Source: Bordetella sp. 02P26C-1 (GTDB lineage: Bacteria > Pseudomonadota > Gammaproteobacteria > Burkholderiales > Burkholderiaceae_B). From it: a stretch of DNA of 64,000 nucleotides. Numbering within the stretch: position 1 is the first letter of the stretch; the number at the start of each line of letters is the position of its first letter. Shown one piece after another: positions 1 through 64,000 of the stretch. The position numbers and the translations under genes are program-made. Below the pieces are notes generated by a model. The model made no database searches. It saw only the letters and a program-made list of their open reading frames with translations, and had not been told where the DNA came from. The stretch lies in the NCBI RefSeq assembly GCF_009763255.1, contig NZ_WSJB01000003.1:1-64000 (forward strand), read 5' to 3'.

Positions 1-174
1 GTCACGCACATCCAGCGCATAACACCGATGCTCGCCTGGCAAGGAATCCGCCAATTCACGCAAAGCCTCCCCCCGCCGCGCTACCAAGCCCAGCGTAGCC
101 CCCGCGCACGCGTATCGCCAGGCCAATGCCCGCCCCAGCCCGCTAGACGCACCCGTAATAAACACTGCAGTCAT
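1..174 (-). CDS. SDR-family oxidoreductase, N-terminal part (cut by window edge)
   Basis: Only the first 58 codons are in the window. Reading from the ATG at 172-174, the protein starts with a beta strand followed by the glycine-rich nucleotide-binding loop TGASSGLGRAL (about residues 7-17), the classical TGxxxGxG signature of short-chain dehydrogenases/reductases, and continues into ALDVRD, which matches the adenine-ring aspartate region. This indicates an NAD(P)-dependent oxidoreductase. The substrate cannot be told from this fragment. The gene runs off the left edge. Confidence 0.8.
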   Translation of the reverse strand, partial: MTAVFITGASSGLGRALAWRYACAGATLGLVARRGEALRELADSLPGEHRCYALDVRD

Positions 175-350
175 GGCAATCCGTTCAAAAGACTTTTCGC
201 GAGCTTAACAGCCCCCGGCTGCCCGATCACCATGCATAGACACCGCAGACAGCGCTCACGCATGAGAACAAAGCAAGTCATTCTGACAGATGCCGCCTAA
301 CTAGCCGCACATCCTAGAAAACCGCTGGCGGCGGCGCACAGCCCGCAATA

Positions 351-908
351 TCAATCCATCAAATCCCGCCACTTCACCATCCGTTCCCCCAGATCGAGCG
401 TGTCGCCATCCACGCTGAATCGTCCGTCACCCTGATGATGGATCAGTCGCGTTTCCTCGCGCGAGGTGTCAATCCAGATACGCTGAACCTGCAGCACCCA
501 CAAATCGTAGCGGCGCACCCAGTCTTCGTCGGCCACCCGGCATTCCAGGTTGGCCCAGCACTCGCCCACCAGGGGCGCCTGCACCATCTCGGCCGGCAGG
601 GGTGTCAACCCAAAGTGCGCGAATTTATCGAGCGTACTCCCCGAGCAATTGCCGATATCGACCACCTTCTCGGCCAGATCCACCGTCGGTACGGCCAGTA
701 CACACTCGCCGGTCTCTGATAGCGCCCGGTGGCTATGGTCCCACGGCCCAAGGACCACCCCGACTAGCGGCGGGTCGTGCAATATCATCATGTGAAATCC
801 CAGGGTCATCACATTCGCGCTGCCGTCGGCGGCGCGGGTCGATACCAACAACACAGGGCCGGATTCCAGGATGCGGTACGCCTTTTCTACGGGCAAACTG
901 TCTGGCAT
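351..908 (-). CDS. flavin reductase family protein (FMN-binding split barrel)
   Basis: A 185-residue protein with the layout of flavin reductase-like domain proteins. It has an N-terminal PVLLVSTRAADGSANVMT stretch and a GVVLGPWDHSHRALSETGE segment, where family members contact the flavin, followed by a central E-C-V-L-A-V-P strand and a conserved NCSGSTLDKF region. These proteins bind FMN and either reduce it with NAD(P)H or act as flavin-dependent enzymes. The ATG at 906-908 is preceded by AAGGAG at good spacing, which supports the start. It is followed by about 175 bp without a gene and then the SDR fragment. The exact substrate is unknown. Confidence 0.8.
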   Translation of the reverse strand: MPDSLPVEKAYRILESGPVLLVSTRAADGSANVMTLGFHMMILHDPPLVGVVLGPWDHSHRALSETGECVLAVPTVDLAEKVVDIGNCSGSTLDKFAHFGLTPLPAEMVQAPLVGECWANLECRVADEDWVRRYDLWVLQVQRIWIDTSREETRLIHHQGDGRFSVDGDTLDLGERMVKWRDLMD

Positions 909-1081
909 GGCAGAGTCTCCTTAGGGAGAGCGCACGGCGGGCCACGCCGGACGCGGGCCCCTGAGTACTGGGGCACTATTCGTTGAAAGCCGTGGCCTGA
1001 GGTGCACTGCGCCACAACACGCGGTAGTAGGACATTGCCTGCAAGTTCTGTTCCCCTGGCGTATTGGCAGGCCTGCATAAA

Positions 1082-1107
1082 AAAACAGGCCCCGCAGGGC
1101 CTGTTTT
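1082..1107 (-). terminator. Rho-independent terminator after carB
   Basis: A perfect 11-bp inverted repeat (1082-1092 and 1097-1107) with a CGCA loop. The arms are AAAACAGGCCC and its complement, so the minus-strand transcript ends in a U-rich tail. It lies 21 bp past the carB stop codon. The A-rich opposite side means it could also act on plus-strand transcription. Confidence 0.85.
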
Positions 1108-1127
1108 CATTCGAGCACGAAACCGCC

Positions 1128-4100
1128 TTACTGCTGCGGCAAGCTCGCATGCAGTTCCTGCAGAGGATAGACCTGCAGGCCCAACCCCTGACGCAGATAC
1201 TGCATCCCTTCCACCGCCGCGCGCGCACCCGCGATGGTCGTAAAGAACGTCACACGCGCCGCCAGCGACTGCGTACGAATCGTGCGCGAGTCCGCGATGG
1301 CGTTGCGGCGTTCCTCGACCGTGTTGATCACCAGCGAGATTTCGCCGTTCTTGACCATATCCACGATGTGAGGACGACCTTCGGTGACCTTGTTGACGAT
1401 TTGCACGGGAATTCCAGCCGCCTCGATCTGGGCTGCCGTACCACGCGTGGCGACGAGCTTGAAGCCCAGCTCATGCAAACCGCGAGCGACTTGCACCGCG
1501 CGCACCTTGTCCTGGTCCTTCACGCTGATAAAGGCCGTGCCGCCCTCGGGCAAACGCACACCAGCTGCGAGCTGCGATTTGACGAAAGCCTCGCCAAAGC
1601 TCATGCCCACGCCCATCACTTCGCCCGTCGACTTCATTTCCGGGCCGAGAATCGTATCCACGCCCGGGAATTTCACGAACGGGAACACGGCTTCCTTCAC
1701 CGAGAAATAATGCGGAACGATTTCGCGGGTAATGCCTTGGTCCGCCAGCGTGCGGCCAGCCATCGCGCGAGCGGCGATCTTGGCCAGCTGCAGGCCGGTC
1801 GCCTTGGACACATACGGCACCGTACGCGAGGCACGCGGGTTGACTTCGAGCACGTACACATCGCCACCCTGGATGGCGAACTGCACGTTCATCAGGCCGC
1901 TCACGTTCAGCGCACGCGCCATCATCGTCGTCTGACGCTTGATCTCGGCAATAATTTCCGGCGACAGCGAATACGGCGGCAGGCTGCAAGCCGAGTCGCC
2001 AGAGTGCACGCCAGCCTGCTCGATGTGCTCCATGACGCCACCGATGAACACCGTCTGACCATCGGCCAGGCAGTCCACATCGACTTCGGTCGCATCGTTC
2101 AGGAAGCGATCCAGCAGCACGGGCGAATCATTGCTGACCTTCACGGCCTCGCGCATATAGCGTTCGAGATCCTGCTGCTCGTGCACGATTTCCATCGCGC
2201 GGCCACCCAGCACGTAGCTGGGACGCACCACCAGCGGGTAACCGATTTCTGAAGCGTGAGCCAGCGCCTCGCCTTCGGTACGCGCGGTACGGTTAGGCGG
2301 CTGACGCAAGCCCAGCTTGTTCAGCAGTTTCTGGAAGCGCTCGCGGTCTTCGGCCACGTCGATCGACTCGGGGCTCGTGCCGATGATGGGCACACCGTTG
2401 GCTTCCAGCGCGCGGGCGAGCTTCAACGGGGTTTGACCGCCGTACTGCACGATCATGCCGACCGGGTTTTCCTTGTGTACGATTTCCAGCACGTCTTCGA
2501 GCGTCAGCGGCTCGAAATACAGACGGTCGGAGGTGTCGTAGTCAGTCGAAACCGTTTCGGGGTTGCAGTTGACCATGATGGTTTCGTAACCATCGTCGCG
2601 CAGTGCCAGCGCGGCATGCACGCAGCAATAGTCGAACTCGATACCCTGACCGATACGGTTCGGGCCGCCACCCAACACGATGATCTTCTTACGATCGGTG
2701 GGCTGCGATTCGCACTCTTCCTCATAGGTCGAGTACATGTAGGCCGTACGCGTGGCGAATTCCGCCGCGCAGGTGTCGACGCGCTTGTACACCGGGCGCA
2801 CGTTCAGCTGATGACGCAGCTTGCGAACTTCGGATTCCGCGGTATCGAGCAGGAAGGCCAGACGGCGATCCGAGAAGCCCATGCGCTTGAGTTGCCACAG
2901 GGTTTCGAAATCCAGATCGGACAGCGTCTTTTGTTCGAGCGCGAGCTCGATGTCGACGATTTCCTTGATCTGCGACAGGAACCAGGGGTCGATCTTCGTG
3001 ATCTGGTGGACTTCGTCCAGGCTAAAGCCTTGGGCAAAGGCATCGCCCACGTACCAGATACGCTCGGGACCGGGCTCGCCCAGTTCGACCTGCAGTTTTT
3101 CGCGGTCGGTGGTTTTTTGGTTCAGACCATCGACACCGACTTCCAGACCGCGCAGGGCTTTCTGGAACGATTCCTTGAAGGTGCGGCCGATCGCCATCAC
3201 CTCGCCCACCGACTTCATCTGCGTGGTCAAACGCGAATCGGCCTGCGGGAATTTTTCGAATGCGAAACGCGGCACCTTGGTGACCACGTAGTCGATCGAC
3301 GGTTCGAACGAGGCCGGCGTAGCGCCGCCGGTGATCTCGTTGCGCAGTTCGTCGAGCGTGTAGCCCACGGCCAGACGCGCGGCAACCTTGGCGATCGGGA
3401 AACCCGTGGCTTTGGAAGCCAGCGCCGAGGAACGCGACACGCGCGGGTTCATCTCGATAACGATCATGCGGCCGTTTTGCGGGTTGACCGCGAACTGCAC
3501 GTTCGAGCCGCCCGTATCAACGCCGATCTCGCGCAACACCGCGATCGAGGCGTTACGCATGATCTGGTATTCCTTGTCCGTCAGCGTCTGGGCAGGCGCG
3601 ACAGTGATGGAATCGCCGGTGTGGACGCCCATGGGGTCCAGGTTCTCGATCGAGCAAACGATGATGCAGTTATCGGCCTTGTCTCGCACGACCTCCATCT
3701 CGAACTCTTTCCAGCCGAGGAGCGATTCCTCGATCAGCAGTTCGCTGGTGGGCGAGGCTTCCAGGCCGCGACGGCAGATGGTCTCGAACTCTTCGGCGTT
3801 GTAGGCGATACCGCCGCCCGAGCCGCCCATGGTGAAGCTCGGACGGATCACGGCCGGGAAGCCCGACGTGCCGGTTTCGGCCGCGATGCGGCGCTGGACT
3901 TCCCAGGCCTCTTCCATGCTGTGGGCCACGCCCGATTTCGCCGACTCCAGACCGATGTCGGTCATGGCCTGCTTGAATTTCTGGCGATCCTCGGCTTTTT
4001 CGATGGCGTGTTCGTTCGCGCCGATCAGCTCGACGTTGTGCTTGGCCAGCACGCCGTGACGGGCCAGATCCAACGCGCAGTTCAACGCGGTCTGTCCGCC

Positions 4101-4370
4101 CATGGTGGGCAGCAGCGCATCGGGCTTCTCGCGTTCGATGATCTTTTCCACCGCCTGCCAGGTGATGGGCTCGATGTAGGTCACATCGGCCGTCTCCGGG
4201 TCGGTCATGATCGTGGCGGGGTTGCTGTTGACCAGAATGGTGCGGTAACCCTCGGCCTTGAGGGCCTTACACGCCTGGGCGCCGGAATAGTCGAATTCGC
4301 ATGCCTGCCCGATGATGATGGGGCCGGCACCGATGATGAGAATGCTTTTTAGGTCTGTACGCTTGGGCAT
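1128..4370 (-). CDS. carB: carbamoyl phosphate synthase large subunit
   Basis: This 1080-residue protein has the usual CarB length and its duplicated structure. The first ATP-grasp half (about residues 1-400) has the opening motif [19 protein letters not shown]. The second half (about 550-940) has the equivalent [21 protein letters not shown]-terminal methylglyoxal-synthase-like regulatory domain (about 940-1080) is where ornithine and UMP act in other proteobacteria. It makes carbamoyl phosphate from bicarbonate, two ATP and ammonia channelled from CarA, feeding arginine and pyrimidine synthesis. The start lies 10 bp after the carA stop, so the two genes form an operon ending at the hairpin at 1082-1107. 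Confidence 0.98.
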
Positions 4371-4380
4371 AATGCGATCT

Positions 4381-5538
4381 TTATTTCTTCTGGCCGGCCA
4401 TCTGGCTGATGAATTTGTCGAACAGCACGATGATGTCGTGCGGTCCGGGGCTGGCCTCGGGGTGGCCCTGGAAGCAGAACGCCGGACGGTCAGTCAGCTC
4501 GAAGCCCTGCAGCGTGCCGTCAAACAGCGACACGTGCGTGGTACGCGCGTTTTCCGGCAAGGTGGCCGCATCCACGCCGAACCCGTGGTTCTGGCTGGTG
4601 ATGAAAACGCGTTTGGATTGCACGTCTTGCACCGGGTGGTTCGCACCGTGGTGGCCGGTCTTCATCTTGACGGTCTTCGCGCCCACGGCCAGGCCCATGA
4701 TCTGGTGGCCCAGGCAAATACCGAAGGTCGGGATCTTGCGCTCGAGGAACTCGCGAGTTGCCTCGATGGCGTAATCGCAGGGGCCTGGATCGCCCGGGCC
4801 GTTGGCCAGGAACACGCCATCCGGATTGAGCTTCAAGACTTCCTCGGCGGTCGTCTGCGCCGGCACCAGCGTGATGCGGCATCCGCGATCGGCCAGCAAG
4901 CGCAGGATGTTGTACTTCACGCCGAAGTCATAGGCGACCACGTGGAACTGGTTTTGGTCGGGCGTGGTGAAGCTCGAACCCAGTTGCCAGGTGCCCTGCT
5001 TCCATTCCGTCGTCTCCTTGATCGAGACGACCTTGGCCAGATCCTGACCGGACATGCCAGGGAAGCTGCGAGCCAGCTCGACAGCGCGCTCGGCGTCGTC
5101 GCCGACCAGAATGCAGGCGCCCTGAGCGCCGCCTTCACGCAGAATACGCGTGAGTTTGCGTGTATCCACGCCAGAAATAGCTACGATACCCTGTGCCGCC
5201 AAGTACTCCGGCAACGACTGCGTCGCGCGAAAATTCGACACACGCGACGGACAATCGCGCACGACCAGGCCCGAAGCGAGCACGCGGGAGGTTTCCACGT
5301 CTTCTTCGTTTACGCCCGTATTACCAATGTGCGGATAAGTCAGCGTGACGATCTGGCCGTTATAGCTCGGATCAGTCAAAATTTCCTGGTAGCCAGTCAT
5401 GGCCGTATTGAATACGACCTCGGCGACCGTATAACCAGGCGCACCTATAGATACGCCTCGGAAAATGGTACCGTCCGCCAAAGCTAGAATTGCTGGAGGG
5501 AAGCGATCGGCGCCCTCGGGAAAAAGTTGCGGCAGCAC
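4381..5538 (-). CDS. carA: carbamoyl phosphate synthase small (glutaminase) subunit
   Basis: This 385-residue protein has the N-terminal CarA domain ([15 protein letters not shown], with the [17 protein letters not shown] region) and a C-terminal class I glutamine amidotransferase domain. The nucleophile is Cys275 in FGICLGHQ, and the His/Glu pair lies in GHPEASPGP. It hydrolyses glutamine and passes ammonia to CarB. The chosen start is a GTG (5536-5538), because the conserved N-terminal block begins about 13 residues later. The leader is short: a TATAAT hexamer sits at 5578-5583, about 40 bp upstream. It is the first gene of carAB and diverges from the transaldolase gene. Confidence 0.97.
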
Positions 5539-5577
5539 AGTAAACCCCGGTTTCAGAATCGATAATCAAACCTTGAA

Positions 5578-5583
5578 ATTATA
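5578..5583 (-). promoter_or_regulatory. -10 element of the carAB promoter
   Basis: On the minus strand the sequence reads GGG-TATAAT-TTC, a consensus -10 hexamer about 40 bp before the carA GTG. No good -35 hexamer is visible at 17-bp spacing, so the promoter may rely on an activator or be weak. No clear ArgR box or attenuator hairpin was seen in the short leader. Confidence 0.55.
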
Positions 5584-5713
5584 CCCTGGCAGGGCCATCC
5601 CCTACGGAAGCCGCGCCAATCAAGGCCAAACCCCGCGTTTTCCGGGGTCGAAAGAGGCTCTGGCAGGTGATAACCTAGCTCTTTCTCAACCCTAGTCTAC
5701 GCTCATCCGTCAC

Positions 5714-6667
5714 ATGTCCAGCCAGCTTGAAGCATTACGCCGCCATACCACGGTGGTTGCCGACACCGGCGATTTCGAAGCAATACGCGCTTTGCGCCCG
5801 ACTGACGCGACGACCAACCCGTCGCTGATTCTCAAGGCAGTACAGAAAGACACCTATCGCCCCTTGTTGCAACAAGTCGTACGAGATCATCGGGGCGCGA
5901 CGGCGGCGCAGCTGACTGACAGACTGTTGGTGGCGTTTGGACGCGAAATTCTGAATATTGTTCCCGGACGTGTCTCGACCGAAGTGGATGCGCGTTTGTC
6001 GTTCGATACGCGCGCCACCGTCGAGCGAGGCCGGGCGTTGATCGCGCTGTACGAGGCGGCAGGCATCCCGCGCGAGCGCGTGCTGATCAAGATCGCATCG
6101 ACCTGGGAAGGCATCCAGGCCGCGCGGGTGCTGCAGTCGGATGGGATTCGCTGCAATCTGACGTTGTTGTTCTCGCTGCCGCAGGCTATGGCTTGCGCGG
6201 ATGCGGGCGTCCAGCTGATTTCGCCGTTTGTGGGGCGAATTTATGACTGGTACAAAAAAGCGGCGGGCGCCGACTGGGTCGAAGCCGAACGCGCTGGGGA
6301 AAACGACCCGGGCGTGGAATCGGTGACCGAGATCTATCGCTATTACAAGCGTAATGGCGTGCCGACCGAGATCATGGGCGCGAGCTTTCGCAACTCCGGT
6401 CAGATCCGCGCGCTGGCGGGCTGCGATCTGTTGACCATCAGCCCGGAGCTGTTGACCGAGCTGGATCAGACCGAGGGCGATGTGCCCGCTCGACTGAGCC
6501 CGGCATACCTGCGCGACAACGTTCCCACGTACCATAAACCGGACGAAATCTGGTTCCGGACGGAACTGAACGCCAACGCCATGGCGACTGAGAAGCTGGC
6601 CGAGGGCATCCGCCTGTTCTCGGCGGACGCGGTCAAGCTGGATAAGCTGCTCGCGCAGGCTGCCTGA
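5714..6667 (+). CDS. tal: transaldolase
   Basis: This 317-residue protein has the length of TalB-type transaldolases. It carries the early [12 protein letters not shown] motif, the Schiff-base lysine (Lys126) in [10 protein letters not shown], and the [13 protein letters not shown] phosphate-binding region. It transfers a dihydroxyacetone unit between sedoheptulose 7-phosphate and glyceraldehyde 3-phosphate in the non-oxidative pentose phosphate pathway. It stands alone on the plus strand, diverging from carAB and converging on the ABC importer operon, and is followed by a hairpin at 6678-6708. Confidence 0.97.
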
Positions 6668-6677
6668 CGGCGTTTGG

Positions 6678-6708
6678 TCGGGGGTGCGACGATCACGTTG
6701 TCCCCCGA
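6678..6708 (+). terminator. probable terminator after tal
   Basis: An inverted repeat TCGGGGG (6678-6684) / CCCCCGA (6702-6708), with additional partial pairing inside, is followed by TTTG. It lies just past the tal stop in the gap between convergent genes. The U-tract is short, so efficiency is uncertain. Confidence 0.5.
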
Positions 6709-6746
6709 TTTGCCCCACCGCGGAATGCCTGCGATGGGGTAACCGA

Positions 6747-7544
6747 TCAAAGCTTCTCGGTTTCGCCCATCTTGGGCTGCCACTTCATCAGGCGCTTTTC
6801 GCCGATGCCGACAATAAAGTCGAGCAATAGCGCGAACGCCGTCAAGACAACGATACCGGCAAACACCGTGTTGACGTCGAATGTGCCTTCCGCCTGCAGA
6901 ATCAGGTAGCCCACACCGCTGGCCGAGCCCAGATATTCACCGACCACGGCCCCGACAAACGCCAAGCCCACCGAAGTATGCAAGCTGGAAAACACCCAGC
7001 TCGTGGCCGATGGCAGATAGACATGACGCAGCAACTGACGCCGGTTCGCACCCAGCATCCGGGCGTTATCGAGTAGCGTGGGACTGACCTCGCGCACGCC
7101 TTGGTACACGTTAAAGAAAACGATGAAGAACACCAGCGTCACGGCCAGTGCGACCTTGGACCAGATGCCCAGACCGAACCACATACCGAAGATCGGTGCC
7201 AGAATCACGCGCGGCATGGAGTTGGCCGCTTTGATATACGGGTCCAGAATCGCGCTGGCGGTATTGGACAGCCCCAGCCACAGCCCAAAACCCAGCCCTG
7301 AAATCGTGCCGATAAAAAATGCGAGCACGGTTTCCGACAAGGTCACCCACAGATGGCGATAGATGTCCCCGTTGGTAACGAACCAGGCCCAGATACGGCC
7401 CCAGACCTCCAAGGGCTGACCAAAAAAGAAAGCAACCTTCGGGTCTAACGAGGCCACATACCACACGGCCACAATAATCACGAGCAGCAGCAGCTGCCAG
7501 AAGCGCAGGCCTAAACGAGAGCCCGGGTTAAACAATTTCGACAT
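6747..7544 (-). CDS. ABC transporter permease (SsuC/TauC-type)
   Basis: About 265 residues with six predicted membrane helices and the permease EAA-type loop (NARMLGANRRQLLRHVYLPS, about residues 173-192), which contacts the ATPase. It belongs to the nitrate/sulfonate/taurine/hydroxymethylpyrimidine branch of binding-protein-dependent importers. A longer in-frame reading begins inside the ATPase gene. The ATG at 7542-7544 is preferred because it yields a normal N-terminus (MSKLFNPGSRLGLRFWQ) and sits one base past the ATPase stop. It is the last gene of the operon. Confidence 0.9.
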   Translation of the reverse strand: MSKLFNPGSRLGLRFWQLLLLVIIVAVWYVASLDPKVAFFFGQPLEVWGRIWAWFVTNGDIYRHLWVTLSETVLAFFIGTISGLGFGLWLGLSNTASAILDPYIKAANSMPRVILAPIFGMWFGLGIWSKVALAVTLVFFIVFFNVYQGVREVSPTLLDNARMLGANRRQLLRHVYLPSATSWVFSSLHTSVGLAFVGAVVGEYLGSASGVGYLILQAEGTFDVNTVFAGIVVLTAFALLLDFIVGIGEKRLMKWQPKMGETEKL

Positions 7545-7545
7545 A

Positions 7546-8355
7546 TCAGGCTCGCTTTTGCTGGGCATAGCCCTTGAGCACTTCTTCACGCAACACACCC
7601 CAGATCGCGGCATGCAGTTCCACGAAGCGTGGGTGGGTGCGCACCTCGGCCACATCGCGGGGACGCGGCAGGTCAATCGCGAATTCGCCGATCGGATGCG
7701 TGCCGGGGCCGGCGGACAGCACCACCACGCGGTCACTCATGGCGATGGCTTCGTCCAGGTCATGCGTGATGAAAAGCACGGCCTTACGCTTGGCCATCCA
7801 TAGTTCGAGGACCTCGTTTTCCATCAGCTGACGCGTCTGGATATCGAGGGCCGAAAATGGCTCGTCCATCAAAATGATGTCGGGATCGCGGATGAGGGTT
7901 TGCGCCAGCATGGCGCGTTTGCGCATCCCGCCAGACATCTGGTGCGGATAGCGTTCCTCGAAGCCGCCCAGACCCACGCGACGCATCCATTCGCGGCCGC
8001 GTTCTAGCGCTTCTTCGCGCGGCACGCCGGCAAACTCCAAACCGGCAATCACATTTTCCAGGGCGCTGCGCCACGGCAGCAGCGCCTCGCCCTGGAACAT
8101 GTAGCCGGCTCGGGTGTTGATGTCTTGCAGCGGCTGCCCGAAGACCTTGACCTCGCCCGAGGATGGCCGCAGCAAACCGGCGCCCACATTCAAAAGCGTC
8201 GATTTGCCGCAGCCCGTGGGGCCGACGACCGAGACAAACTCGCCGGGCGCGATGGACAGCGTGGTGTCCTGCACGGCGGTATAGCGTTTGCCCCCGCCGT
8301 CGCGCGACACAAAGGTACACGTGATATGTTCGAATGAGAGTGCAGCGTCAGGCAT
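7546..8355 (-). CDS. ABC transporter ATP-binding protein (SsuB/TauB-type)
   Basis: This ABC ATPase has Walker A GPTGCGKSTLLNV, the Q-loop MFQGEALLPW, the signature MSGGMRKRAMLAQ, Walker B DIILMDEPFSALD and the H-loop FITHDLDEA. The call begins at MPDAALSFEHITC (ATG 8353-8355), which overlaps the 3' end of the binding-protein gene by 8 bp. The further 25 upstream in-frame codons have no family resemblance. It energises the importer formed with the adjacent permease and periplasmic protein. The cargo is not determined by the sequence. Confidence 0.93.
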   Translation of the reverse strand: MPDAALSFEHITCTFVSRDGGGKRYTAVQDTTLSIAPGEFVSVVGPTGCGKSTLLNVGAGLLRPSSGEVKVFGQPLQDINTRAGYMFQGEALLPWRSALENVIAGLEFAGVPREEALERGREWMRRVGLGGFEERYPHQMSGGMRKRAMLAQTLIRDPDIILMDEPFSALDIQTRQLMENEVLELWMAKRKAVLFITHDLDEAIAMSDRVVVLSAGPGTHPIGEFAIDLPRPRDVAEVRTHPRFVELHAAIWGVLREEVLKGYAQQKRA

Positions 8356-9388
8356 TGGGATACTTCTCGTTAGCGCGACGGGCGAACTCGTTGGTCCAGG
8401 CCTTGGCCGGATCGATCTTCGCGGCGTCAAAGCCCTTGACGTAGGCAGCCAGCGCGCGGGTCGCGGTAGCAGCGCCGTCTTCAGGGATCATGCCATTGGG
8501 CGACAGGCCGTCCATGCTTTTTTGCAGCGCGGTTTTGTAGACCTCGGGTTCGCCCAGCAGATACTGAGTGGGCACCGTTTTGGCGATCTCATCTATGCTG
8601 ACTTCGTGAATCCACTTGTCGGCGCGGACCATGGCGTTGGTCAAGGCCTGCACGGTATTGGGATTCGCATCGATGAAGGCCTGCGGCGCGTACAGCGAAC
8701 CGGCGGGCATATCGCCACCAAAGATTTCGCGTGTGTCCTTGAGGGTACGCGTATCCACGATCACGTCGATATCGCCTGCGAGCTCCAGCATCGACACGAC
8801 GGGGTCGGTGTTCGAGATCGCATCGATTTGACCGCTGCGCAACGCGGTCACCGCGCCAGCACCCGCACCCACGCCGATGAACGACACATCGCTATCTTTC
8901 AAGCCATGCTGGGCGAGGAAGAAGCTCACGACCATGTTGGTGGAAGAACCGGGCGCGGTGACGCCGATTTTCTTACCCTTCAGGTCAGCAGGACTTTTGT
9001 AGTTGGGCATCGTTTTCTTCGACACGCCAAAGCCCACCATGGGGGCACGTCCTTGCAATACGAAGGCGCGATAGAACTGGCCTTTGGATTGCATATGCAG
9101 CGTGTGTTCAAAAGCGCCGGAGACGACATCGGCGCTGCCACCCACCACGGCCTGCAGGGCCTTGGAGCCGCCGGCGAAGTCCGCAATACTGACGTCCAGG
9201 CCTTCGTCTTTGAAATAGCCTTTGATTTCCGCGATGGTCAGCGGAAGGTAGTAAACCAGTGCTTTGCCGCCGACGGCGATCTGAACTTGCTTCTTTTCCA
9301 GGGCCTGGGCGCGAACGATGGCGGGGGCCATGCTCAATGCACCGGCAGCACCGGTCAATTTCAGCAAATCACGACGGGTGATCGACAT
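8348..9388 (-). CDS. ABC transporter substrate-binding protein (NMT1/THI5-like)
   Basis: This 346-residue periplasmic protein begins MSITRRDLLKLTGAAGALSM, a twin-arginine-type leader (RRDLLK) cleaved near VRAQA. The mature part has the NMT1/THI5/SsuA two-lobe pattern: YYLPLTIAEIKGYFKDEGLD at the start, GGSKALQAVVGGSADV, and GVTAPGSSTNMVVSFFLAQH in the second lobe. Family members bind aliphatic sulfonates, nitrate, riboflavin or pyrimidine precursors, and nothing here singles out one of these. It is the first gene of a three-gene operon with overlapping junctions. No TPP-riboswitch motif was recognised upstream. Confidence 0.9.
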   Translation of the reverse strand: MSITRRDLLKLTGAAGALSMAPAIVRAQALEKKQVQIAVGGKALVYYLPLTIAEIKGYFKDEGLDVSIADFAGGSKALQAVVGGSADVVSGAFEHTLHMQSKGQFYRAFVLQGRAPMVGFGVSKKTMPNYKSPADLKGKKIGVTAPGSSTNMVVSFFLAQHGLKDSDVSFIGVGAGAGAVTALRSGQIDAISNTDPVVSMLELAGDIDVIVDTRTLKDTREIFGGDMPAGSLYAPQAFIDANPNTVQALTNAMVRADKWIHEVSIDEIAKTVPTQYLLGEPEVYKTALQKSMDGLSPNGMIPEDGAATATRALAAYVKGFDAAKIDPAKAWTNEFARRANEKYPNA

Positions 9389-9653
9389 TTAGCATCTCCT
9401 TTGCCGCATGGCGGCGTGGACGTCCATGGCGACTGCGCAGTCGTCCTGGCGTCATTTATGTGTGCATTCATCCAGGGTCGGCAGAGGGTGGCGGGCTGAA
9501 TGCCGATCCAGACGGCGCCTCCTGCCGGGCGGGATCATCATACTCCAGTGGGTATCTTGGCTGCTCTCAGGGGGTGGATAGCGGTGCGCGGGAAGCGGCT
9601 TGATGAGGTACGGAGGGGCTGATGTTGCTGGCTTAGGGGAGCGTTCTTTTGAC
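9389..9653. other. intergenic region upstream of the ABC importer operon
   Basis: No gene is supported here. The segment next to 9388 should carry the promoter of the importer operon, but no convincing -35/-10 pair or riboswitch was recognised. The short open frames lack start signals and family resemblance. Confidence 0.5.
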
Positions 9654-9786
9654 GTCCGGGGCCGGTGTGCGTGGGCGGTGCCAGCCCTGTCGCAACGGCT
9701 CGGCCCATGATCAGGGGCCTCGGCCCCCTTCGGGGACTTCCCGTCGCTCTACGGGCCGGCACCGCCCACGCACACCGACCCCGGAC
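9654..9786 (-). repeat. structured palindromic element, copy 1
   Basis: A 133-bp element with 29-bp outer arms (9654-9682 and 9758-9786) that are inverted repeats with one mismatch. Between them is a core of about 75 bp that is also present, in the opposite orientation and with about six differences, in copy 2 at 10012-10142. The core itself contains a short hairpin (GTCCCC-GAAG-GGGGxC type, read on the minus strand). The outer arms differ in sequence from copy 2 although each is self-complementary. Confidence 0.85.
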
Positions 9787-10011
9787 TCTTGATGAGGCAT
9801 GCCGCGGTTGCAATGAATAGGCGGGGGTGCGCTGAATATCCCCCGGCAAAGGCGTATTGCGTCGCATGGCGTATGCTTCAGGTATGCCTTGACGATGCAG
9901 AGAATGCCAAGGTGGACCAGTGCTGCGATGCGCCGGCTGGGAGATCAGTCGTATTGTTTGAGACTGCAAGCATTCGCGAAAGCGCACACCCATCAAATTA
10001 CGCTGACGCAA

Positions 10012-10142
10012 GCAGGAGGCGGGCGAGTAAAGGGGCAGCGGCCCGTAGAGCGGCGGGAAGTCCCCGAAGGGGACCGAGGCCCCTGCTCGTGGGCCGAGCC
10101 GCTGCGACAGGGCCGCTGCCCCTTTACTCGCCCGCCTCCTGC
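10012..10142 (+). repeat. structured palindromic element, copy 2
   Basis: A 131-bp element with perfect 33-bp inverted arms (10012-10044 and 10110-10142) around the same core as copy 1, here on the plus strand. The core includes GAAGTCCCCGAAGGGGAC and GGGCCGAGCCGCTGCGACAG. It ends about 43 bp past the recR stop, so it may also act as a transcription terminator or a 3'-end RNA stabiliser. The size and symmetry suggest a REP/MITE-like non-coding repeat family. Confidence 0.85.
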
Positions 10143-10185
10143 GTCTAAAGAACGCAACGAGCAGCCAGCAAAATCCCCACCGAAC

Positions 10186-10794
10186 CTAAGCCGACTTACG
10201 CTCCATCAACGCCCAAGCAATCGTCCCGGCATCCACGTACTCAAGCTCACTCCCCGCAGGCACCCCCCGCGCCAGACGCGTAACCTTAAGCCCCTTATCC
10301 GCCAAGGTATCACCCAAGAAATGCGCCGTCGTCTCACCCTCAGCGGTGAAATTCGTCGCGAGAATCACCTCTTGCACAACCCCATCCGTCGCGCGATTGA
10401 TCAGGCGTTCGAAATCCAGCTCTTTAGGCCCTATGCCCTCTAGCGGCGCGACCCGCCCCATCAGCACGTAGTACAGCCCGCGATAACCGTGACTGGCTTC
10501 GATCATATTTTGATCGGCCGGCGTCTCGACGATGCACAGCAGCGAGGCATCGCGCTTGGGATTCGAACAGGTCGCACAGATGGTGTCTTCCGTGAAGCCA
10601 TTGCAGCGCGCGCAGTGGCGCAAGTTCTGCACCGCCGCGGAGAGCGCCCGGCTCAGCATGTCGGCGCCCTGCAGATCATGTTGCATCAGATGGTAAGCCA
10701 TCCGTCGGGCCGAGCGCACGCCTACCCCTGGCAGACGGCGCAGCGACTCGATGAGCGAGACCAGAGGCTCGGGTTCAGGCAGTTCGGAATCCAT
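10186..10794 (-). CDS. recR: recombination mediator protein RecR
   Basis: This 202-residue protein has the RecR domain order: a helix-hairpin-helix ([19 protein letters not shown]), a four-cysteine zinc finger ([16 protein letters not shown]), a Toprim domain ([15 protein letters not shown] and [20 protein letters not shown]), and a C-terminal Walker-B-like segment. With RecO/RecF it loads RecA onto SSB-coated gapped DNA. It is co-oriented with dnaX and ybaB, the classic bacterial dnaX-ybaB-recR order, 68 bp after ybaB. The palindromic element at 10012-10142 follows its stop codon. Confidence 0.97.
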
Positions 10795-10862
10795 CGCGAT
10801 ACCGGAGACGACAAAGGTAATGGGCTGACCGTCACACGGCTAGCCCTGGGGCAATGCCCGGA

Positions 10863-11189
10863 TTAGAACGGCAGCTTCATTCCCGGCGGCAAGGGCATGC
10901 CGGCGGTGACGCCTGCCATCTTTTCCTGAGCCGTGGACTCGGCCTTGCGCAGCGCGTCGTTGAACGCGGCAGCCACTAAGTCCTCGAGCATGTCTTTATC
11001 GTCGGCCAGCAGGCTGGGGTCGATTTGCACGCGCTTGACGTCGTGACGGCAGGTCATGGAGACCTTGACCAAGCCACCGCCGGAGGCGCCTTCGACGATG
11101 ATCTCCGCCAAGGCCTCTTGCGCCTTTTTCATGTTTTCCTGCATCTGCTGCGCTTGGCGCATCAGACCGGCCAATTGTCCTTTCATCAT
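10863..11189 (-). CDS. ybaB: YbaB/EbfC family nucleoid-associated protein
   Basis: This 108-residue protein has the YbaB pattern: an N-terminal helix rich in Met and Gln ([20 protein letters not shown]), then [21 protein letters not shown], and [15 protein letters not shown] in the C-terminal helix. Members are dimeric DNA-binding proteins. GAGG stands before the ATG. Its place between dnaX and recR is the usual one. Confidence 0.95.
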
Positions 11190-11255
11190 GGTGGAAACTT
11201 CCTCGGAATAAGAGTGAAAATTTAACAGGAAATCGAACTCGTCTTAGCCCGGCGG

Positions 11256-13427
11256 TTAACCAGGCGACATGCCCGGAGGGATCGCCCGTACGGAACTGAC
11301 CTTGCCGCCAAAGTCGGATTGCAAGGCCATCACAAACGGATCGGCCGCCACGGCTTGCTCCGCAGCGCGCTGGCGCTCGGCGCGTTCAATCTGAGCCACG
11401 GCATGTGCCGTGCCGTCGCCGGTAGCGCCGACTTCAACCTCGAGCCGCAGGCTTTGGCCGAAATGCTCGCACAGGACGGTTTGAAGGCGGACACGGCTTT
11501 CGCTTTCGGCCAAGGTTTTGACGGCGACGCGTAACACCACGGCATCGCCCTGTACGCCCGCCCATTCGCTTTGACGCGCCAATTCGGCCGCTAAGCCCGT
11601 GACTGGCAACTTTGCGGCGAGCGCGGGCCAGTCGGCGGCGGTCATGCTGTGCAGACTGGTGCGTGGCTGACGACTACGCCGTGGCGCCGAAGGCTGTACA
11701 CGCGAGGCCGGCGCCACAATATCGGAGGGACCCGCGCTGGCCAAGGTTTCAAACTCGTCTTCAGCGTCGGGGGTGTAAGCCGAATCGGGCAGGTATCCGC
11801 CCATGGCGTCATCGGGGATATCCTCGTTGACCCAGGACGGCGGTTCGTCGGCACGCGGTTTTGTCTGCGGCGCCACGGTATTTGACCCCTCGGGGGGCGT
11901 TGCCGGTGACGGACTTGCGGCCGATTGAGCAGGACGCGCGGTACTGTCGTCCGATGCTGGGGGAGTCGAAACGGTCGATCTCGCTTGCGGTTGCGCTTTC
12001 GCCGGCGTCACCGCCAGAGCAGCAGTCTGCGATCCCCTCGACGTTGCAGTCGCCCGAGGGGGTTCTGGCAGATCTTCCCAAGGAGGGATATCCGAGTCGC
12101 TCGCAGACGTGGCCGCTTGATCCGGCAATACCGACGTTTCTCCGCCCGTGGACGTCGCGTTATGCTGATCCGTTGCCACCGCAGGCGCCCCGGCTGCATG
12201 ATCAGACGCAATAGTCTCTGCCGCTTGCCCGGACGCGGGAGGAGGTTCCGTCGCTGTGGTTTGCGCCGCCGCAGCCGCCTGCGGCGTTGCGGAAGACGTA
12301 ACGGGCGCGGCGGCCGGCGCCTGTAAAGCCGTCTGCGGTCCGGCCTGATTGTTCAGGGCCAGCATCCGCAAGCACGCCATGATGAATCCCGCGTGCTCAT
12401 CCGGCGCGAGGGACAGTTCGCTGCGGCTATGCACGGCCACGGAGTAGAACAATTGCACCGCATCGGGATGCAATACCCCAGCCAGGCGCACGATATCGCC
12501 AGCCACGGGATCGTCCGCGGGCGTCGCTCCGGGGACGCGTTGCTCGATGGCCACGCGGGACAACAGCACCGCCAGATCCGCTAACGCGCCCGAATAGGAC
12601 AAGCCCCGGGTGGATAACTCATCGGCCACCGCCAAAACGCCCGCCGCTTGGCCCGCAGCCAACGATTCGAGCAAACGCACCAGATGGCGCTGATCGATGG
12701 TGCCGAGCATGCCACGAACGGCTTCTTCGGTGAGATTCCCGGCACTGTATGCGATCGCCTGATCAGTCAACGACAGCGCATCGCGCATCGATCCGCTGGC
12801 TGCTTGCGCGATCAGTCGTAACGCCGGCAGCTCGTTGGAGATGGCTTCCTCACGCAGCACCGTCTGCAGATGGCCGACGATCGCGTCAGGCGGCATCTGT
12901 TTCAGATTGAACTGCAGGCAGCGCGACAACACCGTGACGGGGATCTTTTGCGGATCGGTGGTCGCGAGTATGAATTTCACATGCGGCGGCGGCTCTTCCA
13001 GCGTTTTCAACATGGCGTTGAACGCATGGCCGGTCAACATGTGGACTTCGTCGATCATGTAGACCTTGTACCTGCCTGCCCCGGGCGCGTAGACCGCTTG
13101 TTCGAGCAGTTGCGTCATTTCCTCGACACCACGGTTCGAGGCCGCATCCAGCTCGAGATAATCGACGAACCGTCCGGCATCGATTTCCGTACAGGCGCGG
13201 CATTTGCCGCAAGGGTGCGAGGTGATGCCCGTTTCGCAATTGAGCGATTTCGCCAGGATACGCGAGAGCGTCGTCTTGCCCACCCCACGCGTACCGGTAA
13301 ACAGCCAGGCGTGATGCAGCCGCTGCGTGTCGAGCGCGTGAGTCAGCGCCCGCACAACGTGGTCCTGGCCTACCAGGGTATCGAACGAGCGCGGTCGCCA
13401 CTTGCGGGCCAGTACCAGATAAGTCAT
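11256..13427 (-). CDS. dnaX: DNA polymerase III subunits gamma/tau
   Basis: This 723-residue clamp-loader ATPase opens with MTYLVLARKWRPRSFDTLVGQ. It has Walker A GTRGVGKTTLSRI, a zinc-binding cluster (CETGITSHPCGKCRAC), the Walker B-like region YMIDEVHML and sensor motifs near LATTDPQKIPVTVLSRC. Residues about 360-590 are a low-complexity Ala/Thr/Pro/Ser linker. The tail resembles the tau C-terminal domain that contacts the polymerase and DnaB. No obvious slippery site for gamma production was identified. It is the first gene of dnaX-ybaB-recR. Confidence 0.97.
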   Translation of the reverse strand: MTYLVLARKWRPRSFDTLVGQDHVVRALTHALDTQRLHHAWLFTGTRGVGKTTLSRILAKSLNCETGITSHPCGKCRACTEIDAGRFVDYLELDAASNRGVEEMTQLLEQAVYAPGAGRYKVYMIDEVHMLTGHAFNAMLKTLEEPPPHVKFILATTDPQKIPVTVLSRCLQFNLKQMPPDAIVGHLQTVLREEAISNELPALRLIAQAASGSMRDALSLTDQAIAYSAGNLTEEAVRGMLGTIDQRHLVRLLESLAAGQAAGVLAVADELSTRGLSYSGALADLAVLLSRVAIEQRVPGATPADDPVAGDIVRLAGVLHPDAVQLFYSVAVHSRSELSLAPDEHAGFIMACLRMLALNNQAGPQTALQAPAAAPVTSSATPQAAAAAQTTATEPPPASGQAAETIASDHAAGAPAVATDQHNATSTGGETSVLPDQAATSASDSDIPPWEDLPEPPRATATSRGSQTAALAVTPAKAQPQARSTVSTPPASDDSTARPAQSAASPSPATPPEGSNTVAPQTKPRADEPPSWVNEDIPDDAMGGYLPDSAYTPDAEDEFETLASAGPSDIVAPASRVQPSAPRRSRQPRTSLHSMTAADWPALAAKLPVTGLAAELARQSEWAGVQGDAVVLRVAVKTLAESESRVRLQTVLCEHFGQSLRLEVEVGATGDGTAHAVAQIERAERQRAAEQAVAADPFVMALQSDFGGKVSSVRAIPPGMSPG

Positions 13428-13477
13428 GGACGGATTGTAGAGCCAGTTATGCGCGGCGCGCGCGCCGGAAATACAAA

Positions 13478-13543
13478 GGGGCGCCGCAACCAGGGCGCGA
13501 ACTGCCTAGCTACGCTAGCAATTCGTTCCGATTACGGCGCCCC
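13478..13543 (-). terminator. long hairpin downstream of the 4.5S RNA gene
   Basis: Outer arms GGGGCGCCG (13478-13486) and CGGCGCCCC (13535-13543) close a structured loop that contains a further TAGC/GCTA pairing. Read on the minus strand, it follows the SRP RNA and is succeeded by CTTTGTATTT. It probably ends ffs transcription. The distal arm may alternatively pair with the 5' end of the RNA. Confidence 0.55.
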
Positions 13544-13547
13544 TCTG

Positions 13548-13652
13548 GGGAAACCGGATGACGAGCCTTACTCCGGCACTGATCCTAAACGACTATGGCT
13601 GCTTCGTTCCCGACCTGACCAGGTTCACCGCCGAACCATGCGAAGGGGCCCG
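13548..13652 (-). ncRNA. ffs: signal recognition particle 4.5S RNA
   Basis: The minus strand carries the diagnostic SRP domain IV hairpin: GGTGAACCTGGTCAGGTC, then GGGAACGAAGCAGCCAT, closely matching the Escherichia coli 4.5S loop (GGUCAGGUCCGGAAGGAAGCAGCC), which binds Ffh. Flanking complementary segments make the long helix. The ends are estimated from pairing and could be off by about 15 nt. It is the RNA of the co-translational membrane-targeting particle. It sits between dnaX and the AddA-like gene. Confidence 0.92.
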
Positions 13653-13753
13653 TCAACCAGCATTCTAGCAGAGCGGGCGAAAGCCCGCTTGCGGGGGTCG
13701 TTGACACACTTTATCGGGCCGGGGTAGTCAAATCCCGATGATCATCGACATCA

Positions 13754-16700
13754 CTATGGAGCGTATGAATCAGCGGTCAGATCGATCCACAACGCGGCTC
13801 TCGGAAAATATAGGACAGCTCTGGCCGGCCGCGCGTCCAAAGCGGTGACTTGAGCGCAGTAACGTAGCAACTGATCCGCATGACGTTGACGCATGCGGGC
13901 GGCGAAAACGGCGACGGATTCGTCCGGGCGCGGACGTGCGGTCTTGTAGTCAACGATTAACCAGCCGTCTTCGGTACTGAGGGCCAGGTCGATGACCGAG
14001 ACGCGGCCAGCCGCGTCGATGAGCGGCCATTCCCGGCGGGCGGCGGATTGGGAGAGTAGCCATCTGCCCCGGTCGTGATCGAGCGTGGCCAAGAGCGTGT
14101 CTAACACCGATTGGGCAGCGTCTGGCGCCAGGGCCGCGGGCAGACCTGCTCGCGTCAATTGCTTTTGCATGATGGGCAGATAGGCGCGCAAGGTCTCGGC
14201 GGGCCACGCGGCAATGCCGTCTTGGCCGATGCGCGCCAACCATGCGTGGGCGAGCGTGCCTATCGCGGCGTCGTGCGCGTTTTCGAGTTGCCAGGCGGGA
14301 TGTTCGGCTCCCTGCTCTTGCTGTGAGGGGAGTCGGCCAAAGCTAACGCTTTGACTGCCGCGCAATGGATTTTGCGCCCGCAATCGTGCAATGGCATCGT
14401 TCGACACGCGGCGTAATGGCTCTCCGCCACGGCTTGTTGCGGCATTCTGCTCCTCGGCCACTTCGTCCTGCCAACCCGGCGGCGGCGCTTTTTGGTCGGG
14501 GGGCAGCCAATCCCACAAGCGTCCCAGCAGGCTCTGTGCAGACGGAGGTTTGGGCTGACCGGTGGCAGGATCCACCACCACATTGCCAACCAAATGCAGA
14601 CGATGACGTGCGCGGGTGGCGGCGACGTAGAGAAGACGGTCCGTTTCATAGGACGCGCGACGCTTTTCACGCAAGCTCAGGTAGCGGGATATCGGGTCGG
14701 CCTCTTTGTCGGCGCGCGGTTTGACCGGCCCGAACAGCACGCGTTCGCCGGTCTGCTCGAAACTCACCAGCGGAGCGCGGTCCGCGCGCGGCGATTTGTG
14801 CAGCCCATACAGGATGACCGTATCGAATTGCAGGCCCTTGGATTTGTGCATGGTCATGATCTCGACCACGCCGGCCTCGCTGTCGCTGCCATCTGGCGCG
14901 GCATAAAGACGCGCCAAGGCTGTGTCCAGCTTTGCCGGATCGAGCGCGCCATGCGGGGCCAAGCGCTCGATCAAAGCAAACAGGCTCTCCGCATCGTCCG
15001 CGGCGGTGGCGCTGGCGTACAAAGCTGCGCCGCCCAGCTTGCGCCACAACGATTCGAGCCATGCGGCCAGCGGCATCGAACCACTAAGGTTTGAGGTATC
15101 CAGCAGAATGTCCGCGACATGCAGGAGACGGGCGTATTCGTCGGCCGGTAAAAGGCGTTGTGCCAAGCATGACCCGCCAGCGGTATCGAATGCCTGTGAT
15201 GGCGACGGCAGGGATGTAGACGCTGCCTCTGCTGCTTCCAACGTGGATGCACTCGGCGCGACCGCCGTCGCCGGCTTGTCGAAGAGCGAAAGACTCTGCC
15301 CCACGGCCGGTAGTGGCCGTGACACGGCGACCTCGGCGCAAGACCTCAGCGCGTCGGCCAGCAAGGCGGGAATCGGCGTGGTCAAGTCATGGCCGAATAA
15401 GGCGTGCAACGAATTCAATGTCAGTCCGCACCACGGCGCACGCAGCACAGACAGCCAGGCCAGACGATCTGCCGGATGGGCCAACGCGCGCGCCAGTTGT
15501 ACGAGGTCGGAGACGACTTGCCGCTGCCCCAATGGCACGAGATCGACCGCGCGGCATGCGATACCCGCCTGGGTCAGACGCTGCACCAACTGGCCCAGAT
15601 GCCCGCGGGCACGCACCAGAATAGCAACCGGATGGCGGCTGGACGGATCACGGTCTCGCAGCGCTTGCCGCACCAGATCTACGGTCAGGGTCTCTGCCGA
15701 TTCATCAGCCGCGCTCGCGCTCACGCTACTGAATGCGCCATGAAAACGCACGGCATCGCCCGGCAAGGCTTCGTTGAACGCGGCCGAGGCGGTATAGGCA
15801 ATAGCGCCAGCCGCGGCATCGTTGCGCTTGGGGAGCAGGTCGCGGAATGTCGCATTCACCCATTCGACGACGCCGGCCTGCGAGCGGAAGTTATCCGTCA
15901 GCTGCAGGAATTCCGGTTCTATCTCGCCAATCCCGCACTGCGCGGCCTGCAAAAAGAGTCCAACCTCGGCCTTGCGGAAACGATAGATCGACTGCATGGG
16001 ATCGCCCACCAGAAACAGCGTCCTGCCGTCGCCGGGCAGCCAGCCCGCGGTGAGGGTAGCCAGCAAATGGATCTGCGTCAGACTGGTGTCTTGGAATTCG
16101 TCCACCAGCAGATGGCGTATCGAGGCATCGAGCTTGAGCAGCAGTTCGCCGGGGTCGTCAGCGGAGCCCAAAGCCCGCGAGGCGCGTTGGGCGATTTCGA
16201 TGAAATCCACTTCCCGCGTTTCGGCGAAACGCAGGTGCAGTTGCGCTACCGCGAGCTTGAGCGTCATCAACTGTGCGCTCAATACTTCCCATTGCGCGTC
16301 GCTGAACTCGGCGGGTGGCACCGAGTCGATTGCGTCCAGCATCCAGATCCACGAGGCTGCCGGATCGGCAGCGTCCAGCCACTGAGTGAAGGGTTCCTTA
16401 TGGCCACATTTCGGCGGGAAACCGAGTTTTTTATTCACCCCGCGCGAGCTGCGCAAGCCCCCGCTAGAGGTCAACAAGAGGTGACGTACCGCCTTCCATT
16501 GGTCGAGGCATTCAGCGGTGGGTTCCAACGGATCGCACCAATCACGCAAGGCCGACAGCGCGTGGCTCGGATGCTCTTCATCCAAGGTCGCGGCGGCCAT
16601 GCGCGCGCAGCCGCACAAGGCATCGTGCCAGCCTAGCGGCATGGCGCGCGCCAAGGCTTGCAGGTCCTCGCCGATGGCTTCGGCCAGCGCGTCTTCCAGC

Positions 16701-17329
16701 GCCATGCGGTCGCTGCCGTGTGCAAGCAAAGGGAGCCATTGATCACGTTGACCCAGCATCGCGGCAAGGGCTTCAACGGCGGCCTGGGTGTCGACATCCA
16801 AGTGAGCCAACAAAGTCCGCACGGCATCGAACTCGTCGACCAACGCGACCGTGGCTCGGGCGGCGGCTTCGTAGTGGGCCTGAGCGTCGTCGGCGATGGA
16901 GGGCATGCCGCCCAACTCCGACAACCAGGGCATCCCTCGAACCAGACCCGCGCAAAACGAGTCGATCGTACGAATCGACAGCCGCGCTGGGTGCTGCAGC
17001 AATTTCCAACCTAATTCGGCATCGCGGGCCAGCGCGGCGCGCGCAAGTTGCCAGCTGCGCTGGCCATGCTCGGTCTCGGGCATGGGACCAGTGCCATCGC
17101 GCAGTTTGCTCAAGACGCGCGCATGCATCTCCGAGGCGGCCTTGCGCGTGAAAGTGATGGCGACAATCTCCTCGGGGCGATTGACCGTGGCCAAGAGCGC
17201 GAGAATGCGGTCCGTCAATAGTTCAGTCTTGCCCGAACCCGCCGGGGCCTGCACGAGATACGAGGCCGCGGGATTCAGCGCGCGTGCGCGGGCTAGGTGA
17301 TCGGAAGGTTGGCGAACGGAACCACTCAT
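13754..17329 (-). CDS. UvrD-type helicase/nuclease, AddA-like
   Basis: This 1191-residue superfamily 1A helicase has Walker A QAPAGSGKTELLTDRIL (near residue 30), motif Ia ITFTRKAASEMHAR, motif II LLVDEFQDTS, motif III LFLVGDPMQSIYRFR, motif V MTMHKSKGLQFDTV and motif VI LLYVAATRARHRL. The C-terminus has a PD-(D/E)XK-like nuclease signature (VIDLALSTEDGWLIVDYKT). The architecture is that of AddA/RecB-like double-strand-break processing enzymes. The start codon overlaps the stop of the upstream nuclease gene by one base, so the two are translationally coupled and probably form one complex. Confidence 0.9.
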   Translation of the reverse strand: MSGSVRQPSDHLARARALNPAASYLVQAPAGSGKTELLTDRILALLATVNRPEEIVAITFTRKAASEMHARVLSKLRDGTGPMPETEHGQRSWQLARAALARDAELGWKLLQHPARLSIRTIDSFCAGLVRGMPWLSELGGMPSIADDAQAHYEAAARATVALVDEFDAVRTLLAHLDVDTQAAVEALAAMLGQRDQWLPLLAHGSDRMALEDALAEAIGEDLQALARAMPLGWHDALCGCARMAAATLDEEHPSHALSALRDWCDPLEPTAECLDQWKAVRHLLLTSSGGLRSSRGVNKKLGFPPKCGHKEPFTQWLDAADPAASWIWMLDAIDSVPPAEFSDAQWEVLSAQLMTLKLAVAQLHLRFAETREVDFIEIAQRASRALGSADDPGELLLKLDASIRHLLVDEFQDTSLTQIHLLATLTAGWLPGDGRTLFLVGDPMQSIYRFRKAEVGLFLQAAQCGIGEIEPEFLQLTDNFRSQAGVVEWVNATFRDLLPKRNDAAAGAIAYTASAAFNEALPGDAVRFHGAFSSVSASAADESAETLTVDLVRQALRDRDPSSRHPVAILVRARGHLGQLVQRLTQAGIACRAVDLVPLGQRQVVSDLVQLARALAHPADRLAWLSVLRAPWCGLTLNSLHALFGHDLTTPIPALLADALRSCAEVAVSRPLPAVGQSLSLFDKPATAVAPSASTLEAAEAASTSLPSPSQAFDTAGGSCLAQRLLPADEYARLLHVADILLDTSNLSGSMPLAAWLESLWRKLGGAALYASATAADDAESLFALIERLAPHGALDPAKLDTALARLYAAPDGSDSEAGVVEIMTMHKSKGLQFDTVILYGLHKSPRADRAPLVSFEQTGERVLFGPVKPRADKEADPISRYLSLREKRRASYETDRLLYVAATRARHRLHLVGNVVVDPATGQPKPPSAQSLLGRLWDWLPPDQKAPPPGWQDEVAEEQNAATSRGGEPLRRVSNDAIARLRAQNPLRGSQSVSFGRLPSQQEQGAEHPAWQLENAHDAAIGTLAHAWLARIGQDGIAAWPAETLRAYLPIMQKQLTRAGLPAALAPDAAQSVLDTLLATLDHDRGRWLLSQSAARREWPLIDAAGRVSVIDLALSTEDGWLIVDYKTARPRPDESVAVFAARMRQRHADQLLRYCAQVTALDARPARAVLYFPRAALWIDLTADSYAP

Positions 17330-20076
17330 TATTCGTCCCCCTCGTCTTCCAAATGAAGCCGCAGAAAAGGCATGGCGTCACAATATTTCAAATCATCGGG
17401 GCGATAAACCACATTGGCGGCGTACCCCGTCGCATACTCGTCAGCAAGACTTTCCACCGCCGATCGCCACCGTTGCAAAACGTCGCCCCAGCTCTGACCT
17501 TCGAACGCTTGACTTTCGCCGACAGTCTTTACGCCCGCGACGCCCAGATCGGCATCCGCTAATCCACACGCGGCGACTTGTCGGGCATGCACCTGTGCCA
17601 GCACTAAAGCCGCCACGTCGGCATCCGGAGTGTCGCCAGACAACACGGACGCGTAAAACGGAAGCTGCAAATTCACGGGCCGCACGCGTGCCCAGTCGGA
17701 CTCCGGATTGCCCGGCGACATGCCGGTTTTATAGTCAACGATCACAGTGCGCCCGTCGGGCAGTCGGTCCATGCGGTCCAGACGGACCTCCAGCGCCAGC
17801 GGGCCGCGTGACCAGTGATGCGTGTGTTCCACCTGATCGACGACAAAGGGCGTGCGTTGCGCTTCAAGTTCGAACCACTCAGCCAGCACCGCGCGACCTC
17901 GGGCGCACTCGAGCTCGCGCAAACCCGACGGGTAGCTCTGTAACTCGACGCGCGCTGCCTCTTCCACTGCCTGATGAATCAACTCCGCGAGCCGGCCACG
18001 GGCCATGGCCTCATGCAGCTCTTCCTGGCTGGTGAACATGCGCCACACCAGTTCGAGCGCGCGGTGCAAAAACTGCCCGCGCACGCTTTGGTTGGCAAAA
18101 TCCGCGTAATCGTTCAGCGCGCGTGCGCCCAGGCGATGGCGTACGAATGCCCATAATGGATTACGCGCCTGGGTGTCCAGCACATCCAAACCACCCTTGG
18201 CGCCCGCGGCGCGACGCGCGCCCTCGTGCATCGCCGGTGGCGGCAACGCAGGTCCATGGTGATCGTCAAGAAGTTGCTGAGGCAACGAAATACTCGCCTC
18301 ACGCGCTGGCAATTGCCAGTCGGTCAAGGGGACTTGCGCAATCAGCGGCGATGGCCGCAGTTCGCGTTCGCCATCCATCAGGGCGTGGCTGACGATGAGC
18401 TCTGGCGCGCAGCAGCAGAGCGCGGAATAAAGCGTTTCGGCCCACTGGCGCTCGCGTTCCGGCGTGGCGCGCGGCGCGCCGGCCTGACGCAGGATGCCTA
18501 ATGGCAGCAAGGGATTCGGCTGAGGTGTCGCGGGCAGGACATCATCGGTCAAGCCTAATATCCATACGCCGTCCCAATGACCGCCTTCGGCTTCGAGCAG
18601 ACCCAGCACATCGAGACGCGCCGCGGGATCGCGCTGCGGTTGGAAGGATGAGGCCTCGGCAGCGCGTTGCAGCAACTGCACTGCCGCGCGTCCGTTCAGA
18701 CGCCCCGCGACAGGCGCTAATGCGGCGAAACGGCCAAACAGCTCGCCCAGCGCACCCACGACCTGATAGCCCACGCTATCGAGCGTACGCTCGCCGGGAT
18801 AGCCCAGGGCCAACAAAGCCGCGCGCATTACCGGCATCCATGCATCGCACGTGGCGCGCGCGCCGGCCTGACGCCATACCTCCATGGCCTGCGGCCAGGC
18901 GGCGGACATTGCCGTGCCCGAATTTGGGCTCGCGTTGGGCGTCGTTGCAGTGCCCTTCGCCTCGGATATGGTGCCCATCTCGCGGGCCAGATCCCGTTGC
19001 CAATGTGCCGCGTCAATCCGCGCCACACCAAGCCGGCGCCAACGCGCATCGATAGCCGCCAGCCTCGCCGCGTCGCTGACGTCGCCCGCGCAATGCCCCG
19101 CCAGCAGCGCCGCACCTAACACAGCGGCATCCGCCGCGCCCTCATGGTCTACATCGGCCAGCGCCTGCAGCCACGCCAGCGCGGCGCGCACGGCAGGCCA
19201 TTCGGTCAGCGGACGGCCCACCGCCACGTTAAAGGGATGAGCGCCGGCGGCCAGGGCTTGCCCCACGACACGGCGGGCGAACGGCGCCTCGGCTTGCAGT
19301 TGCGCGGAAACGATGGCGTAGCGGCCATGCGGATCGGCCTGCAATTTTTGTGCGGCCCAAGCGGCAGCGGCGCGCCATTCGCTGCCGTTGTCTTCGGCGC
19401 AATAACGCGTGGGGGACGTGGCCTCGGCAACGTTCTCCTGCAGCCACGCGATATCGGCGCCTGCTTCCTGGAACGCATCCAACATCGCGGCAAAACGCGG
19501 CGACACATCGGTGAAACCCGCCAGGATCAGGTATTGCGGTGCTGGCACCTGCTGCTGTTGCAACGCCTGCAAGACCCGGGAATACCCCAGATTCGCGTCT
19601 TCGGCATCCAGGGCCAGCAAGGTCTGACGGTAACGCGCGCGCCAGCGAGCGAATCCACGATATTCGTCGGTTTCCGCGCCCGCGGGCACCTCGATCGCCC
19701 ACTCATCGGACAAGGCGTCCGCGTCCATCGCGAGACACGCGGCCTGCGCGACATCGAGCAGCACGCGCTCACCCTCCTCTGCGCGAATGGCATCGACCCA
19801 TACCATCTGCGTCGCGAACGCGTCGAGTCGATGGGCTGGCAAATGGGTATCGGCAATAAACGCGAGGTCGTCAGCCGCCTGCACCAACCATGCCGCCAGC
19901 GGCAGCACGCGCGGCAATTCACTGACCTGCCGTTCGCGCCGCAACTGCGCGGCCAAGTCGAGCGTCAAGCGGCGCGCCAGGCGGTTGTTCACCGTCAGCA
20001 CCAGCGTCTGCGCGGGCGGCAGGCGACCCGCCTCTTCGAGGGTAATAAAGGATCGAAATTGCGAGGGGTAATTCAT
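17329..20076 (-). CDS. PD-(D/E)XK nuclease family DNA repair protein, AddB-like
   Basis: This 915-residue protein has an inactivated-helicase-like N-terminal part (TLVLTVNNRLARRLTLDLA in the place of Walker A) and a C-terminal nuclease domain with LEVRLDRMDRLPDGRTVIVDYKTG (quoted only as the region around residues 790-815; the catalytic residues are the Asp of LDRMDRL and the Asp and Lys of VDYKT). This is the betaproteobacterial 'probable DNA repair protein' family, which pairs with an AddA-like helicase. It probably helps process double-strand breaks for RecA. It is first in a two-gene unit. Confidence 0.85.
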   Translation of the reverse strand: MNYPSQFRSFITLEEAGRLPPAQTLVLTVNNRLARRLTLDLAAQLRRERQVSELPRVLPLAAWLVQAADDLAFIADTHLPAHRLDAFATQMVWVDAIRAEEGERVLLDVAQAACLAMDADALSDEWAIEVPAGAETDEYRGFARWRARYRQTLLALDAEDANLGYSRVLQALQQQQVPAPQYLILAGFTDVSPRFAAMLDAFQEAGADIAWLQENVAEATSPTRYCAEDNGSEWRAAAAWAAQKLQADPHGRYAIVSAQLQAEAPFARRVVGQALAAGAHPFNVAVGRPLTEWPAVRAALAWLQALADVDHEGAADAAVLGAALLAGHCAGDVSDAARLAAIDARWRRLGVARIDAAHWQRDLAREMGTISEAKGTATTPNASPNSGTAMSAAWPQAMEVWRQAGARATCDAWMPVMRAALLALGYPGERTLDSVGYQVVGALGELFGRFAALAPVAGRLNGRAAVQLLQRAAEASSFQPQRDPAARLDVLGLLEAEGGHWDGVWILGLTDDVLPATPQPNPLLPLGILRQAGAPRATPERERQWAETLYSALCCCAPELIVSHALMDGERELRPSPLIAQVPLTDWQLPAREASISLPQQLLDDHHGPALPPPAMHEGARRAAGAKGGLDVLDTQARNPLWAFVRHRLGARALNDYADFANQSVRGQFLHRALELVWRMFTSQEELHEAMARGRLAELIHQAVEEAARVELQSYPSGLRELECARGRAVLAEWFELEAQRTPFVVDQVEHTHHWSRGPLALEVRLDRMDRLPDGRTVIVDYKTGMSPGNPESDWARVRPVNLQLPFYASVLSGDTPDADVAALVLAQVHARQVAACGLADADLGVAGVKTVGESQAFEGQSWGDVLQRWRSAVESLADEYATGYAANVVYRPDDLKYCDAMPFLRLHLEDEGDE

Positions 20077-20168
20077 GCGAGTGAAGGCAAGCAGCCGGTG
20101 CCGGCGTCGGCAACAGACTCGCTAGGATAACCCCAACTGGCGCGGTACTCGGGGCTACGCGGACAAAA

Positions 20169-20375
20169 CTATCGCATCTGCGACCGGTTCAGTCGCTTGG
20201 CCTGTTCCTCGGCGTAGGCCTCCTCGCCCGGCTCATATGCCCCCTCGTACATGCAGGCGTCGCGATTCCAGGTGCATTCGCTGAACAACCGACTGGTGCT
20301 TTTGCCCCCACACCCCGCCATCAACGCAACCAGACACAAAGCAATACTGCTACGGCAAACCACGTGAATCGACAT
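20169..20375 (-). CDS. small lipoprotein, unknown function
   Basis: A 68-residue protein with a signal peptide and a clear lipobox LMAGC (cysteine at about residue 22). The short mature part (about 47 residues) is rich in Glu, Tyr and Arg and has two further cysteines. It is likely anchored in the outer membrane. It stands alone between the AddB-like gene and the antiporter gene on the same strand. No family is recognised. Confidence 0.65.
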   Translation of the reverse strand: MSIHVVCRSSIALCLVALMAGCGGKSTSRLFSECTWNRDACMYEGAYEPGEEAYAEEQAKRLNRSQMR

Positions 20376-20469
20376 ACACCCAACATCAAAACGGATTGAG
20401 ACAAGGACTGTTATAGCAGGTTAGCCACGAGATGCCTTTACCTGCACGAGGTTCCCGGCCATGCCGTTG

Positions 20470-22113
20470 TCAGTCCTCCGCTCGCAGATGCGCTTCCTGC
20501 ATATCCAGCAGTTTCACCTGCTCGCGCGCAAAGGTATCGGAGATCCGATGCCGCAACGCGAGGCGATAAATCGCGCGTCGCGAGGCCTCGATGGCTTCCA
20601 ACCGCATTTGACGCTCTACGCTATGCTGATGCGCGCGTTGCTCGTCCCTGGGCTCGCTCAAATGGATGTCGGCACGGTCACGCAACGCTTCCGACAGCCG
20701 CTCGGCTGCGCTGAGATAGAGCTCGGCATTATCGGGATGGTCCGACGTCAGCCGTTCTCGTGTTTTCACAACGGACTCCAAGGCCGCATCGAGCATAGCT
20801 TGCCGGGCCAGCGTCTGATCCACATGCGTCCCGTCATCCGCGGAGGCTCCTACGCCGCCCAAGAGCTTGGGCAAACTGAAGTTCGCCATCAGTAGCGAGA
20901 TCAGCAAAACGAACGTGGCCAGACAAATAGCCAGCTCCCGCGAGGGAAACGCAGAGCCGTCCGGCAAGGCTAAAGGCAGCGTCATGACGCCGGCCAGCGT
21001 CACGGCGCCTCGCACCCCCGCCATGGCCATCGCCAGGATCATCCGTGGACTGACCTTGAGCGGCACGAGACCTCGCCGCCGTGCCACCGCCTCCGAGATT
21101 TTTATGGACAGCGCTACCCATATCAGCCTGACCAGCATCAGGCCAAGCCAGATCGCCGCGGCATAAACGGGCAACCAGAACAGATGGTCCTGCCCGCTTT
21201 CCTGCGCGGCATCGTCCAACCTGTCCAGAATGATGGGCAATTGCTCACCCAACAGCACAAACATCATGCCGTTAAGCGTCAGCTGTACCGTGGTCCACAC
21301 CGTCTGACGCTCAATACGTGCCTGCGCTGACAGGCCGCCCGCCATTTCGAGATAACTCATCGTGATGCCGGCAGCGACAGCCGCGAGAATGCCCGAGGCC
21401 CGTGCATGCTCGGCGATGAAATAGACGATAAATGGAATGATGAGGCTTAGCAGCATATCGCTGCCGGGTTCCACGCCGAAGCGGCGGCGGAACTTGCCCT
21501 TGAGCACCAACAGAATCGCCGTCGCACCCACCCCGATGGCGATACTGGCCAGCGCCATCCAGAAAAACGACACCGTCGCCTGCCATAGCGAAAACGCACC
21601 CGTGACAGCAGCCGCCACGGCGAAACGAAACGCGACCAGCCCGCTGGCATCGTTGAATAAGGACTCTCCCTCCAGTATGGCCATCATGCGATGCGGAATG
21701 TGCACGCGCTTGCTGATGGCCGCGACCGCGACGGGATCCGTGGGCGACACAATGGCCGCGATGGCGAAAGCGACCGCGAGCGGTACGGAAGGGATCATCC
21801 AATGAATCAGGTAGCCCACGCCCACCACAGTTAGGAAGACCAAGCCAATGGATAACTGAAGAATCAGTGACGACTCTCCTAGCACCGAGCGTTTGGAAAC
21901 CCGCCACCCATCAAGAAACAACAGCGGAGGCAAAAAGAGCAGAAAGAAAATTTCCGGCTCCATCAGCACGCCGCGTTGAAACACTGCGGCGATGATGAAG
22001 CCAAGCGCGATCTGCACGAATGGCGCGGGCACCGGGATCGGTAAGACACGCACAATCATTCCGCTAAGCATGACTGCGACAAGCATCGCCATCACAACGG
22101 CAAAGGTTTCCAT
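20470..22113 (-). CDS. CPA1-family Na+/H+ antiporter
   Basis: This 547-residue membrane protein has about 12 helices in the first 400 residues and a long hydrophilic helical tail. The motif IVSPTDPVAVAAISKR, with the family Asp, and the following GESLFNDASGLVAFRFA are hallmarks of NhaP/Nhe-type monovalent cation/proton antiporters. It exchanges Na+ or K+ for H+ at the inner membrane. Its start lies 11 bp after the stop of the outer-membrane factor gene, so it is probably co-transcribed with the efflux operon, an unusual partnership that fits with pH homeostasis. Confidence 0.92.
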   Translation of the reverse strand: METFAVVMAMLVAVMLSGMIVRVLPIPVPAPFVQIALGFIIAAVFQRGVLMEPEIFFLLFLPPLLFLDGWRVSKRSVLGESSLILQLSIGLVFLTVVGVGYLIHWMIPSVPLAVAFAIAAIVSPTDPVAVAAISKRVHIPHRMMAILEGESLFNDASGLVAFRFAVAAAVTGAFSLWQATVSFFWMALASIAIGVGATAILLVLKGKFRRRFGVEPGSDMLLSLIIPFIVYFIAEHARASGILAAVAAGITMSYLEMAGGLSAQARIERQTVWTTVQLTLNGMMFVLLGEQLPIILDRLDDAAQESGQDHLFWLPVYAAAIWLGLMLVRLIWVALSIKISEAVARRRGLVPLKVSPRMILAMAMAGVRGAVTLAGVMTLPLALPDGSAFPSRELAICLATFVLLISLLMANFSLPKLLGGVGASADDGTHVDQTLARQAMLDAALESVVKTRERLTSDHPDNAELYLSAAERLSEALRDRADIHLSEPRDEQRAHQHSVERQMRLEAIEASRRAIYRLALRHRISDTFAREQVKLLDMQEAHLRAED

Positions 22114-22124
22114 ATTCTTTCCAA

Positions 22125-23648
22125 CTAGTTTCGCGGCACGCCCTTACGCCGCTGCGTGTTCTGCTGGGGAAATGCTTGATCGATCTTGCCTAATGCAAGG
22201 GCGAGCGCCGCGGCCGCTGACAGCGCCGCGGCATGCGCGTCCGTCTGCGCGCTGCGAGCGGCCAACAGTCCATTCGCCGCCTCGGTCGCGACGGTGACGG
22301 TGCCCAAACCCTGCTTATAACTGTCGAACGCCGCGTCATAGGTAATGCGCGCCGTCTCCACCAGCGTGGTCGCCGCCTCATAAGATGCCAAGGCGTTTTC
22401 CAGCAGGTTGTTGGCCACGACAATCTCACTGATCGCCGCCGCGCGGAGCTTGTCCAACGTGGCGCGCGCGGCGTTTACGCGTTCGCGGGCGTCATGCAGG
22501 CGCGCGGAGCGCAGGCCTCCGTCGTAGATTGGCATGGACATCCCCAGGAAGATCGCTCGCGCCGAACCGTTGTTCGCCAGACCCGCGATGGGCCCCAGGG
22601 CGACTTCTTCGTTACCGCCTACCGCGAAGCCGGCGAGAAAGACCTTGGGCGCGAAGGCCGCCCGCGCGGCATCCACACCACTTTCGGCGGCTTTCAAGGA
22701 AGCGACGCTGGCCAATACATCAGGCCGATCAGCCAACGCACGCTGTAGCACCGCGCCTGCAGGCAACTCGCTGGCACTGGGCAAAGGCGCGGTGGTGCTA
22801 TCGGCGACTTGCAACACGGTACCGTAAGGCAGCCCAAGTTTGTCGAGCAAGACCTGATAGGCATTGCGTTGCGCGCCCTCGGCGGTGACGCGCTGCAGCT
22901 GCGATTGCGCGACCTGTTGACGAGCCTGCGCAACCTCCACCGTGGTGGCCAGCCCGCTTTTCCTGCGCGCCTCGGCGGCTGCCAGTACCGCCTCGCTATT
23001 GCGTAGCGCCTGCACGGCGATCCGACTGCGTTGTCGTGCCGCGCCGAAGGCGTAGTAGGCGTTGGCCACCTCATAAGCCAGCTGCTGATGCACGGCGTTA
23101 AACGAGAAATTAGCGGCGATCGACAGATTGCGTGCCGCTTCGTGCGTGGCGTCGCGTTGGCCAAAATCGAACAATAACCACTCCAGGCCGATACCGGCCG
23201 CCACGCCGTTGGCCGACGATCGCACCGTTAAACGCTCGTCCAGCACCTCGGGCAAACGCCATCGCGTGGACACATAGCCGCCCATCACATTGGCCGACAG
23301 CATGGGCAGATAGGCGGCCTCTGTCAGCCCTATCCCCGAAGCAGCCTGACGCGCCTGACTCCAGGCGACCCGGGTCAGCGGGTTGTTGAACTGCGCGATA
23401 TCGATCAATGCGGGCAAGTCATAGGCCTGATCTTGCTTGGGTTGCTGGGCACCGCCATTGAACTGGGGAGATGACGCCGAGGCACCGTCTACGGCGAGCG
23501 CGCGCCATTGCGCCGAAACAGAGGGTGGCGTCCAGGGACGATGGGCGGACGCGGGTGCGTACTCGGAATCCGTCGCGCAAGCCGCCAGCGTTATGGCCAG
23601 CACCGATGCTGCCACCAGTCGGACATGGCGGATGATGTCAGCGCTCAT
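22125..23648 (-). CDS. outer-membrane efflux lipoprotein (NodT/OprM-like)
   Basis: This 507-residue TolC-fold protein has a lipobox-like signal (VLAITLAACATDS, Cys about residue 24). It shows the duplicated OEP pattern: ALIDIAQFNNPLTRVAWSQAR in the first half and VLQRALADRPDVLASVASLKAAE in the second. It forms the outer-membrane channel for the adjacent FUSC/HlyD pump. Its start overlaps the end of the FUSC gene by 11 bp, implying coupling. Confidence 0.92.
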   Translation of the reverse strand: MSADIIRHVRLVAASVLAITLAACATDSEYAPASAHRPWTPPSVSAQWRALAVDGASASSPQFNGGAQQPKQDQAYDLPALIDIAQFNNPLTRVAWSQARQAASGIGLTEAAYLPMLSANVMGGYVSTRWRLPEVLDERLTVRSSANGVAAGIGLEWLLFDFGQRDATHEAARNLSIAANFSFNAVHQQLAYEVANAYYAFGAARQRSRIAVQALRNSEAVLAAAEARRKSGLATTVEVAQARQQVAQSQLQRVTAEGAQRNAYQVLLDKLGLPYGTVLQVADSTTAPLPSASELPAGAVLQRALADRPDVLASVASLKAAESGVDAARAAFAPKVFLAGFAVGGNEEVALGPIAGLANNGSARAIFLGMSMPIYDGGLRSARLHDARERVNAARATLDKLRAAAISEIVVANNLLENALASYEAATTLVETARITYDAAFDSYKQGLGTVTVATEAANGLLAARSAQTDAHAAALSAAAALALALGKIDQAFPQQNTQRRKGVPRN

Positions 23649-25569
23649 GAATCAGCTTCTCCAGGTGACGAATGTCATCCTCTAACAGGTTAGCCGCGCG
23701 AGCAACGGGCTTGCGCGAGGCCGCAGTCGTCTGGCCACGACTCGATTCGTCGATTTCGATGGGCACCGCAGACTTTTGATTGGTGGCAGCCACGTTTTCC
23801 AGGCGCGGCGCGACTCCGCTGGCGTCACCCGAAGCTGACGCCAACCTTGTCGTCAGCCGCCGCAGAGCCGTCATCACCCGTACGGCCCGCCATAGCTTCG
23901 CTTGCGTTGCACGTCGCACCGACATCTCGAAGTAAGCCAGACCCAGGACTCGCCTGCAGTCGGCCAGATGGCTCGCGACACGCGAAACATAAGCCAGGCG
24001 CAGATCGTGCGAATGTTTACCTTCAACCTGTTTGGTATTGCGTGCCAGCGCCGCGAGGTTGGCGATCGCATCGTGAATACTTTCCCACGCGCGCCGGATC
24101 GCGCTGACAGGCCATAAGCGCGTGAACACCAAATAAAGCACGCAGTTGCCCAGCAACACACCGACGATCCGATCGCGTGCCGTGTCCATATCGAAGGTGG
24201 GCCCGAATCCCTGCAACACGGTCAGAAGAAACGCCAGGGCAACTTGCACGCCAGCATAAGACGCACGCTCATTGCCCACCCAAACCCAGGCGGCGCCGAA
24301 CGTACCAAGGAAAACCAACAGCATGATGGCGCCCACCGAGGTGATGTGCGGCATCACGAAGAGTATCGAGGCAATGCCAAGCGCCGCACCGATGAGACAA
24401 CCCGTTATTCGCAAAACCAGCTTGTGCGCGGTCTCGGCGACGGAGCCCAGCGCAGCGACATAGCAAGTGATCAATGCCGTGTGTATGCCCTGCCACTGCA
24501 CAGCTGTATAGATCAAATAGCAGATGACCGCCGCTGCGGTGGTTTTGACGGCATAGCGTACATGCTCGCGGTTCGTGAAGGCGTCGGCGCGCAGGAACGG
24601 TTCGGCGGGCGCGTCACTGGGATAATCGTCAGGCGTGCCTGCAAGATCATGAAGCGCGCGCCACATAGTTTGTTCGGCTCCGCCGATGCCTGGAGGCAAG
24701 CTCTCGCTGATTTCCACGGCCTCGCCTCTCCCCAACGATTCACCTGCCTGACGCAACACTGCGGCCAGGGCATCGCGGCTCGGCTGCGGCGTGCTCGTCG
24801 GTAGGGCCAACACCGCCAGCGCGATCCGGTAACTTTCAACCAAGGCACGGGCCAGGCGTCTGTGTTCAGCGCTGCGTCCCAGCGCCAGCATCTTGGTCAT
24901 CTTGAGACGTTTGAGCGCTTCCTCCTGGCCTTCCCACACCGCTTCGGCAACGCGTGCCCGCGCGGACGGATCAGGGTGCTGCGCGAGATCGGCGCAGGCA
25001 AGCAGGCGATCTTGCACGCATTGGCGCAACAAGCTGATGGGCTTGAGACCCATCGTCATGTTCACGATCAAAACGCAGGCCATGGGCATGGTCGCCATCA
25101 GGCCTGCATAGAGAATCCCTCGCGTAGCGAGCTCGCCCGTCGGCGCAATGCTCAACAGGGTCAATACAAACGCAATGACCAGCGCGATGATGCCGCCAAG
25201 CTCACCGAGCAGACTCGCGGACCCTAAATACAGCAAGATTAACGATGCAATCACGAGAGCCACAATGCGCATCGACGGCACATCGATGGTCCATCGCGTC
25301 AGCAGCACAAGAATGACCAGCATCATGCCCACCAGCACCGTCAACGCGACGGCCAGGATCGAGCTTTCCGCGGCGTCGGCCTTCATGACGAAGAACACCA
25401 GGTAGCAGCTCAGTGCGGCCTCAGGAATCTGATAGACAGCCGCCACCATCGTGGTCAGCGCACACACCAGCGCGATGCGCCAAGTTTGCGCCAGCCTGCC
25501 GGGGAATGGATCCGTCAGGTCATGCCACAACAGCCGCATGAACTGGCGCCGCGCCTCAGCACTTTTCAT
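23638..25569 (-). CDS. FUSC-family inner-membrane efflux protein (AaeB/fusaric-acid type)
   Basis: About 643 residues with two blocks of hydrophobic helices (roughly 30-170 and 345-500) separated by a soluble domain, the duplicated arrangement of fusaric-acid-resistance/AaeB exporters. The conserved RYAVKTTAAAVICYLIYTAV segment begins the second block. The start is uncertain: the ATG at 25567-25569 overlaps the HlyD gene by 14 bp, and in-frame alternatives exist 10 codons upstream and 10 downstream. Together with HlyD and the outer-membrane factor it should export hydrophobic or aromatic weak acids. Confidence 0.88.
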   Translation of the reverse strand: MKSAEARRQFMRLLWHDLTDPFPGRLAQTWRIALVCALTTMVAAVYQIPEAALSCYLVFFVMKADAAESSILAVALTVLVGMMLVILVLLTRWTIDVPSMRIVALVIASLILLYLGSASLLGELGGIIALVIAFVLTLLSIAPTGELATRGILYAGLMATMPMACVLIVNMTMGLKPISLLRQCVQDRLLACADLAQHPDPSARARVAEAVWEGQEEALKRLKMTKMLALGRSAEHRRLARALVESYRIALAVLALPTSTPQPSRDALAAVLRQAGESLGRGEAVEISESLPPGIGGAEQTMWRALHDLAGTPDDYPSDAPAEPFLRADAFTNREHVRYAVKTTAAAVICYLIYTAVQWQGIHTALITCYVAALGSVAETAHKLVLRITGCLIGAALGIASILFVMPHITSVGAIMLLVFLGTFGAAWVWVGNERASYAGVQVALAFLLTVLQGFGPTFDMDTARDRIVGVLLGNCVLYLVFTRLWPVSAIRRAWESIHDAIANLAALARNTKQVEGKHSHDLRLAYVSRVASHLADCRRVLGLAYFEMSVRRATQAKLWRAVRVMTALRRLTTRLASASGDASGVAPRLENVAATNQKSAVPIEIDESSRGQTTAASRKPVARAANLLEDDIRHLEKLIHER

Positions 25570-26608
25570 CGGTTTGAACAATAACGGTCGCGGATGCACC
25601 GATGCGCATCAGGTCGGCAGGCGGCGCGTCCAACAGCACGCGCACCGGGAACCTTTGCCCCACACGCACCCAGTTCAAGGTCTTGGGCACATACGGCAAG
25701 TTGCTCGGAATGGGTATTTCGTCGCCGGGCAACACGCCCCAGCCGATCGAGTCCACACGGCCGCGCAGAATCCGTGACCGATCCTCGGCCACATAGACCT
25801 GCACGCACATGCCCGGCCGGACCGCGGATAACTCGGTTTCGAGAAAGCCCGCGCTCGCATACCAATGCGTGGTGTCTATGAGCGTGAATGCCGACTGTGC
25901 CGGCAAGATATAGTCGCCGACAGCGACCGACAAGCCCACGACACGGCCATCATTGGGCGCGCGCACTTCGGTTTCGCGCAATTGACGCTCGGCGATGGCC
26001 AGTTGCGCACGGGCCTCGGCCACCAGCGCCATGGCGCCCTCTTCCGTGCCAACCAGCACCTTGGCCGCTTCGTGTTGAGCGAGGGCTTCCTCCAGGCTGG
26101 TTTCGGCATTTCGCTTCAACGTGCGGGCATCGTCGACCTGCTGCGCGGTGACATAGCCTTTGGGTAGCAAACTTTGCAAGCGCGCCAAGGTTTGCGTGGC
26201 CTGAGCCAAATTCACGCGAGCGCGTTGAACTTGTTGCGCGGCGATTTCTACATTCGAGCCTTCGGCGGAGATCCCACGACGTCGCGTGGCCAGTGTCGCC
26301 TCGGCCGCTTGCAAGGCCGCGCGGGCCTGCTCGACCTGCAGACGGTAGACCTCGGGATCCAACGTGAATAACAAGTCGCCTTTGGCCACCGCGCTGTTTT
26401 CCTGCACCGCGACGAGATTCACGCGGCCGGGCACCGCAGCAGAAATGCGCGCGATGCGTGCTGTCAGGACCGCGTCTTCTGACAACGGGGAAGCCTTGAT
26501 TCGCGCGTAGTACAACCATCCCAATGCAACGGCCGCGACAACCACGATCAACATCACCGCGATGGCGACGCGTCGCCGGGAAACCTGATGGTCAGTAGCC
26601 TTTGGCAT
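25556..26608 (-). CDS. HlyD-family membrane-fusion protein
   Basis: This 350-residue periplasmic adaptor has one N-terminal membrane helix (about 13-33), the lipoyl half-motif RISAAVPGRVNLVAVQENSA, a coiled-coil hairpin (about 85-190), and the second lipoyl/beta-barrel part RAPNDGRVVGLSVAVGDYI. It resembles EmrA/AaeA. It bridges the FUSC pump and the outer-membrane channel. It begins one base past the YtcA-like gene and overlaps the FUSC gene. Confidence 0.92.
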   Translation of the reverse strand: MPKATDHQVSRRRVAIAVMLIVVVAAVALGWLYYARIKASPLSEDAVLTARIARISAAVPGRVNLVAVQENSAVAKGDLLFTLDPEVYRLQVEQARAALQAAEATLATRRRGISAEGSNVEIAAQQVQRARVNLAQATQTLARLQSLLPKGYVTAQQVDDARTLKRNAETSLEEALAQHEAAKVLVGTEEGAMALVAEARAQLAIAERQLRETEVRAPNDGRVVGLSVAVGDYILPAQSAFTLIDTTHWYASAGFLETELSAVRPGMCVQVYVAEDRSRILRGRVDSIGWGVLPGDEIPIPSNLPYVPKTLNWVRVGQRFPVRVLLDAPPADLMRIGASATVIVQTDEKC

Positions 26609-26609
26609 A

Positions 26610-26903
26610 TCAGCGCGCGAATAACAACAAGGAGAGTAAGAACATCACGATGGCCGCGATCGCCAGATAAGTCACGAACGGCAGTGGCAGAAACTCATCC
26701 AGGCCCAGCCGCACCAAAACAACCCGAGCGATCAATGCGGCCACGCAACCCAGCGCCGCGCAAATCAGCCACGAAGGGAAATACGACTCGAAGACCACCA
26801 CATACGGTGGCAATGCGGCCGAGCATCCGGCTAGCAACAGCATCGCCGCGAACGCCGTTCCCATTCGCACCGCCTGGCGATGACGATGGTTCATCCACCG
26901 CAT
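26610..26903 (-). CDS. YtcA-like small membrane lipoprotein
   Basis: A 97-residue protein with a lipobox (AMLLLAGCSA) and two hydrophobic helices after it (about residues 39-60 and 69-95). Short lipoproteins of the YtcA type are found beside HlyD/FUSC efflux genes, which is the arrangement here. The ATG at 26901-26903 was chosen because GGGGAG stands at suitable spacing; the longer in-frame reading has no ribosome-binding site. It is the first gene of the five-gene efflux/antiporter operon. Confidence 0.7.
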   Translation of the reverse strand: MRWMNHRHRQAVRMGTAFAAMLLLAGCSAALPPYVVVFESYFPSWLICAALGCVAALIARVVLVRLGLDEFLPLPFVTYLAIAAIVMFLLSLLLFAR

Positions 26904-26966
26904 AACACTCCCCAAAACTGCCTTCACGGCATCGTTGCGACGCCGAAAAAGCAAAACCGCTCATCT

Positions 26967-28364
26967 TTAATGCATGAATCCGCCAGACTCATCCTGCGCG
27001 CCCTGTACGGCCACCGGATGCGACGCGAAATAATCCAGGCAGCGTCGGAAATCGTCGAGCAGCAAGGACGCCAAATCCCGCGACACGCCATGACGCACCA
27101 GGATGCGTTGACTCACAAGGTCTTCGCGATTAGCCGGCATGGAATACGCTGGCACCTGCCAGCCACGCGAGCGTAGCCGGTCGGCCAGGTCATAAAGATT
27201 GAAGCCGGGATTGACGCCGTCCTTGAGCTTCCAGCACAGGCCGGGGATGCCCTGTTCGCGATCCCCATCGTATAGAACCTCAAATGGCCCAAGCCGGGCG
27301 ATCTCGGTCGCCAGATAGCGCGCCGTGTCATAGCAGGCGTTCTGAATACGGGAATAACCGTCGCGCCCTAAGCGCAGAAAGTTATAGTACTGAGCCACGA
27401 TCTGACCTCCTGGGCGCGAAAAATTCAGCGCAAAGGTGGGCATGTTGCCGCCCAGGTAGTTCACGTTAAAGATCAGCTCTTCGGGCAGGTGCGCCGCATC
27501 GCGCCAGATCACCCAGCCCACGCCCAGCGGTGCGAGACCGAATTTGTGGCCCGACGTATTAATCGACACCACGCGCGGCAGGCGAAAATCCCATTGCAGA
27601 TCCGGCGCGCAAAATGGCGCGAGAAACCCGCCGCTGGCGCCATCGACGTGGATCGGGATATCCAGACCCGTTTCTTTCTGTAGCTGATCCAAGGCATCGC
27701 TGACGGCCTTGACCGGCTCATACTCGCACGTGAACGTCACCCCGAGCGTGGGCACCACGCCGATGGTGTTCTCGTCGACGCGTTTTATGACTTCTTCGGG
27801 CGACATAATCAGCCGGCCCGCTTCCATCGGTATCTCGCGCAATTCCACGTCGAAATAGCGCGCGAATTTATGCCAGCAAATTTGTACCGGCCCGCAAATC
27901 AGATTCGGTTTATCGGTCGGCAGACCAGCGGCTTTACGCTTTTTGCGCCAAGCCCATTTCAAAGCCAGGCCACCCAACATGGCCGCTTCGGAAGACCCGG
28001 TGGTCGAGCAACCCAGCGTGTTGGCCGCCTCCGGGGAATTCCACAGATCCGCGAGCATGTGCACGCAGCGCGCTTCGATTTCCGCCGTCTGCGGGTATTC
28101 GTCCTTGTCGATCATATTCTTATCGATCGACTCGTCCATCAGTTTGTGGACCTCTTCGTCCACCCAGGTCTGGCAGAACGTGGCCAGATTCTGGCGCGAA
28201 TTTCCGTCCAGCATCAGCTCATCATGCACAACCTGATACGCATGCCGCGGTGCCTGCTCCTTTGCGGGGAACTTATATTTCGGCACGGCCACCGTCAGAT
28301 CGGTGGAGGCATAGATATCGTCCAGCTCGTCAGCGCGAATGCTGTCTTTGGCGTGCAGAGGCAT
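26967..28364 (-). CDS. gadB: glutamate decarboxylase
   Basis: This 465-residue PLP enzyme is very close to the E. coli GadA/GadB pattern. It has [14 protein letters not shown], the PLP-binding Lys274 in [20 protein letters not shown], and [20 protein letters not shown]. The last residue, His465, is at the place of the C-terminal histidine that closes the active site at neutral pH in E. coli GadB. It converts glutamate to GABA while consuming a proton. No gadC glutamate/GABA antiporter gene is in the window. It lies between hdeA and the efflux operon on the same strand. Confidence 0.96.
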
Positions 28365-28399
28365 AGGATGAGTTCAAAAATCCGGTCCATATAGAAAAT

Positions 28400-28429
28400 C
28401 GACGGCAAAACACACAGGTTTTGCCGTCG
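28400..28429 (-). terminator. hairpin between hdeA and gadB
   Basis: A perfect 12-bp inverted repeat (28400-28411 and 28418-28429, arms CGACGGCAAAAC and complement) with a 6-nt loop is followed on the minus strand by ATTTTCTATA. It could terminate most hdeA transcripts or act as a partial terminator that sets a higher hdeA:gadB ratio. Confidence 0.65.
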
Positions 28430-28458
28430 GCAGCGGTTAACGCAGCTTGGTGACCAAA

Positions 28459-28767
28459 TTACTTCTTGGTCACGACGCCCGAGCCAACCAGCGCATCACG
28501 CAGAGCAACCTTGGGGTTCTCTTTGCAGTAGGTCAGCAGTTGCGGCTGAACCTTGGCAATGCCTTCGACATCGACCACGGCTTGCTGAACGTCACCGTTG
28601 TGGTTCACAGCGGCGGCAAAACCCAATGCGGTGGGGCGAACCGATTCGTCAAGGGTCAGATAATCGCTGCACAGCCACAGGGGCACGGGCTGCTTGGTAT
28701 CTGCGTGAGTGGTGGCCGAGAACGCGGCCAAGCCAGCTACGGCAACGGCAAAAATAACTTTCTTCAT
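28459..28767 (-). CDS. hdeA: HdeA-family periplasmic acid-stress chaperone
   Basis: This 102-residue protein has a signal peptide (MKKVIFAVAVAGLAAFSATT, cleavage near His21-Ala22). The mature part matches HdeA: PLWLCSDYLTLDESVRPTAL, then GFAAAVN, VVDVEGIAKVQPQLLTYCK. Cys33 and Cys81 are placed to form the single HdeA disulfide. HdeA unfolds at low pH and keeps periplasmic proteins soluble. The ATG at 28765-28767 has GGAGG 8 bp upstream; a longer in-frame start lacks one. It is adjacent to gadB, as in enteric and Brucella acid-resistance loci. Confidence 0.9.
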   Translation of the reverse strand: MKKVIFAVAVAGLAAFSATTHADTKQPVPLWLCSDYLTLDESVRPTALGFAAAVNHNGDVQQAVVDVEGIAKVQPQLLTYCKENPKVALRDALVGSGVVTKK

Positions 28768-29129
28768 ACAAACACCTCCGCTACTGATTAAACCCCTGGA
28801 GTTGACAAACGACACGGCAGGGGTAACCGTATCAATTCATTAATCAGTCAAGCACCGGCACACGCTCGACCAGCTATAACTCAGTTGGCATTCGCCAATC
28901 GCAAGATACGGCGTATTCGGCCGGGTTGAAACTCGATTTTATATGGATTTGAAACTTTACTTAAGATAAAGTTTCCATCCAAATGACTTAACGCAAGCCG
29001 TCGCCGGTAAATCTTTTGGAATTCGGCACTGGGCAGGCACATGCCGCAATAATGTTGCGAGGCAATGAAGGCATATCCTGGGAGCGATCCAATATGAACA
29101 TGCCTCACCGCAAACTCAATGGCAGAGAA
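28768..29129. other. gap upstream of hdeA
   Basis: About 360 bp without a supportable gene. The part next to hdeA is AT-rich and should hold its promoter. A TTGACT hexamer lies on the minus strand near 28850, but no -10 at standard spacing was convincing. The remaining short frames have no start signal or family resemblance. Confidence 0.45.
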
Positions 29130-29663
29130 TTAGTTGGGTTTCCAGAATACATACAGCGCCTGATAGGGCACTGTTACCTGTTTACCCAGCGCGGCGCTAT
29201 CGCAGACGCTGTCCGGCGCGCCCCCGCCAGATTGCACGAGACGTTGGATATACGTCACCCCCGAGAGCATTCCGGCCGCACCCGACGGATTCGCCATCAC
29301 CAGCTGATCGGCCAGGCGCCCGGCGCCGTCGTCTACGCGGACCACGCTCATGCCGGTGAGCCAAGAACCATCAGCCGCGCGCCAGGTCTCGGGCGGGCTC
29401 GTGTAACGGCCTTGCTGATTGTCACCATTGAGGGTCGCTTTCGCGCTCTCAATCGTCCAAGCCAGCTGCGGGGGGATATCGGACGACTGATGGCATACGT
29501 AAGTGACCGTGCCTTCGGCTGAAGCCCGCCAGGCCACATAGTTGCCGGCCGGGACCTGCATGATCGCCGGTACGCTATCGGCTGCCATCGCGCCGGCAGC
29601 GGCGAGACAGCCCGCCACCAAAGACAGACGAGCGAGCTGGCGACGCTGAGAACTGGATTTCAT
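29130..29663 (-). CDS. secreted DUF3455-like protein
   Basis: A 177-residue protein with a basic N-terminus and signal peptide ending near AGAMAA (about residue 28). The mature part resembles DUF3455 proteins: WRASAEGTVTYVCHQSS at the start, TWRAADGSWLTG in the middle, and TYIQRLVQSGGGAPDSVC followed by VPYQALYVFW at the end. Two cysteines could form a disulfide. Function is unknown. The start at MKSSSQRR is preferred to one six codons upstream because it begins the signal peptide. Confidence 0.7.
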   Translation of the reverse strand: MKSSSQRRQLARLSLVAGCLAAAGAMAADSVPAIMQVPAGNYVAWRASAEGTVTYVCHQSSDIPPQLAWTIESAKATLNGDNQQGRYTSPPETWRAADGSWLTGMSVVRVDDGAGRLADQLVMANPSGAAGMLSGVTYIQRLVQSGGGAPDSVCDSAALGKQVTVPYQALYVFWKPN

Positions 29664-29822
29664 ACGAGCTCCTATAAGCACAGAAAAAATGTAATTAACT
29701 GCGTACGGATTCTACAGGTCTCATGACACCATTTTCTGATTCCACGCGAAGAGCTCCCCGAAGTACACCTTGACCCACGCACAATCCCGCCGCTCACAGT
29801 CATCGGGCACAAGATAGCGACG

Positions 29823-29854
29823 ATAAAAAAGCACCGCGCGATGGCGCGGTGCTT
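29823..29854 (-). terminator. terminator of the groES-groEL operon
   Basis: A GC-rich stem (GCACCGCGC at 29831-29839 with its complement at 29844-29852) and a GATG loop, followed on the minus strand by six T residues (29825-29830). It lies about 35 bp past the groEL stop and is a textbook intrinsic terminator. Confidence 0.9.
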
Positions 29855-29888
29855 CGAAGCGAAAGCCCAGGCCTTCAGTACATCAGCG

Positions 29889-31526
<1,638 letters not shown>

Positions 31527-31543
31527 TCAACACTCAAGCGATC

Positions 31544-31861
31544 TCAAGCGGCTTTTTTCATTTCGCTGTCTTGGGGGGTGAGTACCGCGAAGACTTCTTC
31601 TTCGCGCATCACCAATAGCTCCTCGCCATCGACTTTGACGGTCTGGCCAGCATATTTGCCAAAGAGCACGCGATCACCGACCTTGAGTTGGAGCGGGTGA
31701 ACGGAACCGTCGTTACTCCGCTTTCCCTGACCCACGGCCAAGACCTCGCCTTGCTCGGGTTTCTCTGCCGCCGAGTCGGGGATGACGATGCCCGAGGCGG
31801 TCTGGCGCTGCTGTTCGATTCGCTTGACGACAATCCGATCGTAGAGGGGACGGATCTTCAT
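31544..31861 (-). CDS. groS: co-chaperonin GroES
   Basis: This 105-residue protein has [16 protein letters not shown] at the start, the mobile loop [16 protein letters not shown], and [20 protein letters not shown]. It is about ten residues longer than a typical GroES, with an extra C-terminal [11 protein letters not shown]. It caps GroEL. The ATG at 31859-31861 has an AGGAGA element at suitable distance. It is the first gene of groES-groEL, and a sigma-32-type promoter lies about 110 bp upstream. Confidence 0.97.
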
Positions 31862-31967
31862 GACTCTATCTCCTGTAGTCTTGATCATCAAAAAGTGAAC
31901 GACCGGCACGGGGTGGCGTCACGGCGGCACCGCCGAAGCCGTACAACCCTGCGGGGTTGCGCACCAG

Positions 31968-31995
31968 ATTTATGGGCCTGTGCCCGGGATTCAAG
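31968..31995 (-). promoter_or_regulatory. sigma-32 heat-shock promoter of groES-groEL
   Basis: On the minus strand CTTGAA (31990-31995) is separated by 13 bp from CCCATAAAT (31968-31976), matching the sigma-32 consensus CTTGAAA / CCCCATnT with a typical spacer. It is followed by about 105 bp of leader before groES. No CIRCE element (TTAGCACTC-N9-GAGTGCTAA) was seen, so HrcA control is not indicated here. Confidence 0.8.
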
Positions 31996-32022
31996 AGCCG
32001 AAATTGCGACAAATTGAAACTG

Positions 32023-32640
32023 TCAAATCAGCAGCTGCCGCGCGTGACCCAAGCGATATATGACCCTGCGGCGCAACTCTCTGCCATCGGGCTGAGGCGC
32101 CACGGGACACGGCATCGAGCGGCCGCCATCCGCATCCAGCGTCCCGTCATCCCCATCTATCTGACTCCAGACTCCGCCTTTGCGCGGCCGGAACAGCCAG
32201 CGCACATAACCACGGCGAGCGGCCAAATCCAATAAAGCTTGATGGTCTGGCGCTTCGACTACCATGGCCTCATCGGCGTAATCTGTGTCGGAGTAATCGG
32301 CAAACGCGCGACGACAGGCCAGCGCCTCGGAATCCGGCGCGTTCAGCCGCCACCAGGCGGGCCGGGCAATACGTTCGACCTCCCAGGCGCCCAAGCGCCA
32401 TCCGGCGTCAAGCATGGCACGATCAATGGCAGCGTAACTATCCCAGCGTTGATTGACCTGCACCGCAGAGCCCGCTACCGAAAGCAGCGCCCCGGAAACG
32501 TCCGGGTCTGCCCTGAAACCATGCCAATGCATCACCAGCATCAACGGCGTGTCCGTCTTACGCGTGGCACTCACCGTAACGGCGAAGAGCGGCAGGCGCA
32601 GCGCCGCCGTATGGGCCGTGATCGTTTCGAGTATATCCAT
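32023..32640 (-). CDS. conserved-looking hypothetical protein
   Basis: A 205-residue soluble protein, acidic overall but with an Arg-rich tail (LRRRVIYRLGHARQLLI). No signal peptide, membrane segment or known motif is recognised. It is rich in tryptophan (WHGF, WRLGAWEVERIARPAWW). GGAGG stands before the ATG at 32638-32640, which supports this start over one 15 codons upstream. It sits between the groES promoter and divergent modA, and its 3' end is about 28 bp from the sigma-32 promoter. Confidence 0.65.
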   Translation of the reverse strand: MDILETITAHTAALRLPLFAVTVSATRKTDTPLMLVMHWHGFRADPDVSGALLSVAGSAVQVNQRWDSYAAIDRAMLDAGWRLGAWEVERIARPAWWRLNAPDSEALACRRAFADYSDTDYADEAMVVEAPDHQALLDLAARRGYVRWLFRPRKGGVWSQIDGDDGTLDADGGRSMPCPVAPQPDGRELRRRVIYRLGHARQLLI

Positions 32641-32793
32641 CCACTTGCCTCCCGAAATAGAGCGGCAAAACGCTGTGAAGAACAACGAATCCGAAGTGTC
32701 AATTTATCGCTTTGAGTGAGCCGGCTCAAGCATCATCCGCGGTCACAGGCCGATGGTATTCTTGCGCTTTCATCCGGCCCAGCCAGACAAGAT

Positions 32794-33537
32794 ATGAGGC
32801 GCTTGCTGTTCACCGTGGTTTTCTCGCTCGTCTTTCCATTGAGCGCCCATGCGGCCGAAGCGCTCATCGCGGTGGCGTCCAACTTCACCGCGCCGATGAA
32901 AAAGCTCGCCCCGATGTTTGAACGAGAGACCGGGCATAAGCTCACCCTTGCGTTCGGCTCCACAGGCAAGTTTTACGCACAGATCCACCACGGTGCGCCA
33001 TTTGACGTCTTGCTGGCGGCGGATGAAGCGATCCCCGCAAAGCTCGAGCAAGAAGGCATGGGCTCCAGGCGGTATACGTATGCGTTGGGACGACTCGTGC
33101 TCTGGAGCGCACAAGCCGACTTGGTGGACAACCAAGGCGCTGTGTTGCAGCAAACACCACTTGGTCGCCTCGCCATTGCCGATCCGAGACTTGCCCCCTA
33201 CGGCGCCGCCGCGATACAAACGCTGGAGAGGCTGGGACGTCTGACAGCTTGGCGTCCACAATTTGTCGTCGGGGAAAACATCTCCCAAGCGTTCCAGTTC
33301 GCCTCCACCGGTAATGCGCCATTGGGCTTTGTCGCAATGGCGCAGATATATGTTGATGGCCGATTGCAATCCGGCTCGGCCTGGATCGTGCCTCAGAGCC
33401 TCTACCAACCCATCCGTCAAGATGCCATCCTTCTTGGAAAAGCCGAACACAACGATGCGGCGACTGCGTTCATGAAGTTTCTGCGCAGCGAGGCCGCCGT
33501 TGCCGTGTTGCGGGATTATGGCTATACGTTCGAATAA
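32794..33537 (+). CDS. modA: molybdate ABC transporter substrate-binding protein
   Basis: This 247-residue periplasmic protein has a signal peptide (RRLLFTVVFSLVFPLSAHAA) and the ModA pattern: VASNFTAPMKKLAPMFERE, FGSTGKFYAQIHHGAPFDV, and later GENISQAFQFASTGNAPLGF. It binds molybdate or tungstate. The ATG at 32794 was chosen because it begins the signal peptide; a longer in-frame reading adds 26 hydrophilic residues. It is followed 12 bp later by modB, so modABC is one operon. Confidence 0.93.
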   Translation: MRRLLFTVVFSLVFPLSAHAAEALIAVASNFTAPMKKLAPMFERETGHKLTLAFGSTGKFYAQIHHGAPFDVLLAADEAIPAKLEQEGMGSRRYTYALGRLVLWSAQADLVDNQGAVLQQTPLGRLAIADPRLAPYGAAAIQTLERLGRLTAWRPQFVVGENISQAFQFASTGNAPLGFVAMAQIYVDGRLQSGSAWIVPQSLYQPIRQDAILLGKAEHNDAATAFMKFLRSEAAVAVLRDYGYTFE

Positions 33538-33549
33538 GCGGTTCCGTCA

Positions 33550-34233
33550 ATGCCCTTGACTGACGACATCCTACAAGCGATCTCGCTCACGCTAAAGCTG
33601 GCAATCTGCACCACCTTGGTTCTGCTCGTCATCGCTACGCCTGTAGCATGGTGGTTGGCGCGCTCGACTTCACGCTGGCGTGCGCCGGTATCGGCGCTGG
33701 TCACCCTCCCGCTAGTGCTGCCACCCACGGTGCTGGGGTTCTACTTGCTCGTCGCGCTCGGGCCGCATGGTCCGGTGGGAACGCTTACGCAGTCATTGGG
33801 TTTGGGAGTGTGGTCGTTTACTTTTACCGGCTTACTGATAGGATCGGTCGTATCGTCCCTGCCCTTCGCCGTCCAACCGATGCAGTATGCGTTTGAATCG
33901 CTAGGCGCGCGGCCCTTGGAGGTGGCGGCCACGTTGCGGGCCTCGCCGCTGGACGCATTTTTTACGGTGGCGCTGCCACAGTCATGGCCGGGTTTCCTCA
34001 CCGCTTTTGTTCTGACATTCGCCCACACCGTGGGCGAGTTTGGCGTGGTGTTGATGATCGGTGGCAACATTCCGGGTAGCACTCAGGTCGTCTCAACGTT
34101 GATATACGGGCATGTCGAGGCATTGGAATATACGTCCGCACATGCGCTGGCGGCGGCGATGCTGATATTCAGCTTCGTCGTGCTGCTGACACTGACTGCC
34201 CTGCGGCGCCGCCAGGGCAGGGTGTTGCCATGA
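33550..34233 (+). CDS. modB: molybdate ABC transporter permease
   Basis: This 227-residue protein has five or six membrane helices and the permease loop [20 protein letters not shown] (near residue 120), then [18 protein letters not shown], which is characteristic of ModB/CysT permeases. It forms the membrane channel of the molybdate importer. Its stop codon overlaps the modC start by 4 bp. Confidence 0.95.
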
Positions 34234-35312
34234 CAACGAATTTACACATTTCCCTGCGGCTGAACCGCGCCGACTTTCAGGTAGAACTGGATTTGCAGTT
34301 GCCAGCCCAGGGCATCACGGTCCTGTATGGGCACTCGGGCTCGGGGAAGACCAGCGTACTGCGCTGTGTAGCCGGGCTGGAACGTGCCGTGCACGCCCAT
34401 ATCCGTCTGGGCGACGAGGTCTGGCAAGACGATCAGGCGAACCGATTCGTCCCCCCCCACCGCCGCCCGATTGGCTATGTGTTTCAGGAAGCCAGTCTGT
34501 TCGAACACCTCGATGTGGCGGGCAACCTTCACTATGGGAGAAAGCGCACCCGCCACGCCGACGCTGCGGCGATGTTGCAGACGGCGATCGACCTGCTGGG
34601 CATTCGGCAGTTACTGAATCGGCGCGTCGCGCAACTGTCGGGCGGCGAGCGCCAGCGTGTCGCGATTGCCCGCGCCTTGGCGACCATGCCGCGACTGTTA
34701 TTGCTGGACGAACCATTGGCGGCGCTGGATGGCCCGCGACGACGTGAGATCATGCCCTGGCTGGAAAAGCTCAAGACCGAGCTCGACCTGCCGATGCTTT
34801 ATGTCACCCACTCGACAGATGAGCTCGCGCGGCTGGCCGACTATCTGGTGCTGCTTGAGCAGGGTAAGGCCAAAGCCGCTGGCCCCGTGCACGAGATGCT
34901 ATCGCGTCTTGATGTGCCTATCAGCTTAGGCGAGGATGCCGGCGCACTGATCGAGGGCGAGGTGGTCGAGCGCAGCATCGCTTGGCATCTGGCGAGAATC
35001 GAATTCAAGGTCGGATCGCTGTGGTTGCGCGACGAGGGTTGTACTGTAGGCCGCCGGGTACGGCTGCGCGTGCTGGCACGCGATGTCAGTCTCACGACCG
35101 TCGCCCCTGCCCATACCAGTATTCAGAATCACCTCTCTTGCGTTGTCGAGTCCATCGCGCCCGATACGCACCCATCGCAAGTCCTGCTGCGCTTACAGTG
35201 CGGATCGGCAACCCTGCTGGCTCGGATTACGCGGCGCGCGCAGAGCGACCTCGGGCTGCAGCCCGGCAGTCGCGCCTGGGCGCTGGTGAAGTCGGTCGCG
35301 CTGGTTTCCTGA
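34230..35312 (+). CDS. modC: molybdate ABC transporter ATP-binding protein
   Basis: This 360-residue ABC ATPase has Walker [15 protein letters not shown], the signature [15 protein letters not shown], Walker [13 protein letters not shown] and the H-loop [22 protein letters not shown]-terminal TOBE/MOP-like domain (about residues 290-360), with [20 protein letters not shown], is the molybdate-sensing part of ModC. It powers ModAB. It converges on the Hint-domain gene with a 26-bp gap. Confidence 0.95.
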
Positions 35313-35338
35313 GCGATCCGGCGGCGTGGCGTGCCCCG

Positions 35339-36241
35339 TCAGGCCGCCTCGCGACGCGCCCGCAGCGCGACAGCACGCGTCGCGAGTTTGTCGCGTATCG
35401 GCGCGATGTCCTGCGGCTTTCGCAGTGCGACGAAACCCGGACGATCCGCCATACGTCGATGCGTATCAGCAGGCTGCAAAGTCGTCACATCGACATTTTG
35501 GAAAAAATCCCGGTTGCCACCGTCAGCCCACGATTCCGAAAACACACCGTAGGTCCGGATCACATCAAACTGATCCAGTTCGACATGGTAGTAGCTGAAC
35601 TCGGTGGTCGCGGATTCTTGAACGATCGATTCCCCGTTGATGAGGTCACGCGCGCGTACCAAAACGCCGTCGATATAGAGATGATGCCAGGGCGAAACAC
35701 GCAGCGTGTGACTAGGCTGATTGGCCCCTAGTGCACCCGCAGAGATACGTACAGGCAGGCACGCAGCTCGCTGCTCTGGCGTGCGCAGCGTGACCGCATG
35801 ATAGTGACGCCAACCTAGCCATTTCACCGTGCGAAGACCAGTGCTGCCCCAAACTCTATCCCCCGGAATCAGGCATTCGATCGGCACAGCACCGCGATCG
35901 GTATCAATCATTGACCCTTTCACAAAGCACACTGGAAATTGGTTGTCATTGAGCGTCAAAATTTCGCCCGGGGGGTAGTCGCGGTTATACGTGAGCAGAC
36001 GAAAGTCTCCATACTCATTCTCGACCAACACGCCATCGCTGGTGAATCCCACCACCCACTCAGTACGTTCCCCGGTGACGTCTTGGACCGTCAGTGCATC
36101 TCCCACATTGAAAGCATCAACCACCGACGTGTTTGTTGCCACCACGGGCACATCGTTGTAACCGGTCCAGATGTAATGAAAATCGCGGTTGGGTCCAGAT
36201 ACCTGGACGTTGTAGTAACCGGGGGGAGAAAAAGTGGCCAT
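35339..36241 (-). CDS. Hint-domain protein (Hint_2-like)
   Basis: A 300-residue protein with a Hint (Hedgehog/intein) domain. The conserved Cys105 in PVCFVKGSMIDTDRG occupies the nucleophile position. It is followed by VPIECLIPGDRVW, VKWLGWRHYHAV, RAACLPVRISAGALG, LRVSPWHHLYIDGVLVRA and YYHVELDQFDVI. Residues 1-104 form a short N-terminal part with tyrosine-rich opening (PGYYNVQVSGPNRDFHYIW). Hint domains cleave or splice their own backbone. No C-terminal extein-like domain follows. It stands alone with an AT-rich upstream region. Its biological role is unknown. Confidence 0.85.
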   Translation of the reverse strand: MATFSPPGYYNVQVSGPNRDFHYIWTGYNDVPVVATNTSVVDAFNVGDALTVQDVTGERTEWVVGFTSDGVLVENEYGDFRLLTYNRDYPPGEILTLNDNQFPVCFVKGSMIDTDRGAVPIECLIPGDRVWGSTGLRTVKWLGWRHYHAVTLRTPEQRAACLPVRISAGALGANQPSHTLRVSPWHHLYIDGVLVRARDLINGESIVQESATTEFSYYHVELDQFDVIRTYGVFSESWADGGNRDFFQNVDVTTLQPADTHRRMADRPGFVALRKPQDIAPIRDKLATRAVALRARREAA

Positions 36242-36625
36242 GAGATTCCTATAACAAAGGTGCTTGGATGTAACTAAAAAACAAATCTCCGAGCATTGTT
36301 TTTCCTACCCCACGTCCGGATCTGGCCGTAGGTTCCATTCGCGATCGGAGTCCCGGAGTGGGCGAGTATAAAGCAGCGCGCTGGACTGCTGAGGCGTGAC
36401 CAAAGCGATGCCAGTGCCATGCAAAATTGTTGCCGTGACAACTATTTTTCGATGCACATACGGAATTATGACGTGCATATGAAACTAAATGCAATGCACC
36501 AAAGCGCACGAATTCGCCGATGCTACACTCGCCCGGGCAAAATTAGTCCGACGTATAAAAACATAAAACAATGGACGACTTAACTTGCCTTGAACCTTGC
36601 AAACTTGATAAAGACGACACGATTC
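36242..36625. other. AT-rich divergent promoter region
   Basis: About 380 bp between the divergent Hint-domain and lipoprotein genes, visibly lower in GC than its surroundings from about 36400 to 36600. It should contain both promoters. No RNA gene or clear operator was recognised, and the short open frames lack support. Confidence 0.5.
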
Positions 36626-37003
36626 ATGCTCCGTAAAACACTCTTTGCCTTGGGTATTTGCTTCGCGCTTTCCGGTTGCGAAACCTTGTCTGGATCGACC
36701 GGGGACAAATTCAGCCCGACCGCATTGCGCCAGAACATAAAGATTGGCGTCTCCACCCCAGACGACATACGCGCGATATATGGACGCCCGGACTATGTAG
36801 TGGACGGCCCGAACGGCCCCGATTACTGGGCCTACGACGTGGACGACACAACCAATTCAATGATCCAGAAGGCAGTCAGCTTTATTCCGGTGTACGGTGC
36901 CGGCGAGGCCGCTCGTCAGGTGGGCGACGATCGGGACCTCAGCATTTATTTCCAAAACAACCGCGTGACCAGCTACAGCTTGTCCAACAGCAGGCCAAAG
37001 TGA
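36626..37003 (+). CDS. BamE/OmlA-like small outer-membrane lipoprotein
   Basis: A 125-residue protein with a lipobox (FALSGCETLSG, Cys about residue 16). The middle, LRQNIKIGVSTPDDIRAIYG, followed by a GRPDYVVDGPNGPDYWAYDV stretch, has the SmpA/OmlA (BamE-like) pattern 'G.t..dv...lG.P'. The 3' half has a short hydrophobic stretch. It is probably anchored to the outer membrane. The start at MLRKTLFALGICF gives a proper signal peptide; a longer frame adds 12 residues. Confidence 0.75.
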   Translation: MLRKTLFALGICFALSGCETLSGSTGDKFSPTALRQNIKIGVSTPDDIRAIYGRPDYVVDGPNGPDYWAYDVDDTTNSMIQKAVSFIPVYGAGEAARQVGDDRDLSIYFQNNRVTSYSLSNSRPK

Positions 37004-37033
37004 GCGCTTGGCCGTAGCGTCCATGGCGAGGGC

Positions 37034-38695
37034 TCATTGCCCGGCCAATATCCAGCGCGCGGCTTTTTCAGCAATCATCAATGTGGGGCTATTCGTATTG
37101 CCGCTCACGATGCTGGGCATGACGCTGGCATCGACAACACGCAGCCCCGATACGCCATAGACCCGAAGGTGGGAATCAACGACCGCCATCGGGTCTGTGT
37201 CGCGGCCCATCTTCGCGGTACCGACCGGGTGAAAAATTGTGGTCGCGATATCCCCCGCCAGCCGCGCGAGCTCGTCGTCCGTCTGAAACTCGCTACCCGG
37301 CTTGACTTCAACCGGCTGATACGCGGCCAGCGCCGGCTGACTCACGATCTTGCGCGTGACACGCAGAGAATCCGACGCGACCTTCCGATCGGCTTCCGTA
37401 CTGAGATAGTTGGGTCGTATGGCGGGTGCTTGCGCGGGATCGGGCCCCTGGATCTGCACGCTGCCCCGGCTGGTGGGGTTAAGGTTGCACACGCTGGCCG
37501 TGAAGGCATTGAACGTATGCAACGGTTCTCCGAACGCATCCAAACTTAAGGGTTGCACGTGATACTCGATATTGGGATAAGGCTGCGAAGGATCACTACG
37601 GGTAAAAGCACCAAGTTGAGAAGGCGCCATGCTCATCGGCCCTGTACGACGCAACGCATATTCAATTCCGATCATCGCCTTGCCCCATCGCGTACTAGAG
37701 ATCTGGTTCAGCGTGCGCGTGCCTTCGACCTTGTACACAGTGCGGATCTGCAGATGATCTTGAAGATTCGCACCCACGCCTGGTTTGTCCAGCAGGACCT
37801 GCACCCCATGACGCTGCAGTAACGAGCCCGGCCCTATTCCGGACAGCTGTAATAGCTGCGGCGTCCCAATACTGCCTGCCGCCAGGATGACTTCGCCACG
37901 TGCCGCGATGCTTACCCGCGCCCCATCGCGTATAACTTCGACGCCACGGCAAGCGAGGCCTCTATCCGTGGATTGCTTGAGCGTCAACTTCACGACCTGT
38001 GTATGCGTCCACAAGGTGAAATTAGGCCGCTTCATGCAGACAGGCCGCAGAAATGCTTTGGCTGCATTCCAGCGCCATCCCGATTTCTGATTGACCTCGA
38101 AATAGCCTACGCCCTCGTTGGTCCCTTGATTGAAATCGTCACTGGCGGGGATACCTGCCTGTTGAGCCGCCGCGGCGAACGCATCGAGAATATCCCAACG
38201 CAGACGCTGTTTTTCTACGCGCCACTCGCCACCGTTACCATGAAAGCGTGCGAAATTCGTATCGCCCGTGGCTTGAGCGCGCCCGCCGTCGAGCCGGTAA
38301 TGATCTTCATGCCTCATAAAATCCGGCAAGCAATTTTGCCAAGACCACGCCGCGTCGCCCGTCAGCTCGGCCCACGCATCGTAGTCGCGCGCTTGCCCTC
38401 GCATGTAGATCATGCCGTTGATGCTAGAGCAACCACCCAACGTCTTGCCGCGCGGATAACGGAGTGTGCGACCGTTTAAACCCGGATCCGGCATGGTGCT
38501 GTAGCACCAATCCGTGCGCGGGTTGCCGATGCAGTAGAGATACCCCACCGGCACGTGTATCCAGTGATAGTTGTCCTTGCCGCCAGCCTCGATTAGCAGG
38601 ACGCGCTTTCTGCCATCGGCTGATAAGCGGTTGGCCAGTAAGCAGCCTGCGGTGCCCGCGCCAATGATGACGTAGTCATACTCCTGTTCTGCCAT
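37034..38695 (-). CDS. GMC-family flavoprotein oxidoreductase (choline/alcohol dehydrogenase type)
   Basis: This 553-residue protein has the FAD-binding motif YVIIGAGTAGCLLANRLS at the N-terminus, GMC signature 1 in PRGKTLGGCSSINGMIYMRG, signature 2 in GSIGTPQLLQLSGIGPG, and the catalytic C-terminus HPVGTAKMGRD with SGNTNSPTLMIAEKAARW. GMC enzymes oxidise alcohols, polyols or choline with FAD. The ATG at 38693-38695 is preceded by AGGAG; the 40 codons upstream in frame do not belong. No aldehyde dehydrogenase or transporter is adjacent, so the substrate is open. Confidence 0.93.
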   Translation of the reverse strand: MAEQEYDYVIIGAGTAGCLLANRLSADGRKRVLLIEAGGKDNYHWIHVPVGYLYCIGNPRTDWCYSTMPDPGLNGRTLRYPRGKTLGGCSSINGMIYMRGQARDYDAWAELTGDAAWSWQNCLPDFMRHEDHYRLDGGRAQATGDTNFARFHGNGGEWRVEKQRLRWDILDAFAAAAQQAGIPASDDFNQGTNEGVGYFEVNQKSGWRWNAAKAFLRPVCMKRPNFTLWTHTQVVKLTLKQSTDRGLACRGVEVIRDGARVSIAARGEVILAAGSIGTPQLLQLSGIGPGSLLQRHGVQVLLDKPGVGANLQDHLQIRTVYKVEGTRTLNQISSTRWGKAMIGIEYALRRTGPMSMAPSQLGAFTRSDPSQPYPNIEYHVQPLSLDAFGEPLHTFNAFTASVCNLNPTSRGSVQIQGPDPAQAPAIRPNYLSTEADRKVASDSLRVTRKIVSQPALAAYQPVEVKPGSEFQTDDELARLAGDIATTIFHPVGTAKMGRDTDPMAVVDSHLRVYGVSGLRVVDASVMPSIVSGNTNSPTLMIAEKAARWILAGQ

Positions 38696-38815
38696 CCTCG
38701 CTCCTGTCTCGTCGTGATGCCGTGTGCCTTGGTCGGGTCGGAAATACGGCTGTCGTTGTTTCCATAGTTTAAAGCGAGTGACGTACTGGCTCACGTACAG
38801 CGAGCCACGATGCAA

Positions 38816-38850
38816 ACACGGCTGCGCCTCTGACGAGGGGCAGCCGTGTA
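38816..38850 (-). terminator. hairpin after the hemerythrin-like gene
   Basis: Inverted arms ACACGGCTGC and GCAGCCGTGT with further CCTC/GAGG pairing form a strong stem, followed on the minus strand by TTTGCAT. It lies about 30 bp past the hemerythrin-like stop. The U-tract is short. Confidence 0.5.
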
Positions 38851-38878
38851 ACGGACCAGGATGCTGATGAACGCAGCC

Positions 38879-39337
38879 TTAGCCAGCCAGTTCCAGCTTC
38901 ATGCGCTCATAGTCCTTGAGGTATTTGAGCGCGAGCTCTTCCTTTTGACCGGCCTTAAGGATCTTGCCGGACACCTGAAAAAACTTCTTTTCCTCTTCAC
39001 GCAAATGATGGTGCACCTCTTCGGAAAGCTTCTTGGCCTGCGTCAGCCAGGCCTCCCCTTCCGGTTCAAGCTTTCCCAGCTTCTCGACACACTCGTCGAT
39101 CTCATGATGCTCGGCGAGCGCATGGCGCGAGGAATTGAGCCCCATATCGTCCATCAACATAGGAGCGTACAGGAACCTTTCTTCCGCAGCCGCATGAGCG
39201 GCGAGTTCCAACTTGAGTTCACGATACAGGTCACGCCGGCGCGTCTCGTCCACGGGGCTACGCACCAGCCTGCGGCACAACGTCCTCTGGACTTCGTGAC
39301 TCACCCGCAGCGCTTCGTATATATTCAGCTTGGCCAA
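38879..39337 (-). CDS. hemerythrin-like (HHE) protein
   Basis: About 152 residues, all helical, with the HHE-domain histidines and glutamates: SHEVQRTLCRR, HAAAEERFLY, EHHEIDECVEKL and HHHLREEEKKFF. Such proteins bind a di-iron site and are linked to oxygen, nitric oxide or oxidative stress. A TTG start (39335-39337) is chosen because GGAG precedes it by 7 bases; an in-frame GTG 15 codons upstream has its GGAG only one base away. It follows the catalase gene by about 50 bp on the same strand, suggesting a shared oxidative-stress role. Confidence 0.82.
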   Translation of the reverse strand: MAKLNIYEALRVSHEVQRTLCRRLVRSPVDETRRRDLYRELKLELAAHAAAEERFLYAPMLMDDMGLNSSRHALAEHHEIDECVEKLGKLEPEGEAWLTQAKKLSEEVHHHLREEEKKFFQVSGKILKAGQKEELALKYLKDYERMKLELAG

Positions 39338-39390
39338 CTCCGGTCTCCTTACAGAATTGCTTGACGGTTTATCTAAAACCACGCTCCTTA

Positions 39391-41779
39391 CTAGACGGCG
39401 GGCGGGTCCGTTTCGCGCTCCGGATGGCGATGGCGTTCGATCGCAGCGACGAAGCCCTTGGCCGCAATCGCGTCATATTTCGCCACGATGAGCAAGCCCG
39501 GATCGACGTCGGCCGCCGGCAGACCTGCCGCCTCGAATACCCTGCGACCCTCGCCCACCGCCATTAAAGGTTTACCGTGGCGGAACGCGTCGCGTACATA
39601 TTCCAACGCCAATCCGTTGTTAACGAGAGCGTCCGCCGTCGCATGGCCACCTGCGCAAAGTACCGCATCGAACAACACAGACGGGCTGTTCTCAAAGGAC
39701 GCATCCGCATCGAGCGCATCGCCGTTTTGCCCCTGTAGCAAACCGACATGCGGGCCCACCAGCCGCACGACCGCCCCCTTGTCGATCAGCGACTTGGCTA
39801 TCGACTGAACCGACGCGGCATCCGTGCCATCGGCGACCATGCTGGCGATCTTGCGCGAGGCAATGCCGCCCTCGCCGGGACGCGCCAACAGCGACAAAAA
39901 CGCCGACTTCTTGATTTCCGGCTTGACGGGCGCGGCCGCGCGCGGCAACGGATCAGGAAGCTCTGGCATCCCCAGTTTGGTTGCTACCGTCGCCGCCAGG
40001 TCCTCGGAGATATTGCGCAGCATAGCCACGGTGCGACGACGGATCCCAGGTACCGTGACCTTGCTCAGCTCGAACGCCAGGGCATCCGCGATGTGCTTCT
40101 TTTCTATATCCGATTGGCTCTCATAAAAGAGGGTAGCTTGGTTGTAGTGTTCCGCGAATTTTTCAGGCTTGCCGCGCAGCTCGACACTGTCGACCGGCTC
40201 GGGGAAAGGAATAAAGCCCTTATTCCCAGCCTGAAACGGGCACCCCCCTGCCAACGAATTCGGCTCATAGGCCACTCGCCCTCGATGTATCGCCTGGCGG
40301 TGCATGCCGTCACGCTGATTGTTATGCACGGGCGCGACCGGCGCGTTGATCGGCAGCTCGTGAAAATTGGGTCCGCCAAGCCGGGAAATCTGCGTATCCA
40401 CATAAGAATGAATCCGCCCCGCCAACAGCGGATCATTCGTAAAGTCGATCCCCGGCACGACATGCGCGGTGCAGAACGCAACCTGCTCGGTTTCGGCAAA
40501 GAAATTGTCAGGGTTTCGGTTCAACACCATACGCCCGATAGGCCGTATCGGAACAAGCTCTTCAGGGATCAGCTTGGTTGCATCCAGCACATCGAAGCTA
40601 AAGGCTTCTGCCTGCTCTTCGCTAAAGACCTGTACGCCGAGTTCCCATTCCGGATAGGCCCCCGCCTCGATCGCTTCCCAAAGGTCGCGGCGATGATAAT
40701 CCGGGTCCGCGCCCGAAATCTTTACCGCCTCGTCCCAGACATGCGAGTGTGTGCCGAGCTTAGGATTCCAATGAAACTTCACCAGGCTCGCGCGGCCCTC
40801 GGCCGTGACAAACCGGAAGGTATGCACACCGAAGCCTTGCATCATGCGGTAGCTGCGCGGAATGCCGCGATCCGACATCGCCCACCTGATCATGTGAGCC
40901 GACTCGGGCATCAACGAGATAAAGTCCCAAAAGGTATCGTGAGCGGATGCCGCCTGTGGCATTCCGTGATGGGGTTCGGGCTTGACGGCATGCACGAGAT
41001 CAGGGAACTTCATCGCGTCTTGAATAAAGAACACCGGCATGTTGTTGCCCACCAGATCCCAATTACCCTGGTCTGTATAGAACTTCACCGCGAAGCCACG
41101 CACATCGCGGGCCGTGTCCTTGGACCCTAGCTCACCCGCAACCGTTGAAAACCGAACGAAGACGGGTGTCTTCTTGCCAGCCTCGGCAAACAACGACGCA
41201 CAGGTGATATCGGTCAATGGCTCATAGCACTGGAAAAAGCCATGTGCGGCCGAGCCGCGCGCGTGCACAATACGTTCGGGAATGCGCTCATGATCGAAGT
41301 GAGTGATCTTCTCGCGCAGGATGAAATCTTTTAATAATGCGGGTCCCCGCAGTCCGGCCTTTAACGAGCTTTGGTTGTCCGCGATGGGAACACCTTCGTT
41401 AGTCGTCATCGCCTGCCCGCCGCCATCCGCGCGCACACGGGCGAGTTCCCCGCCCACCGCGTTTTTCCCAACTTTCGCGCGGCCTGAGGTTTTCGCCGAG
41501 CGATTCTTCTCTGATAGCGTACTCGCGGTGGCTGAGCCGTCTGGCGGTTCTGCGGTCTGACCTACTGGCGGCGATTCGGCGCGACCATATTCACTGGATT
41601 TGTTCTCGTTCTCGGCAATCGCGTCGACCATTTGCCCTACGGCGATCGCCTGCTTCAAGGCTGGATGACTCGCGTCCTTTGAAGGGGGGAAGCGCTGGCG
41701 CGCTATCGGTGTTGAAGTAGGCGGTATCGACCGCACTTTGCTGCCCACCCTTGGACGGGGCCCGCTTCTTATTCGCCAT
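39391..41779 (-). CDS. katE: HPII-type large-subunit catalase, apparent N-terminal frameshift
   Basis: The uninterrupted frame carries a full HPII catalase: [41 protein letters not shown] and [20 protein letters not shown] lead through the heme-binding core, and a C-terminal class I glutaminase/DJ-1-like domain (about the last 160 residues) follows, as in large-subunit catalases. It breaks down hydrogen peroxide. The natural start appears to be the ATG at 41777-41779 ([10 protein letters not shown], with GGAG upstream), but that frame leaves the catalase frame at six C residues (41694-41699); five would join them. Without the extension, ATGs at 41631 or 41409 would still give the catalytic core. 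Confidence 0.9.
41694..41699 (-). other. C6 homopolymer where the katE frame breaks
   Basis: On the minus strand the gene reads ...GCGCTT-CCCCCC-TTCAAAGG. Removing one C joins [10 protein letters not shown]... to the downstream ...[12 protein letters not shown] frame without any stop. It may be a sequencing artefact, a mutation or a slippage site. Confidence 0.6.
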
Positions 41780-42194
41780 GCTCAATGACTCCTTCTCAGA
41801 TACCGCGCGACGGCGGCAGGGGGAATGCCACTCACGTGTATGAATAAAGATGAAGTAAGCGCAACGAGGAAAGCCTCCCGTACGGCGAGGCATTTCCTTT
41901 ATGTATGGCGGTCAACAGTACGCAATAACCCCAAACGGAGCAATAGAATCACCAGCATTTAACGATTATTAAATGTCGCCGGTGTGGCGCGTACGCCCTG
42001 GCGCAGCGCAGCAAAACCCCAAGGAGCGAAAGCTTTGGCAAGACAACTTCATTTTCAGCAAGACTGTAACGCCCCAAGCCCTGCCCTTGGCAATCGCATG
42101 TCCGTCTTCGCCTATCGCCAGAGGCATTGCAAACGCCGTGCGATCCATCACGGTGTTAGCTGCGCACGTGCGACTCATAGCAGGTGTCCGGCGC
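41780..42194. other. region upstream of katE
   Basis: About 415 bp without a supportable gene. It should contain the katE promoter. It holds two small inverted repeats: an imperfect GGAAA-CCTC / GAGG-TTTCC hairpin near 41868-41896, and a perfect 7-bp repeat at 41956-41975. Short frames on both strands here have no recognisable family. Confidence 0.45.
41956..41975. repeat. short perfect inverted repeat upstream of katE
   Basis: CATTTAA (41956-41962) and TTAAATG (41969-41975) are separated by six bases in an AT-rich patch. It could be a regulator-binding site. There is no direct evidence for one. Confidence 0.4.
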
Positions 42195-43106
42195 TTAGCC
42201 CCGAGCCATACGCCTTTTGGCCGCCCACTGATTAATCGCCAACCCGAACAAAATGGCGATCACACCGAGCCACTGCGCAAGCGCCAACTGCTCGTCGAAT
42301 GCGACCGCCGCCGCCCAAAGGCCGATCACGGGCACCAACAATGAAAATGGCGAGATGCGTCCGGCATGATGACGCTGAAGCAATCGCGTCCACAGCGTAT
42401 AGGCCAGCAAGGTCGCAAACAGCCCCAAGAATAAAGATGCGAAAGCTTCCCGCCAGCCCAGGTTCAACAAACTACTCATGGTTGCATCGGCACCATCCAC
42501 GCCGATAGCCAGTCCGTAAAACGGGAGTAGGGTCACCGCACTGCTCCACACCACGAACGCAAATGGATCGTACTTAGCGCCCGTGTTGCCAGCAAAGCGG
42601 ACGACGAGATTCGATAGCGCCCACATCAGCGCAGCGCCGAGCGTGAGCACAAACCCGAGCATGGTCATCTGACCCGGCGCGTCGCCATGCGCCGAAGCAA
42701 TGGCAGCCAAACCCATAGCCGCTATCGCGAGGCCCAACCACTGCAACGGCGCGCCTCTTTCGCCGAGCAGGGGAACCGCCAGCAGTAAGGTGAATAGGGC
42801 TTGCGTCTGCATCACCACGGAAGCCATACCGGCTGTCATTCCCACCGCCAACGCCGTGAACAACAATCCAAACTGTCCGATGCCTTGAACCAATCCATAG
42901 GCCACTACGAATCGCCATGGCACTGTCGGAGCACGCACAAACAGCAGAAATGGTAATGAAGCGACGGTATATCGAAGCGCTCCGAGCAGCATAGGACTGA
43001 GCCCATGCAAGCCCCACTTCATCACAACGAAGTTCAGACCCCATATGATCACGACGCCAGCGATGCAAAGCACGTCGCCTGCAGACATCCGCACATGGGC
43101 GCTCAT
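42195..43106 (-). CDS. EamA-family exporter (O-acetylserine/cysteine exporter-like)
   Basis: A 303-residue protein with ten predicted helices in two EamA repeats. It aligns by eye with E. coli EamA: IIWGLNFVVMKWGLHGLSPM, GLVQGIGQFGLLFTALAVGM, GMASVVMQTQALFTLLL and RISPFSLLVPVIGLWAAAVA. Such proteins export cysteine-pathway metabolites or other small amino acids. It is the last gene of the unit that also holds the nitroreductase and deacylase genes, 39 bp after the former. Confidence 0.85.
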   Translation of the reverse strand: MSAHVRMSAGDVLCIAGVVIIWGLNFVVMKWGLHGLSPMLLGALRYTVASLPFLLFVRAPTVPWRFVVAYGLVQGIGQFGLLFTALAVGMTAGMASVVMQTQALFTLLLAVPLLGERGAPLQWLGLAIAAMGLAAIASAHGDAPGQMTMLGFVLTLGAALMWALSNLVVRFAGNTGAKYDPFAFVVWSSAVTLLPFYGLAIGVDGADATMSSLLNLGWREAFASLFLGLFATLLAYTLWTRLLQRHHAGRISPFSLLVPVIGLWAAAVAFDEQLALAQWLGVIAILFGLAINQWAAKRRMARG

Positions 43107-43145
43107 GACGACGACAATCCATTCATGCCGTAGCCCCGATAACCA

Positions 43146-43763
43146 TTAATACACGACACAGGCTTCCTCGAAATCCAATCGCGGCAGCCGTGGAAAGGGA
43201 GCGGGACAGCCATAACCCAGGTTGCAGACAAAATTGACTTCCACAGGCTGGCCCGGAAAAAACGTCTCTGCGACCGCGTGCGCGTCAAATCCACCCATCG
43301 GGCCGCAGTCCAGCCCCAACGCGCGCGCCGCCATAATAAAGTAGCCTCCCTGCAGACTGCCGTTACGCAAGGCGGCCTCTCGCGCGGCCTCTGGCGTATG
43401 GTTGAACCACGAGGCGGCACCCGGTTGATGGGGAAAGACTTTCACCATTTGCTCGTAGAACCGCAGGTCATAGGCCACGATCGCCGTCACAGGGGCCTGC
43501 CGCGTAGGCGCGACGTTACCCTCATCCATGAGCGGCAATAGTCGCGCTTTCGCCTCCGCGCTTGTGACGAATGCCACACGTGCGGGTTGGCAGTTTGCCG
43601 CCGTCGGTCCCATGCGCATGAGTCCGTATAGCGTTCTTAGCAGATCCATTGGAACGGCGCGATCCTGCCATTCCCGAATCGACCGCGCGTCGCGAAACAG
43701 CGTATCCAGCGCTGCCGCATCGAGCGGCTCGCGCAGGTCATCGGTAGCTTCCTTCACCATCAT
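43146..43763 (-). CDS. RutE/HadB-like nitroreductase-family protein
   Basis: A 205-residue FMN-dependent enzyme of the malonic semialdehyde reductase (RutE) subfamily: FRDARSIREWQDRAVP at the start, LMRMGPTAANCQPARVAFV, and AARALGLDCGPMGGFDAHAV. Members reduce nitro groups or semialdehydes with NAD(P)H. It lies 26 bp after the deacylase gene on the same strand. The true substrate is not shown, since no pyrimidine-degradation genes are nearby. Confidence 0.85.
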   Translation of the reverse strand: MMVKEATDDLREPLDAAALDTLFRDARSIREWQDRAVPMDLLRTLYGLMRMGPTAANCQPARVAFVTSAEAKARLLPLMDEGNVAPTRQAPVTAIVAYDLRFYEQMVKVFPHQPGAASWFNHTPEAAREAALRNGSLQGGYFIMAARALGLDCGPMGGFDAHAVAETFFPGQPVEVNFVCNLGYGCPAPFPRLPRLDFEEACVVY

Positions 43764-43789
43764 GTTTGCCGGCCTCCCATCCGATGCGA

Positions 43790-45520
43790 TCAGGCTCGTG
43801 CGCCACGCGGCTGGCCCGTACGGCCTCCCCGCAGCAGTTTGCCGGGTAAAGCTCCCGTGGCCTCACCGCGCTCAAAAATCGGCATGCCGTTGACCAGGGT
43901 CGCCACATAACCATCGGCGCGCTGTATCAAACGCCGGCCTCCTGCTGGCAGATCGAAAACCATTTCGGGACAATGCACTGTCACGGCAGCGGGGTCCACG
44001 ATATTGATATCGGCCTTATAGCCTTCGCGTAGCAAACCGCGATCGTGCAGGCCATACACCTTGGCCGTATCCAAGGTTTGGCGTTTCACCACATGCTCCA
44101 GCGACAGCAATGGTCCACGTTTACGATCGCGCGTCCAGAAACTCAGCATAAACGTGGGCATACTCACATCGCAGATATAGCCACAATGCGCCCCACCGTC
44201 CGAAAGACTGTTGACCGTGTTGGGATGCTGCATCAGCTGGTGCAGATGGTCCAGACTTTCGTACGAGTAGTTGAATGACGGATAGTACAGAATGGCCTTG
44301 CCATCATTTTCCAGCATCAGATCGTAAATGATCTCGAGCGGGGGCCTTCCCGTGCGCTGCGCCATGGCTGCCACGCTTTCGTGCGGCTCGGGCTCATAGT
44401 CGGGCTGCTCGCCCAGCCGGTAAATCTTATGGAAGCTGCTAAAGAGTGTGCGTGCCCGGCGATCCAGCAGACCGCGTTCCTCTTGCATGATGCGAGCGCG
44501 CACAGCGGGGTCGCGCAACTGCCGGAGTTGCTCATCGAATGGCAGCTTCTGCAATTCGATATACGTCGGATGCGCGATAAAAGGATGCAACGTGCTCTGC
44601 CACGAAAACAAGATTCCGAGCGGCCGTCCGCTGATCCCCGCCATCAGGGGGAGGTTGTCCGCATGCGCGCGGTCCAATGCGCGCGCAATCTCCTTCCATA
44701 CATCGGGCGCCCCATCGGTCTGTTGCAGATTGAACAGCACAGGCAGCTTATTGCTGCGGGCCAGATGCTCCAGCCACGGCAACTCAGCCTCCATGGCCGG
44801 ATGATTGGCCGTCATCTGGAACACGCCGTGGCCGACTTCGCCAAGCACGCCCCCCAAGGCACTGAGCTCCTCGTCCGTGGCGAACGTGCCCGGCGGGTAC
44901 TTGCGCTCATCGTATTTATGCAGGAACGTGCGTGACGTCGAAAACCCCACGGCGCCGGCCAACATCGCCTCGCGCACGAGCTCGCGCATCTGCAGCAGGT
45001 CCTCGGGAGAGGCCTCATCATGATGCACGCCCCGGTCGCCCATCACATATGCGCGCACGGCACTATGGGGAATCTGTGCGCCGATATCCAACGCTTTCGG
45101 TCGACGATCCAAGGCATCCAGATACTCGGGGAATGACTCCCAGTCCCATTGAATGCCCTCGGACAAGACGGTACCCGGGATATCCTCTACACCCTCCATC
45201 ACCTTGATCAACCACTCGCGACGATCGGGTTTGACGGGTGCAAAGCCTACGCCGCAGTTGCCCATGATCGCTGTCGTCACGCCATGCCAGGTCGACGGAC
45301 TCAGGTACGGATCCCAAGTCGCCTGCCCGTCGTAGTGGGTGTGAATATCGATCCAGCCCGGCGTCACCAGACAGCCATCTGCGTGGATCTCGCGGCGCGC
45401 CGCGCCCGCCTTACCTCCCACTTGCTGGATGATGCCGTCCCCGACAGCCACATCACCGGTGTAGGACGGCTTTCCCGAGCCGTCGACAATCAAAGCGCCA
45501 CGGATGACGATATCGTGCAT
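43790..45520 (-). CDS. N-acyl-D-amino-acid deacylase / amidohydrolase family protein
   Basis: A 576-residue amidohydrolase. The metal-binding HxH is in [16 protein letters not shown], followed by [20 protein letters not shown] and the C-terminal [14 protein letters not shown] with the conserved Asp. This is the D-aminoacylase subgroup of zinc-dependent hydrolases. They remove acyl groups from N-acylated D-amino acids or related compounds. It is 15 bp after the Bug receptor gene, suggesting that the receptor delivers its substrate. Confidence 0.87.
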
Positions 45521-45535
45521 GATTCCTCCAGATAC

Positions 45536-46555
45536 TCAATCAAGCGAGAGATTGGCGCCGCGAATGACCTCGCCCCAACGGTCGTAGTCGCGCCTCACAA
45601 TATCCGCATATTCCTTGGGTCCAACGCCACTGACCTCATTGCCTTGCGACACGATGGCTTCAGTCACCTGTGGTGTATTGAGCGCATTGCGAAACACGGT
45701 CGCAATGCGTTCGGCGGTTTCGGGCGGCACGCCACCGGGGCCAAAGAGGCCTTGCCAACCCACAATGTTCAGGCCCTCGATACCTTGCTCTTGCAGGGTC
45801 GGCACCTCCGGCATCACCGCCAATCGCTTATCCGAGGCAGGCCCCAGAACCTTTACCTTGCCCGCCTTGGCGTTTTGCACAGCGGTGCTCGTGCCATCAA
45901 AATAGATCTGTACGTCCCCTGCCAGCAGGGCAAGCGAAGCGTCGGCCGTCCCTTTATAGGGAATGTGCACAATGTCTGTGCCGGTACGCATCTTGAGAAT
46001 CTCGCCGTTCAGATGGGACGTCGAGCCCGGGCTATACGATGCGTAGTTCAGCTTGCCCGGGTTCGCCTTGGCATACGCCACCATCTGCTCAGTGGTATCA
46101 AACGGTGCATCCTTATTGGCCACCAGCACGGTGGCGGAACGCACGGCTTGCAAAATGGGCGTGAAGTCCTTGAACGGATCGTAGGACAGCTTCTTATACA
46201 AATGCGGATTCTGAGTATGCGTCACCACGATGGTGTATAGCAGCGTATAGCCGTCGGGCTTGGCGCGGGCCACTTCCTGCGCACCGATCATGGTGCCAGC
46301 GCCCGGCTTATTGTCGATGATGACGGAAGCACCAGTCTGTTCAGTAACCTTGGCTGCTAGCAGGCGCGCCAGCGAGTCAGATCCTGAACCCGCCGGAAAC
46401 GGCACCACTATGCGTATCGTCTTGCCGGCCGCAGGCCAGGTGCTGTCCGCCTTCGCCTGCGCGGGCGCACCGACGAGCCCCGCGACACAGGTCGCCATCA
46501 TGAGTAGCCGTGCACCGGTTGCACGCACACGGTCAATACAAGATATCGCTTTCAT
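45536..46555 (-). CDS. Bug-family tripartite tricarboxylate transporter receptor
   Basis: A 339-residue periplasmic protein with a signal peptide (about residues 1-35, ending near AQAKA). The Bug fold is clear from IRIVVPFPAGSGSDSLARLL, VIIDNKPGAGTMIGAQEVAR and KPDGYTLLYTIVVTHTQNP. These receptors bind carboxylates, amino acids or other small acids. The ATG at 46553-46555 has GGAGGAG upstream. It is the first gene of the cluster and diverges from the lysR gene. No TctAB membrane genes are present, which is usual for orphan Bug receptors in Alcaligenaceae. Confidence 0.92.
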   Translation of the reverse strand: MKAISCIDRVRATGARLLMMATCVAGLVGAPAQAKADSTWPAAGKTIRIVVPFPAGSGSDSLARLLAAKVTEQTGASVIIDNKPGAGTMIGAQEVARAKPDGYTLLYTIVVTHTQNPHLYKKLSYDPFKDFTPILQAVRSATVLVANKDAPFDTTEQMVAYAKANPGKLNYASYSPGSTSHLNGEILKMRTGTDIVHIPYKGTADASLALLAGDVQIYFDGTSTAVQNAKAGKVKVLGPASDKRLAVMPEVPTLQEQGIEGLNIVGWQGLFGPGGVPPETAERIATVFRNALNTPQVTEAIVSQGNEVSGVGPKEYADIVRRDYDRWGEVIRGANLSLD

Positions 46556-46662
46556 CACTCTCCTCCGGCCAGGCCGTCTTTTCTGACAGCTCAATATCAT
46601 TACGCTTGCGTTTCGGTCGTTGCCGATACCGCGCCGCTACTTTATAGTCGCCTTGCCCATCC

Positions 46663-46686
46663 TGAATCCAATGCATATTGGATTCA
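46663..46686. promoter_or_regulatory. perfect inverted repeat, probable LysR-type operator
   Basis: TGAATCCAAT (46663-46672) and ATTGGATTCA (46677-46686) flank GCAT, a perfect 10-bp dyad. It ends 19 bp before the lysR start, in the gap between lysR and the divergent Bug receptor gene. It is the expected place for autoregulation and for co-inducer-dependent activation of the divergent operon. Confidence 0.7.
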
Positions 46687-46705
46687 CTTCCCATGATAAA
46701 AACTC

Positions 46706-47668
46706 ATGAGCCTTACTCTCCGCGGGTTGCAGCAGTTTTTGGTGTTGAGTGAAGAGAGACACTTCTCGCGCGCCGCGCAGAAGCTGCATCTCACCCAGTC
46801 GGCGCTGAGTCGCAGTATTCAAGCGTTAGAGGATGATGTGGGCTTGACTTTATTGGACCGCGACCCCGCTGGCGTCAAGCTGACGCAGGCCGGCGAAATG
46901 GTGCTGACCCGCGCGCGGCGCATCCTGGCCGAAACAGCAGAGCTGCAACGGCATGCGCGTCGACTCAAAGGCTGCGAATCAGGTCAAGTCAACCTGGGTG
47001 TGGGTGTATTTCCGGCAGCGACATTCTTGTCGCCACTGCTTAAGGAACTGGCACGCACCCGACCGGATATCCAGGTGCATGTCGAAATTGAAAGCTGGCA
47101 ACGCCTTCGCGAAAAGCTGCAGCACGACAAACTCGACTTTGTCGTCGCCGTGACGCACAGCCTGCCGCCGCCCAAAGACTACACGGTTCACCCGCTACCC
47201 CCACAGCACGGTGGCCTGTTCGTGCGCGCGGGGCACCCCCTGCTCGCGGTACCGCCACGTCGTCTGCGCGCGAGGTTGGCGGACTACCGCCTGGCAGCCA
47301 CGCAGTTGCCACAACGCGCGCGCGCCTATCTGGCGAAGCTGTATCAGGTCGCCGATCCCGACGATCTGCCGATTGCCTGCGAATGCGACAGCATCTCGAC
47401 GCTGCGCGAGGTTGCCCAAGGCAGCGACGTCGTGCTGTTTAGCACCCGCGAGTCCATCGCTGAGGCGCTCAACGAAGGCAGCTTGCAGTCCCTGCCCGTG
47501 TCGCTCCCGGCTGCGGCCTCCCTGCGATTTAGCGTACTTCATCATCAGCGACGCACCCTGTCGCCCGCAGCGGAACTGGTGCTCGGAATGATTCAAGATT
47601 TACTAAAGCGCGGAGGGCGCGCCACCAGCGCATCCACGCGACAGGATGTCGGCACAAGCGGCGCTTAA
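46706..47668 (+). CDS. LysR-family transcriptional regulator
   Basis: A 320-residue protein with the N-terminal winged helix-turn-helix (LQQFLVLSEERHFSRAAQ, LHLTQSALSRSIQALE, about residues 8-45) and a LysR substrate-binding domain (about 90-300). It is divergent from the Bug receptor/deacylase operon, which it probably controls, with the inverted repeat at 46663-46686 as candidate operator. The co-inducer is unknown. The plus-strand gene is followed by a shared terminator at 47736-47772. Confidence 0.93.
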   Translation: MSLTLRGLQQFLVLSEERHFSRAAQKLHLTQSALSRSIQALEDDVGLTLLDRDPAGVKLTQAGEMVLTRARRILAETAELQRHARRLKGCESGQVNLGVGVFPAATFLSPLLKELARTRPDIQVHVEIESWQRLREKLQHDKLDFVVAVTHSLPPPKDYTVHPLPPQHGGLFVRAGHPLLAVPPRRLRARLADYRLAATQLPQRARAYLAKLYQVADPDDLPIACECDSISTLREVAQGSDVVLFSTRESIAEALNEGSLQSLPVSLPAAASLRFSVLHHQRRTLSPAAELVLGMIQDLLKRGGRATSASTRQDVGTSGA

Positions 47669-47735
47669 CGCCGTTTAATCGGGCCCAGTGAAGGCTCCGT
47701 GGGTTAGGCCTTTTAATGCGTATGGGGCAGGATGC

Positions 47736-47772
47736 AAAAAACCCGCAGAACGCGATGTTCATGCGGGTTTTT
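47736..47772. terminator. bidirectional terminator between lysR and tRNA-Leu
   Basis: An 11-bp perfect stem AAAAACCCGCA / TGCGGGTTTTT with a further GAAC/GTTC pair in the loop. It has A- and T-runs on both sides, so it can end transcription from lysR (plus) and from tRNA-Leu (minus). Confidence 0.85.
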
Positions 47773-47815
47773 CAGTAAATCATCAGGCGTTTTGAAGCGC
47801 ACTGATTTGGAATCT

Positions 47816-47900
47816 TGGTGCCGACGGCGAGACTCGAACTCGCACAGCTTTCGCCACTACCCCCTCAAGATAGCGTGTCTACCAATTCCACCACGTCGGC
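47816..47900 (-). tRNA. tRNA-Leu (anticodon GAG)
   Basis: An 85-nt cloverleaf with encoded CCA. Acceptor GCCGACG pairs with CGTCGGC. The anticodon stem-loop CTATC-TTGAGGG-GGTAG shows anticodon GAG. The long variable arm is typical of leucine tRNAs, and GTTCGAGTC is the T loop. Confidence 0.95.
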
Positions 47901-48003
47901 TTGGGTCTTGCATTTCCTGTGTCGATATTCAAACCAGGAAAGTCGCGCATTCTAGCACGATTTTTCGGCTTGAGCCAATTGGCTCAAGCTTTCTTGCTGT
48001 CAA

Positions 48004-48573
48004 TTATTGCGCCGGGCTCTGTTGAGCGGGCTGCTCGGACGACGGCTGAGCAGCTGGCGCGTCCGCGGGCTTATCAGCGGCGGTCTCGGGCTTGTCTGCC
48101 GCGGGCGCCTCGGGAGCCTTCTCGGGAGCCGCCGGTGCTGCTGCGGGTGCCTCAGTGGCAGCCGGAGCGGCATCAGCAGGCGCCTGCGTCTGCGGAGCGG
48201 CCGGCACGGATGGTACCGATGCGTCGGACTGCGCGGGCGCGGTTTGCGGCACGCCAGCACCAGGAATCTGCGGCACAGAGCGATCAGCCGGGAAATCCTG
48301 CATCACGCCGGATTCCATGCCGCCAAACGGCGATACCGAGTGGCTCATGTACGCCAGACCGAGGGTCGAGGCAAAAAAGACCACGGCGGCCCATTTGGTC
48401 ATGCGCGACAAAAAGTTAGCCGCGCCAGTCGCGCCGAACAGACTGCCAGCCGAGCCGCTGCCAAAGGCAGAGCCCATGTCGGCGCCTTTGCCCTGCTGCA
48501 GCAGAACAAGGACGATAATCGCCAGCGCGGACACAACCTGTACGCCCAGCAAAAGAGTGAGTGTCAAAGACAT
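48004..48573 (-). CDS. secG: preprotein translocase subunit SecG
   Basis: A 189-residue protein with the SecG core (about residues 1-75): a first helix LLLGVQVVSALAIIVLVLLQ, the loop GKGADMGSAFGSGSAGSLFG, and a second helix near VVFFASTLGLAYMSH. The rest (about 115 residues) is an Ala/Pro/Glu-rich disordered tail, a common feature in Burkholderiales and absent from the 110-residue E. coli SecG. It stabilises SecYE. It lies 18 bp after tpiA, a frequent pairing. Confidence 0.96.
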   Translation of the reverse strand: MSLTLTLLLGVQVVSALAIIVLVLLQQGKGADMGSAFGSGSAGSLFGATGAANFLSRMTKWAAVVFFASTLGLAYMSHSVSPFGGMESGVMQDFPADRSVPQIPGAGVPQTAPAQSDASVPSVPAAPQTQAPADAAPAATEAPAAAPAAPEKAPEAPAADKPETAADKPADAPAAQPSSEQPAQQSPAQ

Positions 48574-48591
48574 TAAAAAGACTCCGGAAAC

Positions 48592-49338
48592 TTAGGCTGC
48601 GGCAATCCGCAGGAATTCTTCAGCGACCAAGGACGCGCCGCCCACGAGGGCGCCGTCGATATCCGGCATCGCAAACAAAGTGGCAGCATTTGCGGCCTTG
48701 ACGCTGCCGCCGTACAACACGCGCACCTGGCCGGCGCCCTGAGCCCGCAATGCGAGACGAATCGCACCGTGAACCTCTTGCGCCTGCTCGGGCGAAGCGC
48801 TTAAACCCGTGCCAATCGCCCATACCGGCTCGTAGGCCAGTACCATGCGTGACAAGGCATCCGCGCCCAAGGCCAGGACCGGCGCGAGTTGACGCTCGAT
48901 GACGCTCAACGTATTGCCGGCTTCGCGATCCGCCAGCGACTCACCCACGCAGACCACCGGCGTCAGGCCCGATTCCAGCGCGGCGCGCGCCTTGTCAGCA
49001 ACGCCCTGATCGGTCTCGCCGTGGTAGGTGCGCCGCTCGGAATGCCCGACCAGCGCCAAACGGCAGCCGAATTCCTTCAGCATGGCGCCGGAAACTTCGC
49101 CCGTGTAGGCGCCTTTGGCATGCGCGCTGACATCCTGTGCTCCCCACGAAACGGCGCTGCCTTCCAGAACGGAAGCAGCCTGAGCCAGATATGGAAACGG
49201 CACGCACACACCGATTTCGCAGTGTGACGCCGGATCGGCGGCGCGCAAAGCTTCGAGCAGCGCAGCGTTTTCGGCCAGGTTGCCGTGCATCTTCCAATTG
49301 CCCAGCACGAGACGGGCGCGGTTTTCAACTGAGGTCAT
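48592..49338 (-). CDS. tpiA: triosephosphate isomerase
   Basis: A 248-residue TIM barrel with LVLGNWKMHG at the N-terminus, the catalytic His in LVGHSERR, the catalytic Glu in LAYEPVWAIGTG, and the phosphate loop VLYGGSVKAAN. It interconverts glyceraldehyde 3-phosphate and dihydroxyacetone phosphate. It is upstream of secG in the same operon. The conserved N-terminus starts about 8 residues in, consistent with the ATG at 49336-49338. Confidence 0.97.
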   Translation of the reverse strand: MTSVENRARLVLGNWKMHGNLAENAALLEALRAADPASHCEIGVCVPFPYLAQAASVLEGSAVSWGAQDVSAHAKGAYTGEVSGAMLKEFGCRLALVGHSERRTYHGETDQGVADKARAALESGLTPVVCVGESLADREAGNTLSVIERQLAPVLALGADALSRMVLAYEPVWAIGTGLSASPEQAQEVHGAIRLALRAQGAGQVRVLYGGSVKAANAATLFAMPDIDGALVGGASLVAEEFLRIAAA

Positions 49339-49434
49339 GGCGCAAACGGGTTAAGGGCAACCTGGGCGACAAAACCCAGGTCAAACCCAAGATTGTATCC
49401 TGAATAGCTGCAGCTACGCTGAACGCCGTGTTTA

Positions 49435-50412
49435 TTACACAGTCAGGATGATTTTGCCTATGTTTTCGCCGGCCTCCATCATCGCATGGGCGGCCGACGC
49501 CTGCTCCAGCGGGAACGTGGCGTGGACTATCGGTTTGATACGACCCTGCTCCAACAGCGGCCAGACGTGCTGACGCAATGACTGCGCGATTGCGCCCTTG
49601 AACGCCACCGGACGTGGGCGCAGCGTCGAGCCCGTGACCGTCAAACGCCGCCGCAGAACCTGATTGGCGTCGATCTCGGAACGCGCGCCACCCAACAACG
49701 CGATGATCACGATACGCCCATCGTCGGCCAGACACTTCAAGTCGCGGTTAATGTAGTCGCCGGCCACCATGTCGAGAATGACATTGACGCCCACGCCACC
49801 AGTCGCCTCGCGCACGACTTCAACGAAATCTTCCGTCTTGTAGTTGATGCCGCGAGCCGCTCCCAAGGCCTCGACCGCCCGGGCGCGTTCGTCGCTGCCC
49901 ACGGTGGCATACACCGTGTTGCCCATCGCGCGGGCCAGTTGGATCGCCGTGGTCCCAATGCCGCTCGCGCCACCGTGCACCAGCAGGGTTTCGCCAGCTT
50001 TGAGCGCGCCGCGGTCGAACACGTTGCTCCAGACTGTGAAATACGTCTCGGGCAAGCCCGCTGCCTCGATCTCCGAGAGGCCTGCGGGAATCGGCAGGCA
50101 CTGCTCAACCGGCGCCACGCAGTATTCGGCATAGCCGCCGCCCGCGATCAGCGCACAGACCTTGTCGCCAACGGAGAAGCCCCCGGCCGCTGCATCTCCG
50201 CCCACGATTTCGCCGGCGACTTCGAGTCCGGGGAGATCGGAGGCTCCGGGAGGCGGCGGGTAGCTTCCCTTGCGCTGAGCCACGTCGGGGCGATTCACGC
50301 CGGCCGCCGAGACCTTGATGAGGACCTCGCCAGCGCCCGCCTCAGGCCTGGGCCGCTCGACGGGCACCAGGACCTCGGGGCCGCCAGGCTGGGAAATTTC
50401 TACTGCACGCAT
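49435..50412 (-). CDS. zeta-crystallin/PIG3-type NAD(P)H quinone oxidoreductase
   Basis: A 325-residue zinc-free medium-chain dehydrogenase: EVLIKVSAAGVNRPDVAQRK, PGLEVAGEIVG, and the NADPH-binding LVHGGASGIGTTAIQLARAM. The PIG3 family reduces quinones and other electrophiles with NADPH. It is upstream of tpiA with about 95 bp between them, and its own promoter is likely near 50430-50500. Divergent tRNA genes lie on the other side. Confidence 0.92.
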   Translation of the reverse strand: MRAVEISQPGGPEVLVPVERPRPEAGAGEVLIKVSAAGVNRPDVAQRKGSYPPPPGASDLPGLEVAGEIVGGDAAAGGFSVGDKVCALIAGGGYAEYCVAPVEQCLPIPAGLSEIEAAGLPETYFTVWSNVFDRGALKAGETLLVHGGASGIGTTAIQLARAMGNTVYATVGSDERARAVEALGAARGINYKTEDFVEVVREATGGVGVNVILDMVAGDYINRDLKCLADDGRIVIIALLGGARSEIDANQVLRRRLTVTGSTLRPRPVAFKGAIAQSLRQHVWPLLEQGRIKPIVHATFPLEQASAAHAMMEAGENIGKIILTV

Positions 50413-50532
50413 AGTTCGCCTCCTCGTGTAAATCGATTATTATTGCGCCCTTTACGGAAGATCCAAACCCGCTGAATTCGTCGTCTTTGCACGCGGGACT
50501 TCCAGACTGCGGTATCATCCGCAGCGCAGAAC

Positions 50533-50622
50533 GGAAGTGTGGCCGAGTGGTTGAAGGCACCGGTCTTGAAAACCGGCAAGGGTTTGCGCCCTTCGTGGGT
50601 TCGAATCCCACCGCTTCCGCCA
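50533..50622 (+). tRNA. tRNA-Ser (anticodon TGA)
   Basis: A 90-nt tRNA with CCA encoded. Acceptor GGAAGTG pairs with CGCTTCC. The anticodon stem-loop CCGGTCTTGAAAACCGG shows anticodon TGA. It has the long variable arm of serine tRNAs and T loop GGTTCGAATCC. It is followed three bases later by tRNA-Leu. Confidence 0.95.
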
Positions 50623-50625
50623 ACT

Positions 50626-50710
50626 GCACCCATGGCGAAATTGGTAGACGCAAGGGACTTAAAATCCCTCGCCTTCGGGCATCCCGGTTCGATTCCGGGT
50701 GGGTGCACCA
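50626..50710 (+). tRNA. tRNA-Leu (anticodon TAA)
   Basis: An 85-nt tRNA with encoded CCA. Acceptor GCACCCA pairs with TGGGTGC. The anticodon stem-loop GGGACTTAAAATCCC shows anticodon TAA. It has a long variable arm and the T loop GGTTCGATTCC. It is co-transcribed with tRNA-Ser. Confidence 0.95.
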
Positions 50711-50946
50711 TCATTTCACGCTTCCCTTAGTCTGATTTGCGGACATTCCTGCGCTGCACATCAGGCTTGCCGTTGAGCGCTTCCCAAAATACTCACATCG
50801 GGATGGCATGATCGGGGGTCGCATGACGACATTCCCGACCACGAATTTTCTCCGTTACAACCCGGCACCTTGTCGCCAGCAAACGGGCCAACGGGGCCTG
50901 TCGCCTCGCGGTAACATGCTTGGCAACTTGTGCTGACCTCCCCCGC

Positions 50947-51588
50947 ATGGACGCTTTTTTCGACCAGATCGGTAAATTCATCCAGACCAACCAGGACTGG
51001 GCAGGGCCGATCATATTTTTGCTGACGCTGGGCGAATCGATGCTGATTATCGGCATATTGATTCCCGCCACGGCGCTGCTGCTTTTGACCGGCGGCTTGA
51101 TTGGCACCGGCACCCTGTCGCCGTGGAGCCCTTTGATCTGGGGAATCGCCGGGGCAATCGTCGGAGACGCGATTTCGTACGCTTTTGGACGGTGGCTGGG
51201 GCCGACGATGTTGCGCCGCTGGCCGTTCAGTACACAACGCACCGCCGTAGCGCGGGCGAGACTGTTTTTTTCCCGGTACGGGTTCGCCTCCGTGCTAATG
51301 GGGCGTTTCCTCGGCCCGTTTCGTTCGACGGTGCCCACGGTCGCGGGCATCATGGCCATGAAGCACGCGCGCTTTCAGCTGGCTAATGTGATTTCGGCGG
51401 TATTGTGGGTGCCGGCCATGCTGGCTCCCGGCTATTTGGCAGCGCGTAGCGTTGGGGCGCTACAGGATACGCAACACGCGGGCCTCATTATCGGTTCCGT
51501 CTTGTCCGTCGTCTTTGGCCTCGCGCTGATTGTTATGTTCCTGCGTAAACGACCGCAGGCAGCTCACGGACGCTCGCGCCGGCGCTGA
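50947..51588 (+). CDS. DedA-family membrane protein
   Basis: A 213-residue inner-membrane protein of the DedA/VTT family: ESMLIIGILIPATALLLLTG, the GDAISYAFGRWLGP motif, and RFLGPFRSTVPTVAGIMAMK. DedA proteins are lipid scramblases/undecaprenyl-phosphate carriers linked to membrane potential and antibiotic tolerance. The ATG at 50947 (MDAFFDQIGKF) is preferred to one 9 codons upstream. It is downstream of the two tRNA genes on the plus strand. Confidence 0.9.
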   Translation: MDAFFDQIGKFIQTNQDWAGPIIFLLTLGESMLIIGILIPATALLLLTGGLIGTGTLSPWSPLIWGIAGAIVGDAISYAFGRWLGPTMLRRWPFSTQRTAVARARLFFSRYGFASVLMGRFLGPFRSTVPTVAGIMAMKHARFQLANVISAVLWVPAMLAPGYLAARSVGALQDTQHAGLIIGSVLSVVFGLALIVMFLRKRPQAAHGRSRRR

Positions 51589-51762
51589 TCTGCGCAACCC
51601 GGTCAAGGGATCGGGACTTACCCTGATGTGGACCTCGTGCTCCCTAGGGCGCACGCGGAGAAATTTGTTCGCTTTGCCGTTCCGCCAGCGAAATGCTGGA
51701 ACTCGACGTAGCTTGCTGTTACTCAAGGACAACAAGTCTTTCTAACGGGCGGCGTTGACACT

Positions 51763-52791
51763 ATGAACGACTTTTCACTGCTGAGCGTTTCACGCATCGT
51801 GCATATCGCACAGTCGCAAAGCATCGAACAAGCCAGGCGGATGCGGCTAGTCGACAAGATTATCGACGTGCTTGCAGGCGGCATACGCCGAGAGGCGATA
51901 GAAAGCTTGTTCGACTGCATCGCCTCCATCAAGGTGAACCCGTGGTACCACGAAGACGACTCCGGACGTCTCAACAATGAAAAGGAAAGGCTGAAAAAAT
52001 TCCTGCAACTGCGCAGCCTTGCGCCGCAAGAACATCGTCATCAATTCAGATTCGATATCTGGAACCACATCACGGGCGCGGTGGGTTGTAGCTTTCATAT
52101 TGGCGATGCGGAGATATACCGTAATGATCGCATCTACGGAATCTTCGACGAGGCCGAGATCTGGAAACTGTTTGCGCAAAAGCTGAGGCTGGATCTGGAG
52201 GACGCGGTCAATACCTCAGATACCTATGCCACGCTGCGCACGCTGGACGAGGCTGACGCGTTCATATCACGATCCTGGCCGATGAAGCGTATGACGGCAG
52301 AACAACGCCGCGCCTTCCCCGGCGAGCAGATGGCGGAGATCTTCAAGGATTTACCATCAGAGACCAAGATGCGCGTGTTGGAAGTCTGCAATGGCGAGTT
52401 TGGCAAGCGCATCCGGGGGGTGCTGCGTTTCGCGCACGAGACGCTGATGAAAGCTGCCGAGCAACCGCAATCCGCGCCGCGAGCTGCTATACGCAGTGCG
52501 GCCGCACCCAAAACCGTGAGCCTGAGGCAATGGGCGAGCACGGGAGAACGATTATCCAAACCGCTCGCGTTGGAGGCTCTGCTTCATCAATTGCTGGCCG
52601 TATGCAGCGCTACGGTCGCGGACGAAACAGCGGCGCAAGGCGTCAACCTCAATTCAGTCGAAGGTGCAAAGCCAACCACCCCGCAAAGTCTGCCAGCCGT
52701 GACGCTGATTAATCATCTTCAGCTTACAGAGGCGGAGAGGCGTGCCTTGCATGCGATTGGCGTTCCAGACCCGGTATTGCGGTTGATCTAG
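51763..52791 (+). CDS. hypothetical protein, unknown
   Basis: A 342-residue protein without signal peptide or membrane segment. The first 220 residues look globular and alpha-helical, with repeated charged stretches (NNEKERLKKFLQLRSLAPQE; RFDIWNHITGAVGCSFHIGD). The C-terminal third is Ala/Ser/Pro-rich with a short Leu-rich end. No family is recognised. Base composition is lower in GC than its neighbours, suggesting transfer. It lies between the dedA gene and the vgrG operon, convergent with it, so association with the T6SS module is possible but unproved. Confidence 0.65.
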   Translation: MNDFSLLSVSRIVHIAQSQSIEQARRMRLVDKIIDVLAGGIRREAIESLFDCIASIKVNPWYHEDDSGRLNNEKERLKKFLQLRSLAPQEHRHQFRFDIWNHITGAVGCSFHIGDAEIYRNDRIYGIFDEAEIWKLFAQKLRLDLEDAVNTSDTYATLRTLDEADAFISRSWPMKRMTAEQRRAFPGEQMAEIFKDLPSETKMRVLEVCNGEFGKRIRGVLRFAHETLMKAAEQPQSAPRAAIRSAAAPKTVSLRQWASTGERLSKPLALEALLHQLLAVCSATVADETAAQGVNLNSVEGAKPTTPQSLPAVTLINHLQLTEAERRALHAIGVPDPVLRLI

Positions 52792-52825
52792 GGCACTGTC
52801 GTGGTGGCGCTTCCCGCCTATGGCG

Positions 52826-53308
52826 TCATCGCCGTATGGCGGGAAACGCGCCCTCGCCTGTCACCACCACCTGAGCCGGCTTGTCGCCAAACTTGACCGG
52901 CAGAATGGACCCCGGCGCCAAACGCGCTGATGCTTGCGCACTGAACAACTGCGTGACCGATGTATCGAAGTCAGAGGTATTCGCCCTGTGCGGTTGCACA
53001 CGCAGCGTCAGCGCATACCAATGGCGGTCCCTGCCCTCTTCGGGCGAACCGATACGCTTGGCGGTGAGGATCCGGGCATCACCAGACTCACCGTGATGCC
53101 GAATGCGGTGAGCCAGGTCGTTGATCAGGTGGCTGCGTACAACGATTAATATGTGCCCGAGGAGATACAGGGTGAACGCCCAGGACAGATCAGGCGCGTT
53201 CGCCGGCGTAGCCAGGTAAATCGCCTGGTACAGATAGGCGACGAGCACGCCGCCGCCTGCCAGCATAAAGCCCACGCCCGCGACCGTGGCCAAGCGATAA
53301 AGCATCAT
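52826..53308 (-). CDS. membrane protein at the end of the vgrG operon
   Basis: A 160-residue protein. Two hydrophobic segments (about residues 5-32 and 43-58) are followed by a soluble beta-rich domain (WYALTLRVQPHRANTSD, then ILPVKFGDKPAQVVVTG). No family is recognised. It is the last gene of the vgrG operon, 30 bp after the PAAR-like gene, the place where an effector-immunity gene is often found. That role is an inference. Confidence 0.7.
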   Translation of the reverse strand: MMLYRLATVAGVGFMLAGGGVLVAYLYQAIYLATPANAPDLSWAFTLYLLGHILIVVRSHLINDLAHRIRHHGESGDARILTAKRIGSPEEGRDRHWYALTLRVQPHRANTSDFDTSVTQLFSAQASARLAPGSILPVKFGDKPAQVVVTGEGAFPAIRR

Positions 53309-53338
53309 GGTTCAACTCACGTCGCAATCGCCGTCGCA

Positions 53339-53707
53339 TCAAGCCGTCAGCAGAACCACTTTTTTCTGCCCGGGCTTGAGAAAGCATCCTAGCGTGTTCC
53401 AAAGATTCTGCAGCGCAAGACATAGCCAGCGAATCACCACGCCACCACTGGCCACCACGGTGGCCGCGAAAAGCGCGATCGTGGTGCCCAACATAAACAA
53501 GGTACCCGAAGCAAGCCCCAGAACCCCGGAAGGCAGATCGATGGTCAAGGGCGCCACCGACCATATGTTGTGGGCAGGCCGATTCTTGATAAAGACATTG
53601 GTGGTGGGCAGCTTCATCAAGTTGAGCATATCGTTCTTGGAAACGCCCGTCATATACGGCCCGAGTCCCGGGCTCTTGCCACTGTCCATGCTGCTCCATA
53701 GAGGCAT
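53339..53707 (-). CDS. short PAAR-like (DUF4150-resembling) protein with membrane segment
   Basis: A 122-residue protein. Its middle, TNVFIKNRPAHNIWSVAPLT and then GVLGLASGT, resembles the first half of DUF4150/PAAR-like spike-tip domains, which typically contain TNVxINGxPAHN and GVxxGxASGT. The rest is a hydrophobic segment (about 70-105) and a short polar tail. DUF4150 genes usually follow DUF2169 and pentapeptide genes in T6SS loci, as here. The ATG at 53705-53707 is preceded by AAGGAG. The match is by eye and is partial, so the call is moderate. Confidence 0.55.
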   Translation of the reverse strand: MPLWSSMDSGKSPGLGPYMTGVSKNDMLNLMKLPTTNVFIKNRPAHNIWSVAPLTIDLPSGVLGLASGTLFMLGTTIALFAATVVASGGVVIRWLCLALQNLWNTLGCFLKPGQKKVVLLTA

Positions 53708-53717
53708 GATGTTCTCC

Positions 53718-54770
53718 TTAAGGCGATGATGCGCTTCGTAACTCGGCCTCGAACAACTCGTCGTCGCGCTCGATGGCACCGGGACGGGTTTTGATCGAAT
53801 CCGAGTCGGTTAACAAGCGATGAAATTTGGTGCGGTTCAAGGTAACGCCCTCAAGTCCGCATTGATGCAAGCGTGAGTAGGAAAAATCGGCAAACGCCAG
53901 ACTTGCTCCGCCGAACTCGCAGCGCTCGAACGAGGCTTTCTGGATCGCGGCGAGATTCAGGCTCGCGTGGGCGAACCCCGACCGCACGACGACCGCGCCA
54001 TTCCAGATACCTTGATCATAGACACCATGGTCGAAACAACACTCCTCGATCTCGGCGTTGATGAATAGCGTGTTCGGGACGTCAGCCCGCGCGAAATTCA
54101 CCCGCCTCAGTTTGCTATCGCTGAAATTGCAGGCGGCCATGCGCGCATCCGAAAAGTCGACGTCTTCCAGCGTCGCCTCGTTAAACTGCGAACCCGTTAG
54201 ATCCTGCGCGCGAAACTGTCGGCCTTTAACGCAACATCCGGAGAACACGGCATCGCGCAGCAAGGCGGCATCGAAGGACACTCTGGACACATCCAACTCG
54301 TAGAACACCGCATTGCTGAGGTCGCACTCGCTAAAATCCGCGTCGGCCAACCGGCTGTCCGTGATGTTCGCGCCAGCCAGGTTGGCGCCTCGCAGCGAGG
54401 CTTCTTGCAGGTCGCATTCCGTCAGATCCAGCTGTGCGGCTACACAGTGGGAAACGGTGGCCTGCCGCAAATCGCAGCCATTGAACGACGCCTCCGTCAG
54501 ATCGCAGTCGCTGAGCATCAGGTGCGCCAACTTGCAGCGTTGAAAGCGTGATCGGGAAAAGTCCGTGCCCTGCGCGGACATCCGCGAAAAATCGCATTCC
54601 ACGAAAAGGCAGTCGTTGAATTTGCTCGCGATCAGACGCGCATCGGAGAAATTCACCGCGTTAAACATCATCCCGGTCAGCGTGTCGCCCTCGAAGGAAA
54701 CCCCCGCGAGATCGAGATCGCGGATGAGCTCGAGCGTATCGGATTTACTTAATACAAACTCCTTACTCAT
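53718..54770 (-). CDS. pentapeptide-repeat protein
   Basis: A 350-residue protein made mainly of A(D/N)LxX pentapeptide repeats (about residues 20-330), for example SFNGCDLRQATVSHCVAAQL and GANLAGANITDSRLADADFS, which fold as a right-handed quadrilateral beta-helix. The start overlaps the stop of the DUF2169 gene by 4 bp (ATGA), so they are coupled. Pentapeptide proteins commonly sit after DUF2169 genes in T6SS effector loci, where they may assist cargo loading. The precise job is unknown. Confidence 0.87.
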   Translation of the reverse strand: MSKEFVLSKSDTLELIRDLDLAGVSFEGDTLTGMMFNAVNFSDARLIASKFNDCLFVECDFSRMSAQGTDFSRSRFQRCKLAHLMLSDCDLTEASFNGCDLRQATVSHCVAAQLDLTECDLQEASLRGANLAGANITDSRLADADFSECDLSNAVFYELDVSRVSFDAALLRDAVFSGCCVKGRQFRAQDLTGSQFNEATLEDVDFSDARMAACNFSDSKLRRVNFARADVPNTLFINAEIEECCFDHGVYDQGIWNGAVVVRSGFAHASLNLAAIQKASFERCEFGGASLAFADFSYSRLHQCGLEGVTLNRTKFHRLLTDSDSIKTRPGAIERDDELFEAELRSASSP

Positions 54771-57406
54771 GATTCACGTCCATCCATCCGATGACCGCCA
54801 TCATGAAACGGCGCCAATCGAGTGCGGTGCACATAGGCGCGGTCCGTGCGTGTGGAGGCATCAAGCACGGTCTCGCTCATATCGGCACGGAAAAGATTGC
54901 AGTCAGATAAATTGGCGCCGATAAACCGGGCTTTCTGGAAAGACCCGTGCATCAGGTTGCTGCCTGACAAATCCGCCATATCGAGGTTCGCGCGTATGAA
55001 CATGGCCTGTGGCGTCTTGATCCGACGCAAGCGGCATCGCTGCAGATTCGCGAGCGACAGGTCAGTCTGCTCAAACACCGACTCCGAAAAATCCACATTG
55101 ACGAAAGACACCTCGCGCAGCATCGACTGACGAAAGTGATTGCGCGTGAGCTCGCAATCGTTAAATGAAACATCCTCATAAAACGACGTTTTCGTAATCT
55201 CACACTCCGTGATTGCCACTTGGGCAAAGGCACTGTTCATATGCGCCGCGCTCAGCATCTTCGTACGATGTATCGCCACATCGTTCAGCGATGAATCGTT
55301 GAAATTGCTTTTTTGCAGCAGGCTGCCGTTGAACTCGCACTGTTCGATCTTGCACTCCTGAAACGACACGTTCACGAGTCGCGCGCCGTCGAAAACGGTT
55401 TCCGCAAAAAGGTTCTTCTTAAAATCAAAGTTCTCGATCGACGCGTGGATAAAGCGGCATTGCCGGAAAACCGTCAGCCCCTCGGAAATGAGCCCGCGCA
55501 GCGACACCCCTTCCATCGAGACACCGTCAAACGTCGCTTCGCTGATGTTGCAGTCGCGCAGCTCAACATCATCCATGCGGCAATCGGCGAATGTGGCGCG
55601 AGCAAGTACGGTGTGATCAAACTTGGCGCCCGTCAGATTGGCGCCCGTAAAGTCCGCGTTTTCCAGCCACGTCTCTGTGAAATCGGCGCCCGAGAAGTCC
55701 ATGCCTCGCAGGTCGGCGCCCGTGAGATTCATCTTGCTCAGATTCTTTCCCAAGCGATAACGCTGCTCGGCACGTTGACGCAACACGTGGGCGCGATGAT
55801 CTCCGACACGCGCCACGCCTTCCTGGAAATGGACCGAGTACAGATAGACCTTGTTGAGTGAACGTCTCGTGGTTGCCGCTGCTTGACTAAGCGTATCCAT
55901 GCCCCGGCCCTTCGGCGACTCGCGCAACACGGCGCGGGTTGCTTCACGCTGCCGCGCGGTCTTCAGCACTTGCTGAAATGCCTCGGCGCTAGGCGGCCCG
56001 CTCACGGGCAGCTTAGGCATGTCGTTGCGTCCGCTCTGAAAATCCAAGCTCCGATAGATATCCGCGGTCGCTTGCTCTTGCCGGGTCGGCACGGCATCGG
56101 AGCCCGACGCGGCGGCGAACGCCTCGTCGCGTTGTTTCGCCAGCTCCTGCATCGCCTCGGCCTGCAACTTGTCGTGCTGTGCCACCATCTCGGGCAAATC
56201 GGCCAAGGTGACGGGCTTGATGGGACCGACGAATTTCCCTTCAGGGTACCCTTGGCGTTCCTCCGACATGCGCGTCATCTTGGACAGCATGGCATGGTCG
56301 TCGGCGGCAAACCGCTCTATCCACGGCGCGAGCATGTCGCCCGGCATGAGCTGCTCGTCCCGAAACACGTGTAATGCGGCTTGCTGCAGATCGCATCGGT
56401 CCCGCATCACGCGCGCATAATCCTCGAGCGCGCGCGGCGCGTCGCATTTTTCCATCGCGGCCATGATCACATCGACGTCGTACGCGTCGTCGGTAGCGAT
56501 CTCGATATGACCGTGAAAGAGCAACAGGTAGCTGCTGCGATGAGGAACGAACCACACCGTGGTGGGCTTAAGGCGAATCTCATCGATCGCATCCTGCACA
56601 CCACGGCGTTTGATAAAACAGCGCGCCCGCACCGCAGGCAGCTCGCCAGACCAGCATTGGCGTTCGGGATGCATATTCCACATCTCGAACGTCTCGTCCA
56701 TCCTCAACGCGTCGCGGTCCTGCCAGATTTGGTCTTCAGGTGCGGCGTTAAAGGCGGAGAACTGCATGTTGTCGAAAAACCCAATGCCCACGCGTTCTAT
56801 CCAAGCTTGATCGCAGCTGCCCATTTTTTCCAAGCGCTGCGGCCAATCCATCCGGATCTGCCCAAGATTAAACGGTGGGACGCGCTGTCCTTTACGATGA
56901 ATGCGCGCAAGCGGCGTTTCTAGATTGGGGAGACGAATCGCCGACAAACCATTTACCTCGATGGGATCCAGGCCGGTACCCAGCGGGTTGAGTTCGAAGT
57001 CGCTGCCGCCAAACGCATTGCTCCACGTCAGCGGCATTTGCTCGAATGGCTGCGCCTTCGTGATCTCGTCGCCATTCCAGTACCGCTCGCCGAACACCAG
57101 GCCTTCCTTGACCTTGTCCGCGACCCGCGCGCGCACCATGCAGCAGGTCTTATCCTTCTGGTGCGCGGTATAGGCATAGCCGCTGACCAAAAATTCCGGA
57201 TGCGGCTTGGGCATGATGCTGTCGAACATCTCGTCGCAGTCCAGCTCGGGCAGCACCTCGTGCAGCAGCGTGTATTCAGGCAGAAACCGAGGCTGATCAT
57301 CGACGTGCTCAACCAAGGCTGCGATCGTGACGGCCAGATACGTCCCGTCGCGCCAACGATAGGGACGCGGCATGACCATCAGACGTAGCGGTTTGATTGT
57401 CTTCAT
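54767..57406 (-). CDS. DUF2169 domain / pentapeptide-repeat fusion, T6SS adaptor-like
   Basis: An 879-residue protein. Residues about 1-340 are a DUF2169 domain (LRLMVMPRPYRWRDGTYLAV near the start, FGERYWNGDEITKAQPFEQM and LTWSNAFGGSDFELNPLGTG). A helical middle (about 360-560) precedes many pentapeptide repeats (about 560-860: LSKMNLTGADLRGMDFSGAD and following). DUF2169 proteins are T6SS chaperone/adaptors that load cargo onto spike proteins. It begins 2 bp after the upstream paralogous gene. The fused pentapeptide half is unusually long. Confidence 0.88.
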   Translation of the reverse strand: MKTIKPLRLMVMPRPYRWRDGTYLAVTIAALVEHVDDQPRFLPEYTLLHEVLPELDCDEMFDSIMPKPHPEFLVSGYAYTAHQKDKTCCMVRARVADKVKEGLVFGERYWNGDEITKAQPFEQMPLTWSNAFGGSDFELNPLGTGLDPIEVNGLSAIRLPNLETPLARIHRKGQRVPPFNLGQIRMDWPQRLEKMGSCDQAWIERVGIGFFDNMQFSAFNAAPEDQIWQDRDALRMDETFEMWNMHPERQCWSGELPAVRARCFIKRRGVQDAIDEIRLKPTTVWFVPHRSSYLLLFHGHIEIATDDAYDVDVIMAAMEKCDAPRALEDYARVMRDRCDLQQAALHVFRDEQLMPGDMLAPWIERFAADDHAMLSKMTRMSEERQGYPEGKFVGPIKPVTLADLPEMVAQHDKLQAEAMQELAKQRDEAFAAASGSDAVPTRQEQATADIYRSLDFQSGRNDMPKLPVSGPPSAEAFQQVLKTARQREATRAVLRESPKGRGMDTLSQAAATTRRSLNKVYLYSVHFQEGVARVGDHRAHVLRQRAEQRYRLGKNLSKMNLTGADLRGMDFSGADFTETWLENADFTGANLTGAKFDHTVLARATFADCRMDDVELRDCNISEATFDGVSMEGVSLRGLISEGLTVFRQCRFIHASIENFDFKKNLFAETVFDGARLVNVSFQECKIEQCEFNGSLLQKSNFNDSSLNDVAIHRTKMLSAAHMNSAFAQVAITECEITKTSFYEDVSFNDCELTRNHFRQSMLREVSFVNVDFSESVFEQTDLSLANLQRCRLRRIKTPQAMFIRANLDMADLSGSNLMHGSFQKARFIGANLSDCNLFRADMSETVLDASTRTDRAYVHRTRLAPFHDGGHRMDGRES

Positions 57407-57408
57407 GT

Positions 57409-58377
57409 TCAGCTAAAGTTCGTGCGACCGCGAGCGTGGATGCCGACCAGGAATTTATCTTTCCGTTTGCGGATATCCTCGTCTGTCAGGTTTGTTTTGG
57501 TCGTGCCGAGTAATGCCACGTAGAAGTCCGCAGCGAAGGCCACTTCCTTCACGGCGGCAAGCGAAATGATCTTGCGAGAATAGATGGCAGTGCTCAACGG
57601 CGTCACGCTAAATCCCACCAAGGTCGTGAAAACGGGGGCTGGCGCTTCCATGGTGTAGCCTTTGATATAAAGCCCTGCCGACCACTCGCGCTCGCTCACG
57701 TCCGTTTTCGCCTCGGCCCGGTATTCCTCGCACTCGATATGAAGCTGGCCGGCAGTAGTCTGGATAAAACTCCCGCCCATGGTCCAGTCCGTTTTGAGAC
57801 TAACCTGTTTGTCTTCGCGACCGAGGTAGGTTTCGTACACCATCCCTTGCACGAGCGCTTTGAGATAGCCGAAAATTTCAATACCGGGGCCACCGGCGGG
57901 GTTGCTGCTGACGGCAGCCGAAACCGCCGTCGCCGCGCCCGCATAGGCAGCCATCTGAGGCGATGCACCGCTGCTTAATGCGTCGCTTGCCGCCGCTTCG
58001 GCCGTGGCACGGTCCGCCCCCGCATCCTGCGCCGCGTTTCCCGCCGCGGTAGTCGCCAGCTGCCGCTCTTGTTCTGCCGTCAGGCCGCTTTGGCTTTCGA
58101 CGTAGGCTTTCGCCTGGTTTGCCGCGACACGCGGGTCTGAAACCGCCGTGCCGACCAGCCCCTGAGCCAGATAAGGAACATCCATGCCGGGACGAGATGC
58201 CAGCTGGTCGGCTGCGGCTTCCACCGCCGACTGTGTCACCGTGTCTACGCCATAGCGTTGCAAGATGGGAGACAGCTTGGTCGATAACGGGACGCCGTCG
58301 GCAAAATCCAAGCGCGCGACTTCCTCCACCGCGCGAGCCGCATTCGAGTTGGGAATGACATTGAAAGGTCCACTCAT
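57409..58377 (-). CDS. VgrG-linked helical/beta protein, third paralogue
   Basis: A 322-residue protein. Residues about 1-155 are an Ala-rich helical region (VEEVARLDFADGVPLSTKLS, then GTAVSDPRVAANQAKAYVES) and about 165-322 a beta-rich half (FGYLKALVQGMVYETYLG, LHIECEEYRAEAKTDVSE). Both parts share layout and short words with the next upstream gene: FGYxxxLVxG and LHIEx(D/E)E. No family is recognised. It is 12 bp after that gene and 2 bp before the DUF2169 gene, so it belongs to the vgrG operon and is probably a spike-associated cargo or carrier. Confidence 0.75.
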   Translation of the reverse strand: MSGPFNVIPNSNAARAVEEVARLDFADGVPLSTKLSPILQRYGVDTVTQSAVEAAADQLASRPGMDVPYLAQGLVGTAVSDPRVAANQAKAYVESQSGLTAEQERQLATTAAGNAAQDAGADRATAEAAASDALSSGASPQMAAYAGAATAVSAAVSSNPAGGPGIEIFGYLKALVQGMVYETYLGREDKQVSLKTDWTMGGSFIQTTAGQLHIECEEYRAEAKTDVSEREWSAGLYIKGYTMEAPAPVFTTLVGFSVTPLSTAIYSRKIISLAAVKEVAFAADFYVALLGTTKTNLTDEDIRKRKDKFLVGIHARGRTNFS

Positions 58378-58389
58378 GGCGCCTCCTCC

Positions 58390-59403
58390 CTAGCCGAGGA
58401 AATGGCGGCCGGACGTGAGGGTTTCCCGGATCATCACGTAGGCCTCCAATGCCGTCATACGGTCGTCGTGTTTTGAAATTTTGGATCTGGTCTTCGCGAG
58501 ATCGGAGTCGTAGATCGCCAGATACACGCGCAGCCCCGACAGGGATACAGAGCCGCCACCGGCCAAATGTTGTTCCTTGCCATACTGCGTTGTCCACCCA
58601 TAGCCGCTGACGGTGAGCGGCGTCCAAGACACATAGCTGCCGCCGTATATCCCCTTGGCTTCGCCAGGATGGGCACGCACCACTTCGCTCACGCCTTTCG
58701 TTTTGATCTCATCGGCTTCGATATGCAGTTTTTGCCCGTTCATCTTGTATGTCGTCGTGCTCAGATGCGAATGAATCGCCGAGCCGGTGACCCGCATTGT
58801 CTCGGTGTTTTTGAAGAAGTATTCCGCATCGCCATGCACCAGCATGTTGAAATAACCGAAGATGGAAAAGGAGCCAGCTTCAGGCATCGCTTGCGCCAAC
58901 ACCGAGACCACGGCTGCGGCCGCTGCCTGACTGGCCGTTGCACCGCGCGCAAGATATTGATCCACCGCTTGCTGTAGTGCCTGCGACGACTGCGTATCTG
59001 TGACGCCGGAAGCTTGCAAAACGGCATTAGCTTCTTCATAGGCAATAGCGCTGTGTGCGGCTTCGGAACCTGGCGCGCCTTGCTGCCGCAATCGCGCATC
59101 CACACGTGCGGCTGCCTGACTGGCCGCGAGATTCGGGTCCGCCAACGTAGTGCCGACGATATTCTCGGCGATCAGCCCCGCGCCCCCCGGGTCCTGCTGA
59201 GCCAGCACTGCCGCGCTGCGGCTGGCGGCCGCGGCCGTGACGGGATCGCCACCGTACTGCACGATTTTGGCCTTGACCGCCTGCTCCAGGGCACTGGGGT
59301 CGATGTCGGGATTCCCCCGCACAAACTGCCCTATCTCATCGACGGCTTGCGCCGCCCTCGACCCCTCCAGTACCCGAGGAATATTTGTATAAGGCTCTGT
59401 CAT
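58390..59403 (-). CDS. VgrG-linked helical/beta protein, second paralogue
   Basis: A 337-residue protein with the same layout as its downstream neighbour: an Ala-rich front (VDEIGQFVRGNPDIDPSALE, then GTTLADPNLAASQAAARVDA) and a beta-rich rear starting at FSIFGYFNMLVHGDAEYFFK and containing KLHIEADEIKTKG. The shared G-T-(A/T)-(V/L)-(S/A)-D-P and LHIE words argue for common descent by duplication. The ATG at 59401-59403 (MTEPYTNIPR) is preferred to a start 12 codons upstream. No family is recognised. Confidence 0.75.
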   Translation of the reverse strand: MTEPYTNIPRVLEGSRAAQAVDEIGQFVRGNPDIDPSALEQAVKAKIVQYGGDPVTAAAASRSAAVLAQQDPGGAGLIAENIVGTTLADPNLAASQAAARVDARLRQQGAPGSEAAHSAIAYEEANAVLQASGVTDTQSSQALQQAVDQYLARGATASQAAAAAVVSVLAQAMPEAGSFSIFGYFNMLVHGDAEYFFKNTETMRVTGSAIHSHLSTTTYKMNGQKLHIEADEIKTKGVSEVVRAHPGEAKGIYGGSYVSWTPLTVSGYGWTTQYGKEQHLAGGGSVSLSGLRVYLAIYDSDLAKTRSKISKHDDRMTALEAYVMIRETLTSGRHFLG

Positions 59404-59438
59404 GCGTGTCTCATGGCTCCGACGCGTTACCCGTCCCA

Positions 59439-60431
59439 CTAGATGAAGATAAGAAGTATCGACGCCGCCATAAAGCAGACGTTGGACTTCCTCGTCATGG
59501 CATCGGAGTTTTCGTAAGTGAATGCTTGAATCCCATCGCGCGTGAGTCCGCGGGTCGTCATCTTGAAGGCCGCGCCCACCTTGACGGGCGCCATGTGGAT
59601 GTTCACACCCGCGACCGCCGCATTCAGTCCAAAAAGGCTGTGATAGTCATCTGTCGTCGTGGTGGTAGACGAAAGCCCGAGCGTTGCCGAAAAGATCGAA
59701 CGTGACGAGCTCTTGCTCTCCGACACCTTGTTGATCTCAAGCGATGTCGGCTCGATCAATATCGTGTCGGCCGTCAGGCGCACGTTGGTAGCCTTGATCT
59801 TGACATCGCCTTGATGCGTATAGGTGGTAGGCCCCTTGGTCGTTTTGATCTGCGAGCTTTGAAACGTCAGATCGACATAGTCGTGGACGGTCACCTTCAA
59901 GCGTCCATGGATGTCCAGGCCCGCGGGTAATAGCTGACCGCCGGCGGCTGCATTCGCAATGGCAAGCTCAGCCTGTGCGGCGATTGGGGCTGGCACACCG
60001 GCCGCGCCCATACTTTCTGCTGCCTCTTGCATCACGGTCTCGGTAGTCGCGAGCTCGTCGGCCGATAGCCCCTGTTGCGGCAGGTCGGTATAGGCTTTGA
60101 CGTCGTCCACGGGCGGCACACCAGGATCCGCCGTGTGCTGTCGCTTCAACAGATCCCGAGCCTGATCTTGAATTCCACTCCTGGCGGATATCGCGTCCTG
60201 ATGTGCACCCGCGCCCGCCAACGTGGCAGACGTCTCGGGATCCATGCCCTGTTCCAGATACCCGCGCGCGCGCTGGGCAGCCTGATTACCAATCACGGGA
60301 TCTCCCCCCGCACCGCGCTGCGCCTGACGCGCCACCACGTCGGCGACCTGAGAGGGATCGGGGTTTGGACCTAGCGCATCGAGGTCGTTGCGGACACCTT
60401 GTTCAATGGTATCGATCAGATCATCGGACAT
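59439..60431 (-). CDS. VgrG-linked helical/beta protein, first paralogue
   Basis: A 330-residue protein, 26 bp after vgrG. The front (about 1-165) is Ala/Gln-rich and helical, the rear (about 170-330) beta-rich. The rear has LDIHGRLKVTVHDYVDLTF and GDVKIKATNVRLTADTILIE, a repeated strand pattern resembling the C-terminal beta-helix of VgrG, then a Ser/Thr-rich stretch (SSSRSIFSATLGLSSTTTTT) and a hydrophobic end. It could stack under or beside the VgrG needle. Family and function are unknown. Confidence 0.75.
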   Translation of the reverse strand: MSDDLIDTIEQGVRNDLDALGPNPDPSQVADVVARQAQRGAGGDPVIGNQAAQRARGYLEQGMDPETSATLAGAGAHQDAISARSGIQDQARDLLKRQHTADPGVPPVDDVKAYTDLPQQGLSADELATTETVMQEAAESMGAAGVPAPIAAQAELAIANAAAGGQLLPAGLDIHGRLKVTVHDYVDLTFQSSQIKTTKGPTTYTHQGDVKIKATNVRLTADTILIEPTSLEINKVSESKSSSRSIFSATLGLSSTTTTTDDYHSLFGLNAAVAGVNIHMAPVKVGAAFKMTTRGLTRDGIQAFTYENSDAMTRKSNVCFMAASILLIFI

Positions 60432-60457
60432 GACGCTCCCTGGGGCCGGCTAACCAC

Positions 60458-62350
60458 TCAGCCCACATTACCGAAGATAGTTTTCTTGAAGTCCCCGATC
60501 TGTACGGAGCCAAACGCGCCCACGAGATAGTGACCCACGGCGCCGATCTCGGTATTCGCCTGCGCGCCGATCCGAGAGGTTGTCACGGTCCCCGTGGTGG
60601 AGGTGATGACGTTGCCCGTGGTGTTCTCCATGACCTGTCCGACCGTTTCAGCGGAGTAGTCCTTGCGGTTGACCGTAGTGGGACCATTGAGTGTCACGTT
60701 GGTCTCATCGGCGATTTCGACCGTCAGCGTCTTGGCCTTGATGCTGTAGTTGCCTCCCACTTCGAGGGAGTAGTCGCACCCCACCACATGACTATGATTG
60801 TTGTTCACCTCGTGACACATGTCTTTCTGTGCGCGCTGATGCACCAACTCCGCGCCCAGCGTGTCATCGAAGATCATCATGTTGCACATGGTCGGATCGC
60901 CATATACCGACTGACTGCGGAAACCACTTTGCGTGGCGCAGGCGGGCAGCTCGACCGGCGGCATATTGTTGGCGTTGTAGACGCGGCCCAGCACGATAGG
61001 TCGGTCGGGGCAGCCACCGATAAAGTCGACCACCACTTCGTCATTGATACGCGGCAATTGCAGTCCGCCGAAACCGCCGCCCGCCCAAGGGCTGGATACG
61101 CGTACCCAGCACGAACTGCTTTCATTGCGTTGGCCGTATCGGTCCCAGTGAAACTGCACCTTGATACGGCCGTATTTATCGGTCCAGATCTCTTTACCCG
61201 CGGGGCCCACGACACGAGCCGTTTGCGGGCCATGCGTGCGAGGAATAGGTGTCACGCGTGGGGCGCGATACTGGACGTTCGATGGCAGCGCGGAAAACGA
61301 CGCTTCGTAGAACTCCTCCAGTCCTGAGTCCGTTGAATAGCCGCCCACGCTCATGCGGTAGTTGACCGACACGACAAGGTACTCGCGATTCTCGGCCTTG
61401 CGCGGGTGATTGCGCAGCGTAAACAGCGCGCCGGGCGCAAGACCTCGCGCATTGGACAATCCCATGCTTTGCTCTTGCGTGCTTTGCAGCTCCTCCAGAC
61501 GGATGCGCGCATATTGTTCGCCGTGCTGCGCCTCCTGAAAACCGCCCTGCCATTCGAAAACCTCGAGATTTCCAGGCTCGGATCCGCCTTTGCGTCGCGA
61601 CATCGCGTCCAGGCTCGCACCCGGTTTGGTGAAGTCATAGTCCACGGTGGCGTAGCCATCGGGGGTGACCTGTGCTGCGACCTCCCACATCGACACGTAT
61701 TCCTCTTTTGGCGTCGTGACGCGGTCGGGGCCGAAATAGGGAATGGTTTCATAGCCCGGCACCGGCGCGTGCGAGGCGATGTCGTCGGTCATCACCAGCG
61801 TGTGCTGGTCACGTTCATGCTTGAAGTAGTAATAAATCCCCTCGTGCTCCATCAAGCGGCTGACGAACGCGAAGTCCGTCTCCTGATACTGCACGCAGTA
61901 CTCCCAGGACCGATAGCTGCCGGTGAGTTTGAGCTCGAATGGATAGCCATATTCTCCCAGCACTTCCTTGATGATGTCGGGCACCGTTTTCTGCTGAAAG
62001 ATCTTGTTGTCCGAAGTCTGGGTTAAATACCAGAGCCAAGGGCGCACCGTGGCGCGATAGATATAGTGGCGCGATACGCTGTTCTCGCGGCCCACCATCA
62101 CGCAGCGCGTGACCTGTCCGCTCAGATAGCGCGGCGACGACGTGGTCGCCAGCTCCAGGGTCAACGGTTTGCCTAGCAGTGCCCGCAGATCCAGATTGAA
62201 GTTATCCGCCAGCAGCTCGACTTCGAATTCGAACAGTTGCGACAGACCCTCGTGTCCCGTCATCTGGCGAAACTTCAGGCCTGGAATCGCAGTGTGCGCG
62301 ATGATAGGACGGGTTTGCAGCAAGCTAGGAATATCCACGGGATTCTCCAT
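60458..62350 (-). CDS. vgrG: type VI secretion tip protein VgrG
   Basis: A 630-residue spike protein. It has the gp27-like part (SQLFEFEVELLADNFNLDLR, then LTGSYRSWEYCVQYQETDFA and VSRLMEHEGIYYYFKH), the gp5 OB-fold part (YGRIKVQFHWDRYGQRNESS, WVRVSSPWAGGGFGGLQLPR, VVVDFIGGCPDRPIVLGRVY) and a beta-helix needle (about the last 120 residues, LTVEIADETNVTLNGPTTVN). No extra toxin domain follows the needle. The ATG at 62348-62350 (MENPVDIPSLLQ) is chosen; a GTG 23 codons upstream is less likely. It opens an eight-gene operon. Confidence 0.95.
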   Translation of the reverse strand: MENPVDIPSLLQTRPIIAHTAIPGLKFRQMTGHEGLSQLFEFEVELLADNFNLDLRALLGKPLTLELATTSSPRYLSGQVTRCVMVGRENSVSRHYIYRATVRPWLWYLTQTSDNKIFQQKTVPDIIKEVLGEYGYPFELKLTGSYRSWEYCVQYQETDFAFVSRLMEHEGIYYYFKHERDQHTLVMTDDIASHAPVPGYETIPYFGPDRVTTPKEEYVSMWEVAAQVTPDGYATVDYDFTKPGASLDAMSRRKGGSEPGNLEVFEWQGGFQEAQHGEQYARIRLEELQSTQEQSMGLSNARGLAPGALFTLRNHPRKAENREYLVVSVNYRMSVGGYSTDSGLEEFYEASFSALPSNVQYRAPRVTPIPRTHGPQTARVVGPAGKEIWTDKYGRIKVQFHWDRYGQRNESSSCWVRVSSPWAGGGFGGLQLPRINDEVVVDFIGGCPDRPIVLGRVYNANNMPPVELPACATQSGFRSQSVYGDPTMCNMMIFDDTLGAELVHQRAQKDMCHEVNNNHSHVVGCDYSLEVGGNYSIKAKTLTVEIADETNVTLNGPTTVNRKDYSAETVGQVMENTTGNVITSTTGTVTTSRIGAQANTEIGAVGHYLVGAFGSVQIGDFKKTIFGNVG

Positions 62351-62633
62351 ATACGATCTGCGACCGTTCTCTCGGTGGAGTGCTTGACGGCCTTTCGTAC
62401 AGGGGCGTTCGATGCTCACGCCCGGGCCCGCAGCGGGGCCGACTATCGAAAACTACTGGAAGAGTAATAGCGAGTCATTGCGGTTTTCCCTAACGATTCG
62501 CCCAATCTATGACGATCTGAAACGCTGGCACGCTGATGCAACGGGCGCACGCGCATGCGGGCTACCTCTTGTTACTACAATCTAGGCCCACGTTCCTGTT
62601 ACAGTGACGTCCGCTTCCATCCGCGCTGCGCCA

Positions 62634-63254
62634 ATGGCTTACTCCGTCGTGTCCACTGTCACCCCCGTTTCCCCGCCCTTTGTTGTGTTGGACGCTTGCG
62701 TCCTGATGTCGGGGATCGTGCGGCGATTGATGCTAAGTCTGGCCACGCATGCGGTATATCAGCCGGTATGGAGTGAACGCATTGGCAGCGAGTGGCGGCG
62801 CAACGCTGCCCGTTTGTGGGATATCCCGCAAGACGTGCTCGAAGCCCAGTGGGCCGACATGAACGGACAGTTTCCCGCTGCATCGCAGGCGGATCTGCAG
62901 CCTTACGAGTCGGTGTTGCGTTACAGCGACCCGAAAGATTTCCACGTGATTGCCGCCGGCCTTGCCTGTCGCGCGCGTTGCGGTCTTCAAATACCGCCGC
63001 GGGTGATCGTGGCCACGTGGAATCTAAAGGACTTCAATCGTTCAGAGCTGCGCCGACAGGGCCTGGAGGTCTTTAATCCCGACCGCTTGCTGGCGCAATG
63101 GTGGGAGGCGAACCCGGACCAGCTACGCGCATCGCTACGTGCTGTACCAGACGACTACGTCGCGCTGGGACGCGATCCCGAGCCGCTTGAGGCAACGTTG
63201 CACCGCGAGCGGCTATATCGACTCAAGTCCCTCGTCGGACGTGACGGTCTATAG
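62634..63254 (+). CDS. PIN-domain protein
   Basis: About 206 residues with a PIN ribonuclease domain: VVLDACVLMSGIVRRLMLSL (first Asp), WSERIGSEWRR (acidic pair), SDPKDFHVIAAGLACRARC (third acidic position) and ATWNLKDFNRSELRRQG (fourth). PIN proteins cleave RNA and are often toxins. No antitoxin gene was found next to it: the 280 bp upstream hold no supportable frame. The start is uncertain; an in-frame GTG lies 10 codons upstream. It diverges from vgrG. Confidence 0.78.
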   Translation: MAYSVVSTVTPVSPPFVVLDACVLMSGIVRRLMLSLATHAVYQPVWSERIGSEWRRNAARLWDIPQDVLEAQWADMNGQFPAASQADLQPYESVLRYSDPKDFHVIAAGLACRARCGLQIPPRVIVATWNLKDFNRSELRRQGLEVFNPDRLLAQWWEANPDQLRASLRAVPDDYVALGRDPEPLEATLHRERLYRLKSLVGRDGL

Positions 63255-63266
63255 CGACAGACGCGC

Positions 63267-64000
63267 TCACTGATTGTGATTACTGGCGGCAAAGCCCGCC
63301 GCATTCAAAATGTCGATGACTTCCTGAATGTGCTCGGGACCCCGTGTTTGCAGCACAAAATCGACTTCGACATTGCGCACTGGCAGTGCGGTAAACGCCC
63401 GCTGATGGTGGACCTCGGTAATATTGGCCTGTGCATCCGCGATGAGCTTGGTGGCATGAGCAAGCGCGCCCGGCAAGTCCCGCAGATCCACGCGGATGCG
63501 TGCCAGACGACCCGCGCGCACCATGCCGCGCTCGATCAACTCGCCCAACATCAACGGGTCAATGTTGCCGCCCGTCAGGACCAACGCCACGCGCTTGCCA
63601 CGGAAACGATTGCCGCCCTGCGCCTGATCATGCAGCAGTGCCGCCAGACCCGCCGCGCCCGCACCCTCGACGACCGTTTTTTCGATCTCTAGTAGCACCA
63701 CAATCGCGTGCTCGATATCGCTTTCGCTGACAAGCTCAATGCGATCGACCAGGCGCCGCACAATCTCCTGAGTCAGTACGCCAGGGGTTTTCACCGCAAT
63801 GCCTTCGGCAATCGTATAGTTGCCGGGCGTCATGTTGACTTGATTCACCGCCGCATACATGGCCGGAAACCGTTCCGTCTGAACCCCCACGATCTCAATG
63901 CCGGGTTTGATCGCGCGCGCGGCCGTGGCGATGCCGCCAATGAGACCACCACCACCGATGGCTATCACCATCGCATCCAGATCGGGCTGGTCCTCCAGCA
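63267..64000 (-). CDS. threonine ammonia-lyase, C-terminal part (cut by window edge)
   Basis: The visible 244 codons continue to the window edge. They hold the PLP phosphate-binding glycine loop (AIGGGGLIGGIATAARAIKP), VEGAGAAGLAALL and the C-terminal ACT domain (about the last 80 residues, RIRVDLRDLPGALAHATKLI). This is the short form (about 400 residues) of threonine dehydratase, which deaminates threonine to 2-oxobutyrate. The presence of one ACT domain suggests allosteric control. An ATG at 63971 is internal, not the start. Confidence 0.9.
   Translation of the reverse strand, partial: LEDQPDLDAMVIAIGGGGLIGGIATAARAIKPGIEIVGVQTERFPAMYAAVNQVNMTPGNYTIAEGIAVKTPGVLTQEIVRRLVDRIELVSESDIEHAIVVLLEIEKTVVEGAGAAGLAALLHDQAQGGNRFRGKRVALVLTGGNIDPLMLGELIERGMVRAGRLARIRVDLRDLPGALAHATKLIADAQANITEVHHQRAFTALPVRNVEVDFVLQTRGPEHIQEVIDILNAAGFAASNHNQ

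Follow-up and report, generated by a model that had tools for sequence, protein, structure and literature searches.

A REPIN-like pair of palindromes in Bordetella whose arms are probably renewed by copying from one another

Two large palindromes stand close together beside recR in Bordetella sp. 02P26C-1. They share a core, in opposite orientations, and their arms differ in sequence from one palindrome to the other yet in each case pair with themselves. An earlier sequence-only reading took this as a sign of selection on the folded DNA or RNA, and thought of a REP-like mobile repeat or a structured RNA. The question is what keeps the arms of such an element complementary while their sequence changes. 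The features of the locus are listed below; the window is the whole 64-kb stretch of DNA analysed, and L and G numbers denote loci and genomes.

8348-9388, minus strand: NMT1-like ABC substrate-binding protein gene, left neighbour of the pair
9621-9653, minus strand: outward 3' flank of element 1, with the family motif AAAAGAAC and a tail ending GCCAGCAACATC
9654-9786, minus strand: element 1 (flank type B), arms 9654-9687 and 9753-9786, core 9684-9758
9787-10011, no strand: spacer of 225 bp between the divergent elements
10012-10142, plus strand: element 2 (flank type A), arms 10012-10044 and 10110-10142, core about 10039-10113
10143-10175, plus strand: outward 3' flank of element 2, carrying TAAAGAAC and GCCAGCAAAATC
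10186-10794, minus strand: recR, with its 3' end 43 bp past element 2

We found that both palindromes are real and that the figures first given for them are correct to within a few bases. The arms of element 1 are 34 nt long and 94% complementary, those of element 2 are 33 nt long and 100% complementary, and the common core spans 75 nt with 93% identity (five differences). The flanks of the two elements also form an inverted repeat of each other (45 nt, 71% complementary). A family model built from 29 copies of two genomes matches element 1 at 9659-9781 on the minus strand (125.9 bits) and element 2 at 10016-10138 on the plus strand (125.8 bits); as had been supposed, it finds no third copy in the window at E <= 0.001. 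A 20-mer of the core, with up to three mismatches, has two matches in the window against a mean of 0.02 in shuffles. Folded as DNA on either strand, each copy is far more stable than its dinucleotide shuffles (z -9.0 to -12.2), none of which, among 200 in every case, was as stable as the real copy. No Rfam family reaches its gathering score at either element, and the sub-threshold matches are mostly microRNA hairpins (E down to 2.9e-6, at about half the gathering score or less). A search with the sigma-70 pattern found no promoter-like site in 9380-10200. Further along the window, past dnaX, a signal recognition particle RNA lies at 13557-13654 on the minus strand.

At the orthologous site of the sister species B. 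genomosp. 4 the same two neighbours are present without any element between them. Seven other Bordetella (loci L173-L179, compared with window positions 9264-10186) carry an additional gene beside recR, CoA-transferase-like by eye, which sits between recR and a region resembling the start of the substrate-binding gene and is absent in this genome and in B. genomosp. 4.

The search for further copies that had been proposed was productive. The 4.1-Mb genome itself contains at least 13 copies, at 13 distinct places with E <= 7.3e-8, and 8 of these places form four divergent pairs whose spacers differ strongly from locus to locus. With stricter filters, the model has matches in 17 of 268 genomes of the bacterial family, comprising all nine Bordetella, 5 of the 15 from a second genus and a single one from each of three other genera. 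G031, which is among the 17 (12 model matches), was rejected as a carrier because the two loci read there hold a different, GGGGTCAGACCCC repeat, which brings the carriers to 16 and the further genera to two. The GGGGTCAGACCCC-type palindromic units of G031, which belongs to another genus of the family, occur as inverted copies (L166:2372-2447, L167:161-302 and 2324-2407). When 399 genomes sampled evenly across the order were searched, the own genome was the sole match at E <= 1e-4, and a search for plasmid and phage carriage with one copy as query gave no match. A pattern match in a Phycisphaera contig (L102) has no model match and was taken as chance. The per-genome copy numbers of the model search include some palindromes scored on both strands. 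Arrangement was counted on 116 matches, selected from 170 rows by omitting G031, overlapping loci and duplicates on the opposite strand; excluding a further 10, of which 4 lay at edges and 6 had long cores, gave a set of 106 copies. We conclude that the palindromes belong to a family of dispersed, probably non-autonomous repeats found in Bordetella and in a small number of related genera.

The unit is 131 bp long, and 98 of the 106 copies have stems of 33-41 pairs. Its plan runs from an arm of about 30 nt through GGCCC-type closing pairs, a GTTG/GTAG-type loop, a 7-bp stem and two hairpins to a GCGACA-type loop, closing pairs and the complementary arm, mostly followed on the outside by GACGYC-TAAAGAACC; one copy in the own genome is an exception, having lost part of an arm. 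A conserved tip of about 75 nt with two hairpins is thereby carried on a stem of about 36 bp of locus-specific sequence. The GTWG position is an internal loop between two stems and appears as GTTG, GTAG, TTTTG or ATTG. In several copies the second hairpin has at its base the Watson-Crick pairs of CTCG/CGAG in place of CGAG/CGAG, which may form tandem G-A pairs (alignment columns 64-66 and 86-88, by eye). B. genomosp. 4 also contains variant elements (L107:7111-7318, L101:2326-2533, L091:4000-4207, L098:6207-6415) with arms of the usual kind, in which the tip is swapped for a structured core of about 160 nt with GGGCATGT(T/C)TGAG..GCGAGTTTGCCC. The presence of this alternative core on the usual arms makes the tip look modular.

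Pair clusters in the loci examined are divergent in 35 of 37 cases and same-orientation in the other 2, and single elements occur as well. Most clusters are extragenic, with 74 of 79 overlapping no gene predicted by a rough gene caller, which missed recR. Pairs and single elements have both spread recently. In B. genomosp. 4 one pair is found at three loci (506-578 bp, 93-94% identical), and L109 has a single element that matches one member of that pair (182-228 bp, 95-99%). The inverted doublet appears to behave as a mobile unit, which is the mark of a REPIN, in three recent copies, one of which (L091) begins at a contig end; since, in addition, L099 (another contig end) and L097, one of the three, have about 140 bp of left flank in common, part of the duplication may be segmental. 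Inspection of the recent copies and the empty sites by eye showed no clear target-site duplication. In the second genus, some orthologous sites hold two, one or no elements, and at the L114 site of G136 both palindromes have apparently been lost, one of them between GACG repeats. Such deletion scars show copy loss, so that empty sites can be losses, and the family is both spreading and decaying. The suggestion of a REP-like mobile repeat is borne out to this extent: the elements occur as doublets, are mainly intergenic and are mobile.

The sequence-only reading had also staked its case on co-varying arms. In 29 copies of two genomes, collected by BLAST and a core motif with the arms not used, 98.5% of 1361 cells are paired, compared with 72.5% after shuffling. 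Double changes affect 37 of 47 pairs and amount to 336 cells (94.1 shuffled), and the covariation score of 0.682 falls to 0.168 on shuffling and to at most 0.098 on sliding by 1-3 columns. Paralogous arms are 65-71% identical in 7 of 8 genomes, where shuffled arms give 61%, and 84% identical in G004 (5 copies); paralogous cores are 84-97% identical. Further copies and co-varying arms are thus both present.

Orthologous copies reveal how the arms change. Some of the apparent orthologous loci between genera (L107/L112, L100/L120, L105/L158) turned out to be neighbouring intergenic regions, and rates were therefore taken from G135, G136 and G146 only, in 18 comparisons that passed a flank-score cut-off (17 of them G135 against G136; one element of the L112/L124/L267 locus is counted twice). 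Identity between orthologs is 92.5% in the arms, 91.2% in the near flanks and 96.7% in the cores, which are thus the most conserved part. Among 522 arm pairs, 476 are unchanged, 28 have changed on both sides and still pair, 17 have changed on one side and 1 has changed on both sides and become unpaired. Independent change of the two arms would give 2.7 double changes instead of the 28 observed. In 17 of the 18 comparisons, 7 of 22 double changes involve a transversion, as do 112 of 252 flank substitutions, and among the 15 single changes 10 leave a plain mismatch instead of G-U. Given transversional double changes and plain-mismatch single changes, compensatory evolution by way of G-U need not be invoked. 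The trend recurs with other element finders, one giving 41 double and 24 single changes in 17 comparisons, two of which have apparent arm indels, and another giving 30 double and 25 single changes in the 18 alignable of 21 comparisons, some with off-centre palindromes.

We also found that at three orthologous loci out of 17 (L116/L225, L114/L213 and L118/L239) the arms have stayed in place with an inverted core between them, the 17 being our own grouping of the comparison list. These three failed the flank-score cut-off and lie outside both ortholog sets, in which inverted cores number 0 of 18 flank-filtered comparisons and 0 of 21 in the other set. Both same-orientation pairs (L118:2768-2889 and L145:2013-2134) contain one element whose flanks have the opposite orientation, that is, an inverted core, and that of L118 was checked against L239.

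Template switching between inverted repeats reportedly both homogenises the arms and inverts the spacer in yeast (PMC8604942). Coupled arm changes, transversions and inverted cores are what arm-to-arm template switching would be expected to leave, and on the strength of this comparison it is the best-supported mechanism for the paired arms and probably the right one; strong compensatory selection may contribute. With one arm apparently copied from the other, matched arm changes alone are no proof of selection. The step from co-varying arms to selection on the fold therefore holds in its first half only: the covariation is real, and selection is not supported as stated, because the arms diverge at about the rate of the near flanks, their changes are coupled and partly transversional, and some cores are inverted. 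Arm-to-arm copying explains the co-varying arms better than selection alone, and a signal of selection is better placed in the core and in a strand bias of the mismatches.

This bias is pronounced. On the core strand, helix 1 has 23 G-T against 1 A-C mismatches in 29 copies, and the arms have 54 G-T against 13 A-C in 106 copies (48 and 13 distinct, p = 8e-6), which are matches of a model that slightly favours G-U; the 54 and 13 were counted on fixed columns and become 51 and 10 when the arm ends are trimmed separately for each copy. Such a bias would not be expected from neutral template switching alone. At 21-40 nt in the outward 3' flank, the core strand is rich in C and A and poor in G and T (A 0.33, C 0.41, G 0.17, T 0.10), a composition that the inward flank lacks. 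The mismatch bias, the conserved core and the C/A-rich 3' tail together suggest that the core strand acts in folded form, as single-stranded DNA or RNA.

What these comparisons establish is the dispersal of copies, the recent duplication of whole pairs and of one single element, empty sites, coupled arms and core inversion. Our preferred explanation, which we consider probable, is that the pair is one REPIN-like doublet whose arms are renewed by template switching and whose core, with its strand, is under selection. One arm would serve as DNA template for the other, keeping the arms near-perfect and inverting the core along the way, and arm sequence would be nearly neutral while its pairing is renewed. 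Selection would act on the core and on its strand in the folded state, whether single-stranded DNA or RNA, and the folded core may be the recognition structure for a putative mobilising enzyme acting in trans. It is possible, though doubtful, that the folded tip is the only heritable part, so that the tip spreads and is uniform within a genome, the stems are kept or regenerated copy by copy, and the putative enzyme recognises the folded strand.

The elements might instead be structured RNAs, either independent sRNAs or 3'-UTR modules, with arm pairing maintained by compensatory selection on the RNA. The excess of G-T over A-C on the core strand, the conserved loops, the replacement of CGAG/CGAG by CTCG/CGAG in some copies (by eye) and a 3' flank that is C/A-rich and G/T-poor on the core strand only would all suit such an RNA. 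We nevertheless regard this as unlikely, because the arms are hardly more conserved than the near flanks, double changes, at 5.4% of arm pairs (28/522), approach the near-flank divergence of 8.8%, 7 of 22 double changes include a transversion, and cores have been inverted in place at some loci. The locus, moreover, lacks both an Rfam family at gathering score and a sigma-70-like promoter. Finally, single elements beside codirectional neighbours lie on the sense strand 15 times and on the antisense strand 14 times (by the rough gene caller), and this lack of strand preference speaks against a cis-acting mRNA element.

An ordinary GTAG-type REP or REPIN moved by a RAYT (Y1) transposase would fit the inverted doublets and singlets, the GTAG/GTTG before a stem with GCGA after it, the duplicated pair, and the single Y1_Tnp match in each of 6 of the 9 Bordetella. 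GTAG-REPs are described in the literature as palindromes of 20-40 bp with an unpaired GTAG at one end and a RAYT in the carrier genome (PMC3733652). The present units measure 131 bp, their GTWG is variable and lies in an internal loop, and among the own genome and the 268 family genomes searched, PF01797 (Y1_Tnp/RAYT) has no match in G000, G002 and G004; this reading is accordingly quite improbable. Mobilisation by a RAYT was rejected because the three carriers without PF01797 include G002, the richest in model matches of the 17, and the six single matches are not beside any element place among the matches listed. The IS91-type Y2 transposase PF04986 has no match in 11 of 12 carriers tested (only G003 is positive) and matches 0 of 14 control genomes. 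Open frames between distant elements of G002 (L168), considered as an autonomous parent, are housekeeping-like by eye, and integron attC sites were weighed by eye only, against their motifs, and set aside. It is very unlikely that the elements are Rho-dependent terminators or intergenic insulators, in which the hairpin would be a 3'-exonuclease barrier and the C-rich tail a rut site. In favour of such a role, 12 of the 28 pair clusters flanked on either side by predicted genes lie between convergent genes and 1 between divergent genes, the outward tail is C-rich and G-poor, and recent copies adjoin terminator-like sequences (by eye). Against it, the singles show no strand preference, one or both members are absent at orthologous loci of sister species, and 3' regions may merely tolerate insertion.

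A REPIN-like doublet with arms probably renewed by template switching bears on how covariation is read. It is common practice to regard covariation as strong evidence that a structure is selected, and here a mutational process may imitate selection: the stem of about 36 bp shows textbook covariation despite drifting near the rate of its flanks and carrying a tip that is sometimes inverted. The orthologous copies of sister species (18 comparisons) allow this to be measured directly. The family further prompts one to ask what moves a REPIN-like element when its host genome has no detectable RAYT, and if the folded tip were indeed the only heritable part, it would be a new kind of mobile palindrome.

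The repeat family is real, REPIN-like and unusual in build. In the open-licence literature, as far as its passages were accessible, we found no earlier description of its arms, doublets or core inversion, and the REP survey PMC12306157 makes no mention of Bordetella. Bor and Bor-1 are described as REP-like, intergenic, structured repeats of Bordetella, with a Bor-1 model of 117 bp and 196 (92) sequences in B. bronchiseptica (PMC1590033, PMC2267715). They may coincide with this family wholly or in part, a likeness drawn from the published description and not from sequence; arms, doublets, core inversion and mobility are described here and not in those Bor passages. REPINs and BIMEs are likewise non-coding palindromes that occur as singlets and as inverted doublets with a variable spacer, the doublet is proposed as the mobile unit, and compensatory changes are reported for REPIN hairpins (PMC3116915, PMC3733652). 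The Bordetella family differs in a unit several times longer, a multi-hairpin tip, a hypervariable stem of about 36 bp, a tetranucleotide that is not terminal and three carrier genomes in which Y1_Tnp is unmatched. With the inverted repeats of the template-switching study (PMC8604942) it has in common both arm homogenisation, seen here as coupled arm changes, and spacer inversion; whereas the published work concerns short repeats within yeast genes, template switching would here maintain an entire dispersed family of repeats.
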